DNA of 64,000 bases, taken from positions 1,922,001-1,986,000 of the forward strand of contig NZ_CP046453.1 of assembly GCF_009734405.1 (NCBI RefSeq), read 5' to 3'. Source of the DNA: Corynebacterium comes (lineage in GTDB: Bacteria; Actinomycetota; Actinomycetes; Mycobacteriales; Mycobacteriaceae). Of the stretch, positions 1 through 64,000 are shown one piece after another. Each line of letters begins with the position of its first letter. Position 1 is the first letter of the stretch. The translations under genes were made by a program, and so were the position numbers. Under the pieces are notes generated by a model, which saw only the letters and a list, made by a program, of their open reading frames with translations, ran no database searches and was not told the DNA's origin.

Positions 1-377
1 ACCTTGCCACCACTGCGGGGGTCAACATCGACGACGACGCGCCCACCACAGGCTCCACCAACTCCGGTAGCGGTGCCCCGGTACTCCTCGAACATCAGCG
101 AGATCTCGTCGGGGTCGGTGCTCGCGTCCTTAACCCCGTGCGGGGTGAGGGGACGTTTCCCCACCAGCGGGAGCACCGCCCACCCCTGGGAGGCGTGGCG
201 CAGCGCGATTTCCAGGGGGGAACCCCCAGGAGTGGTGGGAGTTGTCTCGCGAATATCTTCACTGGTAAAATCGTTACTAGTGAGAGTGGATTTCCCAACA
301 CCCATTGGAGCCTTCTCCTGTTCGCCCCCGTTGCTTGCCACAGCGGGGGTGATTTCTTTTTCTGGGACACGCATCAT
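1..377 (-). CDS. Bifunctional primase-polymerase (prim-pol), N-terminal part
   Basis: The reading frame starts at ATG 377-375 after a GGAAGGA ribosome site and remains open to the window edge (partial). After about 55 low-complexity residues it reads ALRHASQGWAVLPLVGKRP and then VVVDVDPRSGG, the two N-terminal signatures of the archaeo-eukaryotic prim-pol family (PF09250), including the hhhDhD metal-binding motif. Such proteins prime replication of plasmids, integrative elements and phages. The start overlaps the stop of the upstream gene as ATGA, so it is the distal gene of a coupled operon. A C-terminal helicase part is expected outside the window but not seen. Confidence 0.8.
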   Translation of the reverse strand, partial: MMRVPEKEITPAVASNGGEQEKAPMGVGKSTLTSNDFTSEDIRETTPTTPGGSPLEIALRHASQGWAVLPLVGKRPLTPHGVKDASTDPDEISLMFEEYRGTATGVGGACGGRVVVDVDPRSGGK

Positions 378-655
378 CGGCGTTCCTTCCTGTTGGTGTT
401 CTTGGTGGCTCTCCGAGCCGTTGGGGTGTCCAGGTGGGGCTGAGACCCCTGGGAGCCGTTCGAAACGCTCCGATGTACCAAGACGGGCTGAGGAGGGGTA
501 TCCGGTTCGTTTGACAAGTCCACAACCATGAGCTGAGACACCGACCAGTGCTCTCTCCACGGGCCCCCTGGGACTCGAGTAGCTCGAACCCATACGGGAC
601 GACCGCGATGATCGCTGTACTGGTGGTAACGGACCTCAACGGCTCGGTTAGTCAT
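374..655 (-). CDS. Small hypothetical protein of the integrative element
   Basis: A 93-residue protein beginning MTNRAVEVRYHQYSDHRGRP, with a basic C-terminus. Its ATG overlaps the stop of the upstream gene and its stop overlaps the start of the prim-pol gene (both ATGA), which strongly supports translation as one coupled unit. No recognised domain; position directly ahead of the primase suggests a role in replication or its control, by inference only. No cysteine pairs, membrane segment or signal peptide are evident. Confidence 0.65.
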   Translation of the reverse strand: MTNRAVEVRYHQYSDHRGRPVWVRATRVPGGPWREHWSVSQLMVVDLSNEPDTPPQPVLVHRSVSNGSQGSQPHLDTPTARRATKNTNRKERR

Positions 656-993
656 CGACGTTGTCCTTCCAGGTTCCCGACCGAGGCGGCGATGTTGCCG
701 AGGTGGTGCGCGGTCAGCGCCTGCTGGAACGCTAGGTGCTCCTCGTGGGAGTCGAAACGGATGTACACCCCCACCTCGTCAGCCGGTACGCCCTCGGAAC
801 CGTTATCGCCGGTGAGGAGTGCCCTGTCCTGGAGACTGCCGGGTTCGTCCACCTCGAACATGGCCCTCGGAGTCCCGGTCGGGGAGTCACGTAAGCCGAC
901 GAAGGCGACCCGCGTCCGGGGTGGAATAGGCCCTGCGTTGTCCCTCCACGTGTTGGTGCGCCGTGTCTCAAAATGTGTTTTGGCGGTTGCCAT
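652..993 (-). CDS. Small hypothetical protein of the integrative element
   Basis: A 113-residue protein starting MATAKTHFETRRTNTWRDNA. The middle contains a hydrophobic and acidic stretch (VAFVGLRDSPTGTP, then VGVYIRFDSHEEHLAFQQAL), so it is probably a small folded cytoplasmic protein. The start shares a base with the stop of the preceding 47-codon gene (TAATG) and its end overlaps the next gene as ATGA. Family not recognised. The overlapping arrangement, rather than homology, is the evidence that it is real. Confidence 0.65.
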   Translation of the reverse strand: MATAKTHFETRRTNTWRDNAGPIPPRTRVAFVGLRDSPTGTPRAMFEVDEPGSLQDRALLTGDNGSEGVPADEVGVYIRFDSHEEHLAFQQALTAHHLGNIAASVGNLEGQRR

Positions 994-1136
994 TAGGCTG
1001 CTTCCTCTCGGTTGGTGTCTCCGGCGCGTCCGGAGGGGTCTCCGGCGTCCTCGGAGTGGTCAGACGAGGTTTCGTGGGGGTCGAGACCGGCGAAACGCTC
1101 GGAGACCCACGGGCGATCAGCGCTGTCGGCGGTCAC
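993..1136 (-). CDS. 47-residue acidic hypothetical protein
   Basis: A GTG codon at 1136-1134 overlaps the stop of the upstream gene as GTGA, and the TAA at 995-993 shares its last base with the ATG of the next gene. The 47-residue product (starting VTADSADRPWVSERFAGLDP) is hydrophilic and rich in Asp, Glu and Ser. Nothing identifies its function; phage and element anti-repressors or nuclease inhibitors are often small and acidic, but that is only a general analogy. It fills what would otherwise be the only gap in a fully overlapping operon. Confidence 0.5.
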   Translation of the reverse strand: MTADSADRPWVSERFAGLDPHETSSDHSEDAGDPSGRAGDTNREEAA

Positions 1137-1510
1137 AGGGTGGCCTCCCCTCGGAGGAGTTTGGTAGCTACATCCATCAACTCCCTGCCCAGGGCATAGG
1201 TGTTCTTCATCAACTTCTCCTGATGCTGAACCAGATCGAAGAGAGCCTCCCTGACGATGGGATCGGAGGTGGCTTCAGCGAGGTATCGGATATCATCACG
1301 AATCATGTTGCCGGTGTCCGACAAGTCCATCGCGTGCTCTCCTGCCTGAGCGATCGGAACCCCGCGACCCCACAGGTTCCATTCCTGGAGGGCATCAGCC
1401 GGGGTTCCCTCGTAGCGGGCCTTCATCAAAATCCGGTGTGTGTCGGTCTCGCCCGGCTTGTCCTCGGAGGCCAGACCCTTCCAGGCTGGCGGGCGGTTGT
1501 CGGCGGTCAC
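1133..1510 (-). CDS. Hypothetical protein of the integrative element
   Basis: A 125-residue protein from a GTG start that overlaps the stop of the upstream HTH gene (GTGA). It begins MTADNRPPAWKGLASEDKPG and its second half looks alpha-helical (DIRYLAEATSDPIVREALFD, then LVQHQEKLMKNTYALGRELM). Its first residues (MTADNRPPAW) resemble those of the following small gene (VTADSADRPW), suggesting an old duplication of the leader. No domain recognised. Confidence 0.65.
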   Translation of the reverse strand: MTADNRPPAWKGLASEDKPGETDTHRILMKARYEGTPADALQEWNLWGRGVPIAQAGEHAMDLSDTGNMIRDDIRYLAEATSDPIVREALFDLVQHQEKLMKNTYALGRELMDVATKLLRGEATL

Positions 1511-1770
1511 GCCGCCTCGCCCTGACCACGTGAGCTGGTGTGGGTCTGCTCTTCGAGCCAGTCGAAAAGGTCGCTCCGGCGGTACAGGACGCGACCCAGG
1601 ACGCGGTAAAACCGGGGCTGATCGTCGGCTTCCCTGCGGCTTCGCATGTTAGCCAGAGCCCGGGGGGTCAGGTTTGGGATGATCTTCTGCACGTCGGCGG
1701 GGAGGATGAACGGGTCATCCAGGTAGGGCTGCAGGGGATCAGTGAGACGCGGTTCGGTCGAGTTCGACAC
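1507..1770 (-). CDS. Helix-turn-helix excisionase-like protein
   Basis: An 87-residue protein starting at GTG 1770, chosen because GGAAGG lies 10 bases upstream; an in-frame start farther upstream at 1842 has no ribosome site. The C-terminal half has the MerR/excisionase-type winged helix pattern: a helix pair (PNLTPRALANMRSRREADD) followed by the wing PRFYRVLGRVLYRRSDLFDW. Proteins of this kind act as recombination directionality factors or early-operon regulators in integrative elements. It is the first gene of the leftward operon and diverges from the XRE regulator/integrase pair, so its level probably decides excision. Confidence 0.7.
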   Translation of the reverse strand: MSNSTEPRLTDPLQPYLDDPFILPADVQKIIPNLTPRALANMRSRREADDQPRFYRVLGRVLYRRSDLFDWLEEQTHTSSRGQGEAA

Positions 1771-1801
1771 GGTAGTAGTCCTTCCAGACTCAGTAGGCTT
1801 C

Positions 1802-1825
1802 GCACTGTCGCGACATGGACAGTGC
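1802..1825. promoter_or_regulatory. Inverted repeat between divergent regulator genes
   Basis: GCACTGTC (1802-1809) and GACAGTGC (1818-1825) form a perfect 8-bp inverted repeat with an 8-base spacer. A further half-site ACAGTGC is at 1877-1883, just upstream of the XRE gene start. The repeat lies between the leftward HTH operon and the rightward regulator/integrase operon, the expected place for an operator controlling both. Binding by the XRE protein is inferred. Confidence 0.5.
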
Positions 1826-1901
1826 AACCCCCAGTTAACCACCGGGGAGGCCCTGAGCGCAATGTCTAGACGCCGAACAGTGCTGTGGTAACCTCGCTCT
1901 C

Positions 1902-2444
1902 ATGCCTACTCAGACCCCCCAAGAAACCCTCGCCCGGAACGCCCGCCGACTGCGTGGAGACGAGACCATGGCCAGCGTCGCAGACCGCGCCCGCGCCCTC
2001 GGCGCTACCTGGTCCAGCGGCACCATCGGAGGTATCGAAGCAGGGCGAGCCAAAGTCACCGTGGAGACCCTGGTCCTGCTTGCCGCAACCCTCGAAACGA
2101 CCGTTCCGGAGCTGCTGGCCACGGAGGGGGACGTGGCGATCACCGACGAGCTAATCCTTCGTCCGGGCTCGCTCCCCCGCCTTCTCGCCGGTGGCCACGT
2201 CGAACCGACCAGGGCCCTCAACGTGCCACCACCTGTGGCCCAGCCGACCAGCACCGAGAAGCGGGTCGCGGCGACGCTGGGAATCGACCCTGAGACGCTG
2301 CAGGAGCTAGCCCAGCAGTTGTGGTCTCGCAGTTACGAGGCGGAGCGGGACGGACGAGCCGGAGAGGGAGCCACCCGCCAGGCAAAGGCAGCGGCCACCC
2401 GCGAACTGCAAGCAGAGATCCGGGAGGAGCTGGACCGTGGGTAA
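1902..2444 (+). CDS. XRE-family helix-turn-helix regulator
   Basis: A 180-residue protein. Residues about 7-72 form an XRE/Cro-type HTH (LARNARRLRGDETMASVADR, TIGGIEAGRAKVTVETLVLL, then AATLETTVPELL). The C-terminal half is Ala/Glu/Arg-rich and probably helical (dimerisation or integrase coupling unknown). The ATG has no clear ribosome site, so the message may be leaderless. The stop lies 8 bases inside the integrase gene, so the regulator and integrase are co-transcribed. Likely the repressor that maintains the integrated state. Confidence 0.8.
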   Translation: MPTQTPQETLARNARRLRGDETMASVADRARALGATWSSGTIGGIEAGRAKVTVETLVLLAATLETTVPELLATEGDVAITDELILRPGSLPRLLAGGHVEPTRALNVPPPVAQPTSTEKRVAATLGIDPETLQELAQQLWSRSYEAERDGRAGEGATRQAKAAATRELQAEIREELDRG

Positions 2445-3591
2445 CACACAGCCCTACACCCTGGCCTCCGGTCAGCGACGGTGGGAGCACCGGTACCGGC
2501 GACCGGACGGCACCGACACGCGCAAGCGCGGGTTTCAGACCAAGCGGGATGCTGAGCGCTGGGCGGCTGTCAACGCGGTCAGCCTGGACACCGGGACATG
2601 GACCGACAGGTCGTTGGGTCGCCAGACCGTAGCGGAAGCCGCCCGCAAGTGGCTAACCGTGAAAACCCCAGCCCTGGCACCCAAAACGGCGCTGCAGTAC
2701 AGCCACGCGGTGGACCATATCTGCAAGACCGGCAGGCTCGGTGGGGTGCCTCTTGGCAAGGTCCGCGCTGCCACTATCGAGGAGTGGTTAGCGGCGCTGG
2801 CTGCCACCGGTCTGTCGGCCAAGTCGATACGCACCTACGCACAGCCCCTCTCACAGGTGCTGGACCGGGCCGTCCGGGATGGTCGAATACCGGCCAGCCC
2901 GTTTCACGAGGTGTCCCTGCCACGGGTCGCCAGGACCGAGATGATAGTCCCCACGCCAGAGGGGGTGGCTCTCGCGGCGGAGGCGGCGGGGGCCTACGGT
3001 CCTGTGATCGAGTTCCTGGCCCAATCGGGGCTGAGGTGGTCCGAGATGGCCGGGCTGCAGGTCCGGGACGTGGCCCTGGACCGTAGGCGGATCTACGTGC
3101 GCCGCCAGCTGTTCGAAGTGGGAGGCAAGCTGCAGGAGGGCCCCCCGAAGCACGGGAAACAACGGGTGGTCCCCACGACTGACCGGGTGGTGGGACTGTT
3201 ACGGGAACAAACCCGGGGCAGGGCTCCGACCGATCTGGTTTGGACCACCATGCGGGGTGCTCCTCTGCGCAACGGAAACGCCCGGAAGCAGTGGTGGAAC
3301 CAGGCGGTCGCGGCTGCTGGCCACCCGGGGTGGACGCCCCATGTTCTGCGCCACTACTTCGCGTCCACGGCGATCTCGGCGGGCGCTTCGATCAAGGCGT
3401 TGGGGTCGGTAATGGGCCACTCCTCGGAGGCCTTCTGCCTGAGGCAGTACGGCTGGCTCATGCGCGATGACCTGGACTCGTTCGTGGATGATCTATCACG
3501 GCGTTTCAGTGGTGGAGGCCAATCGGAGGCCACGGGCTCCGACCACGGGGGGTGGGACTTGGCCGCAGGGCCCGGACCTGCGAAAACTTAG
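2437..3591 (+). CDS. int: Tyrosine recombinase/integrase
   Basis: A 384-residue site-specific integrase starting at GTG 2437 (GGGAGGAG ribosome site inside the upstream gene). It shows an N-terminal AP2-like arm-binding region (RRWEHRYRRPDGTDTRKRGF), a core-binding SAM-like domain around residues 60-165, and the catalytic domain with the R-H-x-x-R-H-Y set: LAQSGLRWSEMAGL (first Arg), HVLRHYFAS (His-x-x-Arg), and MGHSSEAFCLRQYG (His and the Tyr nucleophile). The stop codon is adjacent to the 3' end of tRNA-Val, its probable attachment site. Confidence 0.95.
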   Translation: MGNTQPYTLASGQRRWEHRYRRPDGTDTRKRGFQTKRDAERWAAVNAVSLDTGTWTDRSLGRQTVAEAARKWLTVKTPALAPKTALQYSHAVDHICKTGRLGGVPLGKVRAATIEEWLAALAATGLSAKSIRTYAQPLSQVLDRAVRDGRIPASPFHEVSLPRVARTEMIVPTPEGVALAAEAAGAYGPVIEFLAQSGLRWSEMAGLQVRDVALDRRRIYVRRQLFEVGGKLQEGPPKHGKQRVVPTTDRVVGLLREQTRGRAPTDLVWTTMRGAPLRNGNARKQWWNQAVAAAGHPGWTPHVLRHYFASTAISAGASIKALGSVMGHSSEAFCLRQYGWLMRDDLDSFVDDLSRRFSGGGQSEATGSDHGGWDLAAGPGPAKT

Positions 3592-3664
3592 TGCGCTCTG
3601 ACGGGCTCGAACCGCCGACCTACTGGGTGTAAACCAGTTGCTCTTCCAACTGAGCTAAGAGCGC
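3592..3664 (-). tRNA. tRNA-Val (anticodon UAC)
   Basis: A full cloverleaf reads on the minus strand: acceptor GCGCTCT/AGAGCGC, D arm TAGCTCAGTTGGAAGAGC, anticodon stem ACTGG/CCAGT with loop TTTACAC (anticodon TAC), and T loop TTCGAGC. CCA is not encoded. The 3' end is the attachment site of the element at its left. Confidence 0.95.
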
Positions 3665-3733
3665 TGGAAAGTGACCGGCAGCGGTGACTGTCGGTCAAGC
3701 TCCGAGAAGATTACCACGAGGTCCCGGAAAGGT

Positions 3734-4162
3734 TTATTTCTGGGGTCCGCTGGCCTCGAGGCAGGAACCCTGCCAGGTGCCCAGGCGGGCCGCCTTGGTC
3801 TGGACCAGGCCGGCGAGCTGTGCGGATTCAGAGATCTCGCCCGGCACGATGGTGCCCGGCTTGCCTGAACCTGGGGTCAGCAGCCAGATGCGTCCGTGCT
3901 CGGCGAGGGGGCGAATTGCGTCCACGAGGCCATCGACGAGGTCCCCGTCGTCTTCGCGCCACCAGAGGAGGACGACGTCGCAGAGCTCATCGGTGTCCTC
4001 GTCGAGCAGTTCCTCGCCGATGACATCCTCCACGGCCTCGGAGATCCTGGAGTCGCAGTCCTCATCCCAGCCGAGTTCCTGAACGGTCATCCCGGCTTTG
4101 ATAGCGAGAATCTGTGCGTATTCCTGGGCGTTTTTCTGCACCACGCCCGGAGCGTCCACCAC
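3734..4162 (-). CDS. DUF3052 family protein
   Basis: A conserved actinobacterial protein of 142 residues. Start GTG 4162 was chosen because AAGGAGG precedes it by 7 bases. Recognisable features are KAGMTVQELGWDEDCDSRIS followed by an acidic stretch (EDVIGEELLDEDTDELCDVV), then LLWWREDDGDLVDGLVDAI and a C-terminal GRIWLLTPGSGKPG segment. The fold resembles a nucleotide-free Rossmann-like domain and the function is unknown. In mycobacteria and corynebacteria this gene lies next to aceE, as here, so the context confirms the family. It diverges from aceE. Confidence 0.85.
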   Translation of the reverse strand: MVDAPGVVQKNAQEYAQILAIKAGMTVQELGWDEDCDSRISEAVEDVIGEELLDEDTDELCDVVLLWWREDDGDLVDGLVDAIRPLAEHGRIWLLTPGSGKPGTIVPGEISESAQLAGLVQTKAARLGTWQGSCLEASGPQK

Positions 4163-4207
4163 TGTTTTTTCCTCCTTGTTGTCGGCCGGTTCCCGTCTGG
4201 AACCCAC

Positions 4208-4560
4208 CGTATTCGATTACTGCTAGGCAGAATACAAGGTAATGCCAGGATTTTCCGCTTTTCGCATAGGTCATACCAGGTTATTGCCACGGGGGTAAGC
4301 GGTCTGATTCGCAAACTGCGCCCCCTTTTTCCCGCCCCACAGGCTCCCGTACAGGGGATGAGCACGGGATACGCGGATGGAGGGGGCGTCGAGAAGCAGG
4401 GGGGCCTCGGGGCGCCTTTTCTTCACAAGGTTTGCAACTACCCTCCCGAGCCTTGGCGGATGAATGCACGTATCCTTGATAGCGACATTCGGGCTCGTGC
4501 GGAACACCTAACCGACGGGCCCGTTGCTCCACCTCATCACCACAAACCTGGAGGCTAGAC
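4208..4560 (+). promoter_or_regulatory. aceE upstream region with a RamB-like motif
   Basis: This 350-bp divergent intergenic region carries the promoters of DUF3052 and aceE. At 4427-4440 the sequence AAGGTTTGCAACTA resembles the binding motif of RamB, a regulator known to repress aceE in C. glutamicum. No convincing -35/-10 pair could be assigned. A GGAGG ribosome site sits 7 bases before the aceE ATG. RamB binding here is inference. Confidence 0.4.
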
Positions 4561-7314
4561 ATGGCAGAAGACCTGAACGCTAACGGCGCCAAGGACGACT
4601 CCAACTTCCCGCTCATTCGCGACGGCGTTGCTTCGTACCTCAACGACTCGGACCCCGAGGAGACCCGCGAGTGGATGGACTCCCTCGACGGCCTGCTCTC
4701 GGAGTCTTCGCCGGAGCGAGCCCGTTACCTCATGCTGCGTCTTCTGGAGCGTGCCTCGGCCAAGCGTGTCCCGCTGCCGAACCTGACCTCCACTGACTTC
4801 GTCAACACCATCCCCACCACCATGGAAGTCGACTTCCCGGGCGATGAGGACATGGAGAAGCGCTTCCGCCGCTGGATCCGCTGGAACGCCGCCGTCATGG
4901 TGCACCGCGCCCAGCGCCCCGAGATCGGCGTCGGTGGCCACATCTCCACCTACGCCTCCGCCGCCCCGCTCTACGAGGTCGGCTTCAACCACTTCTGGCG
5001 CGGCAAGGACCACCCGGGCGGCGGCGACCAGATCTTCTTCCAGGGACACGCCTCCCCCGGCATGTACGCACGCGCCTTTCTCGAGGGTCGCCTGAGCGAG
5101 GAGGACCTCGACGGCTTCCGCCAGGAGGTCTCCCGCGGCGAGGGCAACGGCATCCCCTCCTACCCGCACCCCCACGGCATGCCCGATTTCTGGGAGTTCC
5201 CGACCGTCTCCATGGGCCTGGGCCCGATGGACGCGATCTACCAGGCACGCTTCAACCGCTACCTGCACAACCGCGGCATCAAGGACACCTCCCAGCAGCA
5301 CGTGTGGGCCTTCCTGGGTGACGGCGAGATGGATGAGCCGGAGTCCCGTGGCCTCATCCAGCACGCGGCGCTGAACAACCTGGACAACCTCACCTTCGTG
5401 GTCAACTGCAACCTGCAGCGCCTCGACGGCCCCGTCCGCGGCAACACCCAGATCATCCAGGAGCTGGAGTCCTTCTTCACGGGCGCCGGCTGGAATGTCA
5501 TCAAGGTGGTCTGGGGCCGCGAGTGGGACGAGCTGCTGGCCAAGGACAAGGACGGCGCCCTGGTCACCGTCATGAACACCACCCCGGACGGCGACTACCA
5601 GACCTTCAAGGCCAACGACGGCGCCTACGTCCGCGAGCACTTCTTCGGCCGCGACGAGCGCACCCTCAAGCTGGTCGAGGACATGAGCGACGAGGAGATC
5701 TGGGCCCTGCCCCGCGGTGGCCACGACTACCGCAAGGTCCACGCCGCCTACAAGCGCGCCATGGAGACCAAGGACAAGCCGACCGTCATCCTCGCCTTCA
5801 CCATCAAGGGCTACGGCCTGGGCCACAACTTCGAGGGCCGCAACGCGACCCACCAGATGAAGAAGCTGACCGCCGAGGACCTCAAGGCCTTCCGCGACAA
5901 GCAGTCCATCCCGATCCCCGACGAGGCCCTCGACGCCGACCCGTACCTCCCGCCGTACTACCACCCCGGCGAGAACGCCCCGGAAATCCAGTACATGAAG
6001 AAGCGCCGCGAAGAGCTCGGCGGCTTCCTCCCGGAGCGTCGCTCCACCTACACCCCGCTGCAGGTCCCGGACCTGGACAAGCTGCGTTCCGTCCGCAAGG
6101 GCTCCGGCAAGCAGGAGGTCGCCACCACCATGGCGCTCGTGCGCACCTTCAAGGAGCTCATGCGCGACAAGGAGCTGGGCAGGCGCGTCGTGCCCATCAT
6201 CCCGGACGAGGCCCGCACCTTCGGCCTGGACTCCTGGTTCCCGACCCTGAAGATCTACAACCCGCACGGCCAGAACTACGTCCCCGTCGACCACGACCTG
6301 ATGCTGTCCTACCGTGAGGCCACCGACGGCCAGATCCTCCACGAGGGCATCAACGAGGCCGGCTCCATGGCCTCCTTCATCGCCGCCGGCTCCTCCTACG
6401 CCACCCACGGCGAGGCGATGGTGCCGCTGTACATCTTCTACTCGATGTTCGGCTTCCAGCGCACCGGCGACAGCGTCTGGGCCGCCGCCGACCAGATGGC
6501 ACGTGGCTTCCTCATCGGCGCCACCGCCGGCCGCACCACCCTGACCGGTGAAGGCCTGCAGCACATGGACGGCCACTCCCAGATCCTGGCCTCCACCAAC
6601 CCGGGCGTCGTCTCCTACGACCCGGCCTTCGCCTACGAGATCGCCCACCTGCTCCACGAGGGCATCGACCGCATGTACGGCCCGGGCCGCGGCGAGAACG
6701 TCATCTACTACCTCACCGTGTACAACGAGCCGGTCTCCCAGCCGGCCGAGCCGGAGAACCTGGACGTCGAGGGCCTGCACAAGGGCATCTACCTCTACTC
6801 CCCGGCTTCCGATGCCGGCGCCGACGGCCACGAGGCATCCATCCTGGCCTCCGGCATCGGCATGAGCGCCGCGCTGCGCGCCCGCGAGATCCTGGCTGCG
6901 GACTATAATGTCCAGGCCAACATCTTCTCCGTCACCTCCTGGGTCGAGCTGGCCCGCGACGGTGCGGCGAAGAACAAGGAGCAGCTGCGCAACCCGGCCG
7001 CCGAGATCGAGGTCCCCTTCGCCACCAAGCAGCTCAACCAGGTCGACGGCGAGACCTTCGTGGCGGTCTCCGACTTCGCCACCGACCTGCAGGAGCAGAT
7101 CCGTGCCTTCGTCCCGGGCGAGTACATCGTCCTGGGTGCCGACGGCTTCGGCTTCTCCGACACCCGCCCGGCCGCGCGCCGTTACTTCAACATCGACGCC
7201 GAGTCCGTCGTCGTCGCCGTCCTCATGGGCCTGGCCCGCGAGGGCAAGATCGACATCTCCGTGGCCGCCCAGGCCGCCGAGAAGTTCAACCTGGACGACC
7301 CGACCGTGGTCTAG
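4561..7314 (+). CDS. aceE: Pyruvate dehydrogenase E1 component (homodimeric)
   Basis: A 917-residue thiamine-diphosphate enzyme, the usual length for the family. It decarboxylates pyruvate and acetylates the lipoyl domain of E2 to feed the TCA cycle. The ThDP/Mg2+ motif is visible as [14 protein letters not shown] to ALNNLDN (GDG...NN, around residues 254-280). The N-terminal region ([13 protein letters not shown]) matches AceE of actinobacteria. In corynebacteria E1 stands alone, away from E2, and works in a mixed pyruvate/2-oxoglutarate dehydrogenase complex. Codon use is strongly C-ending, typical of highly expressed core genes. Cytoplasmic; followed by a hairpin. Confidence 0.98.
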
Positions 7315-7329
7315 TTTCCCTGGTTCGAT

Positions 7330-7382
7330 GAAAACCGCCCACTACGCTGCCCCTTCCCGGGGTGGTGTGGTGGGTGGTTTTC
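7330..7382 (+). terminator. Hairpin after aceE
   Basis: GAAAACCGCCCAC pairs with GTGGGTGGTTTTC around a second complementary segment (GCCCC/GGGGT). The stem begins 16 bases after the aceE stop. The T run is part of the stem, so termination efficiency is uncertain. Confidence 0.7.
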
Positions 7383-7407
7383 GTTGTGCGGCGGGGCTGG
7401 GGGCGGT

Positions 7408-7740
7408 TTCGCACCCCCCTAAGGTGCTTGTCCGGTGGCTCCCGAGGCCTTGAGGGGGTGCGAGATTCCGGAACCCGGCCGGGCCGCGCTTCTCGACGCC
7501 CCCGGTCGGCTATCCCTGCGATCCATCCACTTCGCACCCTCCCAAGGCCCTCGTCCGGCACATCCGGAGGCCTTGCAGGGGTGCGAGATTCCGGAACCCG
7601 GCCGGGCCGCGCTTCTCGACGCCCCCGGTCGGCTATCCCTGTGCTCCATCCACTTCGCGCCCTCCCAAGGCCCTCGTCCGGCGCATCCGGAGGCCTTGCA
7701 GGGGTGCGAAGTGGATGGCCCGCTTCTCGACGCCCCCGGT
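7408..7740. repeat. Tandem array of a 123-bp intergenic repeat
   Basis: Two near-identical 123-bp units start at 7445 and 7568 (each beginning AGGCCTTG) and a third, internally deleted unit starts at 7691; a diverged partial unit lies at 7408-7444. Each unit contains AAGGCC...GGCCTT arms that can form a hairpin. At 7646-7718 the array forms a long hairpin with outer arms CCATCCACTTCGC and GCGAAGTGGATGG. No gene is convincing in this stretch; an open frame through it is a by-product of the repeats. Confidence 0.85.
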
Positions 7741-7777
7741 ATCCTGAGGGAAGAGCCGCCTAAGGAGAGCCCACCCC

Positions 7778-8413
7778 ATGAACCCGAGCATGAACCGTCC
7801 GATGCAGCCTCGTGACGAGGACCGTGAGCAGCTCCAGGCCGACCTCACCCGACTCGTGGGTGCGGGGCGCCTGCAGTTCGAGGAGTTCGACCGCCTGACG
7901 GAAGTGGTGTGGTCGACCAGGGACAAGGCGGTCCTGGACCGCATCCGGGCGCAGTACCTCACGTACCACGCACCCCAGGCCCAGCCACCCCAGCCGGTGC
8001 CGATGGCTCAGCCCGGCGCGCAGTACGTGCGGCCGGTGGAGGGTCAGCCGGCGGTCTCGACGATGGGTAACATCCGGCGCACCGGGACGTGGACGGTGCC
8101 GGAGTATTCGGTCTTCAGGCTGACGGGCTCGTCCCTGCATCTGGACCTGCGCCTGGCGAATGCGGCGGCGCCGGTGTGCACGTTCGAGATTCAGGCGGCG
8201 ATGTCGTCGATAGAGATCATCGTGCCGCCGGGGGTCTTCGTGGAGAACCGGATCAAGGACCTGTTCTCGACGGTGAACATCCAGACCACTCAGCCGCTGC
8301 CCGGCGCGCCGCGGGTGGTGTTGACGGGGTCCATCAAGGGATCGGGGCTGAGTGTGCAGACGAAGCAGGCGCCCTCGCAGAACAGCCTGTGGAACCGGCT
8401 GCTGGGAAACTAG
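7778..8413 (+). CDS. DUF1707 domain protein with LiaF-like C-terminus
   Basis: A 211-residue protein with AAGGAG upstream of its ATG. Residues about 13-65 (REQLQADLTRLVGAGRLQFE then EFDRLTEVVW) form the DUF1707 SHOCT-like domain common in actinobacterial envelope-stress proteins. A Pro/Gln-rich linker follows, then a beta-rich C-terminal domain (SSIEIIVPPGVFVENRIKDL) of the type found in LiaF/cell-wall-active-antibiotic response proteins. No membrane segment is apparent. Function unproven; the family suggests a role in sensing envelope state. Its stop overlaps the stop of the convergent hydrolase gene. Confidence 0.8.
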   Translation: MNPSMNRPMQPRDEDREQLQADLTRLVGAGRLQFEEFDRLTEVVWSTRDKAVLDRIRAQYLTYHAPQAQPPQPVPMAQPGAQYVRPVEGQPAVSTMGNIRRTGTWTVPEYSVFRLTGSSLHLDLRLANAAAPVCTFEIQAAMSSIEIIVPPGVFVENRIKDLFSTVNIQTTQPLPGAPRVVLTGSIKGSGLSVQTKQAPSQNSLWNRLLGN

Positions 8414-9219
8414 CTGTTCAGCTCTTCCCAGATCGCCGCATTCGTCTCGGACCACAGGGGTTTGGCCCAGTCGCCGAAGGGGCGGTCGGTGAGCGCGACC
8501 ATGGCGCGGCCGGTGCCGGGGGCGACCCAGATGTAGGTGCCGGACTGTCCGAAGTGGCCGTAGGTGTCGGCGGGCATGTTGGGGCCGGTCCAGTGGGGGT
8601 CCTTGGTGCCCTTGATCTCGAAGCCGAGGCCCCAGGGGCAGGGTTTCATCATGCCGTAGCCGGGGACGATGCCGGCGAGGTCGGGGAACTGGATGGTGGT
8701 GGCCTGGGCAAGCGTGGAGGGGTGCAGGAGGGTGGGGTGCATCAGTTCCAGGAGGAAGGTGATCAGGTCGTGGGCGGTGCCTTCTGCCTCCCAGCCGGCG
8801 GCGCCGCGCAGGCGGGTCCACTCCATGCCGAGGGGTGCCATGACGCCCTGGCGGAGGTATTCGGCGAAGTCCATGTCGGCGGCTTCGGAGACGGCGTCGG
8901 CAAGAATCTGGAAGCCGTGGTTGGAGTAGATGCGGCGCTCCCCCACCCCGCGCACCCGATCGCCTTCGTTGAAGCCGACTCCGGAGGCGTGGGCCATGAG
9001 GTGCCGCACGGTCGAACCGGAAGGGCCCAGCGGGGTGTCCAGTTCGAAGATGCCCTCCTCCACGGCCAGGAGGAAACCGAAGGCGCTCAGGGGTTTGGTC
9101 ACGCTCATCAGCTCGAAGACCTTGCCCAGGTCGCCGATGCGGTGGATGTCGTCGCCGTCGATCACCGCCGCGGCAAAATTGTCGACGGGCCATTGCTTAA
9201 CCAGATCCAGAGCCTTCAC
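8410..9219 (-). CDS. Serine beta-lactamase-like hydrolase
   Basis: A 269-residue protein of the class C beta-lactamase/esterase superfamily. The three active-site motifs are SVTK (S39-K42), YSN (Y98-N100) and a C-terminal HFGQSGT replacing the usual KTG-type box. Starts at GTG 9219 after GAGGTG. There is no signal peptide, so it is probably a cytoplasmic esterase or peptidase rather than a penicillin-binding protein. It lies 6 bases after the alpha/beta hydrolase gene and is probably its operon partner. Confidence 0.85.
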   Translation of the reverse strand: MKALDLVKQWPVDNFAAAVIDGDDIHRIGDLGKVFELMSVTKPLSAFGFLLAVEEGIFELDTPLGPSGSTVRHLMAHASGVGFNEGDRVRGVGERRIYSNHGFQILADAVSEAADMDFAEYLRQGVMAPLGMEWTRLRGAAGWEAEGTAHDLITFLLELMHPTLLHPSTLAQATTIQFPDLAGIVPGYGMMKPCPWGLGFEIKGTKDPHWTGPNMPADTYGHFGQSGTYIWVAPGTGRAMVALTDRPFGDWAKPLWSETNAAIWEELNS

Positions 9220-9225
9220 AACACC

Positions 9226-10233
9226 TCACTCTAGCCGGAGCATCAGCCTGTCGATCGCGGCGTTGAGGATCTCGGGTGCCTCGAGGGGGATCATGTGGCC
9301 GGCGTCGGGGGCGGTCTGCAGCCAGGCCTCGGGCCAGACCTCGATGAGCCTTTCGGCCTGGCCGAGCGGGGTGACGTTGTCCTTCTCGCCGGCGATGACG
9401 TAGCCGGGGATGCCCTGCAGGTAGGGGCCGGCGGCGAGTTCGTCGTGGATCTGGAGGTCGTCGAAGAATCCGACGAAGGTCTCCAGGGGCGTCTCGTGGA
9501 TCATGGCGGCGTGGAACTGGATGATGTCGTAGTCGATGGGCCGGTGGAAGATGGCGACGGCGAGCGTCGGCGCCAGGATCGCGGCGGCCTGCTGGCGGAA
9601 TTTCCGGGCCTCGTCGGGCTGGGTCTCCACGGCGTTGTTGACCTGGTCGGCGACCGGGGAGGCGAGGAGCTGGGGCAGGCCCTGATCCGCCAGCGCCTCG
9701 ATGGAGGTGGACACCAGGACGATGCCGGCGATCCTCTCCCGGAAGGAGTCCGGGCAGCGGCGCACCAGGTTCAGGGCCACCAGCCCGCCGAGGGAGTGCC
9801 CCACCAGGATCACCGGGCCACGGACGTCGCGGGCCTGCAGGACGGCGAGGGCGTCGTCGGCGACACCCGCGACGGTGCAGCGTGCGGGGTCGACGCGGCC
9901 GGTCTGGCCGTGTCCGCGGGCGTCATAAAGCAGGATGCGGGCGGAAGGCCAGCGTTCACGCAGGTGGTTGACCTGGCGGTAGAAGGACTCGGAGGCGAGG
10001 GAGAAGCCGTGGAGGAAGAGGATGGTGGGGCCGGTGCCGCCGTACTCGTACCAGTGGATGCGGATGCCGTCGCTGTCGACGGTGCCGGTGCGGTCGATGT
10101 CCGTCAGGCCCGGCTCGCGCACGCCGGAATGCAGGGCGCCGAGTTCGAGGGCGAGGCGGCGGCGTCCGTCCGGGGTCAGCTGCAGCGCCCAGCTGCGCAG
10201 GCGCGACAGGGGGCGCGCCAGGGGAAAAGTCAT
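9226..10233 (-). CDS. Alpha/beta hydrolase
   Basis: A 335-residue alpha/beta-hydrolase fold protein starting at ATG 10233; the open frame continues upstream only as the antisense of the acyl carrier protein. The oxyanion region is FLHGFSLASESFY, the nucleophile elbow is VGHSLGGL (Ser in GxSxG), an Asp is in GEKDNVTPLG, and the catalytic His is in DAGHMIPLEAPE. Substrate unknown; the sequence fits lysophospholipase/esterase-type enzymes. Divergent from the acyl carrier protein gene, 31 bases away. Confidence 0.88.
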   Translation of the reverse strand: MTFPLARPLSRLRSWALQLTPDGRRRLALELGALHSGVREPGLTDIDRTGTVDSDGIRIHWYEYGGTGPTILFLHGFSLASESFYRQVNHLRERWPSARILLYDARGHGQTGRVDPARCTVAGVADDALAVLQARDVRGPVILVGHSLGGLVALNLVRRCPDSFRERIAGIVLVSTSIEALADQGLPQLLASPVADQVNNAVETQPDEARKFRQQAAAILAPTLAVAIFHRPIDYDIIQFHAAMIHETPLETFVGFFDDLQIHDELAAGPYLQGIPGYVIAGEKDNVTPLGQAERLIEVWPEAWLQTAPDAGHMIPLEAPEILNAAIDRLMLRLE

Positions 10234-10264
10234 GGGGCAGACTCTACCCACTAGGATCGTGGGC

Positions 10265-10495
10265 ATGATCTCTCCCGAACTGGCCAGCATCATTGAGGAG
10301 GCCTCCGGACTGGAGGCCGAGGCACTCACCCCGGACGCGAAGCTGCGCGAGCTGGGCATCACGTCGCTGTCGATGATCGAGATCGCCGTGCGCATCGAGG
10401 ACGCCTTCGGCGTCCGGCTTGACGACGACGTCGTGTACAACCTCCACACCGTCGGCGACCTCGCCGCCCTCGTGGACGCGCACGATCCGGCGTAG
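10265..10495 (+). CDS. acpM: Acyl carrier protein
   Basis: A 76-residue acidic four-helix carrier protein. The phosphopantetheine attachment serine is S34 in ELGITSLSMIEI; the usual DSL is TSL here. The neighbourhood (aceE, HAD phosphatase) matches the acpM locus of C. glutamicum. It probably carries acyl chains for fatty acid or corynomycolate-related synthesis; since corynebacterial fatty acid synthase is a large type I enzyme with its own carrier domain, the exact partner is unclear. No good ribosome site is seen, so the transcript may be leaderless. Confidence 0.85.
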   Translation: MISPELASIIEEASGLEAEALTPDAKLRELGITSLSMIEIAVRIEDAFGVRLDDDVVYNLHTVGDLAALVDAHDPA

Positions 10496-10504
10496 GAGAG
10501 GACA

Positions 10505-11323
10505 ATGGCGGGCATGACCGCCAGCATCAGCTACCTGACCGACATGGACGGCGTCCTCATCCGCGAAGGCGAGATGATCCCGGGCGCCGACCGCTTCCTG
10601 CAGGCCCTGCGGGACAACGGCATCGAGTTCATGGTGCTCACCAACAACTCGATTCACACACCGCGGGATCTCTCGGCACGTCTGGCCGCCTCGGGGCTGC
10701 GGATCCCGGCCGATCGCATCTGGACCTCAGCGACGGCGACCGCCCACTTCCTGTCGAATCAGCGCAAGGAGGGCACCGCCTACGTCGTCGGCGAGTCGGG
10801 GTTGACCACTGCCCTGCACGCGAAGGGGTGGATCCTCACGGATTCGCACCCGGAGTTCGTGGTGCTGGGCGAGACCCGCACCTATTCCTTCGAGGCGATC
10901 ACCACCGCCATCAATCTTCTCCTGGGCGGCGCGCGCTTCATCTGCACCAACCCGGACGTCACCGGCCCCGCGCCCCAGGGCGTCCTGCCGGCGACCGGCG
11001 CCGTGGCGGCGTTGATCACGGCGGCCACGGGCATGCGGCCGTACTACATCGGCAAGCCGAACCCGGTGATGATGCGTTCCGCGCTGAACACCATCGGCGC
11101 TCATTCCGAGAACGCCGTCATGATCGGCGACCGCATGGACACCGACGTCAAGTCCGGTCTGGAGGCCGGGATGCGCACCATCCTGGTCCGCTCCGGCATC
11201 TCCGACGACGCAGAGATCGACAGGTACCCCTACCGCCCCACCCGTGTCATCGATGACATCGGCGAGCTGGCCGACCACGTGCTGGACCCTTTTGAGGACG
11301 GCTACTACCTCAGCGAGGAGTAG
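10505..11323 (+). CDS. nagD: HAD-superfamily phosphatase, NagD/subfamily IIA
   Basis: A 272-residue HAD IIA phosphatase. Motif I is LTDMDGVL (D13 nucleophile, D15), motif II is VLTNNS, motif III includes YYIGKPNPVMM, and motif IV is MIGDRMDTDV. The C2-type cap lies between motifs II and III. These enzymes dephosphorylate small sugar phosphates or nucleoside monophosphates. It starts 9 bases after the acyl carrier protein gene with a GGAGAGG site, so the two form an operon, as in other corynebacteria. Confidence 0.88.
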   Translation: MAGMTASISYLTDMDGVLIREGEMIPGADRFLQALRDNGIEFMVLTNNSIHTPRDLSARLAASGLRIPADRIWTSATATAHFLSNQRKEGTAYVVGESGLTTALHAKGWILTDSHPEFVVLGETRTYSFEAITTAINLLLGGARFICTNPDVTGPAPQGVLPATGAVAALITAATGMRPYYIGKPNPVMMRSALNTIGAHSENAVMIGDRMDTDVKSGLEAGMRTILVRSGISDDAEIDRYPYRPTRVIDDIGELADHVLDPFEDGYYLSEE

Positions 11324-11390
11324 CGGGGGCACGCGCCCAACTCTCAGGCGACCGCATCCGGCACCGACGTCGCCCAGGGCATCAAAACTT

Positions 11391-11987
11391 CTACGTGATG
11401 TACTGCAGACGTGCCCGGATGTACTGCGCAAACTCGGGACAGTCAGCATCCTTCAGCCTCTTCGGCAACGAGAAGGGCTTTCCCCTCTTCGCATGGTAGG
11501 CATGCTGCAAGCGAGCGACAGCGTCCACTACGTCCGGAGCTGACTGTGCAACAAGCATAAGGAATTCGTCAGAGGTGTACACCTCATATGGACACTCATC
11601 GGGATCGTTGTAGATGCCATCGAAGTCCCGAATATTATCGGAGACAATGATGGCGATCCCGGCGTGTACCGCCGCGCTATGAATGTGTGCGTCGTCAGGG
11701 TCGGGGAATGCGACCGTATCATCGAAGGGAAAGCGGCTTATCCGGTTCTCCGCGCCTATCGACTTGATCAGCCGATCGCGAACGTCCTCCACCTGTCTAC
11801 TATTGGTTTCAACAAACCTGCGTCGGCGGTGGTAAACCGCTTCGGCAAGAATGTCTTCCGTCCAGTAGAAGCGCCAGGAACCACGAGTTTCTGCTGCGAT
11901 GAGACAGAACCAACTGTGTAGGGTCTGAGAGACCCATATGTTGGCATCAGGCAGCACACTGTTCGCAATCAACGGCACCATGATCAC
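11391..11987 (-). CDS. PIN-domain ribonuclease toxin
   Basis: A 198-residue PIN-domain protein. The acidic metal-binding residues are visible in SVLPDANIWV (first Asp), WTEDILAEAVYH (Glu region), DPDDAHIHSAAVHAG (Asp pair) and VSDNIRDFD (last Asp). It is longer than VapC (about 130) and resembles the larger PIN toxins paired with excisionase-like HTH antitoxins. The antitoxin gene lies 21 bases upstream in the same operon. Expected action is RNA cleavage when the antitoxin is lost. GTG 11987 or ATG 11981 could be the start. Confidence 0.8.
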   Translation of the reverse strand: MIMVPLIANSVLPDANIWVSQTLHSWFCLIAAETRGSWRFYWTEDILAEAVYHRRRRFVETNSRQVEDVRDRLIKSIGAENRISRFPFDDTVAFPDPDDAHIHSAAVHAGIAIIVSDNIRDFDGIYNDPDECPYEVYTSDEFLMLVAQSAPDVVDAVARLQHAYHAKRGKPFSLPKRLKDADCPEFAQYIRARLQYIT

Positions 11988-12008
11988 AGATACTACTGCC
12001 CCGGTAGG

Positions 12009-12428
12009 TCAGTCGTTCTCCCCGTCCATGTCCATTAGCTCAAACACAGCTTGCCTCTGCTCTTGCTTGAGGAGCGTCGCCAGGTCAAGCACATCGCGAG
12101 AGTTTAGACGATGATGTGTACCCACCTTATGCGCCTGAACCCGGCCTTCTCGGATGTACTTCATCAGCGTTGGTCGCGAGACGCCCAAGATCGCTGCTGC
12201 GTTTGTCGTGGTCAGCTCTTTGGGCATGGTCGTGATAGAAATCGGCAAATCTTGGGCGATTGCCTTGAGCACCTGGCTGATAACTGCGTTGAGTTCTCTG
12301 GGGGCCTGCTGACCTGCTGTGGTGGCAAAGTCAGAGGCATCCCCGTCCATGGCGGTAATGAATCGGATGATCGAAGAACGTTCCTGGGGGCTGAGTATGA
12401 GCGAGCCCCCATCAGTTAAGGTAGTCAC
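12009..12428 (-). CDS. HTH antitoxin (excisionase-type)
   Basis: A 139-residue protein starting at GTG 12428, selected because AAGGAGAT lies 7 bases upstream. The N-terminal half is a helical region; residues about 70-125 form an excisionase/MerR-type HTH (LTTTNAAAILGVSRPTLMKY then IREGRVQAHKVGTHHRL). The acidic tail ELMDMDGEND is a typical toxin-neutralising end. Directly upstream of the PIN toxin. It probably represses its own promoter through the inverted repeat at 12476-12493. Confidence 0.8.
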   Translation of the reverse strand: MTTLTDGGSLILSPQERSSIIRFITAMDGDASDFATTAGQQAPRELNAVISQVLKAIAQDLPISITTMPKELTTTNAAAILGVSRPTLMKYIREGRVQAHKVGTHHRLNSRDVLDLATLLKQEQRQAVFELMDMDGEND

Positions 12429-12475
12429 CCTTTCATCTCCTTCCCGTCGAATCGTCTGGCGTTCAGAGACGCCGA

Positions 12476-12493
12476 TGTATACCTGGATATACA
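12476..12493. promoter_or_regulatory. Candidate operator of the toxin-antitoxin operon
   Basis: TGTATA and TATACA form a perfect inverted repeat around CCTGGA, 48 bases upstream of the antitoxin start. The position suits autoregulation by the HTH antitoxin; no binding data are implied. Confidence 0.5.
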
Positions 12494-12700
12494 GGCGTAC
12501 AGGCCCCACCCTACCCCTTTCCACTTATATCTGTAAGCCCCCGCCAGTCCAGCAACCCCCAAAAGCCCCACCCTCCCCCTCAGTCAACGGCGAGCACGGC
12601 ATTCGCCACCGGCCCAGAATCTCACTACGATGACGCCCAGAGGGCCTCCCCCGCCCGAACGCCGCAACGACGCAACCGGCAAGCAAAAACCCAGGGGGAT

Positions 12701-12779
12701 TTTCCCGTGGTGCAACAGGCAACACGACCGACCCTCCACGAGGGCACGGATAAATCCAGGTTCGAACCCTGGCGGGAGA
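12701..12779 (+). pseudogene. tRNA-like remnant overlapping the nrdF leader
   Basis: Sequence positions map onto tRNA numbering: acceptor TTTCCCG (12701-12707) pairs with CGGGAGA (12773-12779), followed by T8, G9, a D arm with G10-T11-G12/C23-A24-C25, A14, G18, G19, A21, and a canonical T arm CCAGG-TTCGAAC-CCTGG (12756-12772). The anticodon arm is abnormal: only CCG/CGG pairs enclose a 16-base segment that folds on itself (CCCTC/GAGGG). Its 3' strand supplies the GGGAGAG ribosome site of nrdF. Read as a decayed tRNA or a tRNA-derived leader structure. Confidence 0.5.
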
Positions 12780-12781
12780 GC

Positions 12782-13783
12782 GTGACCACTTCAACCCAGA
12801 CTGTCAGCACACCTGTCCACTACCAGCCGGGCGACGTCCTGGATTCCGTCGACTGGAACCGTATCCCCGACCAGATCGACATGGACATCTGGAACCGTCT
12901 CACGACCAACTTCTGGCTTCCGGAGAAGGTCCCGGTGTCCAATGACGTCTCCTCCTGGCGGCACATGACCGCGGAGGAGCGCAAGGCGACCATGCGCGTG
13001 TTCACGGGACTGACCTTCCTGGACACCATGCAGGGCACCGTCGGTGCGGTGAGCATCCTCCCCGACGCCGTGACGCCGCATGAGGAGGCCGTGTACACCA
13101 ACATCGCCTTCATGGAGTCGGTGCACGCGAAGTCCTATTCCAACATCTTCATGACTCTGGCCACCACCCCGGAGATCGACGAGTCCTTCCGCTGGTCGCG
13201 TGAGAACGACAACCTGCAGTACAAGGGCCGCACCATCATGGAGCAGTACCGGACGGGTACCCCGCAGCGGAAGAAGATCGCCTCCGTGATGCTGGAGTCC
13301 TTCCTGTTCTACTCCGGTTTCTACCTGCCGCTGCGTTTTTCGTCGATGGGCAAGATCACCAACGCCGCGGACATCATCCGTCTGATCATCCGTGATGAGG
13401 CCGTCCACGGCTACTACATCGGCTACAAGTTCCAGCAGGCCGCCAAGCTGCAGACTCCGGAGGAGCAGGAGGCGGACAAGGACTTCGCTCTGGAGATGCT
13501 CATGGATCTCTACGACAATGAGGCCCACTACACCCAGGACATCTACGACTCCATCGGTTGGACCGAGGACGTCAAGGCGTTCCTGCGCTACAACGCCAAC
13601 AAGGCGATGAACAACCTGGGCTTCGAGGGCATCTTCCCCCCGGATTCCTGCCGCTTCAACGCGGGTGTGATGACGTCCCTGGATCCCTCCGCCAACGAGA
13701 ACCACGACTTCTTCTCCGGCTCGGGTTCCTCCTACGTCATCGGTACCGCCGAGGAGACCACGGACGACGACTGGGACTTCTAG
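12782..13783 (+). CDS. nrdF: Class Ib ribonucleotide reductase small subunit
   Basis: A 333-residue beta subunit that houses the dinuclear Mn (or Fe) site and tyrosyl radical and, with NrdE, reduces ribonucleotides to deoxyribonucleotides. GTG 12782 was chosen because GGGAGAG precedes it and the protein then aligns in length with NrdF; an upstream in-frame start would add 25 unrelated residues. Metal-ligand regions are HEEAVYTNIAFMESVHAKSY and IIRDEAVHGYYIG, and the C-terminal tail EETTDDDWDF is the NrdE-docking peptide. nrdHIE are not adjacent. Confidence 0.97.
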   Translation: MTTSTQTVSTPVHYQPGDVLDSVDWNRIPDQIDMDIWNRLTTNFWLPEKVPVSNDVSSWRHMTAEERKATMRVFTGLTFLDTMQGTVGAVSILPDAVTPHEEAVYTNIAFMESVHAKSYSNIFMTLATTPEIDESFRWSRENDNLQYKGRTIMEQYRTGTPQRKKIASVMLESFLFYSGFYLPLRFSSMGKITNAADIIRLIIRDEAVHGYYIGYKFQQAAKLQTPEEQEADKDFALEMLMDLYDNEAHYTQDIYDSIGWTEDVKAFLRYNANKAMNNLGFEGIFPPDSCRFNAGVMTSLDPSANENHDFFSGSGSSYVIGTAEETTDDDWDF

Positions 13784-13806
13784 TCCGCTTTTCGACGCCC
13801 GCTTGT

Positions 13807-13845
13807 CACCCCGCCCACCGCTCCTGCGGTCCGGCGGGGTGTTTG
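13807..13845 (+). terminator. Terminator of nrdF
   Basis: CACCCCGCC and GGCGGGGTG form a perfect 9-bp stem followed by TTTGTCATT, 24 bases after the nrdF stop. Confidence 0.85.
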
Positions 13846-13895
13846 TCATTGTGGTGGCTTCCCCTGGCCACTCCCCCGGCTCCCCCGGAAGGTTT

Positions 13896-14309
13896 CTAGT
13901 CCCCCAGGGTGAGCTCGGCGGTGAAGCCGTGGTTGCGGGCCATGTTCTCCACGATGGTGCGCAGGCGGCACAGTTCCTCGTTGGTACCCGTGATCATCTG
14001 GCGGCAGGCGATGCGGGGGCCGTTGCCGGCGTCTTCGCAACGTCGCCAGGCGGTGAACCACTCGGCGGTGAGCGGGTCGGCGTCGGCGTAGGAGAGTTCG
14101 GAGTCGCTGGGGATGCAGACCACCATGGCGGTCTCGATGCGCGGGCGCAGGGCACACGGCATTCCCGTGATGCACAGCACGGCGGTGCGTGCGACATCGG
14201 AGGTGAACGAAGGGTACGTGGGTACGGCGGGGCTCTCCCACGGGTGGATCGGTGCCGAGGAATCAGCGGCGCCCAACCAGCGTGCGAGCGTAGGTGCAAG
14301 GGTTGTCAT
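13896..14309 (-). CDS. Hypothetical protein
   Basis: A 137-residue protein starting MTTLAPTLARWLGAAD at ATG 14309 (weak AAGGATT site). It contains a central hydrophobic strand region (VARTAVLCITGMPC then RIETAMVVCIPS) and four Cys residues but no known motif. The C-terminal part (GTNEELCRLRTIVENMARNH) is helical. Family not recognised; base composition matches the core genome, so it is probably a corynebacterial lineage-specific gene. Convergent with nrdF. Confidence 0.6.
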   Translation of the reverse strand: MTTLAPTLARWLGAADSSAPIHPWESPAVPTYPSFTSDVARTAVLCITGMPCALRPRIETAMVVCIPSDSELSYADADPLTAEWFTAWRRCEDAGNGPRIACRQMITGTNEELCRLRTIVENMARNHGFTAELTLGD

Positions 14310-14525
14310 GTCGAAAATCCTTCGGCAATAGCGACCACCGCTCTGGATCAATTCAGAAGATCCAGGGCGGTGTAAGACGAGGTTCGTCTTCCCCAACGGC
14401 CTCGTATGCACCGAGCTCCAGTTTCCTTCCCCCGAATCACACCAGCAACTCTAAACCTCCACTTCAACCCCCGTTTCCTAAAGTTAAGGTTGAGAGTTAC
14501 GCCGCGGGAATCAAGGAAAAGCCAA

Positions 14526-14559
14526 GCCACCCCCGGCCGAAGAATCGACCGGGGGTGGC
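14526..14559. terminator. Strong hairpin at the left boundary of the tRNA-CAU element
   Basis: GCCACCCCCGG and CCGGGGGTGGC form a perfect 11-bp stem with a 12-base loop, ending 11 bases before the left att repeat. Probably a bidirectional terminator insulating the element from chromosomal genes. Confidence 0.7.
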
Positions 14560-14570
14560 GGTATGACACG

Positions 14571-14584
14571 GTGGGGCCACCGGG
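14571..14584. repeat. att site, left copy
   Basis: GTGGGGCCACCGGG duplicates the 3' terminal bases of the tRNA at 23668-23741 and marks the left end of the integrated element. Confidence 0.75.
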
Positions 14585-14665
14585 TGCTCAACTCGTTGGC
14601 CTGTATCCGCTGGTCAGGCCCTATCTTCCCTGGTCTCAGGCCACTCTCTGGTCCGGTTTCTGGTC

Positions 14666-14815
14666 TCACCCCCGCCAGGGGAGGTAAGCGAGACCTAGTT
14701 TCCAGACCGAAAACCTAGCCTCTCTCTCCCGCTCCCGGCACTCTTCGACCGCCAGGCTCTCGCGGACGAAATGACACACGCGGCGCTCGATGCCTTCGTG
14801 GACAGCGACGCTCAC
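14666..14815 (-). CDS. Possible 49-residue basic protein
   Basis: A GTG-initiated frame encodes VSVAVHEGIERRVCHFVRES then a charged helix ending WKLGLAYLPWRG. The composition looks protein-like, and this is the only open frame between the left att site and the HNH gene. No ribosome site is evident and the family is unknown, so it could be spurious. Confidence 0.3.
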   Translation of the reverse strand: MSVAVHEGIERRVCHFVRESLAVEECREREREARFSVWKLGLAYLPWRG

Positions 14816-14843
14816 AGTCTACCGGCCTGCGACAAGGCCCTAA

Positions 14844-15450
14844 AGGTTAACAACAGGTAAACAAACTGAAAAACGCTCTCTTCTAAGGCGCTGAACAGGG
14901 CCAGGTGACACCGGTGTACCGCTGGAGGCTCAGAGGCCGTCTCCGTGGCGTACGGCGCGTGCTCTGCGCACTCTCAGCGCTCGCTGGAACGCAGCCTGTG
15001 CCAGAACGGGGTCGGAGATCTGCGGGTGGAGGTTGCGTAACCGGTTGTCGGTCTTTACTCCGCTCAGATGAACGATCCTTGCGCCGGGGATGTCGCCATA
15101 GAAGGCGCGGGCCTCCAGGACGTGAACGTTGTGGTCCGCCTTCTTGCCGTCGTCATCGGTGAGATGGACCTTCGGGTAGCCCTGAGAACTGAGGCCCCCG
15201 CTCAGCAGGGAATGGTTCTCTTTGCGGCGGACCTGACCGTTGTTGCTGACCTCGTAGCGGGAATGGTTGTCAATATCTCTCCAAATAGTCATATCATTAG
15301 AATATATGATCGACTCCCCCCAAGGGTCGTCCGTCACAATCTCCAGCACACGAGGGACGCTCTAATCAGACCCCCGGGGGTATCCCCCTCCCCCTAACCG
15401 CAGGTCAGAGACGTTTGTCAAGTCCGACAAGGTTAACAACAGGTAAACAG
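14844..15450 (+). repeat. Direct repeat flanking the HNH gene
   Basis: AGGTTAACAACAGGTAAACA occurs at 14844-14863 and 15430-15449, each followed shortly by TGAAAAACG. Related sequences (CTCTCGTCTAAGCG) recur at 16197-16210. The repeats bracket the HNH gene and lie at the edge of the origin region. Confidence 0.6.
14930..15349 (-). CDS. NUMOD4/HNH-type endonuclease-like protein
   Basis: A 139-residue protein with a NUMOD4-like DNA-binding motif (WRDIDNHSRYEVSNNGQVRR) followed by an HNH-type region (GARIVHLSGVKTDNRLRNLH). The usual second His of the HNH motif is replaced (VHLSG instead of VHHxD), so nuclease activity is doubtful. Such genes are frequent in phages and satellites, as homing nucleases or packaging-associated factors. 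The start is uncertain: GTG 15349 gives full length, while ATG 15292 begins exactly at the NUMOD4 motif. Confidence 0.7.
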   Translation of the reverse strand: MLEIVTDDPWGESIIYSNDMTIWRDIDNHSRYEVSNNGQVRRKENHSLLSGGLSSQGYPKVHLTDDDGKKADHNVHVLEARAFYGDIPGARIVHLSGVKTDNRLRNLHPQISDPVLAQAAFQRALRVRRARAVRHGDGL

Positions 15451-15642
15451 TTTGAAAAACGGCTCTGTGTGCGCGTTTGAGCGTTTGGGGGTTGCCGGAA
15501 CCCTCCGAGAGGGACGTTAGGCCGTCAGGGGGGAAATCAGGCCGGTTCCCGCAGGTCAGAGAGTCGGTTTCGGCACCTTTGGCACCCCTTTTTGAACGTG
15601 ATGTGCATCACATTCCCCTGTGACCTCCAACACACCGGCTTT

Positions 15643-15830
15643 TATGTCCACGTTTTCAGACATAGGTTATGTCCACGTTTTCAGACATAGGTTATGTGCA
15701 ACTTTTCAGACATAGAATCTTATGTCCGACTTTCCACACCTAATGTCCGAGATCTCAAAGATAAGTGCTTATGTCTCTTATCTTGGACATAGAACCTCAG
15801 ATCTGCACTATGTCCATTACTTCAGACATA
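15643..15830. repeat. Iteron array of the element's replication origin
   Basis: Units of the form TATGTCCACGTTTTCAGACATA start at 15643, 15668 and 15693 (25-bp period), with diverged copies at 15721, 15742, 15770 and 15809. Each unit is itself a dyad (TATGTC...GACATA). The array is followed by an AT-rich segment, the usual order in iteron-type origins, and the element encodes its own primase-helicase, the likely binder. Confidence 0.75.
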
Positions 15831-15865
15831 GACCCCGATCGTCGATCTCGCGAAGACATCGACTC

Positions 15866-15936
15866 AATCTATCTATTAAATCAATCTATCTATTAAATCA
15901 ATCAATTTATTAAATCAATATCAATTACTAAATCAA
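15866..15936. other. AT-rich segment, probable DNA unwinding element
   Basis: About 70 bases of A/T-rich DNA with direct repeats (CTATCTATTAAATCAAT twice at 17-bp spacing, then further ATTAAATCAAT copies) in an otherwise GC-rich genome, right after the iterons. Probable melting site of the origin. The next 600 bases (to 16537) are gene-free, with short CAGCAC, CAGAACA and CATGCGCCCAT repeats. Confidence 0.6.
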
Positions 15937-16537
15937 CAGCACAGCACAGCACACTGCACCACAGCACGCACCACAGCCACCACACCACAGCAGCCACCGC
16001 CACACACCACACCTTAGCCACGCACCGGTACAGCCTCCGCTCAGGCCTCCGCTCAGGTAGAGGGGGGGTCTGCAGCCGCTCCTTGCAGCCGCTCTATATA
16101 ACGGGGGGGTACAGAAGGCCGACCTCAGAACAGAACAAAACAAAAACTCAGAACAGAACAGAACAACCGTTCACCTAGCGAACAGTTCTTAAAACGCTCT
16201 CGTCTAAGCGATTAAAGACCCGTAACCTAGCCTCTCCCCTATCTGAACCCTCTCAGGCGCTCAGCCGCTCACACAGCGCCGCTCCGACCCCGTCACGCTT
16301 CAGGACAGCCGCCACAGAGACGCAGCCGCTCGGAGAGACGTAGCCGCAACCGCAGCCGCAGCCACCACGACACCGCCACCAGAGACACAGAGAAGGCACC
16401 GCTCCCGCCAGCTTCGGAGAGAGGCCTGATCCATGCGCCCATCCATGCGCCCATCCATGCGCCCACCGGAGGGGGGGTGCCAGGATCTCGACAGAGCCAC
16501 GGCTACAGGTACGGGGGGGTGTCATAGCCGGGATTCC

Positions 16538-16801
16538 GCCAACCTCTGCCAACCAATTGCCAACCTCCTGCCAACCTCTAGAAGACGTAGCCGCAGGTCA
16601 GAGCCAGTGCCTGCCAACCTGCCAACCTCAGGCGATATGTGGCTCTACTCAGGGAAGGGGAGATTGCTTTTCTATATAGGGATAAACTCTAAAAAGGTTG
16701 GCAGGTTGGCAGAAATAGAGAAGAAACACCCTTTGACCTGTTTAAATGCCTCTGCCAACCTAACGAAATAGGTTGGCAGAAGGTTGGCAGAAGGTTGGCA
16801 G
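16538..16801. repeat. Twelve copies of GCCAACC in two orientations
   Basis: GCCAACC occurs directly at 16538, 16547, 16558, 16570, 16613, 16621 and 16754, and inverted (GGTTGGC) at about 16696, 16704, 16771, 16782 and 16793. The last inverted copies abut the stop codon of the primase gene. The 12 copies in 264 bases suggest a second protein-binding array (origin handcuffing or repressor site). Confidence 0.75.
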
Positions 16802-16802
16802 G

Positions 16803-19346
16803 TCATTCCTCGTTGAGGGTCCAGCCCCTGTACACGCGCTTATCGTTCACTCGGTCCTTGTCGTCAGCGTGCCCCTGATCCCTAAACCAACGGTTGATCT
16901 TCATGCTTAGTGCCTTCTCTGCGATCGTGAGATCTCCGGTCACATCGCGATAGGATCTCGCCATATCCTCCGTCCGTACGTAGTCGTCCGGGTCTCCGGT
17001 GCGCTCTAGCATCTGGAAGAACACCATTGACGGGTCCGCCTCCGCAATGAACCGGGCGGTTGCCTGTGCCACCAACGGCGGGTAGTCCTCCTGCTCCAGT
17101 CCTTCAGACATCGACAGGGCGAAACCTTCCAGCAGCCAATTCAGGAACCACACCTTCTCTTCCTCGTGCTCTCTCCACTCAGAATTGATGTGCGGTTGGG
17201 CCTCCTTGACGGCCTTCTTAGCCTGAGTGAACGGGATGACAGCGAGACGACGTTCAACGCCTGAGTCGTGCTCAAAAGAAAACACGCGGTTGGTCATGAA
17301 CGTAATTGTGTTGCCGTCCTGCTTCACCACGTTGTTTGAATGCAGGGCGCGACCGCTCCGGCTCTCCGTCGCTCTCTTGATGGCGGACGCGTCGATCTTC
17401 GTGCCCTCGTCCGTCTCGTTGACAAACGTCATACGGGTGGTCAGAGACTTCGTGTACTCCGGATCTGGCTTGCTCGCGCTACCCTTCTTGAACTGTTCCG
17501 GGGTGATCTGGCTCGCGTACACGTCTTCTCCCAGCACGGACATCACGCTATCTACGATGGACCCCTTGCCGGACCCTCCGGGGCCGAACCAGACGAAGAA
17601 CTTGTGAGCCTTGTTCTTACCGAACATGGAATAGCCCAGGGCCTTCTGAAGGAACTGACGGGTGTCCTCGTCGGGCTGAATCACCTTCAACAGCCGCTCA
17701 GTGTGGGTCTCCTTGGCAATGGGCGACTGCTCGCGGTACTCCAGAGACTTCAGCCCAGCACGGATGTCCAGAGTCAGAGACTTCGTGACGGCATCCTCGT
17801 ACTCTCGCGGGCGCAGCCACGACTCCAGGCCTCCGTCCGGGTTGTCGATGACGGCCTGAAGGTCAAGCACCTCGTCTCCGACTCCCAACAGGTACGGGTT
17901 AGCGTCAATCTTGCTCGCGGTGAACTTTCGGCCCATGTCCCGTACAGCGTTCGCCGTGTTCTCGAACAGCGCGACCGGACGGTTGGCCTCACACAGAGCC
18001 AGGGCCTTACTCAGCACAGCCTTCCCAGCCTTGTCCTCGTCGCTGTCGTCCTCGAACTGAATCCGGTAACGGTGGATCTCAGGCATGACGGTCTTCTCCA
18101 GGATCTCGCGCAGATCCCCGTACTGCAAGGTCTCACCCACTGCCATGTTTAGGATTGAGTCCTCACTTCCAGAGTTGCGAACGGTGACCAGTTCGGGGCA
18201 CAGCAGCGCGATCAACCGGGGGACGGCCAGCGGCGCGGGCATCCGCATGGAGCGATTGATCTTCTCGGTGAGGTCCTCGTGAGCCTTAGCGGCCTTCTGT
18301 GCACCCGTGAGCAACGTGAAGCCCGTCAGCAGCGCCGGGCTGTACTTAACCAGGAACGGGGTGGCCTTCTTGTGCTCGATGTCGCCGCGCGTCTTGTTGA
18401 CGGCTCCAAGGTAATTGCGGGCGTACTCGGTCTCCGCAGTCTCCTTGTAGTCACGCTCAGCCTCAGCAAAGAACTTCGCCTTCAACGCCTCGATAGCGGC
18501 CTTGAGGCCGGGCTGACCGTCCAGAACGGCGTAGCGCACGGCCCACCACAGAGAGTCGTTGAGGGTGTCGTGAGCGTTGCCCACCATCGCCTCCAACTTC
18601 GGCTCCAGGCCAGTAAGGAAACCAGCGGACGGGGCATCCGCCCATCCCGGCGCTACCTTGGACAGCCACTCGTCGGCCTCAGTGTTGCCGAAGTACTCGG
18701 AGGGCGCGTGACGCTTGATCAGATTTCCGCGCTGCAGGTAGTTGATCCACGCCTGAGGCAGGACCGGCAGATCCTTGACGTTGGGGATCTCGATCTCTTC
18801 GTCTCCGATGTACCAGCGGTACATCTCCCCTTCGACCTCAGAGGGCCACACTGCGCTGTAGCGGTGATTCTTCTGGATCACTTCCACGTCGGCGCACACC
18901 TTAGAGGCCCACTTCAGCCCTCGCGGGACAAGGAAGAAGTACTGCGCAGCCGGGGAGTCAACGCCACGGCGTGTCGAACGGGGAATTGCCTTGAGCGGGA
19001 GTTCCCCGAGTTCATCCATGAGTTCGACAAGGTTCTGCATTCCCTTCTTGTCTCGATACTCATCGACATCGAGAGAAATGACATCGTAGTCGCCGGTGAT
19101 GTCCATACGCAGACCGAGATTAAAGTCTCCCATTTCGCGGTCCCATGCCTCGCGGGTGACTTCTTCACTGACGGTCTCGATGTCTCCGGTGAAACCAGTT
19201 CTCGGCGGGAACTTGCTCCCGCAAGGGAGAGGGAACGGAGTTACCCAGCCTTTAAAGATGTACTGCTCAAAAGGCTTGACGCCCTGCTCAGATATGGTAT
19301 AATCATTCATAGTGACTTCTTCTCCTTCATGGTTGTTTGAGGTCAT
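16803..19346 (-). CDS. Primase-polymerase/SF3 (D5-type) helicase
   Basis: An 847-residue replication protein. The N-terminal prim-pol domain shows the substrate region PFPLPCGSKFPPRTGFTG and the metal motif DVISLDVDEY (around residue 90). The middle resembles D5-N, and the C-terminal SF3/P4-type helicase has Walker A GPGGSGKGS (around residue 587), Walker B-like TFVNETDEG, and sensor region NTITFMTNRVFSFEHDSG. It should recognise the nearby origin, unwind it and prime replication of the excised element. Start ATG 19346 has GAAGGAAG upstream; ATG 19310 with AAGGAG is an alternative. Confidence 0.92.
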   Translation of the reverse strand: MTSNNHEGEEVTMNDYTISEQGVKPFEQYIFKGWVTPFPLPCGSKFPPRTGFTGDIETVSEEVTREAWDREMGDFNLGLRMDITGDYDVISLDVDEYRDKKGMQNLVELMDELGELPLKAIPRSTRRGVDSPAAQYFFLVPRGLKWASKVCADVEVIQKNHRYSAVWPSEVEGEMYRWYIGDEEIEIPNVKDLPVLPQAWINYLQRGNLIKRHAPSEYFGNTEADEWLSKVAPGWADAPSAGFLTGLEPKLEAMVGNAHDTLNDSLWWAVRYAVLDGQPGLKAAIEALKAKFFAEAERDYKETAETEYARNYLGAVNKTRGDIEHKKATPFLVKYSPALLTGFTLLTGAQKAAKAHEDLTEKINRSMRMPAPLAVPRLIALLCPELVTVRNSGSEDSILNMAVGETLQYGDLREILEKTVMPEIHRYRIQFEDDSDEDKAGKAVLSKALALCEANRPVALFENTANAVRDMGRKFTASKIDANPYLLGVGDEVLDLQAVIDNPDGGLESWLRPREYEDAVTKSLTLDIRAGLKSLEYREQSPIAKETHTERLLKVIQPDEDTRQFLQKALGYSMFGKNKAHKFFVWFGPGGSGKGSIVDSVMSVLGEDVYASQITPEQFKKGSASKPDPEYTKSLTTRMTFVNETDEGTKIDASAIKRATESRSGRALHSNNVVKQDGNTITFMTNRVFSFEHDSGVERRLAVIPFTQAKKAVKEAQPHINSEWREHEEEKVWFLNWLLEGFALSMSEGLEQEDYPPLVAQATARFIAEADPSMVFFQMLERTGDPDDYVRTEDMARSYRDVTGDLTIAEKALSMKINRWFRDQGHADDKDRVNDKRVYRGWTLNEE

Positions 19347-19534
19347 GGTGTTCTTCCTTCTGCCTGTGGTGGGGCAATTAGTAGTTGATTAAGACCTCTG
19401 GAGTAGTGACCAGGGGTCTTTTTCGCATTCCGGGGTGGAATAGCGGTGCCTTGACTCGGTCATGAACCGCCGCCGCCTTTAGCGGAGTCAGGCTGTACTG
19501 CAATCGACTTGAGCGCCGGGGCGCTCTTTGGGGG
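19347..19534. other. Gap upstream of the primase with hairpin
   Basis: No gene is visible. A stem AGACCTCTGG/CCAGGGGTCT with one mismatch per arm lies at about 19390-19424; on the leftward strand it could act as an attenuator between the preceding small gene and the primase. Confidence 0.4.
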
Positions 19535-19969
19535 TTAGAGGATCGACCAATTAGATGGCGTATAGACGGGCTTAGGGATACGCAACATGCACCCCTCCGC
19601 CGCGTCTGCGTCCTCCAGGAACTTCAGCCAGACAGCGGTCACCGCGTCATAGGCCTCCATCGTTCTCAGCCATTCCTCGGTGCCGTTCTCCGCCTCTACA
19701 GCCTCCGGGAACTCTCGGCGCATGATCTCTTCTCCGGTAACAACATGAGAAGCAAAATCGAAAATGTCATCGCTGTACTCTTTGGCCTGAACCGGGATAT
19801 TGCGACTGAATCCAACCAGCGACTCAGCCAGCGGCTTAATGACCTCACTCCACGCGCAGCCGTAGCACTGACCGACCATGAACTTGACCGTCGTCTCTAG
19901 GGCCTGTAGTCGGTGATCTGCCTTAACCGCGCGGGTGTAGTCGGCGGTTACGTAATCCTCAAATCTCAT
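19535..19969 (-). CDS. Hypothetical protein of the satellite-like element
   Basis: A 144-residue acidic protein (MRFEDYVTADYTRAVKADHR...), mostly helical, with three Cys residues, two of them in QCYGCAW (CxxC) and one in EGCMLRI. No known family. It sits between the small early genes and the primase in the leftward transcript, so a replication accessory or phage-interference role is possible, but this is inference only. A purine-rich GGAGAAGGAA segment precedes the ATG. Confidence 0.65.
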   Translation of the reverse strand: MRFEDYVTADYTRAVKADHRLQALETTVKFMVGQCYGCAWSEVIKPLAESLVGFSRNIPVQAKEYSDDIFDFASHVVTGEEIMRREFPEAVEAENGTEEWLRTMEAYDAVTAVWLKFLEDADAAEGCMLRIPKPVYTPSNWSIL

Positions 19970-20071
19970 TGTTCTTTCCTTCTCCTTGGTGTGTAATCGG
20001 GGCCTGCGTGAGCCGTAGGCGGCTCAGCAGGGTTTAAATGGGTACTTGGTCGCTCACGGCTACTCGAAGCC

Positions 20072-20176
20072 TTACAGGGCCTCGAATTCCAATTCCAACT
20101 TGTAGCGCTTGAAGTCCAGCCATGAGTTCCAAGCGAGAAGCGCGACCACTAAAGCCAGGGCAGCAATCGAGATCAC
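20072..20176 (-). CDS. 34-residue membrane peptide
   Basis: GTG 20176 overlaps the stop of the upstream gene (GTGA). The product VISIAALALVVALLAWNSWL then DFKRYKLELEFEAL is one hydrophobic transmembrane helix followed by a charged tail. Single-pass microproteins of this kind occur in phages and satellites (holin-like, superinfection exclusion, toxins). Function unknown. Confidence 0.5.
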   Translation of the reverse strand: MISIAALALVVALLAWNSWLDFKRYKLELEFEAL

Positions 20177-20325
20177 AGTCTTTGCTCCACTCTCTCCAGG
20201 CGGGAGGCAATCTCGTTGACCTTCTCCAGGCGGTTGGCGATCTTCGCCAGGGCCTCTAACTCGAACTTCTTGACCGGGTCAAGGTTGTCCAGGACTTCGC
20301 GGGGGAGATCTGTGTGGATGTTCAC
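20173..20325 (-). CDS. 50-residue coiled-coil protein
   Basis: GTG 20325 directly follows the TAA of the HTH gene. The product (VNIHTDLPREVLDNLDPVKK, FELEALAKIANRLEKVNEIA, SRLERVEQRL) has heptad spacing of Leu/Ile/Val and is probably a coiled coil that oligomerises. Its stop overlaps the next start. Together with the 34-residue membrane peptide it resembles the two-gene small modules of phages, but no function can be assigned. Confidence 0.55.
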   Translation of the reverse strand: MNIHTDLPREVLDNLDPVKKFELEALAKIANRLEKVNEIASRLERVEQRL

Positions 20326-20511
20326 TTATGCACCCGCCTTGACGTGGCGGGCGGCGATCCACTCGTTCAGTTCGTTCTCCGGGTACTTGACGGTCTTGGC
20401 GCTGTAGCGCACGTAGGACGGCCCGGTCCCGTTAGCCCTCCACTCGTGGAGAGTGCGGGTGGTGATCCCCAGAATTTCGGCGGTCTTGGTGGTGGTGAGC
20501 ATCTCGCTCAT
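20326..20511 (-). CDS. AlpA/excisionase-type HTH protein
   Basis: A 61-residue protein starting MSEMLTTTKTAEILGITTRT at ATG 20511 (AAGGAAG site). Helix-turn-helix and wing (LHEWRANGTGPSYVRYSAKT, VKYPENELNEWI) match MerR-like excisionase/AlpA proteins. It is the first gene of the replication operon, so it is a good candidate for an activator of that operon or the directionality factor. The leader has a CCCCC-GAAT-GGGGG hairpin (20529-20542) directly before the ribosome site, and a TATACT -10 box at 20572-20577 (minus strand). Confidence 0.75.
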   Translation of the reverse strand: MSEMLTTTKTAEILGITTRTLHEWRANGTGPSYVRYSAKTVKYPENELNEWIAARHVKAGA

Positions 20512-20763
20512 TGTGTCTTCCTTCCTTACCCCCATTCGGGGGATACGTGGTCTTGCTTGTTGACTGTCATTAGTATAACATGCCCCGGCTCAGCAAGATT
20601 CCTTGATTCTCTCGTTTCCTACTTAGGCACTGTGACGGGAAATGGTCCCCGTGTAGGTCACGCCGTTATCTCACCGTGATCTACTGTTAACCTGTCCGTT
20701 ATCGTTTCGTTATCTACTGTTCATCTGTTGTTCACTCTGAGGCCCTGTTTTGAGCAGTAGAAT

Positions 20764-20789
20764 GCCCCGACTCAGCTAAGAATCGGGGC
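20764..20789 (-). terminator. Terminator of the leftward early operon
   Basis: GCCCCGA and TCGGGGC form a perfect stem with a 12-base loop right after the stop of the 52-residue gene on the minus strand, separating the integrase-side operon from the replication operon. Confidence 0.75.
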
Positions 20790-20794
20790 GTTAC

Positions 20795-20953
20795 TTACTT
20801 CTCGTCGGTGTCCTCGTGCCCGGCGCTCCGGGCTGTGTCCGAGTTCTTGAGATACCTTGCCAGGCCGGACCCCTTGGAGAACTTCCCGCTCTTGTCCCGG
20901 TCTTTGCTCTTGTCGTCGGTCAGATACCGGCTCAGGCCTTCCGGTGCCCTCAC
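20795..20953 (-). CDS. 52-residue protein with duplicated motif
   Basis: GTG 20953 overlaps the stop of the preceding gene as GTGA. The product is very hydrophilic, with two copies of a G-L-(S/A)-R-Y-L motif (GLSRYL near the N-terminus and GLARYL after a Lys/Asp/Ser-rich linker DDKSKDRDKSGKFSKGS). The repeats may be two short peptide docking motifs. Family unknown. Confidence 0.55.
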   Translation of the reverse strand: MRAPEGLSRYLTDDKSKDRDKSGKFSKGSGLARYLKNSDTARSAGHEDTDEK

Positions 20954-21690
20954 TTGTCGATCACCAGACCTCGGGGGGCTGTGAAGGCCACCCGGTGGAT
21001 CTCTGCTCCCACCTTGGCCTCGGTGGAAACGGTCCACCCGTTGGCACGGACTCGACCGGCTACCGCCCGTGCTTCTCGGAGAGCGCCGGTAGAACATCCG
21101 CCAGAGACATCGAACACCAACGAACGGCCTTCCTCGCGGCCTTCTCCCGTCCAGAAGGTGTTACGGCTCCCGCTGGCTTGTCCTAAGGCTTCAGCCAGGC
21201 TCCGGGGCGTAGCCTTCTCAACCGGGGCGGTAGCAGTGAACGCCTCCACCCCTCGCGGGCCGTTGACCTCGCCTACGTCCCAGCCCGCAGCTCGGAGACG
21301 GGAGAGATCTTCGATCACCGGCTTATTGAAGTAGGGGTTACGGCTGGCCTCAAACCGGATTGTGCGTCCATCGTTGATTACGCTGGCGGTATCCCAGTTC
21401 GCACGCGGGGCAACAAGAAGAAACTCAGCCCGCTCAATCACGGACGCACCCGCCTTGAGAGGCTCCCTCTTCGGTGCCGGGGGCGTGATCCGCCACGCGG
21501 GGGCCACGTACTCCGTGTGCCACCCTCGATCCCGCAGACGGCGGCGGTTGTCGTTGAAGACCTCCCGGTCAGTGAAGGTTTCAGCCGCTGTCGGGTCGAT
21601 GAGAATAGCGCCGTCCTGCTCGGTGGCGGTCTCCCACACCTTCGCCGGTCTGATGCTCTGTGCCTTAGCAGTCTCGATCAGGTTGCTCAC
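20950..21690 (-). CDS. Hypothetical protein with repeated DNA-mimic or binding-like module
   Basis: A 246-residue protein starting at GTG 21690, overlapping the stop of the HTH gene (GTGA). It seems to contain three similar units of about 60-70 residues, each with a basic/Arg-rich helix followed by a glycine-tryptophan turn (RRRLRDRGWHTEYVAP, LSRLRAAGWDVGEVNG, AGRVRANGWTVSTEAK). The spaced R-x-x-GW pattern suggests an internally duplicated small alpha/beta domain. No known family; the strongest orphan gene of the element. Confidence 0.7.
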   Translation of the reverse strand: MSNLIETAKAQSIRPAKVWETATEQDGAILIDPTAAETFTDREVFNDNRRRLRDRGWHTEYVAPAWRITPPAPKREPLKAGASVIERAEFLLVAPRANWDTASVINDGRTIRFEASRNPYFNKPVIEDLSRLRAAGWDVGEVNGPRGVEAFTATAPVEKATPRSLAEALGQASGSRNTFWTGEGREEGRSLVFDVSGGCSTGALREARAVAGRVRANGWTVSTEAKVGAEIHRVAFTAPRGLVIDK

Positions 21691-21860
21691 TGGTTCTCCT
21701 CTTCGTTGAGCCATGCTTCTACGTCCTCGGTGCGGTATCTGACCAACTTTGAGTTCAACTTGATCCACTTTGGTCCTCCGCCGTCCGGTGTGCGTCGCCA
21801 CTTCGCCACGGTGGCCGGTGCGACTCCAAGGAGAGTCGCGAGTTCGCGTGTGCTGTACAT
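21687..21860 (-). CDS. 57-residue helix-turn-helix protein
   Basis: ATG 21860 after GAAGGGG. The product MYSTRELATLLGVAPATVAK then WRRTPDGGGPKWIKLNSKLV is a compact excisionase/HTH_17-type winged helix ending DVEAWLNEEENQ. The stop overlaps the start of the next gene. One of three small HTH proteins in the element; it is a candidate excisionase or early regulator. Confidence 0.7.
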   Translation of the reverse strand: MYSTRELATLLGVAPATVAKWRRTPDGGGPKWIKLNSKLVRYRTEDVEAWLNEEENQ

Positions 21861-21939
21861 ATCAATACCCCTTCATTCATCATGTGTCCCTATAACTCAT
21901 TTGATACTACCATATAAGTTTTATGGTGCGTTTGAGCGA

Positions 21940-22167
21940 TCACATGGCGACGGCGGGGATGAACTGACCTGCAGAGAGCACGTCGGATAAACGCACACGG
22001 TTAGCGCGACCGAGACGCAGCACCGGCACTTTGCCAGCGGCGATAAGGCGCTCAACCGTGCGGGTGGAGAGTTCAAAGTGGGCAGCGGCGGTCTTCACGC
22101 TCACCCACGGTTCTTCGCCATCACGGGGAATGGCGGTAGAGATGTCAATGACGTTGTTCTTGGACAT
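21940..22167 (-). CDS. Excisionase-family HTH protein
   Basis: A 75-residue protein (MSKNNVIDISTAIPRDGEEP...) with the HTH_17/excisionase pattern WVSVKTAAAHFELSTRTVER and LIAAGKVPVLRLGRANRVRL. GAAGGGTCC precedes the ATG. It lies immediately downstream of the integrase gene, separated by a stem-loop, and is the best candidate for the recombination directionality factor. Confidence 0.75.
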   Translation of the reverse strand: MSKNNVIDISTAIPRDGEEPWVSVKTAAAHFELSTRTVERLIAAGKVPVLRLGRANRVRLSDVLSAGQFIPAVAM

Positions 22168-22185
22168 GAAAAGGACCCTTCGGAT

Positions 22186-22209
22186 GGGAGAGCGCTCTTA
22201 GGCTCTCCC
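22186..22209 (-). terminator. Hairpin between integrase and excisionase genes
   Basis: GGGAGAGC and GCTCTCCC form a perfect 8-bp stem with an 8-base loop about 110 bases after the integrase stop and just upstream of the next gene. No T run on the minus strand, so it may also be a regulatory leader structure. Confidence 0.5.
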
Positions 22210-22320
22210 TGAGCTGGAAGGCATCGGGCCTTCGGAAGGGTTGTTCAGCATTATCGCATATCCGGACCGCTTTGTCTAGTTGTCCCGTCCGTCTGAGGCC
22301 GTCTGAGGGGGCTTGAGACG

Positions 22321-23532
22321 CTATTGACCGGCGCGGGTTAGTGCTTCTTCCAGAGCCTCCGCAGCACGGTTCTCGTAGCCGTCAGCCGCTCGTTGGTACT
22401 CCATGAGCTGTTCGATGGTCTCGTGGCCCATCAGCCGCCGTGCCTCTTCCAGGCTGACCGGGGCACCTCTTCCGCTCTCATGGTCCGGGGAGACTAAGCG
22501 GGTGCCGTAGAAGCGCCTGCAGTCGTGAGGGGTGATGTCCGGCCTCCCTGCCAGTTCAGCCGCTCGGTTGAAGCGGTTACGGAAGTTCGTGTCCATCATC
22601 TGTGCTCCGGTCTGCGTGGTGATGACCAGAGCCTCAGCGCCGGGAGCCATAAACTCCCGTGCGTGCTCCCGTAGCGCCTCCGAGACGCTCAGCGGGAGCA
22701 CGATGTCTCGGTTACCCGCCTCCGTCTTCGGAGTGGACAGGGAGACCATCACCTGTCGTTTCGTCACTGTGTCGGTCATCCGCTGGACGTTACGGCGGAT
22801 ACGCAGGGTGACCGGGCCGTCCTTCTTCGCCAGGCCGACAAGATCCTTCCTCCGTAGCTCCAGCAGCTCCCCCAGACGGAGGCCAGACCACAGCAGCAGC
22901 ATCACACCGACCTGCAGCCGGGGGGAGATGTTATCCGCCAGCGATTTCGCCTCCGTCAGGGAGATCAACGCCCTGTCGCGGTTCTGAGACCGGGGAACCT
23001 TACTCGCACCCCGCACCTTCACCGGGTTGTCGGAGATAACCTCCAACTCGTTGACCGCGTACTCAAAAGCTGTGTGAAGCCGCTTGTAGGCGCTGGAGTT
23101 CGTTGACTTCTGGTCAGGCCAGCAGGTGAGCACCTGTGACCACCACAGTTGAATCCGCTTCCGGTCCACCTCGACCACCGGCACGTCCGCCAGAGAGTCA
23201 AACTCACCCGGCATCGACTCCCTCAGCACGCGGGAGTTGAGCTTCTGGCGGTGGCTCTGAATCGTGGACTCCTTGAGATGCGGACTCGACAGCCAGAGGT
23301 CGATTAGCTCAGAGACGGTCACGCTCGCGGCCTTCGCCTTCTCCACCCGTTCAGCCGGAGGGGTCCAGTCTCCGTCGCGGATCAGCCCCCGCTCCTTCTC
23401 CAGCCAGGCGGCGGCGTGGCTCTCCTTCACGAACGGCTCCGGAGAGCTGTGCTTCCGTCCCGCATATTGGTACCGCGCCGACCACTTGCCTTCGCCGGTC
23501 GCTCGCACGGTGCCGAACTTCTTGGGGGCCAT
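22321..23532 (-). CDS. int: Tyrosine recombinase/integrase
   Basis: A 403-residue integrase, start ATG 23532 (MAPKKFGTVRATGEGKWSAR) chosen because this is the usual beginning of the arm-binding domain; in-frame codons extend upstream to 23601. Catalytic residues are in LLLWSGLRLGELLEL (Arg), ITPHDCRRFYGTRL (His-x-x-Arg), LMGHETIEQLMEYQ (His and Tyr). The gene is next to the 3' end of the tRNA with anticodon CAU, its attachment site. The region upstream of the start carries repeated TCTGGTCT sequences that recur near the left att site. Confidence 0.95.
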   Translation of the reverse strand: MAPKKFGTVRATGEGKWSARYQYAGRKHSSPEPFVKESHAAAWLEKERGLIRDGDWTPPAERVEKAKAASVTVSELIDLWLSSPHLKESTIQSHRQKLNSRVLRESMPGEFDSLADVPVVEVDRKRIQLWWSQVLTCWPDQKSTNSSAYKRLHTAFEYAVNELEVISDNPVKVRGASKVPRSQNRDRALISLTEAKSLADNISPRLQVGVMLLLWSGLRLGELLELRRKDLVGLAKKDGPVTLRIRRNVQRMTDTVTKRQVMVSLSTPKTEAGNRDIVLPLSVSEALREHAREFMAPGAEALVITTQTGAQMMDTNFRNRFNRAAELAGRPDITPHDCRRFYGTRLVSPDHESGRGAPVSLEEARRLMGHETIEQLMEYQRAADGYENRAAEALEEALTRAGQ

Positions 23533-23632
23533 GTCTGGTCTCGTTTCTGGTCTGGTGTGGTCTAGAAATGTCGGTTTGTGTCGGTTCCTGTCGCTGACCA
23601 AAGATTACCGAAACATGTCCTGACATGGGAAA

Positions 23633-23661
23633 CCCCCGCTCTCCGGCGTGGAGAACGGGGG
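23633..23661. terminator. Hairpin at the right boundary of the element
   Basis: CCCCCG-c-TCTCC pairs with GGAGA-a-CGGGGG, with a 5-base loop, six bases inside the right att repeat. It insulates the integrase gene from the tRNA. Confidence 0.65.
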
Positions 23662-23666
23662 CAAGT

Positions 23667-23680
23667 GTGGGGCCACCGGG
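23667..23680. repeat. att site, right copy (tRNA 3' end)
   Basis: GTGGGGCCACCGGG forms the 3' end of the tRNA and is repeated at 14571-14584 at the other end of the element. Confidence 0.8.
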
Positions 23681-23741
23681 ACTTGAACCCGGGACCTACG
23701 GATTATGAGTCCGCGGCTCTAACCAACTGAGCTATAGCCCC
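23668..23741 (-). tRNA. tRNA with anticodon CAU (Met elongator or Ile2)
   Basis: Minus-strand cloverleaf: acceptor GGGGCTA/TGGCCCC, D arm TAGCTCAGTTGGTTAGAGC, anticodon stem GCGGA/TCCGT with loop CTCATAA (anticodon CAT), T arm with loop TTCAAGT. Elongator Met and lysidine-modified Ile2 tRNAs share this loop and cannot be told apart by eye; initiator tRNA is excluded by the acceptor stem. CCA not encoded. Confidence 0.93.
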
Positions 23742-23866
23742 CTGCATGCAACCCGGTCAGTATATCGGCACCCGCTACCCGCCGCGGCAATGACCTGCCC
23801 GCAAGTCCCACTGCGCCCACCGCCGCCAGACTCCCCTACCTTCGAAATGCAATTCTAGCTGGCGAT

Positions 23867-23895
23867 TTGGCACCCCGGACAAGCTGCCTTATAGT
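23867..23895 (+). promoter_or_regulatory. Promoter of tRNA-Asn
   Basis: TTGGCA (23867-23872) and TATAGT (23890-23895) are separated by 17 bases, a near-consensus housekeeping promoter, about 52 bases before the tRNA. Confidence 0.7.
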
Positions 23896-23947
23896 TGTAA
23901 ATCGTTGCAGGGAAGCGCGAGAGCACTGACCAGCACAGCCAAGTTAA

Positions 23948-24020
23948 TCCTCCATAGCTCAGTTGGCAGAGCATTCGACTGTTAATCGAAGGGTCACTGG
24001 TTCGAGCCCAGTTGGAGGAG
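23948..24020 (+). tRNA. tRNA-Asn (anticodon GUU)
   Basis: Cloverleaf with acceptor TCCTCCA/TGGAGGA, D arm TAGCTCAGTTGGCAGAGC, anticodon stem TTCGA/TCGAA with loop CTGTTAA (anticodon GTT), and T loop TTCGAGC. Discriminator G; CCA not encoded. Confidence 0.96.
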
Positions 24021-24028
24021 CAGAAGTG

Positions 24029-24056
24029 AAAGCCACCGCCCAGGCGGTGGCTTTTT
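24029..24056 (+). terminator. Terminator of tRNA-Asn
   Basis: AAAGCCACCGCC and GGCGGTGGCTTTTT form a classic intrinsic terminator eight bases after the tRNA. Confidence 0.95.
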
Positions 24057-24137
24057 GCGTTCCCGGGTACAGCGTGGATTCCTAAGGATCGCTGCTACCG
24101 TGGCGGCACAGTCCCCGACGGAAAGTGCTGAGCTCCC

Positions 24138-24563
24138 ATGGCCGAGAACATCCCTACCCTGACCGCCGTGCGCACCGGCCCCTGGACCTTCACCGTGGAC
24201 AACGGCCGCGGTGCCACAGTGCAGATCGGCATGTCAGGAGCACCCGACTCCTTCTCCCCCGTCGAACTGCTGCAGGCCGCGCTGGCCGGCTGCGCGGCGC
24301 TCTCGGGCGAGGCGCAGCTGGCACACCGGCTCGGCGAGGACTTCGAGATGAGCTCCACCGTCGAGGCCACCTACAACGCCGAGAACAACCGCATCGAGGC
24401 GCTGGCCAACCGTATTGTCGCGGACATGTCGGGCCTGGACGCAGAGAAGCGGGAGAAGCTCATCGCGAGCACGGAGCGGTCCATCGCCAAGCTGTGCACG
24501 GTGAAGCGCTCCCTCGCGGAAGGCATGACAGCGACCACCGTGGTCGCCGACAAGCAGGGCTAG
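24138..24563 (+). CDS. OsmC/Ohr-family peroxidase
   Basis: A 141-residue OsmC-fold protein that reduces organic hydroperoxides through two cysteines. The peroxidatic Cys is C52 in ALAGCAALSG and the second is C120 in AKLCTVKRSL. The order and spacing match the YhfA-like branch of OsmC rather than classical Ohr. The stop codon overlaps the stop of the convergent YwiC-like gene. No recognisable OhrR site nearby. Confidence 0.88.
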   Translation: MAENIPTLTAVRTGPWTFTVDNGRGATVQIGMSGAPDSFSPVELLQAALAGCAALSGEAQLAHRLGEDFEMSSTVEATYNAENNRIEALANRIVADMSGLDAEKREKLIASTERSIAKLCTVKRSLAEGMTATTVVADKQG

Positions 24564-25441
24564 AGCAACGTCGCCAGCACGCCGGCGCAGGCGACCAGCA
24601 GCACCGGCACTTCTGCCATACCGAGGCGCCGGGCGTTCCAGTCGGCGCCGCCCCGGGAGGCGACGGGGACGTAGACGGCGCGGAAGAGTGCGAGCAGCGC
24701 GGTGGCCACCATGAGGACGCCGGCGGCCCAGCCGACGGGCGCGAGCAGCACCAGACCCAGGACGAAGAGCACCGCGAGAACGTGGTAGATGATGGATCCG
24801 GTGAGGTAGCGGGGGTTGTTGCGCTCGCGGATCATGGATTTGACGAAGGGGATCGTCCCGGAGAAGTACGCCGCGAGGAAGAGCATGCCGGTCCAGGCCA
24901 CAACGCCGACGGAACCGGCGCCGGACCCCGAACCGACCCCCACCAGCGCCGGGTACAGCAGCGCGGAGGCGATGGTGGTGGAGACTCCGGAGAGCGTGGA
25001 GCGTGACCTCCCGGCGACCGTCTCCCCCACAGCGACAATGACCAGCGGGGCGAAGGGCAGCGCCCACCACAGCAGCTGCGGCTGAGCCAGCAGCGCCACC
25101 GCGATGCCCGCCAGGGACACCGCACCGTACACGTAGACCGGCCGGAGATACCTGGCCCGCCGTTGCGGGTTGCGTGCCTTGACCGCCAGGCCGAAGGCGA
25201 AGAACGCGAAGTAGCCGAAGAACCACGCGACCAGCACCGCGAGGAAGACCAGCAGCGACAATGCAGAACCATCGGAACGTACCCACGCGACCAGCCCGGC
25301 GATCAGCCCCAGGACGGCAGGGCTGATGAGCATCGCCCACGCGCCGTGCTGGTTGGGCACCCACGGGGAGATTCCTCTTCTGCGACGCGCCTTCCCTGCC
25401 GGGGCCTTCTGCTTCGTTGGAATCTTCGTCGGGTTCGCCAT
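24560..25441 (-). CDS. YwiC-like integral membrane protein
   Basis: A 293-residue protein with about eight hydrophobic segments. The N-terminal basic stretch (KARRRRG) is followed by WVPNQHGAWAMLISPAVLGL, the signature of the YwiC-like family (PF14256). Function is unknown; in Bacillus the homologue lies near nitrate/respiration genes. ATG 25441 is used; a GTG two codons upstream (25447) is also possible. It overlaps the OsmC gene tail to tail. Confidence 0.88.
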   Translation of the reverse strand: MANPTKIPTKQKAPAGKARRRRGISPWVPNQHGAWAMLISPAVLGLIAGLVAWVRSDGSALSLLVFLAVLVAWFFGYFAFFAFGLAVKARNPQRRARYLRPVYVYGAVSLAGIAVALLAQPQLLWWALPFAPLVIVAVGETVAGRSRSTLSGVSTTIASALLYPALVGVGSGSGAGSVGVVAWTGMLFLAAYFSGTIPFVKSMIRERNNPRYLTGSIIYHVLAVLFVLGLVLLAPVGWAAGVLMVATALLALFRAVYVPVASRGGADWNARRLGMAEVPVLLVACAGVLATLL

Positions 25442-25481
25442 GCGCACAACCCTACATCAATCGAAAGTTGGATACAGACCC

Positions 25482-26711
25482 TCAACTTTCCACGGACACC
25501 GTTCCATCAGGGGCCACCGAGACCTCCGCCGCCCAGGCCGCGGCCAGGTTGAGTCGTTGCCAGGATCCGGCGGGGCCGGGGTGGTCAAGCGCGTGGCCGG
25601 AGCGCAGCGCGGTCTGGCGCAGGACCTCCGCACGCTGCCCATACGTCAGCCCCGGGTGGTGCGAGAGCAGGAGGTCAGGGGCGGCCGGCGGGACGATCAT
25701 CGGAACGCCGGCCTCCCCCACCGGCGGCAGCCCGAATGTCATGTACCCCGTGTACTGCTCCACCGCCGCCTCCGCGCTCTGCGCAGGGACGAGCTCCGCG
25801 ACGGGTCGCCCCGTGCGCCACTCCAGCTCGGCGCGCAGCTCCGCGGCGGCCTGCTGCAGGGCGTCGCGCATCTTGGGATCATTCCACCGGTCGGCGGCCG
25901 CGGCTGTGCCCGTCATGCGTCCTCCGACCACGTCGAGCGGGAAGTGCACGCCCATGACCACGCGGTGGTAGCCGGAGTCGGCGCCCCGCGCGAGGATCTG
26001 GGGTCCGAGCTCCGGAAGCATGAGACCCAGCAGGGTGGACACCCACACCGCCTGATTGGCGTGCCCGGAGGGGAAGGACCGGCTCTCCCCCGCCGCCTCG
26101 TAAAACTGGTACCCCGGAAGGTCATGACGCACCACCGACCCCGGCGCGACCTCGAAAGGACGCGGGTAGCCGTGGAGCATCTTGTCGAAGACCAGGGAGC
26201 TGGCCAGGCCCCCGGCGCGGGCGGAGTAGCCATTGCCCAGCAGAAACTCGGTCTTGGGCAGGCGGTTCTCGGCGAGCGCCTCGCGCATGGCCCCGCCGAG
26301 CTCATCGCCGAGGGCGTCGGAGAACGCGAACAGAAGGCCCTCCGAATCGGCCGCCGAATCCTGCTGCGCCCGAGCAATCAACTCCGGGGTGGCGGAATTG
26401 TTCGCTGCGAGGGTGAACTCGAGGTTGCGTGCCATCAGCTCCTCGTTGCCACGCAGCGAAGCGAACTGTGATGTCACGTCGTAGTAGGTGATCAGCCCAT
26501 GGGAGGAGACATCCGAGACGTAGCCGACCAGGTAGTCGGGGGTGAACGGCACAGGCAGCGGGGCCCCGTCATGGAGCACGGGGGCACTACCAAGCGAGGA
26601 CCCTGCCACCTGCAGCTGCGGCACCCCGAACGGCCCCGCGTCGGCAGCAGGGGCATCAGGCAGAACCAGGGCGGCGACCAGCGCCGGCACCCAGAGACGG
26701 GATGTTTTCAC
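25482..26711 (-). CDS. Secreted PAP2-family acid phosphatase
   Basis: A 409-residue protein starting at GTG 26711 with a signal peptide (VKTSRLWVPALVAALVLP then DAPAADA). The phosphatidic-acid-phosphatase type 2 triad is visible in SRSFPSGHANQAVW and RGADSGYHRVVMGVHFPLD (second His and Asp of the SRxxxxxHxxxD-type motif). It is larger than typical PAP2 enzymes and resembles bacterial class A acid phosphatases; it should dephosphorylate organic phosphates outside the membrane. A small gene ends 16 bases upstream, probably in the same transcript. Confidence 0.87.
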   Translation of the reverse strand: MKTSRLWVPALVAALVLPDAPAADAGPFGVPQLQVAGSSLGSAPVLHDGAPLPVPFTPDYLVGYVSDVSSHGLITYYDVTSQFASLRGNEELMARNLEFTLAANNSATPELIARAQQDSAADSEGLLFAFSDALGDELGGAMREALAENRLPKTEFLLGNGYSARAGGLASSLVFDKMLHGYPRPFEVAPGSVVRHDLPGYQFYEAAGESRSFPSGHANQAVWVSTLLGLMLPELGPQILARGADSGYHRVVMGVHFPLDVVGGRMTGTAAAADRWNDPKMRDALQQAAAELRAELEWRTGRPVAELVPAQSAEAAVEQYTGYMTFGLPPVGEAGVPMIVPPAAPDLLLSHHPGLTYGQRAEVLRQTALRSGHALDHPGPAGSWQRLNLAAAWAAEVSVAPDGTVSVES

Positions 26712-26727
26712 GTGCTCAAGATACCGC

Positions 26728-26886
26728 TCAGGTGGCGTCCGGACCGGCCGGCCCACCCACCGACCCGTACCAGCGGGCGGCCTCCCCGGCGACGTCGATG
26801 TCCCCGAGGTGGGCGTAGATGAGGGCGGTGAGCGCGAGGGTGGCTGAGGCCCGTCCGGTCAGACGTCCCGCGAATTCACCGTTCAC
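26728..26886 (-). CDS. 52-residue hypothetical protein
   Basis: GTG 26886 has an excellent GGGAGG site five bases upstream. The product begins VNGEFAGRLTGRASATLALT, continues ALIYAHLGDIDVAGEAARWY, and ends in a Gly/Pro tail. It is weakly hydrophobic and may be membrane-associated. No family known; it precedes the phosphatase gene by 16 bases. Confidence 0.55.
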   Translation of the reverse strand: MNGEFAGRLTGRASATLALTALIYAHLGDIDVAGEAARWYGSVGGPAGPDAT

Positions 26887-26993
26887 CGCCACCTCCCTGT
26901 TTGAATTCTTGATAGTACGAAACTAACGCATTCCCTGGCCAGTGTCCCGCGAAAGACGGCATTGATTCACCCGGCACGCATAGGCTGGAGGCC

Positions 26994-28835
26994 ATGAGTA
27001 CGCCGACCCACACCCCGTTGGAGAAGTACGCCCTGTTATCCGACATGCGCACCGCAGCGCTGGTCTCGGAGGAGGGCAGCATCGACTGGTTGTGCGTGCC
27101 GCGCTTCGATTCCCAGGCGGTGTTCACCGCCCTGCTCGGCACCAAGGAACACGGACACTGGCTCATCGACGCCCCCGGCGGCCATGTCTCCGTCCGCTGC
27201 TACCTCGGTGACTCCTTCGTCCTCGAGACCACGTGGACCACCCCGACGGGCACCGCCACCGTCACGGACTTCATGCCCATCGACACCGACACCCGGCAGT
27301 ACCAGCACACCGACCTGGTCCGCCTGGTCCGGTGCGTAGAAGGCGAGGTGGACATCCGCACCGTCCTGCGGCTGCGTTTCGACTACGGCCGGGCCACCCC
27401 CTTCTACCGCTACCGGGTCTTCGACGCAGAGAACAACATCTCCGAGCTCCTGTCCGTCGCCGGCCCCGACTCGGTCCACCTGCTCGGGCCGTACCTGACC
27501 CTCAACGAGGACACCAACTCCCACCTCGGGGAATTCACCCTCCGGGAGGGCGAGCAGCTGGAGTGGGTGCTCAGCTGGTTCCCCTCCCACCTGGAGGTCC
27601 CGGCCTCCCCCGACTACTCCAGGGCCCGCGAGATCACCCAGCGCACGTGGGAGAACTGGGCGGCGGGCTCCACCTACAACGGCGACTACCCGAAGGCGGT
27701 CCGCCGTTCCCTGCTGGTGCTCAAGGCGCTGACCGACTCGCAGACCGGCGGCATCGTCGCCGCCCCCACCACGTCTTTGCCCGAGGAGTTCGGCGGCGAG
27801 CGCAACTGGGACTACCGCTACGTGTGGCTGCGCGACTCCGCCTGGACCATCGAGGTGCTCGTCGAGTCCGGTTTCACCGCCCGCGCCAACAACTGGCGCC
27901 ACTGGCTCCTGCGCGCCATCGCCGGCGACTCGAAGCAGCTGCGCATCATGTACGGCCTCGGCGGCGAGCGGCACCTGCCCGAGTTCGAGCTCGACCATTT
28001 GCCCGGTTATGAAGGTTCCCGCCCGGTGCGCATCGGCAACGGAGCGGCCGAGCAGTACCAGGCCGATGTCGTCGGCGAGGTCATGATCGCGATGGAGACC
28101 CTGCGCATCGCGGGTATCGATGACGACGAGTTCTCCTGGGACCTGCAGAAGTCCATCCTCGCCTTTCAGGAGCACATGTTCGACGTCAAGGACCACGGCA
28201 TCTGGGAGATGCGCAGCGAACCCGCCTACTTCACCCACGGCCGCGCGATGATGTGGGCCGCCTTCGACCGCGGCGTCAAGGCCGTGGAGAACCACGGTCT
28301 GGCCGGCCCCGTCGAACGCTGGCGGGAGCTTCGCGACGCCCTGCGCGAGGAGATCCTCACCCACGGCTGGAACGAGGATCTGCAGTCCTTCACCCAGACC
28401 TACGGCAGCACGACCGTCGACGCCTCCCTGCTCCAGCTCGCCCAGATCGGCTTTCTCCCCTACACCGACCCCCGCGTGCTCGCCACCGTGCAACGCATCG
28501 AGGAAGAGCTTCTCGACGCCCACGGTTTCCTCCACCGCTACCCCGCCGGCACCGGCGTCGACGGCATCGCCGGCCGCGAATACCCCTTCCTCCTGTGCTC
28601 CTTCTGGCTCATCGAGCAGTACGCCCACTCCGGACGCCTCGACGAGGCCCGCGCCATGATGGAGAAGGTCCTAGCAGTCTCCTCCGACCTGGGCCTGCTC
28701 GCCGAGGAATACTCCCCCGAGCACCAACGACTGGCCGGCAACTTTCCCCAGGCCTTCTCCCACCTGGGCCTGATCCGCGCCGCCGCGGCCATCAGCCACC
28801 CGGAGACGACGATCGACCCGGAGGCCTCACGGTAG
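26994..28835 (+). CDS. Glycoside hydrolase family 15 (trehalase-like)
   Basis: A 613-residue GH15 protein, close in length and motifs to the actinobacterial GH15 trehalases and glucoamylase-like proteins. Features: N-terminal beta-sandwich with LVSEEGSIDWLCVPRFDS, and the (alpha/alpha)6 domain with RNWDYRYVWLRDSAWTIEVL (general acid side) and LAEEYSPEHQRLAGNFPQAF (second catalytic Glu). It probably hydrolyses trehalose to glucose in the cytoplasm; corynebacteria make much trehalose for mycolate transfer. No signal peptide. Confidence 0.9.
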   Translation: MSTPTHTPLEKYALLSDMRTAALVSEEGSIDWLCVPRFDSQAVFTALLGTKEHGHWLIDAPGGHVSVRCYLGDSFVLETTWTTPTGTATVTDFMPIDTDTRQYQHTDLVRLVRCVEGEVDIRTVLRLRFDYGRATPFYRYRVFDAENNISELLSVAGPDSVHLLGPYLTLNEDTNSHLGEFTLREGEQLEWVLSWFPSHLEVPASPDYSRAREITQRTWENWAAGSTYNGDYPKAVRRSLLVLKALTDSQTGGIVAAPTTSLPEEFGGERNWDYRYVWLRDSAWTIEVLVESGFTARANNWRHWLLRAIAGDSKQLRIMYGLGGERHLPEFELDHLPGYEGSRPVRIGNGAAEQYQADVVGEVMIAMETLRIAGIDDDEFSWDLQKSILAFQEHMFDVKDHGIWEMRSEPAYFTHGRAMMWAAFDRGVKAVENHGLAGPVERWRELRDALREEILTHGWNEDLQSFTQTYGSTTVDASLLQLAQIGFLPYTDPRVLATVQRIEEELLDAHGFLHRYPAGTGVDGIAGREYPFLLCSFWLIEQYAHSGRLDEARAMMEKVLAVSSDLGLLAEEYSPEHQRLAGNFPQAFSHLGLIRAAAAISHPETTIDPEASR

Positions 28836-28885
28836 GCTGACCCCAGTACTTTTGCACGCAACTTCTTTGAGGAGCAGTACCCCAC

Positions 28886-29128
28886 ATGATCCAGTTGGTC
28901 ATCGGAGCCGCCGCAGGCTACGTCCTGGGCACCAGAGCCGGACGCCGCCGATTCGAGCAGATCAAGAAGGGCTACGAAACCGCAGTCAACTCCCCCGCGG
29001 CCAAAACCGCGGTCAACGCCACCCGCAAGGCCATCGCCGACCGCCTGGACCCCCAGCCCCGGATGAAGGAAGTGAAGAACCTCAAGCGGGAGGACGGGTC
29101 TGAGGTGCTGGAGCCGGATCGGGACTAG
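28886..29128 (+). CDS. Small membrane-anchored protein (YtxH-like)
   Basis: An 80-residue protein with TTTGAGGAGCAG upstream. The N-terminal hydrophobic segment MIQLVIGAAAGYVLGTRAGR carries the AGYVLGTRAGRRR motif common to small actinobacterial envelope proteins, followed by an amphipathic helix (FEQIKKGYETAVNSPAAKTA) as in YtxH-like proteins. Function unknown. It lies 50 bases after the GH15 gene and may share its transcript. Confidence 0.75.
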   Translation: MIQLVIGAAAGYVLGTRAGRRRFEQIKKGYETAVNSPAAKTAVNATRKAIADRLDPQPRMKEVKNLKREDGSEVLEPDRD

Positions 29129-29130
29129 AT

Positions 29131-29826
29131 TCAGCAGGGGTTGGTGAGCCAGAACTTGATGAAGCCGCCGATTTCATGGAGTACTTGATCTTTGACTATT
29201 TTCTTTTGGATATAGTCCCGGTAAATAACCGTCGCATCCAAATTCGTGCATTGCTCAAACATTGTGCTCACCCTACGGGCGTGCGTTCGATTGGTCACTA
29301 CAGTTGCAGTGGTCCAACCTTGGGCTTCCGCCAACCTCCCCATTGTCAGGGCTTCCCCGGTCGTTGTGACAGGCTCGGGTCTGAGACACCAAGTGTCGAG
29401 GGCGTTCTCAGGCCTGTCGGCCCCTCGGCAATGCGCTGACCCAACCTTATCCTTGGTACCCAGCGGGTTGGAGACGACGTAACTCTGCGAGATTCCTTCC
29501 TCGATCAATTGCGCACCCAATTGGTGTCTGCCGTCCGAGTAGCCAGCGATGACCATAACCGCATCGCTGGCACCTAAGGTTCCCTGGGGCGGGAAAAGCA
29601 ACCAAGCCGGAACCCCGAGCATGACGGACAGCAGCGCGAGGGTCGCGGCTACAATCCGTTTCTGTACCCGTCGCCGCTGCCGGGCAGCTGGCCCTCTTTC
29701 CACATACACACGGTTCAGTGTATGCGGTAAACGAGGCAGACCCAGAAGACGACCTACGAATGCCCTAAATTCACATGGTTGTCGCACAACCCAGACGCTT
29801 CCGACCTCCGCTGGACTCCCGTGCAT
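29131..29826 (-). CDS. YdcF/SanA-like DUF218 protein
   Basis: A protein of up to 231 residues with a basic N-terminus, one membrane helix (IVAATLALLSVMLGVPAWLL) and an extracytoplasmic DUF218 domain (DAVMVIAGYSDGRHQLGAQL; TTTGEALTMGRLAEAQGW; VVTNRTHARRVSTMF). DUF218 proteins (SanA, ElyC, YdcF) act in envelope assembly by unknown chemistry. It ends 3 bases from the convergent small gene. The start is uncertain: the first 40 residues have no ribosome site and may be untranslated. Confidence 0.75.
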   Translation of the reverse strand: MHGSPAEVGSVWVVRQPCEFRAFVGRLLGLPRLPHTLNRVYVERGPAARQRRRVQKRIVAATLALLSVMLGVPAWLLFPPQGTLGASDAVMVIAGYSDGRHQLGAQLIEEGISQSYVVSNPLGTKDKVGSAHCRGADRPENALDTWCLRPEPVTTTGEALTMGRLAEAQGWTTATVVTNRTHARRVSTMFEQCTNLDATVIYRDYIQKKIVKDQVLHEIGGFIKFWLTNPC

Positions 29827-29933
29827 CCCGTAACGTACCGATTGGCACAGGGTTGCAGGTTCTCGGTCGATCGGGGGCCCTTGTGGGCTAGGGGATCTGG
29901 GGATCGTGTCTCATCATGAGCAAGGAGGTTGGA

Positions 29934-30035
29934 GTGACCAAGGCGCGAGGCGACAGGGTTTCGGAGCTGAGATACTTCAAATCCGCAGGAGTCTTAATTA
30001 TTCTTGCCCCTCTATCTGTGGGCGAAAAAACTTAA
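29934..30035 (+). CDS. Possible 33-residue peptide
   Basis: GTG 29934 follows AAGGAGG at ideal distance. The short product (VTKARGDRVSELRYFKSAGV then LIILAPLSVGEKT) has a basic N-terminus and a short hydrophobic end, like a truncated membrane protein. It may be the remaining start of a gene lost at the edge of the glycan locus, or a leader peptide. The rest of 29827-30244 shows no gene. Confidence 0.35.
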   Translation: MTKARGDRVSELRYFKSAGVLIILAPLSVGEKT

Positions 30036-30244
30036 AACATGCAAAAAGCCCCGACACCGGTATTGTAAAAAAGCGGTTCGTGACACTTTTGTTCAAAAAA
30101 GGCTCGACCCAGTCATGAGGATTCGCTATGAAAGCACCCTGTGCAGGAAAGCATCATCAATGCATCGCTATCTCCGTGAGGTCAGCGTTACCGATGGGGA
30201 AAATCTTCATGTCTCACTTCCGAGCCATCGATTCTAGGAGACAA

Positions 30245-31528
30245 ATGAGCACACACAGAATCTCAGACGCGCATATAGCGGTAATCGGGCTTGGTTATGT
30301 GGGTTTGCCGCTCGCGGCTGCGTTCGGTCAGCATCTTCCTGTGGTCGGCTATGACATCAACGAGTCCAGGATCGAAGAGCTCAAGCGCGGTTGCGATCGG
30401 ACCCTGGAAGTGTCCGAAGACGAGCTTTCCGGGGCCACCAAGCTCGAGCTCACTGCGGACCCTGAGGAACTCAGGAAGGCGAACGTCTATATCGTGACCA
30501 CTCCCACGCCGATCGACGAGCACAAGAGTCCGGATCTGGGAGCTATTCGTGCTGCTAGCCGAACCCTCGCGGCAACGTTGTCGCTCGGGGATGTGGTTAT
30601 CTACGAGTCGACGGTCTACCCCGGTGTCACTGAAGAAGTGTGCGTTCCGTTACTCGAAGAGGTCAGTGGGCTGAAGTACAACAAGGAGTTCTTCGCTGGC
30701 TACAGCCCTGAACGCATCAACCCCGGCGACAAGGTTCACCGAGTAACCAACATCGTGAAGGTGACCTCAGGTTCCACCCCGAAAATCGCGGAGTATGTTG
30801 ATGATCTCTACCGAATTATTGTCTCCGTGGGGACCCATTCGGCACCGAGCATCAAGGTCGCCGAGGCTGCGAAGGTCATTGAGAACACTCAGCGGGATGT
30901 CAACATCGCGTTGATGAATGAGCTCGCGGTGATCTTCAACAAGATGGGCATCGACACCCAGGATGTACTTGAGGCAGCGGGAACGAAATGGAATTTCCTT
31001 CCCTTCCGACCAGGGCTGGTGGGCGGGCACTGCATTGGTGTTGACCCCTATTACCTGACGTACAAGGCTCAGGCCGTGGGGCACCACCCGGAGATCATTC
31101 TGGCGGGTCGTCGTCTCAACGACTCGATGGGCCAGTACATCGCCAGCCAGTTGGTCAAGGCGATGCTGCGCAAAGCCCCGAAGCTAGAGGGCGCTCGGAT
31201 TCTCGTCATGGGCCTGACCTTCAAGGAGAATACCCCGGATATCCGCAACACCCGTGTGGTAGACGTGGTGCGAGAGCTAGAAGACTACGGGCTCATGGTC
31301 GAGGTCTACGATCCGTGGGCCGACCCCGAGGAGGTCACCCGTGAGTACGGGATCACCATGGTTGATGAGCCGGTCTCCGGAGCCTATGACGCGATTGTTG
31401 TCGCTGTCGCCCACAATGAGTTCGTCGACATGGGCCCAGAGACGATCCGGTCCTACGGGAAGCCGGTCTGCACTCTCTACGACCTGAAAAATGTGCTCCC
31501 CAAGGATGCTGCCCAGCTACGTCTGTAA
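30245..31528 (+). CDS. Nucleotide-sugar dehydrogenase (UDP-HexNAc type)
   Basis: A 427-residue dehydrogenase starting at ATG 30245 (TAGGAGAC site). The NAD-binding motif is [13 protein letters not shown], the catalytic Cys is in [20 protein letters not shown], and the UDP-binding C-terminal domain includes [15 protein letters not shown]. The sequence follows the WbpA/TviB/WecC branch, which oxidises UDP-N-acetylhexosamines to uronic acids, rather than UDP-glucose dehydrogenase. Together with the following epimerase it should supply UDP-GlcNAcA/GalNAcA-type building blocks to the glycan. Confidence 0.9.
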
Positions 31529-31561
31529 AGACCACCACAAACTACAAAGAGAGCGCTTAGA

Positions 31562-32488
31562 ATGAAAATTCTTGTAACCGGCGGTGCCGGATTCATCGGT
31601 TCGAACCTGGTCAAACAGCTGCAGAAGGACGGGGTGTCCAACGTTGCCGTCATCGACGACTTCTCGACGGGTTTCAGGGAGAACCTTCACGGGCTAGATG
31701 TCGAGCTATTCGAGGGGTCGATCCTTGACCGCGACCTCCTGGGCTGTGCGGCCCGAGACACGGATGCGATCGTCCATCTCGCGGCTAGGCCCTCTGTGCC
31801 GCGTTCCATTCAGGATCCGCTGGCTTCGCATCATGCCAACGCCACCGGCACGCTGCACGTCCTGGAGGCGGCGAGAGAATCGGGTGCGCATGTGACCCTT
31901 GCTTCATCGTCTTCGGTGTACGGAGCCAACCCCACACTCCCAAAATCTGAGCAGTTGCGTCTCATGCCGATCAGTCCCTATGCGGTGAGCAAGTTGGCCA
32001 CCGAGTCCTATGCCTTGGCTTACCAGGCTGTGTACGGTCTGGAGGTGCTTCCGTTCCGGTTCTTCAACGTCTACGGGCCAGGGCAGGCAGCCGGACATGC
32101 GTATGCTGCTGTCGTCCCGGCGTTTCTCGATGCCGCGCTGAATGATCGTGCTCTCCCGATCCATGGTGACGGTCAGCAGACACGGGACTTCACCTTCGTG
32201 GAGACTGTCACCGAGACGCTCTCGATAGCCGCCCGGGAAAGGGTTAATCCCGGGGATGCTGTGAATCTGGCTTTCGGCACCCGGAGTTCCCTCCTAGATG
32301 TCGTGGCCATTATGGAAGACATCCTCGACAGCCCACTTGAAAGGGATCATCTAGAGTCTCGGGCCGGTGACGTGAAAGATTCCCAGGCCGATAACGCCAC
32401 GCTGCAGTCACTGTTCCCAAGCGTCAAGCCTGTCGAACTCCACGAGGGCATCACGAAAACCATCGATTGGTTTCGTACTGTGCGATAA
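31562..32488 (+). CDS. NAD-dependent sugar epimerase (GalE/WbpP-like)
   Basis: A 308-residue extended short-chain dehydrogenase. TGGAGFIGSN is the NAD-binding motif, ASSSSVYGANP carries the catalytic Ser/Thr region, and SPYAVSKLATE holds the YxxxK pair. It starts 33 bases after the dehydrogenase gene with a weak AAGAGAG site. Pairing with a UDP-HexNAc dehydrogenase suggests C4 epimerisation of a UDP-N-acetyl sugar or its uronic acid. Confidence 0.88.
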   Translation: MKILVTGGAGFIGSNLVKQLQKDGVSNVAVIDDFSTGFRENLHGLDVELFEGSILDRDLLGCAARDTDAIVHLAARPSVPRSIQDPLASHHANATGTLHVLEAARESGAHVTLASSSSVYGANPTLPKSEQLRLMPISPYAVSKLATESYALAYQAVYGLEVLPFRFFNVYGPGQAAGHAYAAVVPAFLDAALNDRALPIHGDGQQTRDFTFVETVTETLSIAARERVNPGDAVNLAFGTRSSLLDVVAIMEDILDSPLERDHLESRAGDVKDSQADNATLQSLFPSVKPVELHEGITKTIDWFRTVR

Positions 32489-32516
32489 ATAATGTGAAGT
32501 GTCATTGCGTTGTGTG

Positions 32517-32555
32517 GGACCCGACCCCTGGAAAGTAGACACAGAGGTCGGGTCC
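32517..32555 (+). terminator. Hairpin after the epimerase gene
   Basis: GGACCCGACC and GGTCGGGTCC form a perfect 10-bp stem with a 19-base loop, 28 bases after the stop. No T run follows. Confidence 0.65.
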
Positions 32556-33258
32556 GTTAGAGCGTTTTGCGGCGACCACGGGACGGGGCGTGACAGGGGA
32601 TCATTTCTTCATTATCCGAGGTGGTCACAGAGTTGATGGTGCCAGTGTTTACTTCGGCCACACTGGGCAAGGTGAGCAGCGTTTTTCAGGAACTCCAAGC
32701 CTCCCAAATGGCCTCCTAACCGATAAAAAGTGAGCGATCATCTTCAGAGTGCGGAAAGCCCACCAGAACGCCTCAGAATCGAACTCAGGAACGGAGACTA
32801 TTTGGGTAGTCTTGTGAATTCCCATGGGAAAGCCGCAAACAACCCTTGACAGCTTCCTCTGCGCTACGGAGCGAAACTGCGTAAGCTCTACATCGGTCAA
32901 CCCAACGACGGCTTCTTAGCCCTAGCCGTCAGCATCGGAAAAGTTGACACTGTCCTGGTAAAACGTTGGAGTGATCCTTGCTAAGTGTAAGAATAATCTG
33001 ACCGCGATATACCAGTGAAGAATGAAAGAGCATCCCACCTATACGAATGGAAGAATTTGAAAGGAACCACGTTGCGATACACGCGGGAACCAAGTGTCGT
33101 GAAATGTCAACACATAATGGTGATATACTGTCGAAGGCTGGTGAGTGAAAATAATTCATTCCGAAACACAATAAACTAGCAAGAGCGTGAAGTTCGCCGC
33201 CCTGGGTTGACGGAAAAAAATAATAAAATGAGCTGAAAGATAATAAAGGGGAAACAGG
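32556..33258. other. Gene-poor transition to low-GC DNA
   Basis: About 700 bases without a convincing gene. GC content falls sharply towards 33250, marking a junction with imported DNA. Short open frames (for example LRYGAKLRKLYIGQPNDGF around 32858) lack starts and ribosome sites and look like remnants. Confidence 0.5.
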
Positions 33259-34239
33259 TTGAAGAAAATAGTACTGTTTGACACGTCGTATGGAACCCGA
33301 AACATGGGAGACTTCATTATAAATGAATCCATCATGAGGGAAATGGGCTACTTGTTTAATGAAAACTTTGTTATCAGATATGGCACCCATAACCCCCTTC
33401 TGCATCATTTTCAAATGATCAAGCCGAATGCTGTAAACAAGACCTGCCGAGAAGCTAATTTTAAATTTCTAGGGGGCACTAATCTCCTAAAACGTAATCT
33501 CATGCGTCCAATATTGGACTGGAACGTAGACCTTGTAACAAGCGCTCTGTACAAAGGTTCAGTCGCGCTAGGATGCGGTATTGCGGGAATTGACAACGGG
33601 AAGACAAATACGTACACAAAAAGAGCGTATGACCGGGCCCTTTCCAAGAATTACGTCCACTCTGTTCGAGATGAAGCATCTAAGAGATTTCTGGAGAGGC
33701 TAGGGTTTGAGGCTTGCAATACGGGGTGCCCTACACTCTGGGGATTTACTGATGGGCTCAATGAATCTATACCGAAAACAAAATCTGAGCACGTCGTATT
33801 CACGCTAACAGATTATGCGCCAGACTTGAAGCAGGATCAAAAATTGATTAATATTCTAAATCGCAACTACAAAGAAGTATATTTCTGGGTGCAAGGTAGC
33901 GAAGACTTTAAGTATCTGGAGCAATTTTCCGGAATTGAAAATGTCAAGATAATTAACCCAAGCCTCAGTTCATATAAAGAAATCTTGGTCAAAGGCGGAA
34001 TAGATTATGTAGGAACAAGGTTGCATGCAGGAATTTACGCAATGCAGCACAGTGTTCGAAGTGTTATTCTAGCCGTTGATAATCGGGCGCGCGACATGGA
34101 CGAATCCCACCACCTAAATGTAATTGAGAGAGAAGATGTTGATTCTCTACCTAGTTTGTTAAACTCATCGATTACTACTAGTATTTTTGTCGATCATGAA
34201 CTGGTGAACTCTTGGAAAGGGCAGTTCAAATCGCTATGA
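33259..34239 (+). CDS. Polysaccharide pyruvyl transferase family protein
   Basis: A 326-residue protein starting at TTG 33259 (AAAGGGG upstream). The N-terminus MKKIVLFDTSYGTRNMGDFI and the C-terminal DYVGTRLHAGIYAMQHSVRS (G-T-R-L-H-A-G) are signatures of the PF04230 polysaccharide pyruvyl transferase/CsaB family, GT-B-like enzymes that add ketal pyruvate from PEP to glycans. Codon use is A/T-ending and GC is far below neighbouring core genes, so it is recently acquired. Its stop overlaps the flippase start (ATGA). Confidence 0.82.
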   Translation: MKKIVLFDTSYGTRNMGDFIINESIMREMGYLFNENFVIRYGTHNPLLHHFQMIKPNAVNKTCREANFKFLGGTNLLKRNLMRPILDWNVDLVTSALYKGSVALGCGIAGIDNGKTNTYTKRAYDRALSKNYVHSVRDEASKRFLERLGFEACNTGCPTLWGFTDGLNESIPKTKSEHVVFTLTDYAPDLKQDQKLINILNRNYKEVYFWVQGSEDFKYLEQFSGIENVKIINPSLSSYKEILVKGGIDYVGTRLHAGIYAMQHSVRSVILAVDNRARDMDESHHLNVIEREDVDSLPSLLNSSITTSIFVDHELVNSWKGQFKSL

Positions 34240-35669
34240 CGGCCAAGAGTGGTCACGCAAAGGCGACTCTCGTTAAAAATACGGTTATTCTTGCCGTGGG
34301 TAAATTCTCATCGCAGCTGATTACGTTTCTGATGTTGCCGCTTTATACCGCATTCCTTTCGCCAAGTGAATATGGCATAGTTGATGTGGTTATCACCTAT
34401 GTAGCGCTTCTCGCTCCGGCAATAACGATCCAAATGGAAATGGCAGTATTTCGCTTCTTAATTGAAGCGCGGGAAAATGAAATTGAGAAGACTCGAATAA
34501 TTTCAAACTCACTGCAAATAGTTCTAGCTATGTTGCTGCTGTTTTTCCCTGGGGCAATTGTAGTTCAGTCTTTCGTTAATGTACCCTATATTTGGATAAT
34601 CCTCGGCATTATTGCTATGGCCGTGTTTTCCGGGTTGTGTCTGCAAATCGCCCGAGGCCTGGGGAAGAACTTTAATTACGCTATTGCCAGTATTGTAATC
34701 GGCGTAATGACTGCAGTGTCAAACTTTGTTTTGATCGTATATCTTGAAATGGGCGCCTCGGGCCTCTTGTTGTCGATGCTGCTCGCATACTCGGTTTCTA
34801 CCGTCTATTTAGTACTATCGCTTCGTTTGTATCGATATGTTAGTTTTGGCGTTAGCGATAAGGGGCTCAGAAAGAAACTTCTCAAGTACGCAGCACCGCT
34901 TGTGCCTAATAGTATTGCTTGGTGGGTCATCAATGCCGCTGACAGAACAATCATTTTGTTAGTATTAGGGCTAGCTGCGAATGGAATTTATGCTATCGCC
35001 AGTAAGTTTCCGCTAATTTACACGGCTGTCTTCGCAGTTTTTGGACTGTCGTGGACGGAGTCTGCGTCTGTACACATTAATGATAAAGATCGCGGTAAGT
35101 TCTTTTCGGACACATTTGATGCCGCTTTTCGATTCTTCGGATCTATTGGTTTGGGGATAATTGCATCGCTTCCTTTCGTTTTTCCAATATTGGTTAATGA
35201 GCGCTATGAAGAGGCTTATGTATATATCCCGGTGATGATCCTCGGAGCTTTGTTTAACTCTATAGTTGGACTTTATGGTGCCGTATATGTTGCTAAGAAA
35301 ATGACGGGGAAGGTCGCTACTACATCGATTATGGCTGCAGCAATAAGCATCAGCATAAACCTGTTGTTTATAAACTTTATCGGTTTATTTTCGGCTGCTG
35401 TGGCCAATGCCGTAGCATTTCTTTCTATGGCTATCTACCGTCATTATGATCTAAAAAAGTATGTAACGATCAGTTATCGCAAGTCACTAATATTTAAACT
35501 GGCCTTTCTTTACAGTACAGTTATTGTTAGTTATTACTTAGACTATTTTTACCTGAATATTGCAACAATAGCATCGGTTATTATTATTGCATATATCCTC
35601 AATAGGGGGGCAGTGGGATTCTTGAAAACTCGACTTTCTTCAAGATTCAGGTCAAGCACAAACATGTGA
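34236..35669 (+). CDS. Wzx-like O-unit flippase (MOP superfamily)
   Basis: A 477-residue membrane protein with about 12-14 hydrophobic segments. ATG 34236 overlaps the upstream stop. The beginning LVKNTVILAVGKFSSQLITF and the segment YAAPLVPNSIAWWVINAADR are characteristic of the PST/Wzx family that flips undecaprenyl-linked repeat units across the membrane. Low GC like its partner. The locus therefore uses a Wzx/Wzy pathway, consistent with the Wzy-like gene at 39684. Confidence 0.88.
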   Translation: MTAKSGHAKATLVKNTVILAVGKFSSQLITFLMLPLYTAFLSPSEYGIVDVVITYVALLAPAITIQMEMAVFRFLIEARENEIEKTRIISNSLQIVLAMLLLFFPGAIVVQSFVNVPYIWIILGIIAMAVFSGLCLQIARGLGKNFNYAIASIVIGVMTAVSNFVLIVYLEMGASGLLLSMLLAYSVSTVYLVLSLRLYRYVSFGVSDKGLRKKLLKYAAPLVPNSIAWWVINAADRTIILLVLGLAANGIYAIASKFPLIYTAVFAVFGLSWTESASVHINDKDRGKFFSDTFDAAFRFFGSIGLGIIASLPFVFPILVNERYEEAYVYIPVMILGALFNSIVGLYGAVYVAKKMTGKVATTSIMAAAISISINLLFINFIGLFSAAVANAVAFLSMAIYRHYDLKKYVTISYRKSLIFKLAFLYSTVIVSYYLDYFYLNIATIASVIIIAYILNRGAVGFLKTRLSSRFRSSTNM

Positions 35670-35724
35670 TGGGTTTAGTTGGTTTTCAGCTGTCTGCATA
35701 CCACTTAGATTCGAGTGGTCGTTG

Positions 35725-35795
35725 CCCGACTTGGCTCAATCCGCTGTGAGAAATTGCATATTGACACGTAGACCAGTGTCTTTGTGTGCTGGGAA
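35725..35795 (+). mobile_element. 71-bp end fragment of an IS1634-family element
   Basis: CCCGACTTGGCTCAA and the following 55 bases are identical in sequence (reverse orientation) to the right end of the element ending at 57138. The fragment is cut off where the ISL3-type end begins at 35803. Confidence 0.75.
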
Positions 35796-36010
35796 AATTA
35801 GCGGCTCTTCGCGTTTCGGAGTGCGTAGCTGACCGCGGGGTGGGGTTCGGGGTGGCACAACATGTAGCCTGACTTAGGCCATTTCCATGTGGTGCAGATC
35901 ATATTGACGTCTGGGCCTGGGCGTATGCCTGGCGTGAGGGTCGTTTCGTCTGACTAAGTGGGTGGTGGTGGGGGTGGTTGTACCCGACTTTTATCAAATT
36001 AGTGCGGAAG

Positions 36011-36099
36011 TCAGTCGCCCTGGATCCCGGCGATCAGTTCGGCAATGTCCGTCGGCACCGGTGACGCCGCGTGGATCGTCTGCCCCGCGACCTGCACCT
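36011..36099 (-). pseudogene. C-terminal fragment of an IS1634-family transposase
   Basis: The minus strand reads VQVAGQTIHAASPVPTDIAE then LIAGIQGD and a stop, closely matching the C-terminus of the transposase ending at 54033 (VQIAGQLIHAASPVPPEISE). The rest of the gene is absent. Confidence 0.75.
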
Positions 36100-37771
36100 C
36101 CTGACTTAGGCCATTTTGGTGTGGTGTAGATCATATTGACGTCTGGACCTGCTGATTCAGGTGGCACGAGGGCCGGTTTGTCTGACTAAGAGGGTGCCTG
36201 TGGGGGTGGCAGTAAGCTGTGAACCATGCCACCGAAGATCCGGACCGTCCCCACCGCGTCCGGTGCTACCGCCGTGCAGGTCATCTGGCGGTACACCAAC
36301 CGGAAACCGGTTCTCGATCACCTCGGCTCCGCACACACCGAGGAAGAACTCGCCCTGCTGATCGCACAGGCACAACGACTGATCGACGGCGACCAACTCG
36401 GCCTTGACCTGGGCATAGACAATGAGGTCACGATGCCGGCGGGTACCGGGGCACACGATAATCCCGTCCCGATCACCAGCGAAAAAGCCGGCCACCTCAT
36501 CAACGCGATCCGCGGCGCCTACCAGCAACTGACACTCGATCACGCCACCGATGATGATGCAGTGTTCTTCGACCTGGTGGCCGCCCGGCTGATTCACCCC
36601 GGTTCGAAGTTCGAGTCCATCGAAACCCTCGCCGAAGTCGGTAGATCATCAGCGTCCTACCGCACCATCCAACGACGCCTTCCCCTCTACGCCACCACGC
36701 CCTTCCGGGATAAGGTCACCCACGCCCTGGCCACCTACGCCGCCATCGGCCCCGGCGTGATGGTTCTTTTCGATGTCACCACCTTGTATTTTGAAACAGA
36801 TAAGGAGGATGAACTGCGGAAACCCGGTTTCTCTAAGGAACGTCGACTCGAGCCGCAGATCACCGTCGGCCTGCTGTCCGACGCCCGGGGCTTTCCTCTG
36901 GCGATCGGGGCGTTCGAGGGAAATAAAGCCGAAACCCAGACAATGGTGCCGATGATCCAACGGCTGCAGGACGCCTACGGAATCGATGACATCACGGTGG
37001 TCGCGGATGCCGGGATGTTCTCCGCCGGCAACAAGAAAGCCGTGGTCGATGCCGGCCTGCACTACATCCTGGGGACCAAGGAACGCGAGATTCCCTACCC
37101 GATAGCGGTGTGGCGCAAGAACCACCCCGATGCCGTCTACACCGATGGGCAGGTGTGGACCTACGCCGACCGGGCAGGCCGTGGCCCCGACGGGATCCCG
37201 CACACGCTCACCTACTACCAGTACTCCTGGGACCGGGCCCGGCGCACGCTCAAGGGGATTGACGAGCAGATCGCGAAAGCAGAGCGTGCCGTCGCGGGCC
37301 AGGTTCCGGTCAAGCGTAACCGCTATGTTGATCTCAAGGCCCCGAATAAGCAGGTCAACCACGCGTTGGCGGCAAAACACCGGGCCCTGGCCGGGGTGAA
37401 GGGGTATGAGACTTCCCGGGTGGATCTTGATGCTGCCCAGGTCATTGATGCGTACCGGCAGCTGTTCAAGATCGGGAAGGCCTTCCGGATGGCGAAATCG
37501 GACCTGAAGGCCCGGCCGATCTTCCACCGGAAGAAGGATTCCATCGATGCGCACCTGACGATCGTGATGGCGGCGATGGCCACCGGTCATGTCCTGGAGC
37601 AAGCTTCGGGGTTGTCGTTGAAGCGGTTGATCCGGACGTTGAAGAAATACCGGTCGTTCACCATCAAGGTCGCCGGCCACACCGTCCACGCCCAGTCCCC
37701 GGTCCCGGCCGAGGTCCAGAACATCCTCGATCAGCTGCCGCGACCGTCAGACTAAAATGGCCTAAGTCAGG
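36100..37771. mobile_element. Intact IS1634-family insertion sequence
   Basis: A 1.67-kb element bounded by the 18-bp inverted repeat CCTGACTTAGGCCATTTT (36100-36117) and AAAATGGCCTAAGTCAGG (37754-37771), encoding one uninterrupted transposase. No flanking target duplication was found, as it sits inside rearranged IS remnants. Confidence 0.85.
36226..37755 (+). CDS. IS1634-family transposase
   Basis: A 509-residue DDE transposase (IS4 superfamily). The first catalytic Asp is in LFDVTTLYFETDKEDELRKP, the second in DDITVVADAGMFSAGNKKAV, and the Glu in the C-terminal ETSRVDL/IDAYRQLFKIGKAFR region typical of IS4-like enzymes (Y-(2)-R-(3)-E-(6)-K-like helix). The full length and intact ends suggest it may still move. 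The stop overlaps the right inverted repeat. A homologous but interrupted copy is at 54033-57010. Confidence 0.92.
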   Translation: MPPKIRTVPTASGATAVQVIWRYTNRKPVLDHLGSAHTEEELALLIAQAQRLIDGDQLGLDLGIDNEVTMPAGTGAHDNPVPITSEKAGHLINAIRGAYQQLTLDHATDDDAVFFDLVAARLIHPGSKFESIETLAEVGRSSASYRTIQRRLPLYATTPFRDKVTHALATYAAIGPGVMVLFDVTTLYFETDKEDELRKPGFSKERRLEPQITVGLLSDARGFPLAIGAFEGNKAETQTMVPMIQRLQDAYGIDDITVVADAGMFSAGNKKAVVDAGLHYILGTKEREIPYPIAVWRKNHPDAVYTDGQVWTYADRAGRGPDGIPHTLTYYQYSWDRARRTLKGIDEQIAKAERAVAGQVPVKRNRYVDLKAPNKQVNHALAAKHRALAGVKGYETSRVDLDAAQVIDAYRQLFKIGKAFRMAKSDLKARPIFHRKKDSIDAHLTIVMAAMATGHVLEQASGLSLKRLIRTLKKYRSFTIKVAGHTVHAQSPVPAEVQNILDQLPRPSD

Positions 37772-37980
37772 TGACACTGACTGTGCACAAGGCGATGACA
37801 CTTCACACCGGATAGACCCGCGAGTGCTACCAAATGCCTGGTCGCAACAAGAATCTACGGGCCTACGCGTCAATATGTTCTGCGTCACACCATTTTGATA
37901 AAAGTCGGGTCACGCCAGGCATACATCCAGGCCCAGACGTCAATATGATCTGCACCACATGGAAATGGCCTAAGTCAGGT

Positions 37981-38120
37981 CCGACGGCCCAGTTGAGGCG
38001 ATCAACGGGCGGCTTGAGCACGTGCGCGGCATCGCCCTGGGCTTCAGGAACCTCAACCACTACATCTTGCGGTGTCTGATCCACTCCGGACAGCTGCAAA
38101 CCAGGATCAACGCACTCTAA
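37981..38120 (+). pseudogene. C-terminal fragment of an ISL3 transposase
   Basis: Frame reads DGPVEAINGRLEHVRGIALG then FRNLNHYILRCLIHSGQLQT to a stop, nearly identical to the C-terminus of the intact transposase ending at 56557. The rest of the gene was lost through nested insertions. Confidence 0.85.
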
Positions 38121-38213
38121 AACCGGAAGGGCCCCTTTATGATTCATAAACCTTTCAAATAAAAGAATTGACACGTACGGACAAAATCCAACCAAGATCC
38201 ATCTCGAAAACCA

Positions 38214-39365
38214 TTACTCTGCAGCATCGCCGAATATGGACTTTTCATATAGAGAAACTACACTTGTAATTGAATAGTCATCGGTAATGATTTGGCGAAG
38301 ATCCCTACCCAGCAAATCTCTTTGCGGTTTCAAAGAGTTCAACTGGTCAAGCATCTCTCGCGCAAGGGCGTAAGGGTCATTCGGAGGGACAGGATTAATG
38401 GCCCCATTAGTCAATTCGGAAACAATACCCACATCGGTACTGACAATCTTCGCCCCCGAAGACATCGCCTGCACTAAGACATTTGGAAAGGCTTCCGCCT
38501 TAGAATGCAAGACAAAAAGAGAGCAGATGGCCATGAGCTGGGGAAGGTCATTCCTAGAGCCCAGAAGGAAGACGTCTTTGCCAATCTCAAGATCTTCTCC
38601 CTCTAACGAATCGACAAGTTGGACGTTTTCATCATCTACTCCTGGACCACAGAGCACTGCCACTACTCGCTCATTACTCTTTCTTTTCACTTTAGCGAAA
38701 GCTTGAATGAAAGTTGCATGATCTTTAATAGGGTGCCACCGCGCGGCTGAAAGAATCGTCAATGCCCCTTCCAGTCGCTCACCGATCACTTCATTCAAGT
38801 AATTTCTTGAGGCTGCTGCAGGGGAATAAAGTTTAGTATCGCAACCGTTAGGTACAACAGATTCTTCCCTAGCCCGGTATCCAAGATGCGAATGCGACTT
38901 CAGTGCAGCAGCTCCATTATAGGCAATTGAATCAACAGAGCGACTCAATGTGGCGCACATTTTCATGATTAGCCAAGTAGTTAACTTATTAGTCTTACGA
39001 GCCGTGTCCTGATGATTAATAATCCAGACCAACCTCGGGCGGTAAAGAAACTTCGGCCAGATGGTAAGCAAGTTTGAATGGTATGACCATGAACAAATCA
39101 CATTCGAATTGCGAACGATTCTATTAAATTCCCTAAGTGTCTTTATGGGCGATTTGCGGACGCGCAATTCGACTACTTCAATATCGAGTTCTCGAAGGAG
39201 GGGAATAAAATGGTCACCCTCACCTAGCGAAACCACCACATGCCGAAATCCCGATTTAGAATTGCCATACCTTGTCACGTTATAGAGCATCGTTTCCGCG
39301 CCGCCTAATCCTAGGCCGTTTATAACGTGAATAACAGTTTTAGTATTATTGACATCAAGTTTCAT
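38214..39365 (-). CDS. GT4-family glycosyltransferase
   Basis: A 383-residue GT-B glycosyltransferase. The N-terminal HVINGLGLGGAETMLYNVTR binds the acceptor side; the C-terminal domain has VVPNGCDTKLYSPAA, ILSAARWHPIKDHATFIQAF and the nucleotide-sugar motif HSKAEAFPNVLVQAMSSGA. The second Glu of the EX7E motif is Gln, as seen in a minority of GT4 enzymes. It probably adds a sugar to the lipid-linked repeat unit. GC content is low, so part of the imported set. Ends 80 bases from the IS remnants, so the 3' side of the operon may have been trimmed. Confidence 0.88.
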   Translation of the reverse strand: MKLDVNNTKTVIHVINGLGLGGAETMLYNVTRYGNSKSGFRHVVVSLGEGDHFIPLLRELDIEVVELRVRKSPIKTLREFNRIVRNSNVICSWSYHSNLLTIWPKFLYRPRLVWIINHQDTARKTNKLTTWLIMKMCATLSRSVDSIAYNGAAALKSHSHLGYRAREESVVPNGCDTKLYSPAAASRNYLNEVIGERLEGALTILSAARWHPIKDHATFIQAFAKVKRKSNERVVAVLCGPGVDDENVQLVDSLEGEDLEIGKDVFLLGSRNDLPQLMAICSLFVLHSKAEAFPNVLVQAMSSGAKIVSTDVGIVSELTNGAINPVPPNDPYALAREMLDQLNSLKPQRDLLGRDLRQIITDDYSITSVVSLYEKSIFGDAAE

Positions 39366-39683
39366 TCAAATGCACTCTTTCGTTAGGTTCGCGATCTATA
39401 ACTGTTAGCCCATTAAATCTAAGACTGCTTCCTATTCTGAGACTGCAGCTCACGCGGGACGGTTTACACGATACCGAAGTGGACTGAAATCGCAGTCGGA
39501 TTGCCCCTGATCCGTAATGAGGTCCCCGGCAGAGTAGCCCACTCCGCGGATAGAGCATAGCAATATTTGGGCTTTGCCTTGGACAGTGAAAACGGGTTGA
39601 AATTGGGCTACGAAATGTAGCGTATCGACGTGGGTCTCCTCGAAGACGTCCTGGGGCTGATGCCTGCAACAGAAGTGCCCATA
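39366..39683. other. Intergenic region without a recognisable gene
   Basis: About 320 bases between two leftward glycan genes. GC content is higher than in the flanking genes. An open minus-strand frame here has no ribosome site and unusual composition and is not accepted as a gene; it may be a remnant of an excised gene. It could hold a promoter for the downstream glycosyltransferase. Confidence 0.4.
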
Positions 39684-40703
39684 TTATAAGCCCCACCCAA
39701 ATCCGGGACTACCTAGGCGAGGAGCCCACGTCACCACGAAGAACACCAAAACTGCCAACAAGGACATTCTTCGTTGACTAGTAGGCAAATTAAGAAGCGA
39801 GATAAGTACGACCAAAACCCCGCTTTCGAGAACTCGCCCTGAATAGGAAAAGATAAAGTAAGTTGCACTGTAGAATATCAACAGCGTAAAGGGAAAGGCT
39901 GCACTACGTATAGAATCCGCACCGGAAATAAAAATGAGAAACAGAATTCCGATCCAAAACAAAAAACCGAGTCCGCTTAAACCTCCGCTTTGAACTCCGA
40001 GAGAAAGTGCCTGGCGGGCCTCAGAGAGAGTGAGCAGTGTCGGCAGGGAAACCGCCAGGACTATGCATGCGGCAAGAACGATGACGAAGGAAAATGCAAA
40101 ATTCACCCTCGGAGATCGCAGCAACCGAGACACCAACAGGAGTATGACAATAAAGAAGAAAGAAGAGTGAATAAATGGGCATAAACAAATTATCAGTATT
40201 CTAAGTTTCGTTCGCCGAATTAAGAAATAAGCAAACAGAAACACCGCTACGGCGAGGCCTTGACGAAGATGGATAACGTGATTTTTGATCACCAGGGGGA
40301 TCAACAAGAAAAGCACAATCCAGAAAACATCTTTGGGCCCAAACCGCAGAGCAACGAAGGCAACGATAGCGGCCGGAATCCCCACCAACATTCTGAGCGC
40401 CACTTCAGGCCCGAAATATTCTCCTGCCGAGCGAGCTAGCAGCAGCCAGACGGGTTCATTGGAAAGGAACGACATCACACCGCCTGCTAGACGGCGTTCA
40501 ATTAGATTATCACTGACAGAGAAATAATTTAGGTAGTTTAGTCGATCCTTAAACTCAAGAAGAGGACGCGTGGCTAGCACAATTCCATAAAAAAGGGCCA
40601 GGATAACGATAAAAAACCGGTATGCACAAGGAAGCCTCCGCCAAGGCAGAGGCCGATTCGTTGGGTAATCACGCTCACGCTTTTTTTCGGCGAGATCTAC
40701 CAC
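39684..40703 (-). CDS. EpsG/Wzy-like polysaccharide polymerase
   Basis: A 339-residue polytopic membrane protein (about 10 segments) starting at GTG 40703, sharing one base with the stop of the upstream glycosyltransferase (TAGTG). Features such as YGIVLATRPLLEFKDRLNYL, a large periplasmic loop with IKNHVIHLRQGLAVAVFLFA (H-x-R-Q-x-L) and LCPFIHSSFFFIVILLLVSR are characteristic of EpsG-type Wzy polymerases. It should join flipped repeat units on the outer face of the membrane. Confidence 0.82.
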   Translation of the reverse strand: MVDLAEKKRERDYPTNRPLPWRRLPCAYRFFIVILALFYGIVLATRPLLEFKDRLNYLNYFSVSDNLIERRLAGGVMSFLSNEPVWLLLARSAGEYFGPEVALRMLVGIPAAIVAFVALRFGPKDVFWIVLFLLIPLVIKNHVIHLRQGLAVAVFLFAYFLIRRTKLRILIICLCPFIHSSFFFIVILLLVSRLLRSPRVNFAFSFVIVLAACIVLAVSLPTLLTLSEARQALSLGVQSGGLSGLGFLFWIGILFLIFISGADSIRSAAFPFTLLIFYSATYFIFSYSGRVLESGVLVVLISLLNLPTSQRRMSLLAVLVFFVVTWAPRLGSPGFGWGL

Positions 40704-41821
40704 TACTCATCGCCCCGTGTGATTATTTCAAAATAGGAAACAACCGCACGCTCTTTGGAGAAATCCAGAGCTCGAATCCTCGTATCAATCGGTTCTTCGC
40801 ACTCCAGGATCTCGATAATTGCGTCAGCGAGGCCATGCTGATCACCTATTGTCACGAGTGGGCCCCACTTCCCTCCCTCAAGAATTTCTTCAGGACCGGT
40901 TTTGCAGTCTGTGGAAACTACCTGAGCTCCGCAGGCAAGAGCTTCGAGCAAAACACCAGGTAGGCCCTCCCACTTAGATGAGAGAACAAACACCGAGCAC
41001 TTACCCAACCAAGCAAAGGGGTTTGCTACAAACCCTGGCATTAAGACGTCCTTTTCTAGGTTCAATTCCTTGATAATACGTTCCAAGCGCTCGCGCTCTT
41101 GCCCTTCTCCGAGGACAATTAACCTGGACGGAAGACGTTCATTAACTAAAGAGAAAGATCTAATTAACAACTCAAAATTCTTCTGTTCAGTCAAACGCCC
41201 AATACCCATAACCACAGGCAAATCGGAATGATCAAGCCACTCATTTCCCGACGGCGCGTCGGACAGTTTTGAGATAAATTCGATATCGAGAGGATTGTAG
41301 ATAGTGGTGACACGTAAGGGATCTAACCGATAACGCTCAAGCAGTTGATCTCGGATTCCCTGAGAAACTGAAACCACCTGATCAGCGTGGGCATACACCC
41401 ATCTGTTGAGCAGATTTACCAGGCGCGGGATCATTTTATTAGTTGGTGCACCCGCCTGAAGCGAGTTATGTACTGAAACTATAACTTTGGTCTTTGGTGT
41501 CAGTAACCTAGAGAGAAGAGCGTTTGCGATATTCGCGTGGTCGAGTGCAGAAAGCACCGTCCCCGGCTTGTTCTTCCAAAGATAGCTTGCCAAGAACGGC
41601 ATCGAATAGAGTAACCTGGACACGCCAAAGTCGATCAGATTAACCTTGTTTGAAACGGATTCGCGATATGACCCTTTCGCATTTCCCGTTACTAAATCTA
41701 TTTTCATTCCTTTCTCCGCTAAGCCATTTGCAATCATAATCATCACACGCTCAGCCCCCCCGCCGCCTAGGGTAGGTACAAATAATGTAATGGTCTTAGA
41801 GTTTGCCGTATTTCTGCGCAA
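40703..41821 (-). CDS. GT4-family glycosyltransferase
   Basis: A 372-residue GT-B enzyme starting at TTG 41821 (AGGGAAAA site). N-terminal LFVPTLGGGGAERVMIMIAN and C-terminal GIGRLTEQKNFELLIRSFSL plus SSKWEGLPGVLLEALACGAQ with a complete EX7E motif are typical of family GT4 (WbnH/PglJ/WbpH-like). Transfers a hexose or HexNAc from a nucleotide sugar to the lipid-linked glycan on the cytoplasmic side. Translationally coupled to the Wzy-like gene. Confidence 0.9.
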   Translation of the reverse strand: MRRNTANSKTITLFVPTLGGGGAERVMIMIANGLAEKGMKIDLVTGNAKGSYRESVSNKVNLIDFGVSRLLYSMPFLASYLWKNKPGTVLSALDHANIANALLSRLLTPKTKVIVSVHNSLQAGAPTNKMIPRLVNLLNRWVYAHADQVVSVSQGIRDQLLERYRLDPLRVTTIYNPLDIEFISKLSDAPSGNEWLDHSDLPVVMGIGRLTEQKNFELLIRSFSLVNERLPSRLIVLGEGQERERLERIIKELNLEKDVLMPGFVANPFAWLGKCSVFVLSSKWEGLPGVLLEALACGAQVVSTDCKTGPEEILEGGKWGPLVTIGDQHGLADAIIEILECEEPIDTRIRALDFSKERAVVSYFEIITRGDE

Positions 41822-41904
41822 TGTTTTCCCTTAGGATTGTTTCACGATTTTAAGTTTGAAGGGTGGGTTATGCCGATCAACTCCGAGAGTGTCCTGGCAA
41901 TAAG

Positions 41905-41950
41905 AAGCCTCTCGGGCGCGATTGGTAAAAATTCACGAGACTCGAGGCTT
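41905..41950 (-). terminator. Hairpin between two glycan gene groups
   Basis: AAGCCTC (41905-41911) pairs with GAGGCTT (41944-41950), with further complementarity inward; on the minus strand TTCTTATT follows. It separates the Pgl-type genes from the low-GC glycosyltransferase/polymerase genes. Confidence 0.55.
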
Positions 41951-41999
41951 TTTGACACCCATGAAAGATCTATGGACCGCACTTGCGGTCAATAAATCG

Positions 42000-43205
42000 T
42001 CATGAACGGGAAACCTCCACGCCCTCTTGGCACGCTCTAGAAGCATGCTCAGGAGTGTTTTGACCGGTCATGATTTCCTGAAGGCCTTTCCAAATATTCT
42101 CCTGTGTGTACTCCTCAAAGGCACGTTTCTTCGCCGCTTGGCCTAGCCGACGGCATAGGACGCTGTCATTACAAAGTTCGTTCAAGCCATTGACTAAAGC
42201 TTGATAATCCCCTACTTCGATTAAAATGCCCGTCTTCCCCGGAACTACTGAGTCTATGGCACCGGTAGCCCGCGTAGTGATTGTTGGGACACCCGCTGCG
42301 GCTGCCTCAAGTACAACATTAGGGAATCCTTCCCGCAGCGTGGGGAGGCACAAAGCATCCATAGCGGGGAGATGACCCCACACGTCATTAGTCCACGGCA
42401 CGCTCTTAATCCGATCACCTAGAGACTTAATCTCCTCAGCAAGAGATGGGTCTTCAACCTGACCGATCAGGAGGCCTCGGACATCATTGCGTAAACTTGG
42501 AGCGCGAAGGGCACGTAAAAGCGTGTCTATACCTTTGTCTCGGGTTATGCGCCCAATGAATCCTGCAACGAAATCATCGGATTTGAAACCCAATTCAGTC
42601 CTGAGAGCATTTCGATCTACAGATTCTGCACGTTCAAGAATCGCTTGAGCGTTGACACCATTACTGCTGCCAGAACCGATGAGCCAAGCTTTATGCTTTG
42701 GCAAGAGGCGCCGCCTGCCTGCTTCCTGCGCCAGAGATTTACTCACATATAAGACATCAGTGGCCAGCCGCATTGTTAGCTTCTCCATGCACCAGAGTAG
42801 CCAACTGAGTGGTCCGGAGGTCCCTTCGAGACGGAGCCCTCGCACCACGTAGAGACGGCGCGGGACTCGAACGAGCCAAGCTGCGAGAGCACCCAATAGG
42901 GCTGCCTTCGGCGTTCCGACGTTTACTGCAGTTGGACGGTGCGTTCTCAACATGCGTAGCCATTTCGCTAGAGAAACGATATCTTCCACTGGCGAGATCC
43001 CGCGATGCATATGAATCCCGATAAGGGGTACTCTTTCCCTTTCGGCAGCGCGCTTAGCGGCTTCATCTGGAGTTGATACCAGGGTCACCTCCCATCCAGA
43101 TAGCCTAAACCACTCAAGCTGCCCCCGAAGCAGCGAGAATGCGCTGGCGCCCACAGTTACACCTACGACGAGCTTGCGATCACTTTCTGCTGACGTCTTA
43201 TTCAT
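42000..43205 (-). CDS. GT4-family glycosyltransferase (PglA/CapM-like)
   Basis: A 401-residue GT-B enzyme. ATG 43205 has AGGAGC six bases upstream and is inside the 3' end of the acetyltransferase gene. Motifs: VTVGASAFSLLRGQLEWFRL at the N-terminus, GFIGRITRDKGIDTLLRALR, and LREGFPNVVLEAAAAGVPTI with EX7E. The sequence and its position right after PglC/PglD-like genes suggest it adds the second sugar to undecaprenyl-PP-linked bacillosamine-like sugar, as PglA does in Campylobacter. Confidence 0.88.
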   Translation of the reverse strand: MNKTSAESDRKLVVGVTVGASAFSLLRGQLEWFRLSGWEVTLVSTPDEAAKRAAERERVPLIGIHMHRGISPVEDIVSLAKWLRMLRTHRPTAVNVGTPKAALLGALAAWLVRVPRRLYVVRGLRLEGTSGPLSWLLWCMEKLTMRLATDVLYVSKSLAQEAGRRRLLPKHKAWLIGSGSSNGVNAQAILERAESVDRNALRTELGFKSDDFVAGFIGRITRDKGIDTLLRALRAPSLRNDVRGLLIGQVEDPSLAEEIKSLGDRIKSVPWTNDVWGHLPAMDALCLPTLREGFPNVVLEAAAAGVPTITTRATGAIDSVVPGKTGILIEVGDYQALVNGLNELCNDSVLCRRLGQAAKKRAFEEYTQENIWKGLQEIMTGQNTPEHASRACQEGVEVSRS

Positions 43206-43854
43206 TCCAAGCTCCTGGTACACCCGTGACCACTACACTTTTTGGAACATTCTTCGTCACGAGCGCTGCAGCTCCGACGATTGTTCGTTCGCCTACAGTT
43301 AGATTTTGGAGGACTATGGCAGCGGCCCCTACCAAGACTTCGTTTTGGATGCTGACCTCACCCGAGATCACAGCAGCGGGATTGATCGAAACATAGTCGT
43401 GCAACACTGCATCATGGCCTATGGTCACGTTCGGATTGATGTGCACATACTGTCCGAATTGAACATTCGTGGCAATCACTGCGCCGGCACACACCACCGC
43501 ACCAGGACCAAGATTTGATCTACTGCCAATGATGGCGCTCGGATGAATCGCGGTGAACGGGGACATTCCTGCGCTTTCCATGCGTTCCGCCAGTCTTCGA
43601 CGCACGTCAGGATTGCCGATTCCCAACACAAAGCTTATATGACTGACGTCATTAGCTAACCATTCCTCGATGGTGCCCAAATATAAGACTTGTCGATCTG
43701 CTAAGCGCTCCAAATTGACCAGTGATGGAGCGTCATCGACGACTCCCACAACTTCAACGGAAGTTCCATTGCCCTGCATGGCTTGGATGACGTCGAGAGC
43801 CTCACGGCCAAACCCAGATGCACCGACGACCACGACCTGTTTACTCGCACGCAT
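43198..43854 (-). CDS. PglD/NeuD-like sugar O/N-acetyltransferase
   Basis: A 218-residue left-handed beta-helix acyltransferase. ATG 43854 follows AAAGGGGG. The N-terminal Rossmann-like half (QVVVVGASGFGREALDVIQA) and the hexapeptide repeats (IHPSAIIGSRSNLGPGAVVC, IGHDAVLHDYVSINPAAVIS) match PglD/NeuD. It would use acetyl-CoA to acetylate the 4-amino group made by the PglE-like enzyme. Overlaps the sugar-transferase gene upstream by 14 bases. Confidence 0.85.
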   Translation of the reverse strand: MRASKQVVVVGASGFGREALDVIQAMQGNGTSVEVVGVVDDAPSLVNLERLADRQVLYLGTIEEWLANDVSHISFVLGIGNPDVRRRLAERMESAGMSPFTAIHPSAIIGSRSNLGPGAVVCAGAVIATNVQFGQYVHINPNVTIGHDAVLHDYVSINPAAVISGEVSIQNEVLVGAAAIVLQNLTVGERTIVGAAALVTKNVPKSVVVTGVPGAWNE

Positions 43855-44479
43855 CGGAACCCCCTTTGGTTTCGGATCCAACAAAGGGGGTCATCGTTGC
43901 GTGCCCTTCTTGGTTAATACCTTCCCGTTGAAGGACTGAGCGCACGGTCTGTAGGAGGATTTTAAGATCTAAAGCTAAACTGCGGTTGTCGACGTACTCG
44001 ATATCAAACTGAAAACGTTCCTCCCATGACACTGCGTTTCGTCCTCGGACCTGCGCCAATCCGGTGATCCCCGGGCGTACCTCGTGTCGGCGCGCTTGTT
44101 CTGGTGAGTACTGCCCTAGGTAGCTGACTAGAAGCGGACGGGGGCCAATCAGGCTCATGTCTCCCTTGAGCACATTCCACAGGGTTGGCAGTTCATCAAG
44201 GCTGGTAGAGCGGAGAATACGCCCCACTGCTGTTAGCCTCTCCTCATCCGTGGCATGATTCTCATCTGGAAGCAGCATGGTTCGGAACTTCACCAGCTCG
44301 AAGATTTTTCCGTCCTTGCCTGGGCGTTCCTGACGAAAAAGGACTGGCTTGCCGTGTGTGGCGAGCACTAGGGCTGCTACTCCAGCCTGAACGGGGGCCG
44401 TAATGACGAGTCCAAAAGCGCTCGCCCCGATGTCGAATGATCGCTTAATCGCATCTATACGTCGCTGGTTATGCTGCAT
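43841..44479 (-). CDS. Initiating phosphoglycosyl transferase (PglC-like)
   Basis: A 212-residue bacterial sugar transferase. ATG 44479 was chosen for its GGAGG site and because PglC-type monotopic enzymes begin here (RIDAIKRSFDIGASAFGLVI, a re-entrant membrane helix). Catalytic signatures are FRQERPGKDGKIFELVKFRT, LDELPTLWNVLKGDMSLIGP (the Asp-Glu dyad nearby) and RPGITGLAQVRGRNAVSWEE. It transfers a sugar-1-phosphate from UDP-sugar to undecaprenyl phosphate and so starts the repeat unit. Confidence 0.9.
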   Translation of the reverse strand: MQHNQRRIDAIKRSFDIGASAFGLVITAPVQAGVAALVLATHGKPVLFRQERPGKDGKIFELVKFRTMLLPDENHATDEERLTAVGRILRSTSLDELPTLWNVLKGDMSLIGPRPLLVSYLGQYSPEQARRHEVRPGITGLAQVRGRNAVSWEERFQFDIEYVDNRSLALDLKILLQTVRSVLQREGINQEGHATMTPFVGSETKGGSDACE

Positions 44480-45626
44480 TTTTGGCCTCCAAGAATTGGG
44501 AAATGGTTCCCGTGATTCGCTCCACCTGTTCATTGTCAAGGACGGATCCACTCGGCAGAGATAGTCCAGTGCGAAACAACCTTTCGCCGGTTCCGTCGGA
44601 GAATTCTCGGCTATGTGCGTACACAGGCTGCATGTGCATCGGTTTCCACAAAGGCCGAGCTTCAATCTCGGCGGCTGCCAGAGCCGAACGCAGATCTTCA
44701 GCTGCGAAACCCGCATCGTCCGGCGCGATCACCACAGACGAGAGCCAGAAGTTATCTCGTGTGTCCCCTCCATCCACGCCGGAGGGCTCCCCGAACATAC
44801 TGACCCCCGGGACGTCCTGGAACAACCGACGGTATCGAAGTCTGTGCTGGCACCGGCGCTCGATCATGCTGTCCAGGCGGGAAAGCTGGGCCCGGCCCAA
44901 CGCGGCGAGGATGTTCGACATCCGGTAGTTGTAACCGATATCCGTGTGCTCGTAATGGACCACAGGCTGTCGCGCCTGGGTAGCCAGGTAGCGCACGTGA
45001 TCCGCAAAGTCTTCGTCGTCGGTGAGAAGGGCTCCTCCACCAGAAGTCGTCATGATCTTGTTGCCGTTGAAGGAGACAGCAGCCGCTACACCGAAGGAAC
45101 CTGCGGACCTACCGTTGCGGGTAGCACCAAGAGATTCCGCGGCGTCGGAAAGCACGACCGCACCGTAACGGGATGCTATCTCACCAATGCGCTCGTGATC
45201 GACAACCTTGCCCAACAAGTCAACCGGAACAACAGCCTTGACTGTTCGGCCTTCGCTCTCCAGTGTCTCGAAAGCTTCCTCCAGCAGATCCGGATTCATG
45301 TTGCCGGTCTCGTCGGCATCCACGAACACCGGCTCCGCACCTGTGTACACGATGGCATTGGCCGTGGCGGCGAAGGTGAGCGATGAGGTGAGCACCAGGT
45401 CGCCCGGTCCCACACCCAGCGTCAGTAGACCGAGGTGCAGTGCAGCGGTGCCAGAGGACAATGCGACAGCATGTGAGCGTCCGCAGTATTCAGCGAGTTC
45501 GGCTTCGAAGGCGTCAACCTCCGGCCCTAGGGGGGCGATCCATCCGGAGCGGATGGCACGCACCAGTGCTTCTTCCTCGAGGTCTGTCACATCCGGGGAA
45601 GAGAGATAGATTTTGTCGTTGCTCAT
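44469..45626 (-). CDS. DegT/DnrJ-family PLP aminotransferase (PglE-like)
   Basis: A 385-residue PLP enzyme. SSGTAALHLGLLTLGVGPGD begins the cofactor domain, DAAESLGATRNGRSAGSFG carries the Asp pairing with the pyridine N, and VSFNGNKIMTTSGGGALLTD holds the Schiff-base lysine. It aminates the 4-keto sugar produced by the dehydratase. ATGA overlap with the dehydratase stop; its own 3' end overlaps the PglC-like start by 11 bases. Confidence 0.92.
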   Translation of the reverse strand: MSNDKIYLSSPDVTDLEEEALVRAIRSGWIAPLGPEVDAFEAELAEYCGRSHAVALSSGTAALHLGLLTLGVGPGDLVLTSSLTFAATANAIVYTGAEPVFVDADETGNMNPDLLEEAFETLESEGRTVKAVVPVDLLGKVVDHERIGEIASRYGAVVLSDAAESLGATRNGRSAGSFGVAAAVSFNGNKIMTTSGGGALLTDDEDFADHVRYLATQARQPVVHYEHTDIGYNYRMSNILAALGRAQLSRLDSMIERRCQHRLRYRRLFQDVPGVSMFGEPSGVDGGDTRDNFWLSSVVIAPDDAGFAAEDLRSALAAAEIEARPLWKPMHMQPVYAHSREFSDGTGERLFRTGLSLPSGSVLDNEQVERITGTISQFLEAKNAA

Positions 45627-47401
45627 CGGGTGGCCTCCTTTTCTGCGTAGGCGAGTTTTCCGATCCTGCCCATGAAACCGTCCTTGTCCAGATTTTCGGG
45701 CGCGAGAATATTGACGTCCGCGTGGGAGATCTTCGGGTGGAAGGGCCGGTCCTCGCGCTCCCCTGCCCCTACGAGCTCCTCGTGGAGCTTCTCGCCTTCG
45801 CGAAGCCCAGTAAAGACGATCTCAATGTTCTTACCGGACATCGCGATCATGCGCTTGGCAATCTCCAGGATGCTGACCGGCTCACCCATATCCAGGATCA
45901 GAACCTCTCCTGCCCGGCCGATGCCGCCGGCCTGCAGAACCAGCTGGCAGGCTTCCGGGATGGTCATGAAGTAGCGGGTGACGTCCGGATGGGTCACGGT
46001 AAGCGGTTTGTCTTCATCAATAAGACGGATGAAGGTAGGGAGCATCGATCCCCGGCTACCGATGACATTGCCGAAGCGAACGGAAAGATAGTTCTTGTCA
46101 GTCTCCTGGCCGAACCAACCCGTGAGCTTCTCAGCCACTCTCTTCGAGTGTCCGAGCACGCTGGTAGGGTTCGCTGCTTTGTCTGTGGAAATGTTGACGA
46201 AGGTCTCCACGTCAGCGGCTTCTGCCGCATTCAGAACGTTCAGCGTGCCCAGGACATTGGTCTTCCATGCCTCATCCGGGTACTGCTCCAGCATCGGCAG
46301 ATGCTTCAGAGCAGCCGCGTGGAAAACCACCTCCGGTCGACGGTCCAGGAAGATCTGCTTCAGGGTGTCAGGCTCACGGATGTCCGCGAGGACGACTGCG
46401 TCCGTGTCCAAGAGGCCGTTGCCGTGAACGTTGATGAGTGCTTGCTGCAGACCGGTCTCATCCCTGTCCAGCATGATCAGTTCCGCGGGACCGTACTTGG
46501 CGATCTCCGTGCACAGCTGCGCGCCGATGGACCCACCAGCACCTGTCACCAGCACTCGCTTGCCCATCAGATACTGGGCGATCTCCGAGACGTTCGTCTC
46601 CACCGGCTGGCGACCGAGCAGATCCTCGATCGAGAGATCCCGGAGGTCTCCAACGTGTACTCCATTGGCGACCACATGTCCGATCGGAGGCATGACCTTA
46701 ACAGAAAGTCCGCTTCTATCGGCGACATCCTGGATCCGACGCAAAAGGGCAGCGTCAGCGGCGCTGACAGCAACGATGAGGACCTCGGCGCCCGTGCGCT
46801 CCGCAGCGCACTCGATATCGGCGAACGTTCCGACGACAGGTACGTCCCGAATCTTCCTTTTCGCCAGGTTCGGGTCATCATCGATTACCCCGACCGGGCG
46901 GTACGGAGACGACGGGTCTGACATCATCCACCGGATCAGGTTGGTTCCCACGTACCCTCCGCCGAGAATGAGCGCCGGCGCGGAATCGGGACCGGGTTTG
47001 CGGGAGTTCCTGACAATGAGACGCGCAATGAAGCGGACCCCCAGCATCAGTATCAGCGCACCGGGAGTGGCGATCAGCATGATGCCGCGGGAGATCTCCC
47101 ATACCCCGCCGAAGATGAGGGAAATGATCCACAAAATGCTGCCTACAACCCCTGCGGCCAGAGAAACCGAGAGAGTGTCCTCGAATCCTCCCGCGCGGAA
47201 TCTCATCCCCTTGCGGTAGAGATTGAAAACTAGGCCGAAAACCAGCTGGAGCACGGCTGCCCCGAGGACGAAGCCTACGTAGGCATTCCAGTTGATGTCC
47301 CCGAATGTAAACTCGTACCGCAGGATCGCTGCCACGAGCATGGCCAGCATCCATACGAGGACGTCGACGATGTAGAGGATTCGTCCCACCGGGAGCTTCA
47401 T
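45623..47401 (-). CDS. UDP-HexNAc 4,6-dehydratase, membrane type (PglF/CapD-like)
   Basis: A 592-residue protein. ATG 47401 (GAAGGAT site) starts four N-terminal membrane helices (VDVLVWMLAMLVAAILRYEF...), followed by a nucleotide-binding fold (PALILGGGYVGTNLIRWMMS) and the catalytic extended SDR domain (VLVTGAGGSIGAQLCTEIAK; NISTDKAANPTSVLGHSKRV; SVRFGNVIGSRGSMLP). These enzymes convert UDP-GlcNAc to the 4-keto-6-deoxy sugar, the first step towards UDP-bacillosamine-like sugars. Confidence 0.92.
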   Translation of the reverse strand: MKLPVGRILYIVDVLVWMLAMLVAAILRYEFTFGDINWNAYVGFVLGAAVLQLVFGLVFNLYRKGMRFRAGGFEDTLSVSLAAGVVGSILWIISLIFGGVWEISRGIMLIATPGALILMLGVRFIARLIVRNSRKPGPDSAPALILGGGYVGTNLIRWMMSDPSSPYRPVGVIDDDPNLAKRKIRDVPVVGTFADIECAAERTGAEVLIVAVSAADAALLRRIQDVADRSGLSVKVMPPIGHVVANGVHVGDLRDLSIEDLLGRQPVETNVSEIAQYLMGKRVLVTGAGGSIGAQLCTEIAKYGPAELIMLDRDETGLQQALINVHGNGLLDTDAVVLADIREPDTLKQIFLDRRPEVVFHAAALKHLPMLEQYPDEAWKTNVLGTLNVLNAAEAADVETFVNISTDKAANPTSVLGHSKRVAEKLTGWFGQETDKNYLSVRFGNVIGSRGSMLPTFIRLIDEDKPLTVTHPDVTRYFMTIPEACQLVLQAGGIGRAGEVLILDMGEPVSILEIAKRMIAMSGKNIEIVFTGLREGEKLHEELVGAGEREDRPFHPKISHADVNILAPENLDKDGFMGRIGKLAYAEKEATR

Positions 47402-47433
47402 GGACAATCCTTCACTTAACTGGAGTCTGGGAA

Positions 47434-48390
47434 TCAGAGCCACATTCTTCCCCCGTCTGTTGAGATGACCACGTCATCCTCCACCCAGAGCAGGGTGGAC
47501 GTACCTGATTGAGCGATTGCGATATTTTCTGGGTTACTTGCATCAGCGGTGAGAGTGGTCTCGAAACATCCGTCCAGCACCGGCGAAGTGGCACCGCCGA
47601 GAGCCGTGAGACGCACGCCCTCACATGCTTGACCACCCGTCTGTGCCACGACATAAGAATCAGGAGAGTAATTGATCGCCAGAGCGTCAGTTACCCCCGC
47701 GGCCTCGGACCAGGTGATACCACGATCGATGGTGGTGACCACGGAGCCGTCGGCACACCGCACTGCCGCGCGATCTCCCGCTGCCGCAAGCTCGGCACCC
47801 TCACACGGCAGGGATAGAGGCCCGTCGGGAGCTCCCACCTGTGTGGGAGTGGACGGGTCCAAGTACCAGGTGCCCACGACTGGCAACGGTCCTTCCCAGG
47901 TCGTACCAAGGTCAGCAGAGCGGTAAACCTGCGGTTCGCAGTTAGCGTCCAAGGCCACCACCTGAACCAGGGAAGGATCGGTGGGCAGGAGACGCAGGAT
48001 TTGGGTCGCTCCAGCTCCCGCGAGTGAAGCTGACTCGCTCCAGCTCTGTCCTGCGTCAACGGAAATCTCCGCGGTTCCCGGCGTCTCACATGTTCCGCTG
48101 TCTGCCCGCATGGCCGTGCTGCCCACGATTGCCAGCATGCGCTGCGAAGTGGGTCCTTCAGGCTCATCCTCAGCAACTTCCGGCTCCGCTTCGGTAGGCG
48201 GCGCTGCCGCCTCTTGGGAGATTGGGATTTCGGACCTGACCGGGAGCCCCTCGTGCTCGCCAGAACCGACACCAGTCAATGCCAGGTAGGAGAGGGCCAG
48301 CGCTGCGGCGCTCAGTATCGCGATAACAGCCACCGCACCCCAGAGGGGGAACCTCCTGGCTCGTCGAGCCTTTTTTGGAGATCTAGACAT
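47434..48390 (-). CDS. Membrane-anchored Asp-box (BNR) repeat protein
   Basis: A 318-residue protein with a basic N-terminus, one membrane helix (FPLWGAVAVIAILSAAALAL) and an acidic Pro/Glu linker (AAAPPTEAEPEVAEDEPEG), then a beta-propeller-like domain. Four Asp-box motifs (S/T-x-D-x-G-x-x-W) are visible: SVDAGQSW, SADLGTTW, TIDRGITW, STDGGRMW. Asp-box propellers occur in sialidases and photosystem assembly factors (Ycf48-like). There is no sialidase catalytic set. Position between the tyrosine phosphatase and the dehydratase suggests a role in assembly or export of the glycan. Its ATG overlaps the phosphatase stop (TAATG). Confidence 0.75.
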   Translation of the reverse strand: MSRSPKKARRARRFPLWGAVAVIAILSAAALALSYLALTGVGSGEHEGLPVRSEIPISQEAAAPPTEAEPEVAEDEPEGPTSQRMLAIVGSTAMRADSGTCETPGTAEISVDAGQSWSESASLAGAGATQILRLLPTDPSLVQVVALDANCEPQVYRSADLGTTWEGPLPVVGTWYLDPSTPTQVGAPDGPLSLPCEGAELAAAGDRAAVRCADGSVVTTIDRGITWSEAAGVTDALAINYSPDSYVVAQTGGQACEGVRLTALGGATSPVLDGCFETTLTADASNPENIAIAQSGTSTLLWVEDDVVISTDGGRMWL

Positions 48391-48998
48391 TAGAGAGCAC
48401 CTTCCACAGACCGCCTCAGCAGGGACACCACTGCGTCCACTGCCGGCGTGAGTTGCTGCGCCGAGGCCTCGTGGACTTTCTTTTCACGTTGATAGGGGTC
48501 AATCACGTCTTCCTCAGCCCGGTCCGCGAGCAACGGGAGAATATTACGGCTGAGGGTGACTGCTTTCACTGCTGCACGAAGCCTGTCCACCGGTGATTCC
48601 CCGGTCCGGGCAATTTCGGAGGCGAGAACGTCATCGGTGGTCACCTCCGCAAGCCGGGCGAATTCACGGACGGTGAACACGCGACGTGTGACTCGGGGAC
48701 TCAGTTCCACGACCGCGCGACGGTGATCGCGCGTCATTGCCAGGATCAGGTCCGAAGACTCCAGAAGGGTTTCGTTCACCTGCCGTGCCCGATGCGCTTC
48801 AGTGGTCTCCGCGCCGTAAGAATGGGCGATCTCCTGGGTAGTCGCAAACATCGGCTCCCCCACCAGCGCCCGGGTACCGGCTGAGCTGATGGTGATCTCG
48901 GGGATATTCCTCAACTGAGTCACCAGCAGCTGCTCAGCCAGAGGCGATCGGCAGATGTTCCCGGTGCAGACCGTGAGAATTGAGAAGCTATTTCGCAT
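48390..48998 (-). CDS. Low-molecular-weight protein tyrosine phosphatase (Wzb-like)
   Basis: A 202-residue phosphatase, about 40 residues longer than the usual LMW-PTP. The P-loop C11-TGNIC-R17-S is at the N-terminus, and the general-acid loop is DVIDPYQREKK near the C-terminus. It lies directly after the Wzz/BY-kinase gene (11-base overlap), the standard partner that dephosphorylates the kinase's tyrosine cluster and so controls polysaccharide chain length. Confidence 0.9.
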   Translation of the reverse strand: MRNSFSILTVCTGNICRSPLAEQLLVTQLRNIPEITISSAGTRALVGEPMFATTQEIAHSYGAETTEAHRARQVNETLLESSDLILAMTRDHRRAVVELSPRVTRRVFTVREFARLAEVTTDDVLASEIARTGESPVDRLRAAVKAVTLSRNILPLLADRAEEDVIDPYQREKKVHEASAQQLTPAVDAVVSLLRRSVEGAL

Positions 48999-50433
48999 GT
49001 GCCCCCCTCAGCGCCTGGTCCACGGTTGCCTGTGACTGTTCGTTCCCTGGACTTGAGTCGACCGCATCGGTGGTGACTGCGCGGCCGTAGCCGTATCCAT
49101 AGCTGTAACCGTCAGGCTTCTTGGAGGGCACCATCGTGGCGACCAGTCCTAGGACATCGGTTCCGGCGGTTTCCAGCGACTGCAACGCGCCCTCGAGTTC
49201 CTGCTTCGTGGTCGAGCTAGCCGCGACGACCACCAGCAGACCGGCAGCCATCTTTCCGAGCACAGCCGCATCCGTCACTGCGAGAGCAGGAGGCGCATCG
49301 ATGATCACGTAGTCGAACTGCTCCCGGAGCGTCTGAAGGGTCTTCTCCATCTCCGCGGAACCGAGGAGTTCGCTGGGGTTGGGGGGGATCCGGCCCGCCG
49401 GCAGGACGAAGAACTCGTTCTGCCCCCAGCGCTGAAGAACGTCATCCAGACCAGCGCGGCCGATGAGAACATCGGTGAGGCCGGCGCCACCTTCGATACC
49501 CAGATACTGAGCGAATGTCGGGAGGCGGAGATCACCCTCCACAAGCGCCACACGCGATCCCGTCTGGGCCAGGGTGAAGGCCAGGTTGAGGGACGTGGTC
49601 GTTTTACCCTCACTGGGGCTGGGCGAGGTGATGACGAAGACACGGCCCTTGGAACCGCCGTTGAGGAACTGGAGGTTCGTCCGCAGCGCGCGGAAAGATT
49701 CGGCGCGGGGGCTGTTCGGCATGGAATTGACGATGAGCCGGTTCTTCTCCACATCAGGATCATCAATGATCCGACCGAGAATCGGCTTATCCGTGATCTG
49801 TTCAATGTCCTGCGCGGAGTGGATCCGTCGATCCAGCACGGTCCGGAGAATGGCGATGCCGTAGCCCACGGCGAGACCAACCAGGAGGCCCAGCGCCAGA
49901 TTGATCAGGACGTTGGGGCTCACCGGCGCAGAAGGCACCAGGGCGTTCTGCGTGGTGGTGAGGCTGACGGGGCTGGCGCCGCTCTCCGTCTCCGGCTCGA
50001 GCTGGGTGCGGACGACCTCCTGGAAGCTCTCCCCCACCGCGTTCGCGATCAAGGCAGCCTGCTCGGACGACGGGCTGCTGGCCGTGATGTTGATGAGGGC
50101 GGAGTCTGCGGGAGAGGCCGCGCTCACATACGTGGCCAGCTCGGCTCCCGTCATGTCCAACTGCAGCTGCTCAACCACCGGGTCCAACACCACACTGGTC
50201 TTGACCACGGCGACATAGCTGTTGACAATCTGACGGGAGTAGTTGGCTCCCTGCACGAGCTCGCTGCTGGTCCCGCCGTCGGAACGAACGGATACGTAGA
50301 GCTGGGTGCGGGACTGGTACTCGGGGGTCGCCAGGAGAGACGCACCGGCTCCCGCCCCGAGCCCGAGAATGGCAAATACTACGACGAGTACCCAACTCTT
50401 GCGGAGGATTGAGAGATACTCGCGTAGTTCCAT
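48988..50433 (-). CDS. Fused polysaccharide co-polymerase and BY-kinase (Wzz-Wzc type)
   Basis: A 481-residue protein from ATG 50433. Two membrane helices (VLVVVFAILGLGAGAGASLL; VLINLALGLLVGLAVGYGIA) bracket the Wzz periplasmic domain; the cytoplasmic kinase has Walker A SPSPSEGKTTTSLNLAFTLA (around residue 270), Walker A' VALVEGDLRLPTF and Walker B YVIIDAPPALAV. The tail contains a tyrosine cluster YSYGYGYGR, the autophosphorylation site. It senses and sets chain length with Wzy. First gene of the leftward glycan operon. Confidence 0.92.
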   Translation of the reverse strand: MELREYLSILRKSWVLVVVFAILGLGAGAGASLLATPEYQSRTQLYVSVRSDGGTSSELVQGANYSRQIVNSYVAVVKTSVVLDPVVEQLQLDMTGAELATYVSAASPADSALINITASSPSSEQAALIANAVGESFQEVVRTQLEPETESGASPVSLTTTQNALVPSAPVSPNVLINLALGLLVGLAVGYGIAILRTVLDRRIHSAQDIEQITDKPILGRIIDDPDVEKNRLIVNSMPNSPRAESFRALRTNLQFLNGGSKGRVFVITSPSPSEGKTTTSLNLAFTLAQTGSRVALVEGDLRLPTFAQYLGIEGGAGLTDVLIGRAGLDDVLQRWGQNEFFVLPAGRIPPNPSELLGSAEMEKTLQTLREQFDYVIIDAPPALAVTDAAVLGKMAAGLLVVVAASSTTKQELEGALQSLETAGTDVLGLVATMVPSKKPDGYSYGYGYGRAVTTDAVDSSPGNEQSQATVDQALRGAHAK

Positions 50434-50809
50434 GTTGTTTAAGTCTTTCTTGATGTGGGATCGTAGCCTTAGGGAGACTAACAATAAAGCCTCAACCCTG
50501 CGACATTTAAGAGACTTTAAATTGAGGACATGTCCCCTTTGAGCTGGCTTTTTCCCGGAATTGGCCCGGCAACCTGCAAAAAGGTCACCCCATAATGAGA
50601 TACCGCCCCGCTTTTTCGGGGGTAGTTATCTGTCACGGACAGAGAAGTTCCCGGGTCCCGTCCGGTCGGCCGTGGGGAGTTGGGCACAGAGTCAAATGAT
50701 TACCATATCAACTGACTGTGTTTATCGATGATTCACCCCATCGTCAGGGGTACAGATGGATGTGACCTGCGGCCTCGGACCAGGCCTGGCCGGGGCCCAT
50801 ACCTGTCCC
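50434..50809. other. Promoter region of the leftward glycan operon
   Basis: A 376-bp gene-free region between the dnaG stop and the Wzz start. It contains several stem-capable GC stretches (GGCCTCGGACCAGGCC at 50773-50788; CGCCCCGCTTTTTCGGGGGT near 50610), the former a plausible dnaG terminator. An AT-rich portion at 50440-50530 probably carries the operon promoter, but no clear -35/-10 pair can be assigned. Confidence 0.45.
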
Positions 50810-52720
50810 CTACTCTGCGGGGATCCCCCGGAACGCGCGATCGTTGAGCTCCCGGCGCGCCTGCTCAAGGGCCACCAGGTCGGCGAACAGCGTGTTGTAC
50901 GCCTGCTCGTCATCGGAGGGGCGCATGCGCTGCAGCTGGCTCTTCAGCTGGGCGATCTGGTTACCCACCTCGGCCTCCTGCAGGCGGGAGAGCACCGAGT
51001 CGGCGTAGTTCGGCAGGTGGGTGATCTCCACGGGGATCTCCTCCACCGCCAGCTCGGAGACGAGGTTGCGGCCCATAAGGTCGGTCATCTCCCCGGCCAC
51101 GGTGGCGATCCAGTCGACGCCGCTGTGGGCCGTCGCCAGGCCACCGACGGTGCGGATCGCCTGGCGGACGGTCCGGTAGGCGGGGTGGGTGAAGGCGTCC
51201 GGGCTCAGGCCGTCGAAATAGGTGCCGGCCAGTTCAGGGTGCTGCAGCGCGAGCTTCAGGGATTCCCGCTGCGGCCACAGGTAGGGGTCGCGCGGGTTGG
51301 GCAGGTCGAAGGAGGGCGCGTCCTTCAACGGGGCGGACGCTGCCTGCTCGAAGCGGGTCGCGCGGCGGGGCCGGTCCTGCTTGGGGCGGCGGGCCTCGGC
51401 ACGCACCTGCTGGAGGACCTCCTCGGTGTTGGCCCAGCCCACCCAGCCGGCGAGCTGGCGGGCGTACTCGCCCTGCAGGACCGGGTCCTTGATGCCTGCG
51501 ACGACGGGAACGGTGCGTCGCAAAGCCTGGAGGCGACCCTCGACGGTGTCGAGGTTGTGCTCGGAAAGCATCGACTCGATGACGAACTGGAACATCGGGA
51601 TGCGGTCGGCGATGAGGTCGCGCACGGCGGCGTCGCCACGCTGCAGGCGCAGATCGCAGGGATCCATGCCCTCGGGAGCGACGGCTACGAAGGACTGGCC
51701 GGTGAACTTCTGGTCGCCCTCGAAAGCGCGCATGGCCGCCTTCTGGCCGGCCTCGTCGCCGTCGAAGGTGTAGATGAGCTCGCCGCGGAAGTAGTTGTCA
51801 TCGAGCATGAGACGGCGCAGGATCTGCAGGTGCTCCTCGCCGAACGCGGTGCCGCAGGACGCAACGCAGGTGGTCACGCCCGCGGCGTGCATGGCCATGA
51901 CGTCCGTGTAGCCCTCCACCACCACCGCCTGGTGCCCGGCGGCGATGTGCTTCTTCGCCACATCCAGGCCGAAGAGCACCTTGGACTTGTGGTACAGCAT
52001 GGTGTCGGGGGTGTTCATGTACTTGCCGAGCTTGTCGTCATCAAAAAGCTTGCGCGCCCCGAAGCCGATGACGTTGCCCGAGAGATCCTTGATGGGCCAC
52101 AGCAGACGCCGGTGGAAACGGTCGATCGGGCCACGGCGACCCATGGTGGACAGACCGGCGGCCTCAAGCTCCTTGAAATCGAAGCCCTTGCGCAGCAGGT
52201 GCTTTGTCATCGTGTCCCAGCCCTCCGGGGCGTAACCGCACTCGAAGGCGTAGATGTGCTCCTGCGAGAAACCGCGGTCCAGGAGGAAGAGGCGGGCTGT
52301 TTCTGCTTGGGGTGTTTCGAGTTGTTCTCGGTAGAACTGGTGCGCGGCCTTGTTGGCGTCGATCAGCCGCTTCCGGGTGCCCGGCTTCTCGTCGCGCGCA
52401 CCGGTCGACCCGCCCTGGTAGTTGATGGTGTAGCCGATGGTCTGCGCGACGGACTCCACGGCCTCCGGGAAGGAGATGTGCTCCATCTCCATTAGGAAGG
52501 TGAACACGTCCCCGCCCTTCCCGGAGGAGAAGCAGTGGAAATAACCGCGGTTCGGGCGCACGTGGAACGACGGGGTGCGCTCATCCTTGAACGGGCTCAG
52601 GCCCTTGAGGGAATCATGCCCACCCGGCTTGAGCTGGACGTACTCGCCGACGATCTCTTCGATCGGCGCGCGCTCACGGATCGCCTGAACGTCAGAATCC
52701 GGAATACGTCCCTTAGCCAT
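50810..52720 (-). CDS. dnaG: DNA primase DnaG
   Basis: A 636-residue replicative primase. The N-terminal zinc-ribbon region is recognisable (SLKGLSPFKDERTPSFHVRP; GYFHCFSSGKGGD) but three of the four ligands are replaced: C-P-F-H reads S-P-F-K, and C-F-x-C reads C-F-S-S. The RNA polymerase/TOPRIM core is intact (VVVEGYTDVMAMHAAGV; GELIYTFDGDEAGQKAAMRA), and the C-terminal helicase-interacting part follows. It makes RNA primers at the replication fork with DnaB. Confidence 0.96.
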   Translation of the reverse strand: MAKGRIPDSDVQAIRERAPIEEIVGEYVQLKPGGHDSLKGLSPFKDERTPSFHVRPNRGYFHCFSSGKGGDVFTFLMEMEHISFPEAVESVAQTIGYTINYQGGSTGARDEKPGTRKRLIDANKAAHQFYREQLETPQAETARLFLLDRGFSQEHIYAFECGYAPEGWDTMTKHLLRKGFDFKELEAAGLSTMGRRGPIDRFHRRLLWPIKDLSGNVIGFGARKLFDDDKLGKYMNTPDTMLYHKSKVLFGLDVAKKHIAAGHQAVVVEGYTDVMAMHAAGVTTCVASCGTAFGEEHLQILRRLMLDDNYFRGELIYTFDGDEAGQKAAMRAFEGDQKFTGQSFVAVAPEGMDPCDLRLQRGDAAVRDLIADRIPMFQFVIESMLSEHNLDTVEGRLQALRRTVPVVAGIKDPVLQGEYARQLAGWVGWANTEEVLQQVRAEARRPKQDRPRRATRFEQAASAPLKDAPSFDLPNPRDPYLWPQRESLKLALQHPELAGTYFDGLSPDAFTHPAYRTVRQAIRTVGGLATAHSGVDWIATVAGEMTDLMGRNLVSELAVEEIPVEITHLPNYADSVLSRLQEAEVGNQIAQLKSQLQRMRPSDDEQAYNTLFADLVALEQARRELNDRAFRGIPAE

Positions 52721-52783
52721 GAGTTCAGGGTACCTGCGGGGTCAAATAGCGGCGTGGGGTGCTCGTTTGGGATGATTGCAGGC

Positions 52784-53278
52784 ATGGCTGCCCCGAAGAA
52801 GTCCGTGTTCGCTGTCCTTGCTGCCGCTCTGCTGGTGGCTGTTGGTGGTTGGGTTGGGGTGGATCTGACGGGTGGGTCTTCTGAGGGTTCGGGCGGGTCG
52901 GAGGTCTCGGGGGCGGGGTCTTCGGAGGTTTCGGGGCTTGTTTCGGGCTCGTCGGACGAGGTGGGTGTCTCCGGGCTGGACGTCTGCCCCGTGGACACCC
53001 TGCCCTATGAGGCCGACCCGGTCATCGAGGACATCCTCTCCGGCGGTCCCTACGCCTACCCTGGCGAGGACGGCGGGCACTTCGGCAACTACGAGGACGT
53101 CCTGCCGGACGAGCGCAACTCCTACTACCGCAGCTACACCGTGGACACCCCGGGCCTCAACCACCGCGGCGCCAAGCGCATCGTCGTGGGCGGCGGCACC
53201 GAGGAAGACCCGGAGGTCTGGTACTACTCCGATGACCACTACGAGTCGTTCTGTGAGATTCCGGATGCGGAGGACTGA
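52784..53278 (+). CDS. Secreted RNase N1/T1-family (RNase Sa-like) protein
   Basis: A 164-residue protein with a signal peptide (MAAPKKSVFAVLAAALLVAV), a Gly/Ser linker and a C-terminal microbial ribonuclease fold (CPVDTLPYEADPVIEDILSG; YYRSYTVDTPGLNHRGAKRI; DDHYESF). Compared with RNase Sa, the Arg of RGxKR and the His of DHY are kept, but the catalytic Glu of Y-x-E-Y-T is Ser here. Two Cys could form the fold's disulphide. ATG 52772 is an alternative start. Extracytoplasmic; divergent from dnaG, 63 bases away. Confidence 0.82.
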   Translation: MAAPKKSVFAVLAAALLVAVGGWVGVDLTGGSSEGSGGSEVSGAGSSEVSGLVSGSSDEVGVSGLDVCPVDTLPYEADPVIEDILSGGPYAYPGEDGGHFGNYEDVLPDERNSYYRSYTVDTPGLNHRGAKRIVVGGGTEEDPEVWYYSDDHYESFCEIPDAED

Positions 53279-54004
53279 TCCTGCTCTCCCTTGGCACATC
53301 GAAGTTCTGAAACCTCCAAAACTCTTAGCTATCCACAACCGCCCCTTAGCGACCTGCTGGTGGTGAATTTCGACCGGCTACTGGTGAAAAATGGCTACCC
53401 CTGATCGACAGGGCAGGCCAGGGCGATCCTGGGGATAACGGCCCACTGGTCAGCAGTAAATAAATGTGTCCGGCCTCCTGCGGGCGGGCTTCGCTACCAG
53501 GGAGTCGAACCGGTAGGAGATGAACCCGTGGCATTACTTTGCTTGGCCAGTCGAGGCCGGTGATGGTAGAACACCGCAATCTGGGTGGCACCCCTGCTCT
53601 GAGCAGACGGCAGGCCCATCTGGACACCTCCTCAAGTTACCAACGGCCCAGCAGTACGATCTGCCGTGCGTGGGAGCCGGTTGCCTTCGTCATTGGTGAT
53701 CACCAGAATCCGGACATGACCAATCATGGCAAATCTCCCCGCACACGAGGAGGGTTCTGACCCATCAAGCCTTCACCCCCAGCCACCGCCCAGTCAACAA
53801 CTTGTTTTATCAGAGCCCGAGCAACCCTCGTGGGGCACGGCCCAGAGACCATAGGTTCACGGCCACGATACTAGGTCAGTGGGATCGAACGATGTGGGAA
53901 CAACGGACCGAGTCTTGCCTACTCCGCTGCGAGAGCGTCGAACGGTCCCGTCATAACGGTCAATCGGAGACGGAAGAGCAGAGGCTGAATCAGACTAAGT
54001 TTAA
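53279..54004. other. Gene-free region with a decayed IS21-like fragment
   Basis: No intact gene. Around 53537-53580 the plus strand reads MLGQSRPVMVEHRNLGG, which resembles the C-terminal part of IS21 IstA transposases (GQxVRVMVEHRNL) but is frameshifted on both sides. The rest has no feature beyond the TTTAA target duplication at its right end. Confidence 0.4.
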
Positions 54005-55115
54005 CCCGACTTGGCTCAAATTAGTGCGGAAGTCATCCCGCGTGAATCCGCTCGATCAGCTCACTGATTTCCGGCGGTACCGGGGACGCCGCATGGATGA
54101 GTTGCCCGGCGATCTGCACCTCGAAGGTCCGGTATTTCTTCAACGTCCGCACCAGGCGTTTCAATGACAATCCCGAGCGTTCCTCGAGCAGGTGACCGAC
54201 GGCCATCGCCGCCATCACCACACTCAGGTGCGCATCGATGGATTCGCGTTTGTGGTGGTAGATCGGTCTGGCCTTGAGATCGGATTTCGACATCCTAAAC
54301 GCCTTCTCGATCTTGAGCAGCTGCCGGTAGGCGTGGATCACCTGCTCGGCAGGGAGATCCACCCGTGAGGTCTCGTACCCCTTGAGCCCTGCCAGGGCCT
54401 TGTTCTTGGTCACCAACGACCAGTTGACCTGCTTGTTCGGCGCCTTGAGATCGACAAAACGGTTCCGCTTGACCGGAAGTTTCCCCGCCACCGCTTTCTC
54501 CGCCTTGGCGACCTGCTCATCAATACCCTTCAAGGTCCGACGTGCCCTGTCCCAGGAATACTGGTAGTAGGTGAGCGAATGCGGGACACCGTTCGGCCCA
54601 CGTCCGGTGCGGTCGGCATACGTCCAGATCTGCTGGTCCGTGTAGTCCTGGCCGGGGTTGTTCCTGCGCCACAGCGCTACCGGGTAGGGAACGTCGGTGA
54701 ACTTCACGCCGAGGATGTAGTGCAGGCCGGACTCAATGATCGCGGCTTTGTTGCCAGCGGAGAACATCCCGGCGTCCGCGACGACGGTGACATCCTCCAC
54801 GCCGTAGGCGTCCTGGAACTGGTGGATCATCGGCAGCATGGTGCGGGTTTCGGCCATGTTCCCTTCGAACGCCCCGACCGCCAGCGGAAACCCGGAGGCG
54901 TCCGACAGCAGGCCGACGGTGATCTGCGGCTCCAGGCGCCGCTCCTTCGAGAAGCCCGGCTTACGGAACTCATCCCCCTCATCGGCCTCAAAATACAGCG
55001 TTGTGACGTCATAAAGGACCAGGACACCGGGGCCAACACCGGCATGGGTCGCACACGCCTGGGTGAGCCGGTCGCGGAAGCCGTCGGCGGCGTAGCTGGG
55101 CAGGCGACGTTTGAT

Positions 55116-56570
55116 GGCTCTTCACGATCTAGAGTGCGTAGCGGACCGCAGAGCCTGGTTCGGGGTGGCACAACATGTAGGGGTCCTGGCCGGTACAAGA
55201 TGAGAGTTACGACGCTTTCATCTGACCGAACCAGGACCCTACTGTGCATTCTAGTGGCAACCTCGTGGCCGACACCATCTGCCGAACCGCGGAAATCGGA
55301 CTGACGATCACCGGTGCTGCCGATGCCGGCACCCTGACCATCATCGACGCCGCACCTGTGGCCGTGGACGATCAGTGCCCGGGCTGCCAGCAGCCCGGGA
55401 AGCTACGCGATCACGTCACCCGCCGGCTCGTTGATTTGCCTGTCGTGGGGTTCCCCACCCGCCTGCATGTCCGTGTCCCAAGGTTCACCTGCAGCAATCC
55501 AGCGTGCGGCAGGAAGCTCTTCCAGACCTCCTTGAGCTGTGCCGATGACGGTGCGAAGCTCACCCACCGCGTGACCCGCTGGATCCTCCAACGCCTGGCG
55601 ATTGATCGGATGAGCGTGTCCGCGACCGCCAAGGCCCTCGGTGTGGGCTGGGAGCTGGTTAACCAGATCGCCGTGGACGCCTGCCGCCAGCTTGTCTACG
55701 ACAACCCCGACCATCTGGATGGCGTCCGGATCCTCGGGGTCGACGAGCACGTCTGGAAACACACCCGACGCCCCGGACAGCCGTCCTCGTTCGTGACGGT
55801 CCTGGTGGACCTGACACCGCTGGTGGACGGTCGTGGGCCTGCCCGGCTGCTGGACATGCGGCCGGGGCGCAGCGCCGACGTGCTGCGCACGTGGTTGCAA
55901 GAGCGTGAGCCTGAGTTCAGGAGACAAGTGCAGGTAGTGACCATGGACGGCTTCGCCGGCTACGCCACCGCGGTGGATCAGGTGTTGCCCCAGGCAAGGA
56001 AGGTGATGGATCCGTTCCACGTCGTGCACCTGGCCGCGGACAAACTCACCGGCTGCCGGCAACGACTCCAACGAGAGACCACCGGCAGACGCGGGCGTAA
56101 GGACGATCCGCTGTACAAGTACCGGCGCACCCTGCTGACCAGGACGAACTATCTCACGGAGCGGCAGAAGCAACGGCTGGATCTGTTGTGGGCCACCGAC
56201 GATGAGTACGTCGCCCTCGAGGTCACGTGGATGTTCTACCAGGACATGATCCAGGCGTACGGGCATCCGCAAAAGTCAGAGGGCAAGAAACTGATGACCA
56301 GGGTGATCAATACGTTGCGCAAGGGGCTTCCGCCAGGGTTGGAGGAGCTCGCCCAACTGGGGCGCACATTGTGGCGTCGGCGCGAGGACATCCTGGCCTA
56401 CTTCGACATCGGGGCATCGAACGGTCCGGTCGAGGCGATCAACGGCAGGCTCGAGCATCTACGCGGAATCGCCCTGGGGTTCAGGAACCTCAACCACTAC
56501 ATCTTGCGGTCACTGATCCACTCCGGACAGCTGCAGGCCAGGATCAACGCACTCTAAATCGTGAAGAGCC
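55116..56570. mobile_element. Intact ISL3-family insertion sequence
   Basis: A 1455-bp element with inverted ends (GGCTCTTCACGATCTAGAGTG and the complementary CACTCT...GTGAAGAGCC) and an 8-bp target duplication CGTTTGAT (55108-55115 and 56571-56578). Size, ends and transposase resemble the corynebacterial elements IS31831 and IS13869. A perfect GGGTCCTGG/CCAGGACCC inverted repeat (55187-55237) lies just upstream of the transposase gene and may control its expression. Confidence 0.95.
55244..56557 (+). CDS. ISL3-family transposase
   Basis: A 437-residue transposase. The N-terminal zinc-binding region has C-P-G-C (DDQCPGCQQPGK) and a second pair (FTCSNPACGRKL), followed by an HTH (MSVSATAKALGVGWELVNQI). 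The DDE catalytic residues are in RILGVDEHVWKHTRRPGQPS (Asp), VVTMDGFAGYATAVDQVLPQ (Asp) and GASNGPVEAINGRLEHLRGI (Glu). It is complete and probably active. Its near-identical fragment at 37981-38120 shows that a second copy once existed in the glycan locus. Confidence 0.95.
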   Translation: MHSSGNLVADTICRTAEIGLTITGAADAGTLTIIDAAPVAVDDQCPGCQQPGKLRDHVTRRLVDLPVVGFPTRLHVRVPRFTCSNPACGRKLFQTSLSCADDGAKLTHRVTRWILQRLAIDRMSVSATAKALGVGWELVNQIAVDACRQLVYDNPDHLDGVRILGVDEHVWKHTRRPGQPSSFVTVLVDLTPLVDGRGPARLLDMRPGRSADVLRTWLQEREPEFRRQVQVVTMDGFAGYATAVDQVLPQARKVMDPFHVVHLAADKLTGCRQRLQRETTGRRGRKDDPLYKYRRTLLTRTNYLTERQKQRLDLLWATDDEYVALEVTWMFYQDMIQAYGHPQKSEGKKLMTRVINTLRKGLPPGLEELAQLGRTLWRRREDILAYFDIGASNGPVEAINGRLEHLRGIALGFRNLNHYILRSLIHSGQLQARINAL

Positions 56571-57266
56571 CGTTTGATGGTGGCGTAGCTTGAAGGCGTC
56601 ATGCCCAATTCAGTCAGAGTTTCCACCGAATCCAACTTGGAGCCCGGCTGGACGATCCGCGCTGTGACCAGGTCATAAAACACCTGATCACTGCTGGTAG
56701 CAGTATCGAAACCCAGCGCGGTGTACGCGGTGTGGATGGCGTCGATGAGGTGGCCGGCGCGTTCCGAGGTGATCGGCACCGGAGATTGGGCGGATCCACT
56801 CCCTGACGGGGTCGTATCGATGCCCAGGTCAAGCGTGATCTGATCCCCGTCAAGAAGACGCTGAGCCTGCGCTTTGAGTGCCGCGAGGTCTTCCGGGGTG
56901 TGGGCCGAACCAAGGTGTCTCATGCTTTTGGAGCCGCGCTTTTCGGAGTACACGACCTGCACGGCGGTTGCCCCGGAGGCTGTGCGCACGGTGCGGATGT
57001 ACGGGCTCATAAAGATCAATCTAATCAGCCACCCCGCACCGCACCCCCTTAGTGCGGACCCCTGATGTTCCCAGCACACAAAGACACTGGTCTACGTGTC
57101 AATATGCAATTTCTCACAGCGGATTGAGCCAAGTCGGGTTTAAGGAATCTAAACCCCTGTAGATCACGATCAACGATCAACGCGAAAGTGTGAGATCGAG
57201 ATCTGTACACTCTAGGTCCGAGCGATTCGATTAACATCGCCGCCGAAAAAAAAGGGGGCGTTGGGG

Positions 57267-60200
57267 TCACTCATCCCGCGCTCTAATGGCCCACTCCAAA
57301 TCCACCTCTTCTGCAGGATCTGAGGACAGATATTTTGCTCGCGAATCAATCTTCACAACAGCATCACCGTCCAATATGTACGATGAGCTTGCACTAACCC
57401 ATCGAATATTTCGCCCAAGAGACTGGGGACCTTCCGACCTTCGCTCATACCCAAGTAAGGCCGTCCAGAAGATTGTAAAGCCTGACTCCGCCAGTTTATT
57501 CCCAAGATCTCGTCGAAGAAGAAGTGCTTCCTCCCCTCCCAGCACGGTTGAAGGATCGAACACCGCAACTCCTTCATCATCACGCCAGCTAAAATCGACT
57601 CCATGCTGGAGATTTAAAGAATTACACAGCACACGACTTGGAACGAACCCCAGCACTTCTGCATCAGTCGACCAATCACGACTGCTTCCTGTCCCTGCAT
57701 ACCACGCGCCGCTGAACAGCAAACCTTTAGGGATCCCCTTCGACTGATTGTACTCCCACGGGTCGACATCACCGTCCGCCACCGACCACTGGGGGTCCGA
57801 GTGATGCCCACCAAGCAGCAAATTAGCAGGCTCCGGATACCTCGGCATCCACTTTCCATGCCAATCTTTCCCTGCGGCCCAGGACTTCCATTCCTCGACT
57901 GCATCGATCGGCACAAGATAGGAGTCGAGATGCATCCAAATCAATCGCGTAGAGGGGCGCAAAGCCGCAACCTCCGGCGAGAGCGCCTCCTTCCAATCGC
58001 GAGAACTTAATAAACCAAGCCACCGCTTGCCAGTTCTATCAGTCAGAACTATCGAATCGATAGGGTCTGGAATACAACTAACATCCAACAACGATTCATC
58101 CCCAGACGAGTTAGGAAATTCCACCATTTTTGGAGAAAACCAAGCATCTTCGACTAAATCTGACTTAGAAAAAACGCCGCTTGTTATTAAGCTTACATCT
58201 ATATCTCGCCAAATTAATTGCTCAGCGTACATATAATCGTTCGGACTGTTTGACCGCGAGGGCTCATTAATCGGCAGATTGTCAGCCAGTAACCCGAGTG
58301 CTTCATAGAACGCTATCCATTGATATTTCTTGCTTATCCTTTCCACCGGCCCTTCTCGAAACCCCCTCCGCATAGATTTGTCGGCGACGTCAAGCTTTTT
58401 CCGATCCCCTCCTAAATCCAGAACCCTGTCAAAAATAAAACGTCGAACCATGTCAACAACCTCATCATTGAGGGATACATCGAATTTACGTACAGCAGGC
58501 TCGATAACGTAACGTCCGAAATCTCCCATCTCATTTATCGATTGCCAGACGGTTCCCATTCGGCAATCCGGAGCGGCCACAATATTCTGAATCTCGTTCC
58601 GCGACGTAGGATTCACTGGCCATTCTGCACCGTAAGGAGGCTTGCCGTCTGGCCCATCCCATCCCGCCTCACCAGCAACAGCCAAGATTCTGCGAGCATA
58701 GTCCCGTATAAGTAGATGCGAAGGCCAACCCCCAGCCACAAATTTATCAATTGCGTGGGCCAAACTAATAGCACCGCTTGGAGAACAAGTTCTTAAAGAA
58801 ATTCCGCATGCAGCACCGATTGAACGTTCGACCACATATGGGTCATTGACTCTCAACAACAACTCAAACGACTTAATGAAATCCTCAAGCCCCTTTTCCC
58901 CAATTGCGATCAGCGCTTTCGTTGCTCGATCTCGGACCCGCCGGTCCGATGTCGTAAGGAGCCAGCCCAATGCCAAAGTTGCCAGCTCGATCGCTTCTCC
59001 GGATGGCACGAAGGTTGCATCTTCATTCGTTGCCCACGCCCATTCCACCAGAATACGAACCGATGATTTTCGTTCAGTCTCAAGGGACCCCACCAGCCAC
59101 ATAGACCAGTCGAGGTCTCGCTCCGCCAACTCCATTTTTTCCAGGAAAAGATGCAGCCATCGTGCATTTAAAGGATGGTTAGGAACACAGCTAAGACGAA
59201 TCAATTGCCCCCATGCCTGGTATGCGTCGTCTTTAGAAATGAGACACTTCTCGACCAATTCGATAGCGCGAGCACCCACCGAACTAGGCTGGCGAAGAGT
59301 CAAACTTTCTAGAAAAGCATCAACCCCATCGGCGGAAATATCTCCATCGTCCCGCATTAGGTCAATTAACTCCACCCCATAAGTTTCCGGCACAATTACG
59401 GCTAGAGCAGATAAAGTTCCCAGCTCTCTCCAATAGTTTTCTTTCAGCGAATGCAACCACTCCTTAATCTCCGGTACTTCGTTAGACGCAATTCTCTCGG
59501 CCCGGGCCATGTCGCCTAATCGTTGATAACCGAAATTGACACGGTCAATTCCGGCCTCAATCAATATACCTTCATCAAGCATCCCCTTTAGAAGCGATTT
59601 TGACCAAGTGCGGTCGGGAAGTAATACCTCCATCATCTTCGCTACTTCGTCCCTGGCGAAGCCCCCTGGCCCAAGCGTCGATATTTCCCGTATTGCGACC
59701 GATACCAAGTTCTTTCTATGGTCATAATCGCAGCGATTGGCACGAGAAAGATTCCAATTAGCAGCTTCAACGAACGAGTTGACGATGAGGGACACTCCAC
59801 TTGACTCGAGGGTAAACCTCCCAGAATCTAACGTAGCGGCCGCTTCGCAACTTAGACGCAAGTATAAAGGGTTTCCAAACTCTGAGTTGAAAATGGGAAA
59901 GGTAGGAGGGTCTAACTTGTACTCTTTTACAAATCGTTCGACCGCCGATGCCGTTGCTTCTCCAAATCCATAGTGCTCGAGCGTAGGCATATCAATCGAC
60001 CCTACTACGAATTCGACAAACTCAGTTCGGCACGAGATAACAAGTGTAACCAAAGGAAAGCGAGATATTTTAGAAAGGAGAACACGAATAGCATCAGACC
60101 AACGTTCAGGATTTTCACTTTCGTTGATGGCATCAATTATGAGCATCGCCTTGTGTCCCGATGCTTCGGCAGCGGCATTCAGGATCGAAAGCAGGCCATC

Positions 60201-61409
60201 CACGCTTCCGTCCATTTCTACTAGATCCGGTAGCTGAACTAACAGTGATCGCTGGTCAAAATCCTGCCCTAGAACCATTAATGTCGGCAACCCGGAATTA
60301 ATACGGCTTCTCGCCATGTCGCAAAGTAAATGCGATTTTCCGACGCCAGCGCGGCCAGTCAGGAGAAGCTTTCCTGCATTTGATGCTTGAGTGGCGATAC
60401 CAGTGGCCAGTTGTTCCGCTTCTTCGAGCGCGGTAGTTGCGTCCTTTACGTTAGTATATAGCATTGCAGCATGACCCGAATAATAACCTCCGTCTTCACG
60501 GTGGTGAACATGCAGGAGGTTATTTAACACGCGTAATGATCCGAGCCCAGCGGTGATTTTATCTGAAGTTTCCGGCATAGGGTCAAAGCGCTCGGCAACA
60601 TCGACGACTGCTTGAAGCGCTTTATCAACTTCTGCTAAGGAGTTGTTACATTCCAAAAGAGACGATTCGTAAAGCAGGCTTTCTTTCTCGGGTGCATGCC
60701 ATGCCCATTGGCGAGATGAGCGTAGTTTGCCGAGAACTACCTTCCAGCGCTCTGCGAATCTTGAGGTACGCCCGACGGCTTCGATCGCTTGTGCAACTTC
60801 AACGTCTACATGTAACTTGGGGCTATACCGGCGACCTAATTTCGCTGTAATTTCTTCCACCCTGTTTTGTTGCTGAACGTCAGCCATAACCGAAGCGTTG
60901 AACCAATATTTGGCGCGCCCAGCATTGGAATTGTTTGTGAGGGAAGTAGCTAGTTCATGCGCGCCTATAAAATTAAACTCAACGGACATTCCTTTTTCGT
61001 CGGCCGCTTTTTTCCATTTTTCTACCTCCTCCCCCCACAAAGTAAAAGCTGACTTTCGATTAGCAGTATCGCCAGCAGGCAGATCAATGGGCATTGCCAC
61101 AAAGTATTTTTTTAGGCTCGGCTCAGTTTCCAGCGTTCTTATAATGGAAGCCTTTATCTGACTGACACTGCTCGAATCAAATTTAAATAGGTACTTCGCT
61201 TGCCATGCCCAGACATCCCCATTCGGGAGAACGCCTCTGCCTTCTCGGCCCCCGTCGGGATTTCCAAACCGGTTAAATTGGGTGCCCGAGGGCCATTCTG
61301 GCCGCTGCTTAATGATAATTGACGCAACTTCTTCGAATGCGTTTGATCGGGCTGCCGGGTTTCCATACGGCCTGATTCTTTGGAAATCTATTTCAGGTAG
61401 GCTTGTCAC
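57267..61409 (-). CDS. PD-(D/E)XK nuclease-STAND NTPase, probable anti-phage protein
   Basis: A 1380-residue protein; GTG 61409 is preferred because SLPEIDFQRIRPYGNPAARS is the usual beginning of this type and AAAGG precedes it (GTG 61505 would add 32 residues). N-terminal restriction-like nuclease: FGNPDGGREGRGVLPNGDVW with Asp52, Glu56 and WQAK (Lys72). A linker with KLGRRYSPKLHVDVEVAQAI follows, then a STAND P-loop NTPase: Walker A TGRAGVGKSH (352-359) and Walker B MLIIDAINES (about 423-430). The C-terminal 800 residues are helical, HEAT/TPR-like with further beta-rich ends, a probable sensor. This architecture resembles Avs/AVAST-type proteins that detect phage proteins and degrade DNA. 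GC is lower than the core; the gene lies next to IS elements. Confidence 0.8.
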   Translation of the reverse strand: MTSLPEIDFQRIRPYGNPAARSNAFEEVASIIIKQRPEWPSGTQFNRFGNPDGGREGRGVLPNGDVWAWQAKYLFKFDSSSVSQIKASIIRTLETEPSLKKYFVAMPIDLPAGDTANRKSAFTLWGEEVEKWKKAADEKGMSVEFNFIGAHELATSLTNNSNAGRAKYWFNASVMADVQQQNRVEEITAKLGRRYSPKLHVDVEVAQAIEAVGRTSRFAERWKVVLGKLRSSRQWAWHAPEKESLLYESSLLECNNSLAEVDKALQAVVDVAERFDPMPETSDKITAGLGSLRVLNNLLHVHHREDGGYYSGHAAMLYTNVKDATTALEEAEQLATGIATQASNAGKLLLTGRAGVGKSHLLCDMARSRINSGLPTLMVLGQDFDQRSLLVQLPDLVEMDGSVDGLLSILNAAAEASGHKAMLIIDAINESENPERWSDAIRVLLSKISRFPLVTLVISCRTEFVEFVVGSIDMPTLEHYGFGEATASAVERFVKEYKLDPPTFPIFNSEFGNPLYLRLSCEAAATLDSGRFTLESSGVSLIVNSFVEAANWNLSRANRCDYDHRKNLVSVAIREISTLGPGGFARDEVAKMMEVLLPDRTWSKSLLKGMLDEGILIEAGIDRVNFGYQRLGDMARAERIASNEVPEIKEWLHSLKENYWRELGTLSALAVIVPETYGVELIDLMRDDGDISADGVDAFLESLTLRQPSSVGARAIELVEKCLISKDDAYQAWGQLIRLSCVPNHPLNARWLHLFLEKMELAERDLDWSMWLVGSLETERKSSVRILVEWAWATNEDATFVPSGEAIELATLALGWLLTTSDRRVRDRATKALIAIGEKGLEDFIKSFELLLRVNDPYVVERSIGAACGISLRTCSPSGAISLAHAIDKFVAGGWPSHLLIRDYARRILAVAGEAGWDGPDGKPPYGAEWPVNPTSRNEIQNIVAAPDCRMGTVWQSINEMGDFGRYVIEPAVRKFDVSLNDEVVDMVRRFIFDRVLDLGGDRKKLDVADKSMRRGFREGPVERISKKYQWIAFYEALGLLADNLPINEPSRSNSPNDYMYAEQLIWRDIDVSLITSGVFSKSDLVEDAWFSPKMVEFPNSSGDESLLDVSCIPDPIDSIVLTDRTGKRWLGLLSSRDWKEALSPEVAALRPSTRLIWMHLDSYLVPIDAVEEWKSWAAGKDWHGKWMPRYPEPANLLLGGHHSDPQWSVADGDVDPWEYNQSKGIPKGLLFSGAWYAGTGSSRDWSTDAEVLGFVPSRVLCNSLNLQHGVDFSWRDDEGVAVFDPSTVLGGEEALLLRRDLGNKLAESGFTIFWTALLGYERRSEGPQSLGRNIRWVSASSSYILDGDAVVKIDSRAKYLSSDPAEEVDLEWAIRARDE

Positions 61410-61909
61410 TGCAATCTGCCTTTCGTTTTCTTTGGTTAGTAACTTATTGTCGATTAAAATTCTTTTGTTTGAGCTCGATTTCGTCGAGCCATGTTCTTCG
61501 CGCACTAATGACTAAACGTCTGTCATCCTTGCAGCTGCGCTTTTATTGGGGTTGGTTAATAAGCTCGGCCGGGTCGAGCAAATTGCATGTCCGCCCGCTG
61601 GCTTCTTTAAGCTCTTTGTGTGGCGGGTTTTGGTGTCGGAGGATGCTCTGATTCTTTGGAGGTTAGTCGAGGCGCGGGGTGCGTATACTCTGTCGCACAT
61701 TTTGAGATCGGAATATTGTCGATCTTTTACGATCATCTTACCGGCCCCTCTGGGCTCCTAAAACTGCAGGTATGCGGTTTTCTCGCCGTATGTGAACCAT
61801 CTCGGAGCCAATCACGTTGTCGCCGTCGGTGACACCAGGAAGCGCCCGGAGTTCTGGAACTACTCTGAGGACCGTTACGGAGTTTCTCGGAGATTGCGAG
61901 CATAGAAGA
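61410..61909. other. Gene-free region with a coding remnant
   Basis: Upstream region of the STAND gene (its promoter should be here, AT-rich around 61420-61560) and of no other complete gene. At about 61792-61903 the plus strand reads VNHLGANHVVAVGDTRKRPE then FWNYSEDRYGVSRRLRA to a stop, with protein-like composition but no start, probably the end of a deleted gene at the island boundary. Confidence 0.4.
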
Positions 61910-62251
61910 TTAATTGAATTCATTGTCCCCCGGCTCCCCACTCCGCACATGATCAGCCCGGCTGAGGGTCTCAACCACCAGGCGCGCGACATGGCCGTCG
62001 GCGATCCGGTAGAGCATGTTCCGGCCCTCTTTGCGTGAGGACACCAGCCCGCCGAGGCGTAGCTTCGCCAGGTGCTGGCTGACCACGGTGCGGCTCGCAC
62101 CGGTGAGGGAGACGAGCTGGGTGACGTTGAACTCGGCGTCGATAAGCAGGAAGAGCAGCTGCAGGCGGGTGGGTTCGGCCAGCAGTTTGAGGGCGTCGGC
62201 GGCCTCGGTGAAGAGTGCCTCGTCGGGGACGAGGTTGTGTTCGAGGCTCAT
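61910..62251 (-). CDS. ArsR/SmtB-family repressor
   Basis: A 113-residue winged-helix regulator: LAEPTRLQLLFLLIDAEFNV (alpha 2-3), TQLVSLTGASRTVVSQHLAK (recognition helix), LGGLVSSRKEGRNMLYRIAD (wing). No ELCVCDL-type Cys box; a D-x-H pair (D85, H87) and H101 in the C-terminal helix could form an alpha-5 type metal site, but spacing differs from CzrA/NmtR. Its ATG overlaps the stop of the MFS transporter gene (ATGA), so it is the second gene of the operon and probably represses it. Confidence 0.88.
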   Translation of the reverse strand: MSLEHNLVPDEALFTEAADALKLLAEPTRLQLLFLLIDAEFNVTQLVSLTGASRTVVSQHLAKLRLGGLVSSRKEGRNMLYRIADGHVARLVVETLSRADHVRSGEPGDNEFN

Positions 62252-63459
62252 GCGGACTCCTTGGGCCAGGTGAGGGCTGCCATGACGGTACCCAGCACCG
62301 CGAGGGCGGCCAGCGCGGCGGTGGCCGCCCAGAGGCCGGCACTGTCACCGACCCAGCCGGCGACGGGGTAGGTGATCAGGTAGCAGGCGTGGCTGAGCGA
62401 GAACTGCGCGGCGAAGACATAGGAGAGGTCCTCCTCGCTGGCGTTCGCGCGGACGATGCGGCCGATGGGGGTCTGCATCGCCGAGAGCGCGAAGCCCAGC
62501 AGAAGCCAGGTGAGCGCGATGAGCGCGTAGCCCGGCGCGGGCACGATTAGCAGGAGGATGAGGCAGACCGCGCCCAGCACGGCGCCCGGGAGCATGACCG
62601 CGCGGTCGGTGACCTTCTCCAGCAGGCCGGGTACAGCGGCGGCCACCACCATGGAGCCCAGGCCGAAGATCGCCAGCGTCCAGGCCAGGGCGGACTCCCC
62701 CATCCCCAGCTCGGAGCGGACGATGACCACGGTGTTCACCATGACCATCGCCATGGGCGCGGCCACCGCGAGATTCAGCCAGAGCAGAGCACGCAGGGGG
62801 CGTTCACGCAGCATGATCCGGATGCCGCGCTGGGTGCGCTCGACGAAGCCGGTTCGGTGGGTGGGTGTCTGGGGTTTCCGGGGCAGCGGGGTGATGACCA
62901 CCAGCACCGCGGAGGCGAGGAAGCCGACGACCGTGCCCAGGAAGAGGTTGGTGTAGCTCATCACCGCGAGCATGGCCGCGGCCAGGACCGGGCTGGCGAT
63001 CTGCTCGAGGTCATAGGCCAGGCGGGAGAGCGAGAGCGCGCGGGTGTAGTCCTCCTCCTCGGGCAGGATGCGCGGGATGACCGCCTGGAACGTCGGTGTG
63101 AAGGTGGCGCTGGCGGCCTGGAGCAGGCCGATGGCCAGGTAGAGCTGCCACTCCGCGCCGATGAACGGCAGGGTCAGCGCCACGGCGCCACGGACGAGGT
63201 TGGCGCCGACCAGCACCGGCCGGGGGTTCCAGTTGGCGGCCAGGGCAGTGACCACAGGTGAGAGCAGCACGTAGATGAGGATCTTGATGGTCAGCGCGTT
63301 GGCCAGGATGCGGCCGGCGCTGCCCCCGGCTATATCGAAGGCCAGCAGCCCCAGGGCCACGGTGAGCAGACCCGTGCCCACCAGCGCCACCACCTGGGCG
63401 GAGAAGAGGTGCAGGTAGGTGCGGTTGCGGATCGGGGTGAGCAGGGCCGTGGGTGCCAT
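62248..63459 (-). CDS. MFS transporter, probable efflux pump
   Basis: A 403-residue membrane protein with 12 predicted helices (starting YLHLFSAQVVALVGTGLLTV). ATG 63459 was chosen because TATAAT lies 10 bases upstream, suggesting a leaderless or near-leaderless transcript; codons farther upstream run through the palindrome. The sequence belongs to the MFS drug/metal exporters (RIRPLRALL-type loop LRERPLRALLWLNLAVAAPM). Coupled to the ArsR gene, so the exported compound is probably the signal sensed by that repressor (metal ion or toxic compound). Confidence 0.87.
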   Translation of the reverse strand: MAPTALLTPIRNRTYLHLFSAQVVALVGTGLLTVALGLLAFDIAGGSAGRILANALTIKILIYVLLSPVVTALAANWNPRPVLVGANLVRGAVALTLPFIGAEWQLYLAIGLLQAASATFTPTFQAVIPRILPEEEDYTRALSLSRLAYDLEQIASPVLAAAMLAVMSYTNLFLGTVVGFLASAVLVVITPLPRKPQTPTHRTGFVERTQRGIRIMLRERPLRALLWLNLAVAAPMAMVMVNTVVIVRSELGMGESALAWTLAIFGLGSMVVAAAVPGLLEKVTDRAVMLPGAVLGAVCLILLLIVPAPGYALIALTWLLLGFALSAMQTPIGRIVRANASEEDLSYVFAAQFSLSHACYLITYPVAGWVGDSAGLWAATAALAALAVLGTVMAALTWPKESA

Positions 63460-63473
63460 GGCTTGATTATATG

Positions 63474-63489
63474 ACATGTGCGCACATGT
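63474..63489. promoter_or_regulatory. 16-bp perfect palindrome, probable ArsR operator
   Basis: ACATGTGCGCACATGT is a perfect palindrome immediately upstream of the TATAAT box (63465-63470, minus strand) of the MFS-ArsR operon. The position would block RNA polymerase when bound. Binding by the ArsR protein at 61910-62251 is inferred. Confidence 0.65.
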
Positions 63490-63783
63490 GCACCTGTTTG
63501 TGGGGGTTGTCTCGAGGATAACCTGCGATGAGGACTCTGCGCTCAACCCTGGAATCATGCTGGAACCCGCGGGGAGTCCGGGGATCGGGCTCATCGCCGG
63601 GTTCTCTTCGCAGGGTTCGGGTGGGGTGGCTGGGTAGGAAAGGAGAACCCCGCAAAGACCCCCTGATATCACGCTGGACCCCGAAAGGAACGCTGTGCGA
63701 GGACCTCTTGCGGGGTCCTCCTTTCGGGGTGGGGTGGTGATGGGCAGTAGCCAGGACCTGCCGGCACAGAGACACCGCTGCCC
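63490..63783. other. Gene-free region with a large hairpin
   Basis: ACCCCGAAAGGA (63678-63689) and TCCTTTCGGGGT (63719-63730) form a 12-bp stem enclosing a second possible stem (AGGACC/GGTCCT). It follows the stop of the leftward kinase gene and is probably its terminator. No gene is seen. Confidence 0.55.
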
Positions 63784-64000
63784 CTACATGACGGGGCCGG
63801 TGTTCTCCGCCTGCGCATTCTGCACCGACTTCAGCGGCAACGACAGCGTCGCAATTGTTCCGCGCGGTTTGTTCGGGGTGAACAGGATCGTCCCACCGTG
63901 CCGTTGGGCGATATGTTCAGAGATGATCAGCCCGATTCCCGAGCCGTCCTTCTTCGAGCTGAAGGCACCGGCAGCCAGCTGCTCGGCAGGCACGGCATCC
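63784..64000 (-). CDS. Sensor histidine kinase, C-terminal end
   Basis: Partial gene running in from the right edge. The visible 71 residues contain the G2 box of a HATPase domain (KKDGSGIGLIISEHIAQRHG) followed by the final strands (GTILFTPNKPRGTIATLSLP) and a short tail. It belongs to a two-component sensor kinase; the sensor domain and partner regulator lie outside the window. Confidence 0.85.
   Translation of the reverse strand, partial: DAVPAEQLAAGAFSSKKDGSGIGLIISEHIAQRHGGTILFTPNKPRGTIATLSLPLKSVQNAQAENTGPVM

Follow-up and report, generated by a model that had tools for sequence, protein, structure and literature searches.

The best-known phage satellites without genes for a capsid come from Staphylococcus, enterobacteria and Vibrio, and P4-like satellites combine a P4-type primase–helicase and iterons with cos packaging by the helper. 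In the accessible parts of the reports, such packaging is described for P4-like satellites (PMC10690885), and SaPIbov5 and EcCICFT073 appear as cos-type phage-inducible chromosomal islands (PICIs), of which SaPIbov5 also redirects capsids (PMC5052747; PMC6092414). The available text on SaPI1 describes CpmB, whose short C-terminal RIIK motif also occurs in the helper scaffold and mediates binding to the capsid protein (PMC5644958). As far as the accessible texts go, capsid-encoding candidate PICIs are described from Mycobacterium (PMC10654092) and the satellites MulchRoom and MiniFlayer from Streptomyces (PMC10690885), while a survey of actinobacterial prophages, in the part available, goes no further than noting that small elements may be satellites (PMC10023795). 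Our literature search for phage satellites or PICIs in Corynebacterium found no description. Here we analyse a 9.1-kb element in a Corynebacterium chromosome, contained in a window of 64,000 nucleotides (the whole stretch of DNA analysed), which the original prediction had taken for a phage satellite.

Integration at a tRNA gene

The element is bounded by copies of the 3' end of a tRNA-Met gene (Table 1). The final 14 nucleotides of the gene, CCCGGTGGCCCCAC, recur exactly, as had been claimed, in a far copy, the start of which lies 9,083 bp past the end of the tRNA. A chance repeat is unlikely on two counts. A terminator-like hairpin just outside the far copy, which has the most pairs (15) of the 12 such sites in the 9.3 kb scanned (7.1 expected), matches the expectation for an old tRNA 3' flank and is probably the original terminator of the tRNA gene. 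Furthermore, G156, a genome of another species, shows the same arrangement, the identical 14-bp repeat lying 8,976 bp from a tRNA of this kind; its integrase is 87% identical to that of the window, the ORF of which is open to 23601.

Absence of the segment from relatives, put forward as a check, stood in so far as none of the 10 element proteins was found at this tRNA in the stretches fetched from G019, G029 and G018 (tblastn, E up to 0.01). These congeners share the flanks but belong to other species, and the G018 locus is split across two contigs. G019 and G029 carry 1.8 and 1.5 kb of other DNA at the tRNA, a clean empty site being seen in neither; the G019 insert includes a fragment that was judged by eye to be lysin-like. 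The att sites of PICIs are described as never being taken by prophages (PMC6092414).

Table 1. Features of the element and its insertion site (window coordinates)
Feature	Position	Strand	Evidence
Terminator-like hairpin, just outside far att	14526..14559	-	terminator scan; 15 pairs, 12 G-C
att core, far end, exact 14-bp copy	14571..14584	.	sequence repeat
120-aa NUMOD4/HNH_3 endonuclease, directly after cos-like block	14930..15292	-	Pfam, PHROGs; PADLOC homing endonuclease 5.3e-9
cos-like block, aligned with joined ends of Darwin and Kimchi1738	15300..15399	-	profile search
Proposed cohesive end CCTCGTGTGC	15346..15355	-	P1201 record: CCTTCGGTGC at aligned place
TATGTC...GACATA palindromic repeats (operators or second iteron set)	15642..15832	.	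repeat search
Three AT-rich repeats, 17 bp apart	15864..15919	.	repeat search
11 TGCCAACC iterons, inverted groups around AT-rich centre; candidate replication origin	16546..16801	.	repeat search
Prim-Pol primase fused to P4-type helicase, replication protein	16803..19346	-	Prim-Pol 4.6e-12; phrog_1156 5.7e-92
144-aa orphan	19535..19969	-	ORF list; without family match (Pfam, PHROGs, NCBIfam)
34-aa hydrophobic (membrane-like) peptide ORF	20072..20176	-	ORF; outside family scans
50-aa orphan, helical looking by eye	20173..20325	-	ORF list; 45% identical in G156
69-aa HTH_17 protein	20326..20535	-	HTH_17 3.5e-10
52-aa protein, two copies G-L-x-R-Y-L; proposed scaffold-tail mimic	20795..20953	-	motif scan
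246-aa orphan, three repeats; stop overlaps next start	20950..21690	-	sequence; AF2 model
57-aa HTH_17 protein; stop overlaps next start	21687..21860	-	ORF list, Pfam
75-aa HTH_17 / excisionase-like protein	21940..22167	-	HTH_17 5.8e-7; TIGR01764 30.5 bits (cut-off 28.8)
Tyrosine integrase, ATG start as in G156	22321..23532	-	Pfam Phage_integrase 1.6e-12; phrog_1 4.3e-46
att core, integrase end (last 14 nt of tRNA gene)	23667..23680	.	sequence repeat
tRNA gene (tRNA-Met, anticodon CAT), integration site	23667..23741	-	ARAGORN

Gene content and replication module

The integrase at the tRNA end, the several HTH proteins (three, all HTH_17) and the primase–helicase named in the original prediction were all recovered by Pfam, PHROGs and NCBIfam, and they follow the same order, in keeping with the conserved arrangement described for PICIs (PMC6092414), in the window, G156, G185, both G091 elements (G091a and G091b) and G157. 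The 75-aa HTH protein is called HTH_17/excisionase by Pfam and NCBIfam; its top PHROG is labelled terminase small subunit (phrog_57, 2.3e-6), followed by excisionase (5.9e-5). All three HTH_17 proteins are PADLOC mad1 matches (3.6e-7 to 8.8e-6), and PADLOC reported no further matches beyond these and the HNH protein. Against TIGR01613 the primase–helicase scores 80.5 bits, below the cut-off of 108.7, and thus falls outside the P4 family by this measure. The claimed iteron origin survives as a candidate, with 11 copies of the iteron against a mean of 0.45 and a maximum of 3 in 200 block shuffles; there are in fact two repeat systems, the palindromes forming the other.

The HNH gene proved to be of the NUMOD4/HNH_3 type, with an adjusted start that most likely lies at 15292 because the DNA upstream of this position is the cos-like block. 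Its product is 36% identical over 90 aa to Darwin 7286-7552, inside the HNH gene gp14 of that phage (tblastn). As anticipated, no virion or transfer genes were recognised: capsid, portal, tail, relaxase and FtsK-type families gave zero matches among the 10 ORFs scanned with Pfam, PHROGs and NCBIfam (all those of Table 1 but the 34-aa peptide), and four of the 10 are orphans without any family match.

The 246-aa orphan is built from strand–helix–strand–strand units in its AF2 model and is a distant homologue of 280-aa proteins that occupy the equivalent position in the G091 elements (hhalign). Among 242 congeneric genomes its profile matched only the window, G156 and G185, and that of the 280-aa proteins matched nothing but the G091 pair. 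The 246-aa protein had no match in 50,697 phage records (tblastn, E 0.01); searched against Darwin alone it left a weak trace (32% over 63 aa, E 0.019). Plasmid records gave no match for this protein and nothing useful for the element DNA, scans of genome contigs with the primase and with the 246-aa family likewise gave nothing useful, and Foldseek found nothing convincing for the model (PDB top E 0.0086, TM 0.18; viral top E 4.1e-4, TM 0.22).

Related elements

A primase search of 201 genomes gave 13 matches in 11 genomes, one being the window itself. Six of the matches, from five genomes, were studied in wide regions. The weakest six, at E 4e-15 or worse and confined to the helicase part, were left aside; they lie in G112 (two), G032, G174, G054 and G191. 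At 9.1 kb in the window, 9.0 kb in G156 and 8.5 kb in G091a, the elements are smaller than typical PICIs (about 12-15 kb; PMC6092414). The cargo of the siblings comprises TerS, a type III restriction system or a superinfection-exclusion-like protein, and two of them are likely to carry anti-phage cargo. In G091a cos is followed by TerS, the same order as at the left end of the phage; this TerS matches Pfam Terminase_7 at 3.6e-12 (Darwin TerS at 9.8e-13) and is 43% identical to Darwin TerS. PHROGs labels both proteins 'minor tail protein', against Pfam and the phage annotation.

A block shared with phage cos sites

The comparison with phage cos/pac sequences that had been proposed as a check aligned the conserved non-coding block at 15300-15399 with a phage cos junction. 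A profile of the blocks from the window, G156 and G185 matched the cos junction of the permuted 67.7-kb Darwin genome and the joined ends of Kimchi1738 (E 1.3e-11), the next match in Darwin reaching only E 1.3. The conserved regions were found before any phage end was seen, and apart from the trimming of its ends afterwards the profile is independent of the phages. The joined ends of P1201 (4.6 kb searched) were matched at the junction with E 0.0012, and with E 1.1e-7 by a six-element profile, which is not independent because phage cos served as the query that selected its added blocks (G091a, G091b and G003). In the reverse direction, a Darwin and Kimchi1738 profile gave 11 matches up to E 10 in 387.5 kb (the window, the strain's second contig and six 40-kb relative loci), the best five of which fall, with E 4.6e-9 to 0.022, on the blocks of G185, G091b, G156, the window (E 0.015) and G091a. 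The top matches of this profile in G157 and G003 are not significant (E 1.0 and 1.1), and the ends of the G003 element were not found.

The P1201 record annotates its last 10 nt, CCTTCGGTGC, as the cohesive end. Exactly these 10 nt stand at the corresponding position in G091b, G156 has the CCTACGGTGC of Darwin, and the proposed cohesive end of the window differs from that of P1201 at three of 10 positions. With the three-element profile the joined ends of MerCougar, Lollipop1437 and GuyFagieri gave no match at the junction. In pairwise searches, blastn with the Darwin cos region missed the window block, and at E 0.01 only G185 and G091b matched the junction of permuted Darwin. Against phage records, which are cut at cos, the G185 and window blocks reached top E values of 0.6 and 0.1; eight of 10 window-block matches fall within 200 bp of the record's right end, but at E 5. 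A viral-contig scan for a narrow form of the block gave nothing useful. Judged by alignment, the element carries a block homologous to the cos of Zierdtviridae Corynebacterium phages, the similarity being modest for the window block alone (E 0.0049 against Darwin and 0.00054 against Kimchi1738).

A repeated scaffold-tail motif

The two motif copies in the 52-aa ORF, GLSRYL and GLARYL, repeat the motif found at the C-terminal end of Darwin gp18 and P1201 gp30, both in the scaffold position, and of the annotated scaffolding protein of MerCougar. The motif ends the scaffold-position proteins in three of the four phage lineages examined, the GuyFagieri scaffold being without it (GMGQWA). Small ORFs with two or three copies of [GS][LMFV]x[RK]YL occur in five of seven elements, including the window; G185 has one intact copy and G003 none. 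Nowhere else in the window, and nowhere in Darwin or the second contig, does a stop-to-stop segment contain two or three copies. The pattern was spotted in the elements before the phage scan and later widened (N, then M), M being added after P1201 had been seen. We propose that the 52-aa protein is a scaffold-tail mimic.

Proposed life cycle and alternative explanations

The phage-type cos block, together with a small protein that repeats a scaffold tail, makes it most likely that the element is a phage parasite spreading inside phage particles. We consider it very probable that it is a satellite that hijacks the cos of a Zierdtviridae-like helper, replicates with a module of its own and presumably interferes with capsids; the cos alignment, the 43% identity of the G091a TerS and the 52-aa ORF motif speak for the satellite originally predicted. 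'PICI-like' fits as a description of its way of working rather than as proven membership. Upon infection by a helper-type phage the element would excise and replicate from the iteron origin with its own primase–helicase, and the helper terminase would cut and package the concatemers on account of their helper-type cos. The 52-aa protein would compete with the helper scaffold for the capsid protein, thereby redirecting or blocking capsid assembly, and the 246-aa protein, encoded just before it, may act together with it. The particles would then bring the element into new cells.

It is somewhat better than an even guess that the CpmB strategy evolved independently in Corynebacterium satellites, whereby tandem scaffold tails bind the capsid protein at several points and force small capsids or stall assembly, and a borrowed cos routes the element into heads. 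If true, scaffold-level capsid piracy would have arisen independently once more, this time in Actinomycetota; the tandem (multivalent) motif and the three-repeat partner protein would redirect capsids in a novel manner, and DNA would have a path from one corynebacterium to another. The less probable alternative is a cos-packaged satellite with a 52-aa protein that leaves capsids alone, the motif being a short coincidence or serving another partner and multimers filling full-size heads. The motif spans only about six residues, and EcCICFT073, in the accessible text, lacks capsid morphogenesis genes and enters heads of full size (PMC6092414); set against this are the recurrence of the motif in small ORFs of most elements and at the C-terminus in three phage lineages, and its detection in the elements ahead of the phage scan, M excepted.

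We rejected a decayed Zierdtviridae-type prophage that has lost its structural genes as very improbable. Primase, HNH gene and cos are all related to Zierdtviridae phages, but the same compact plan is conserved in other Corynebacterium species with different integrases and tRNA sites, G156 matches in size, kind of site and integrase, and the 246-aa protein has no counterpart in the phage records at E 0.01. Equally remote is an IME- or AICE-like element that depends for its transfer on the MobF plasmid of the strain or on some other conjugative element, a reading we rejected since, although a MobF relaxase region lies on the second contig and AICEs likewise combine a tRNA site with a Prim-Pol protein, no relaxase or FtsK-type translocase matched among the 10 proteins scanned (Pfam, NCBIfam) and the cos homology would be left unexplained.

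For the favoured reading, a cos-hijacking satellite, Darwin, Kimchi1738 and P1201 are likely to be kin to the helper rather than to the element. Their listed hosts are C. vitaeruminis for Darwin and Kimchi1738 and C. glutamicum for P1201. PF04860 and PF03354 searches of this genome were negative, and they say nothing on a Zierdtviridae helper because the Darwin portal matches PF05133 rather than PF04860 and Darwin TerL has no Pfam match at E 0.01, so neither family detects these two proteins. Only the TerS search therefore speaks to a resident helper: across 201 genomes it returned the G091 element itself and a weak match in G154, and none in this genome. For the family as a whole, then, probable relatives of the helper are known by name and host, a candidate packaging site has been mapped, and a short peptide offers a testable capsid target.

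Comparison with known satellites

The helper-type phages Darwin and Kimchi1738 (Ceetrepovirus) and P1201 (Chunghsingvirus) are related to the element family in cos, the sibling's TerS, the primase and the scaffold-tail motif, and the HNH protein is akin to one of Darwin's; in contrast to the element they are 66-71-kb phages with full virion genes. Like the Mycobacterium PICIs and MulchRoom and MiniFlayer, the element is an Actinomycetota satellite or candidate; those, according to the accessible texts, encode capsid genes, whereas none were recognised here, and the capsid, portal and protease genes of capsid-forming PICIs had no matches among the 10 ORFs. With P4 satellites it shares a P4-type primase–helicase and iterons, but it has a Prim-Pol N-terminus, stays below the TIGR01613 cut-off and has no P4 morphogenesis gene among its matches. 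SaPIbov5 and EcCICFT073, compared by their descriptions in the available texts, likewise combine an integrase, HTH regulators, a replication module and a helper-like cos without structural genes; the element differs in carrying a scaffold-tail repeat instead of Ccm, in its actinobacterial host and presumed Zierdtviridae-like helper, and in its 9.1-kb size. As with SaPI1 CpmA and CpmB, a small protein that bears the scaffold's C-terminal motif is encoded beside another protein, although the motif is a different one and occurs here in two to three tandem copies.

Boundaries and gene content of the element

The 9.1-kb element is bounded by a tRNA gene and by a distant copy of the end of that gene (see table). 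A strong terminator-like hairpin lies just outside the far att copy and is probably the original terminator of the tRNA. In the congeneric genome G019 a different stretch of 1.8 kb (L050:2793-4594), with transposase-like and lysin-like fragments recognised by eye, lies behind the same tRNA, which suggests an integration hotspot. The window covers bases 1,922,001-1,986,000 of its contig, which measures 2.80 Mb and is accompanied by a second contig of 83.5 kb, in the first 20 kb of which a MobF relaxase region is 80-86% identical to Corynebacterium marinum and C. occultum plasmids; because of this match the second contig is probably a plasmid. Some of its ORFs resemble heavy-metal ATPases by eye.

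Features of the element and its boundaries (positions in the window; genes in order from the tRNA side)
Feature	Position (strand)	Remark
tRNA gene, anticodon CAT	23667-23741	one boundary of the 9.1-kb element
Integrase		
75-aa protein		excisionase-like HTH
57-aa protein		HTH
246-aa protein	20950-21690	orphan; three related repeats
52-aa protein		orphan
69-aa protein		HTH
Three HTH proteins, span	20326-22167	
50-aa protein		orphan
34-aa peptide		hydrophobic
144-aa protein		orphan
847-aa protein		Prim-Pol/helicase
43-nt direct repeats (two)	14833-14875 and 15419-15461	either side of HNH gene and cos-like block
cos-like block	15300-15399 (-)	beside HNH gene
HNH protein	14930-15292 (-)	
Conserved block	14725-14820 (+)	
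14-bp exact copy of tRNA 3' end	14571-14584	far boundary of the 9.1-kb element

All recognised genes of the element lie on the minus strand, and no virion or transfer genes were recognised amongst them. The 57-aa/246-aa, 246-aa/52-aa and 50-aa/34-aa gene pairs overlap by 4 bp. The top PHROG label of the 75-aa HTH protein is terminase small subunit (2.3e-6), followed by excisionase (5.9e-5), and we read the former as a reflection of the shared HTH. All three HTH proteins match the PADLOC model mad1, a MADS defence HTH protein (3.6e-7 to 8.8e-6); since the matches include no other MADS gene, these probably denote the shared HTH_17 fold only. The helicase and HNH genes are separated by 1.5 kb of repeats harbouring 11 iterons, TGCCAACC, in inverted groups (mean 0.45 and maximum 3 in 200 two-base-block shuffles), together with TATGTC...GACATA palindromes and AT-rich repeats. 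The two 43-nt direct repeats are 84% identical, and their GTTTTTCA part (minus strand) is also present in the congeneric genomes G156 and G185. The conserved block nearest the far boundary is 80-83% identical to the same two genomes; it includes a plus-strand open frame, partly conserved by eye, that is perhaps the remnant of a gene of the relatives.

Relatives in other Corynebacterium genomes

A primase search matched 11 of 201 congeneric genomes, including that of the window, and six relatives from five genomes were studied. The G156 element encodes an integrase 87% identical to that of the window and occupies a tRNA-Met site, where an identical 14-bp att recurs at a distance of 8,976 bp; its 246-aa, 52-aa, 69-aa and HNH homologues are 75%, 65%, 71% and 65% identical, respectively, and the relatedness of its primase is confined to the N-terminal 38%. 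The G185 element, which contains an IS-like insertion by eye, resides at tRNA-Val with another integrase, yet its 246-aa protein is 95% identical. Genome G091 holds two sibling elements, G091a (8.5 kb, at tRNA-Val) and G091b (16.4 kb, at tRNA-Met); in G157 one 14.0-kb element lies at tRNA-Val. In G003 the integrase and primase are related; a tRNA and element ends were not found in 40 kb. Judged by these comparisons, modules are swapped across several tRNA sites, as expected of active mobile elements, and we regard the group as a family and not as decayed remnants.

A cos-like block as probable packaging site

Blocks near the far end of the element are conserved outside recognised genes in G156 and G185. 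The two genome ends of the Corynebacterium phage Darwin (Zierdtviridae) were joined to reconstruct its cos junction. In blastn searches this junction matched the blocks of G185 (E 1.9e-9, 77% identity across 83 bp) and G091b (E 1.5e-4, 80% identity across 41 bp). G156, G091a and G003 gave weak stretches at E values between 0.08 and 0.9, and the block of the window was missed. A profile built solely from the window, G156 and G185 matched the junctions of Darwin and of the related phage Kimchi1738 (E 1.3e-11), with no other match below E 1.3 in the 67.7 kb of Darwin; the window block alone gave E 0.0049 (Darwin) and 0.00054 (Kimchi1738). The junctions of MerCougar, Lollipop1437 and GuyFagieri, Gordonia/Rhodococcus members of the phage family, were not matched by the profile. 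In reverse, a Darwin and Kimchi1738 cos profile was searched against 387.5 kb (the window, the second contig and six 40-kb relative loci) and returned 11 matches: G185 (4.6e-9), G091b (8.8e-6), G156 (1.3e-4), the window (0.015), G091a (0.022) and, without significance, one within the G157 element (1.0), another at the locus of G003 (1.1) and a further four of 1.5 or more.

The final 10 nt of the record of a third phage, P1201, CCTTCGGTGC, are annotated as its cohesive end, and Kimchi1738 and G091b have the same sequence in the corresponding columns of the alignment. The aligned 10 nt read CCTACGGTGC in both Darwin and G156, CCTCCGGTGC in G091a and G003, CCTCGTGTGC in the window and TCCCGTGTGC in G185. 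G091a also carries a TerS (Pfam Terminase_7, 3.6e-12), which among phage proteins is most similar to the gene 1 products of Darwin, Kimchi1738 and other phages (43% over its full length); PHROGs calls this family 'minor tail protein' in sibling and Darwin alike, and Pfam and the phage annotation call it TerS. The cos is followed by TerS in the phage and in G091a, and by HNH in the window and G156.

A motif shared with phage scaffold tails

The motif G-L-x-R-Y-L is repeated within a small ORF of the elements, and this was noted before the phage head genes were examined. A six-frame scan of Darwin with a slightly wider pattern returned three matches, one of them within an annotated gene, at the very C-terminus of Darwin gp18 (KEGLGKYLPQNDK). 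The gp18 gene, annotated as hypothetical, has the head protease gene on one side and the genes for decoration and major head protein on the other; in MerCougar and GuyFagieri, the gene found in this position bears the annotation 'scaffolding protein'. P1201 gp30 ends in QGMSRYLEDAN and the MerCougar scaffold in RGFGRYLPSND; the GuyFagieri scaffold ends in RGMGQWASEKS and the motif is absent. Stop-to-stop segments with at least two motif copies occur in five of the seven elements; Darwin, the second contig and the remainder of the window contain none. G185 has one intact copy and a second interrupted by a stop, and G003 none. Besides that of G156, three database homologues of the 52-aa protein were found, with two motif copies each.

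The AF2 model of the neighbouring 246-aa protein (mean pLDDT 80, pTM 0.43) gave no convincing fold match. Its family is narrow as judged by sequence searches, with members in 3 of 242 congeneric genomes, three clusters in a database of 5.8 billion proteins and no match in phage and plasmid collections; distant homology links it to the 280-aa proteins encoded by the G091 elements (probability 94.8 in hhalign, E 5.1e-8).

Cargo and the HNH gene

G091b (L025:1579-7860) encodes a type III restriction pair (N6_N4_Mtase 2.2e-20, ResIII 2.4e-15) and a NOV_C protein, probable anti-phage cargo. The G157 element (L027/L026) encodes a DUF4352 protein that superinfection-exclusion PHROGs match weakly (4e-6); a pair of 544-aa and 136-aa ORFs there resembles an IS21-type insertion by eye. 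G156 carries an Excalibur protein and G185, by eye, a similar one. The window's element has the HNH gene alone at the cargo position. Its product is 36% identical to Darwin gp14 over 90 aa and is named homing endonuclease by PADLOC; it may act in homing, in packaging or as a nuclease against the helper.

Proposed life cycle and comparison with known systems

The observations underlying a probable satellite lifestyle are the integration site, the replication module, the cos homology, the shared motif and the absence of recognised virion or transfer genes. Upon helper infection the element would excise and replicate autonomously, its concatemers would be cut by the helper terminase at 15346/15345, the 52-aa/246-aa pair would interfere with the capsid, and the element would travel in particles. 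A Zierdtviridae-like phage probably serves as helper. In the window's genome no helper was seen by a TerS search, and two Pfam searches (portal and TerL) are uninformative on such a helper because the portal and TerL of Darwin do not match those families.

Judged by title and abstract opening, none of the papers listed on satellites and PICIs in Corynebacterium, integrative elements, Zierdtviridae (10 of 25), C. vitaeruminis phages and P1201, and likewise on satellites in Actinobacteria, describes such a Corynebacterium element. Small actinobacterial elements are merely supposed to be possible satellites (PMC10023795), and capsid-bearing candidates are described in Mycobacterium (PMC10654092). 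According to an excerpt of PMC5644958, SaPI1 CpmB carries a short C-terminal motif, RIIK, in common with the helper scaffold and uses it to bind the capsid protein. The 52-aa protein shares a C-terminal motif with phage proteins at the scaffold position; the parallel is close, and a comparable role for the 52-aa protein is an inference.
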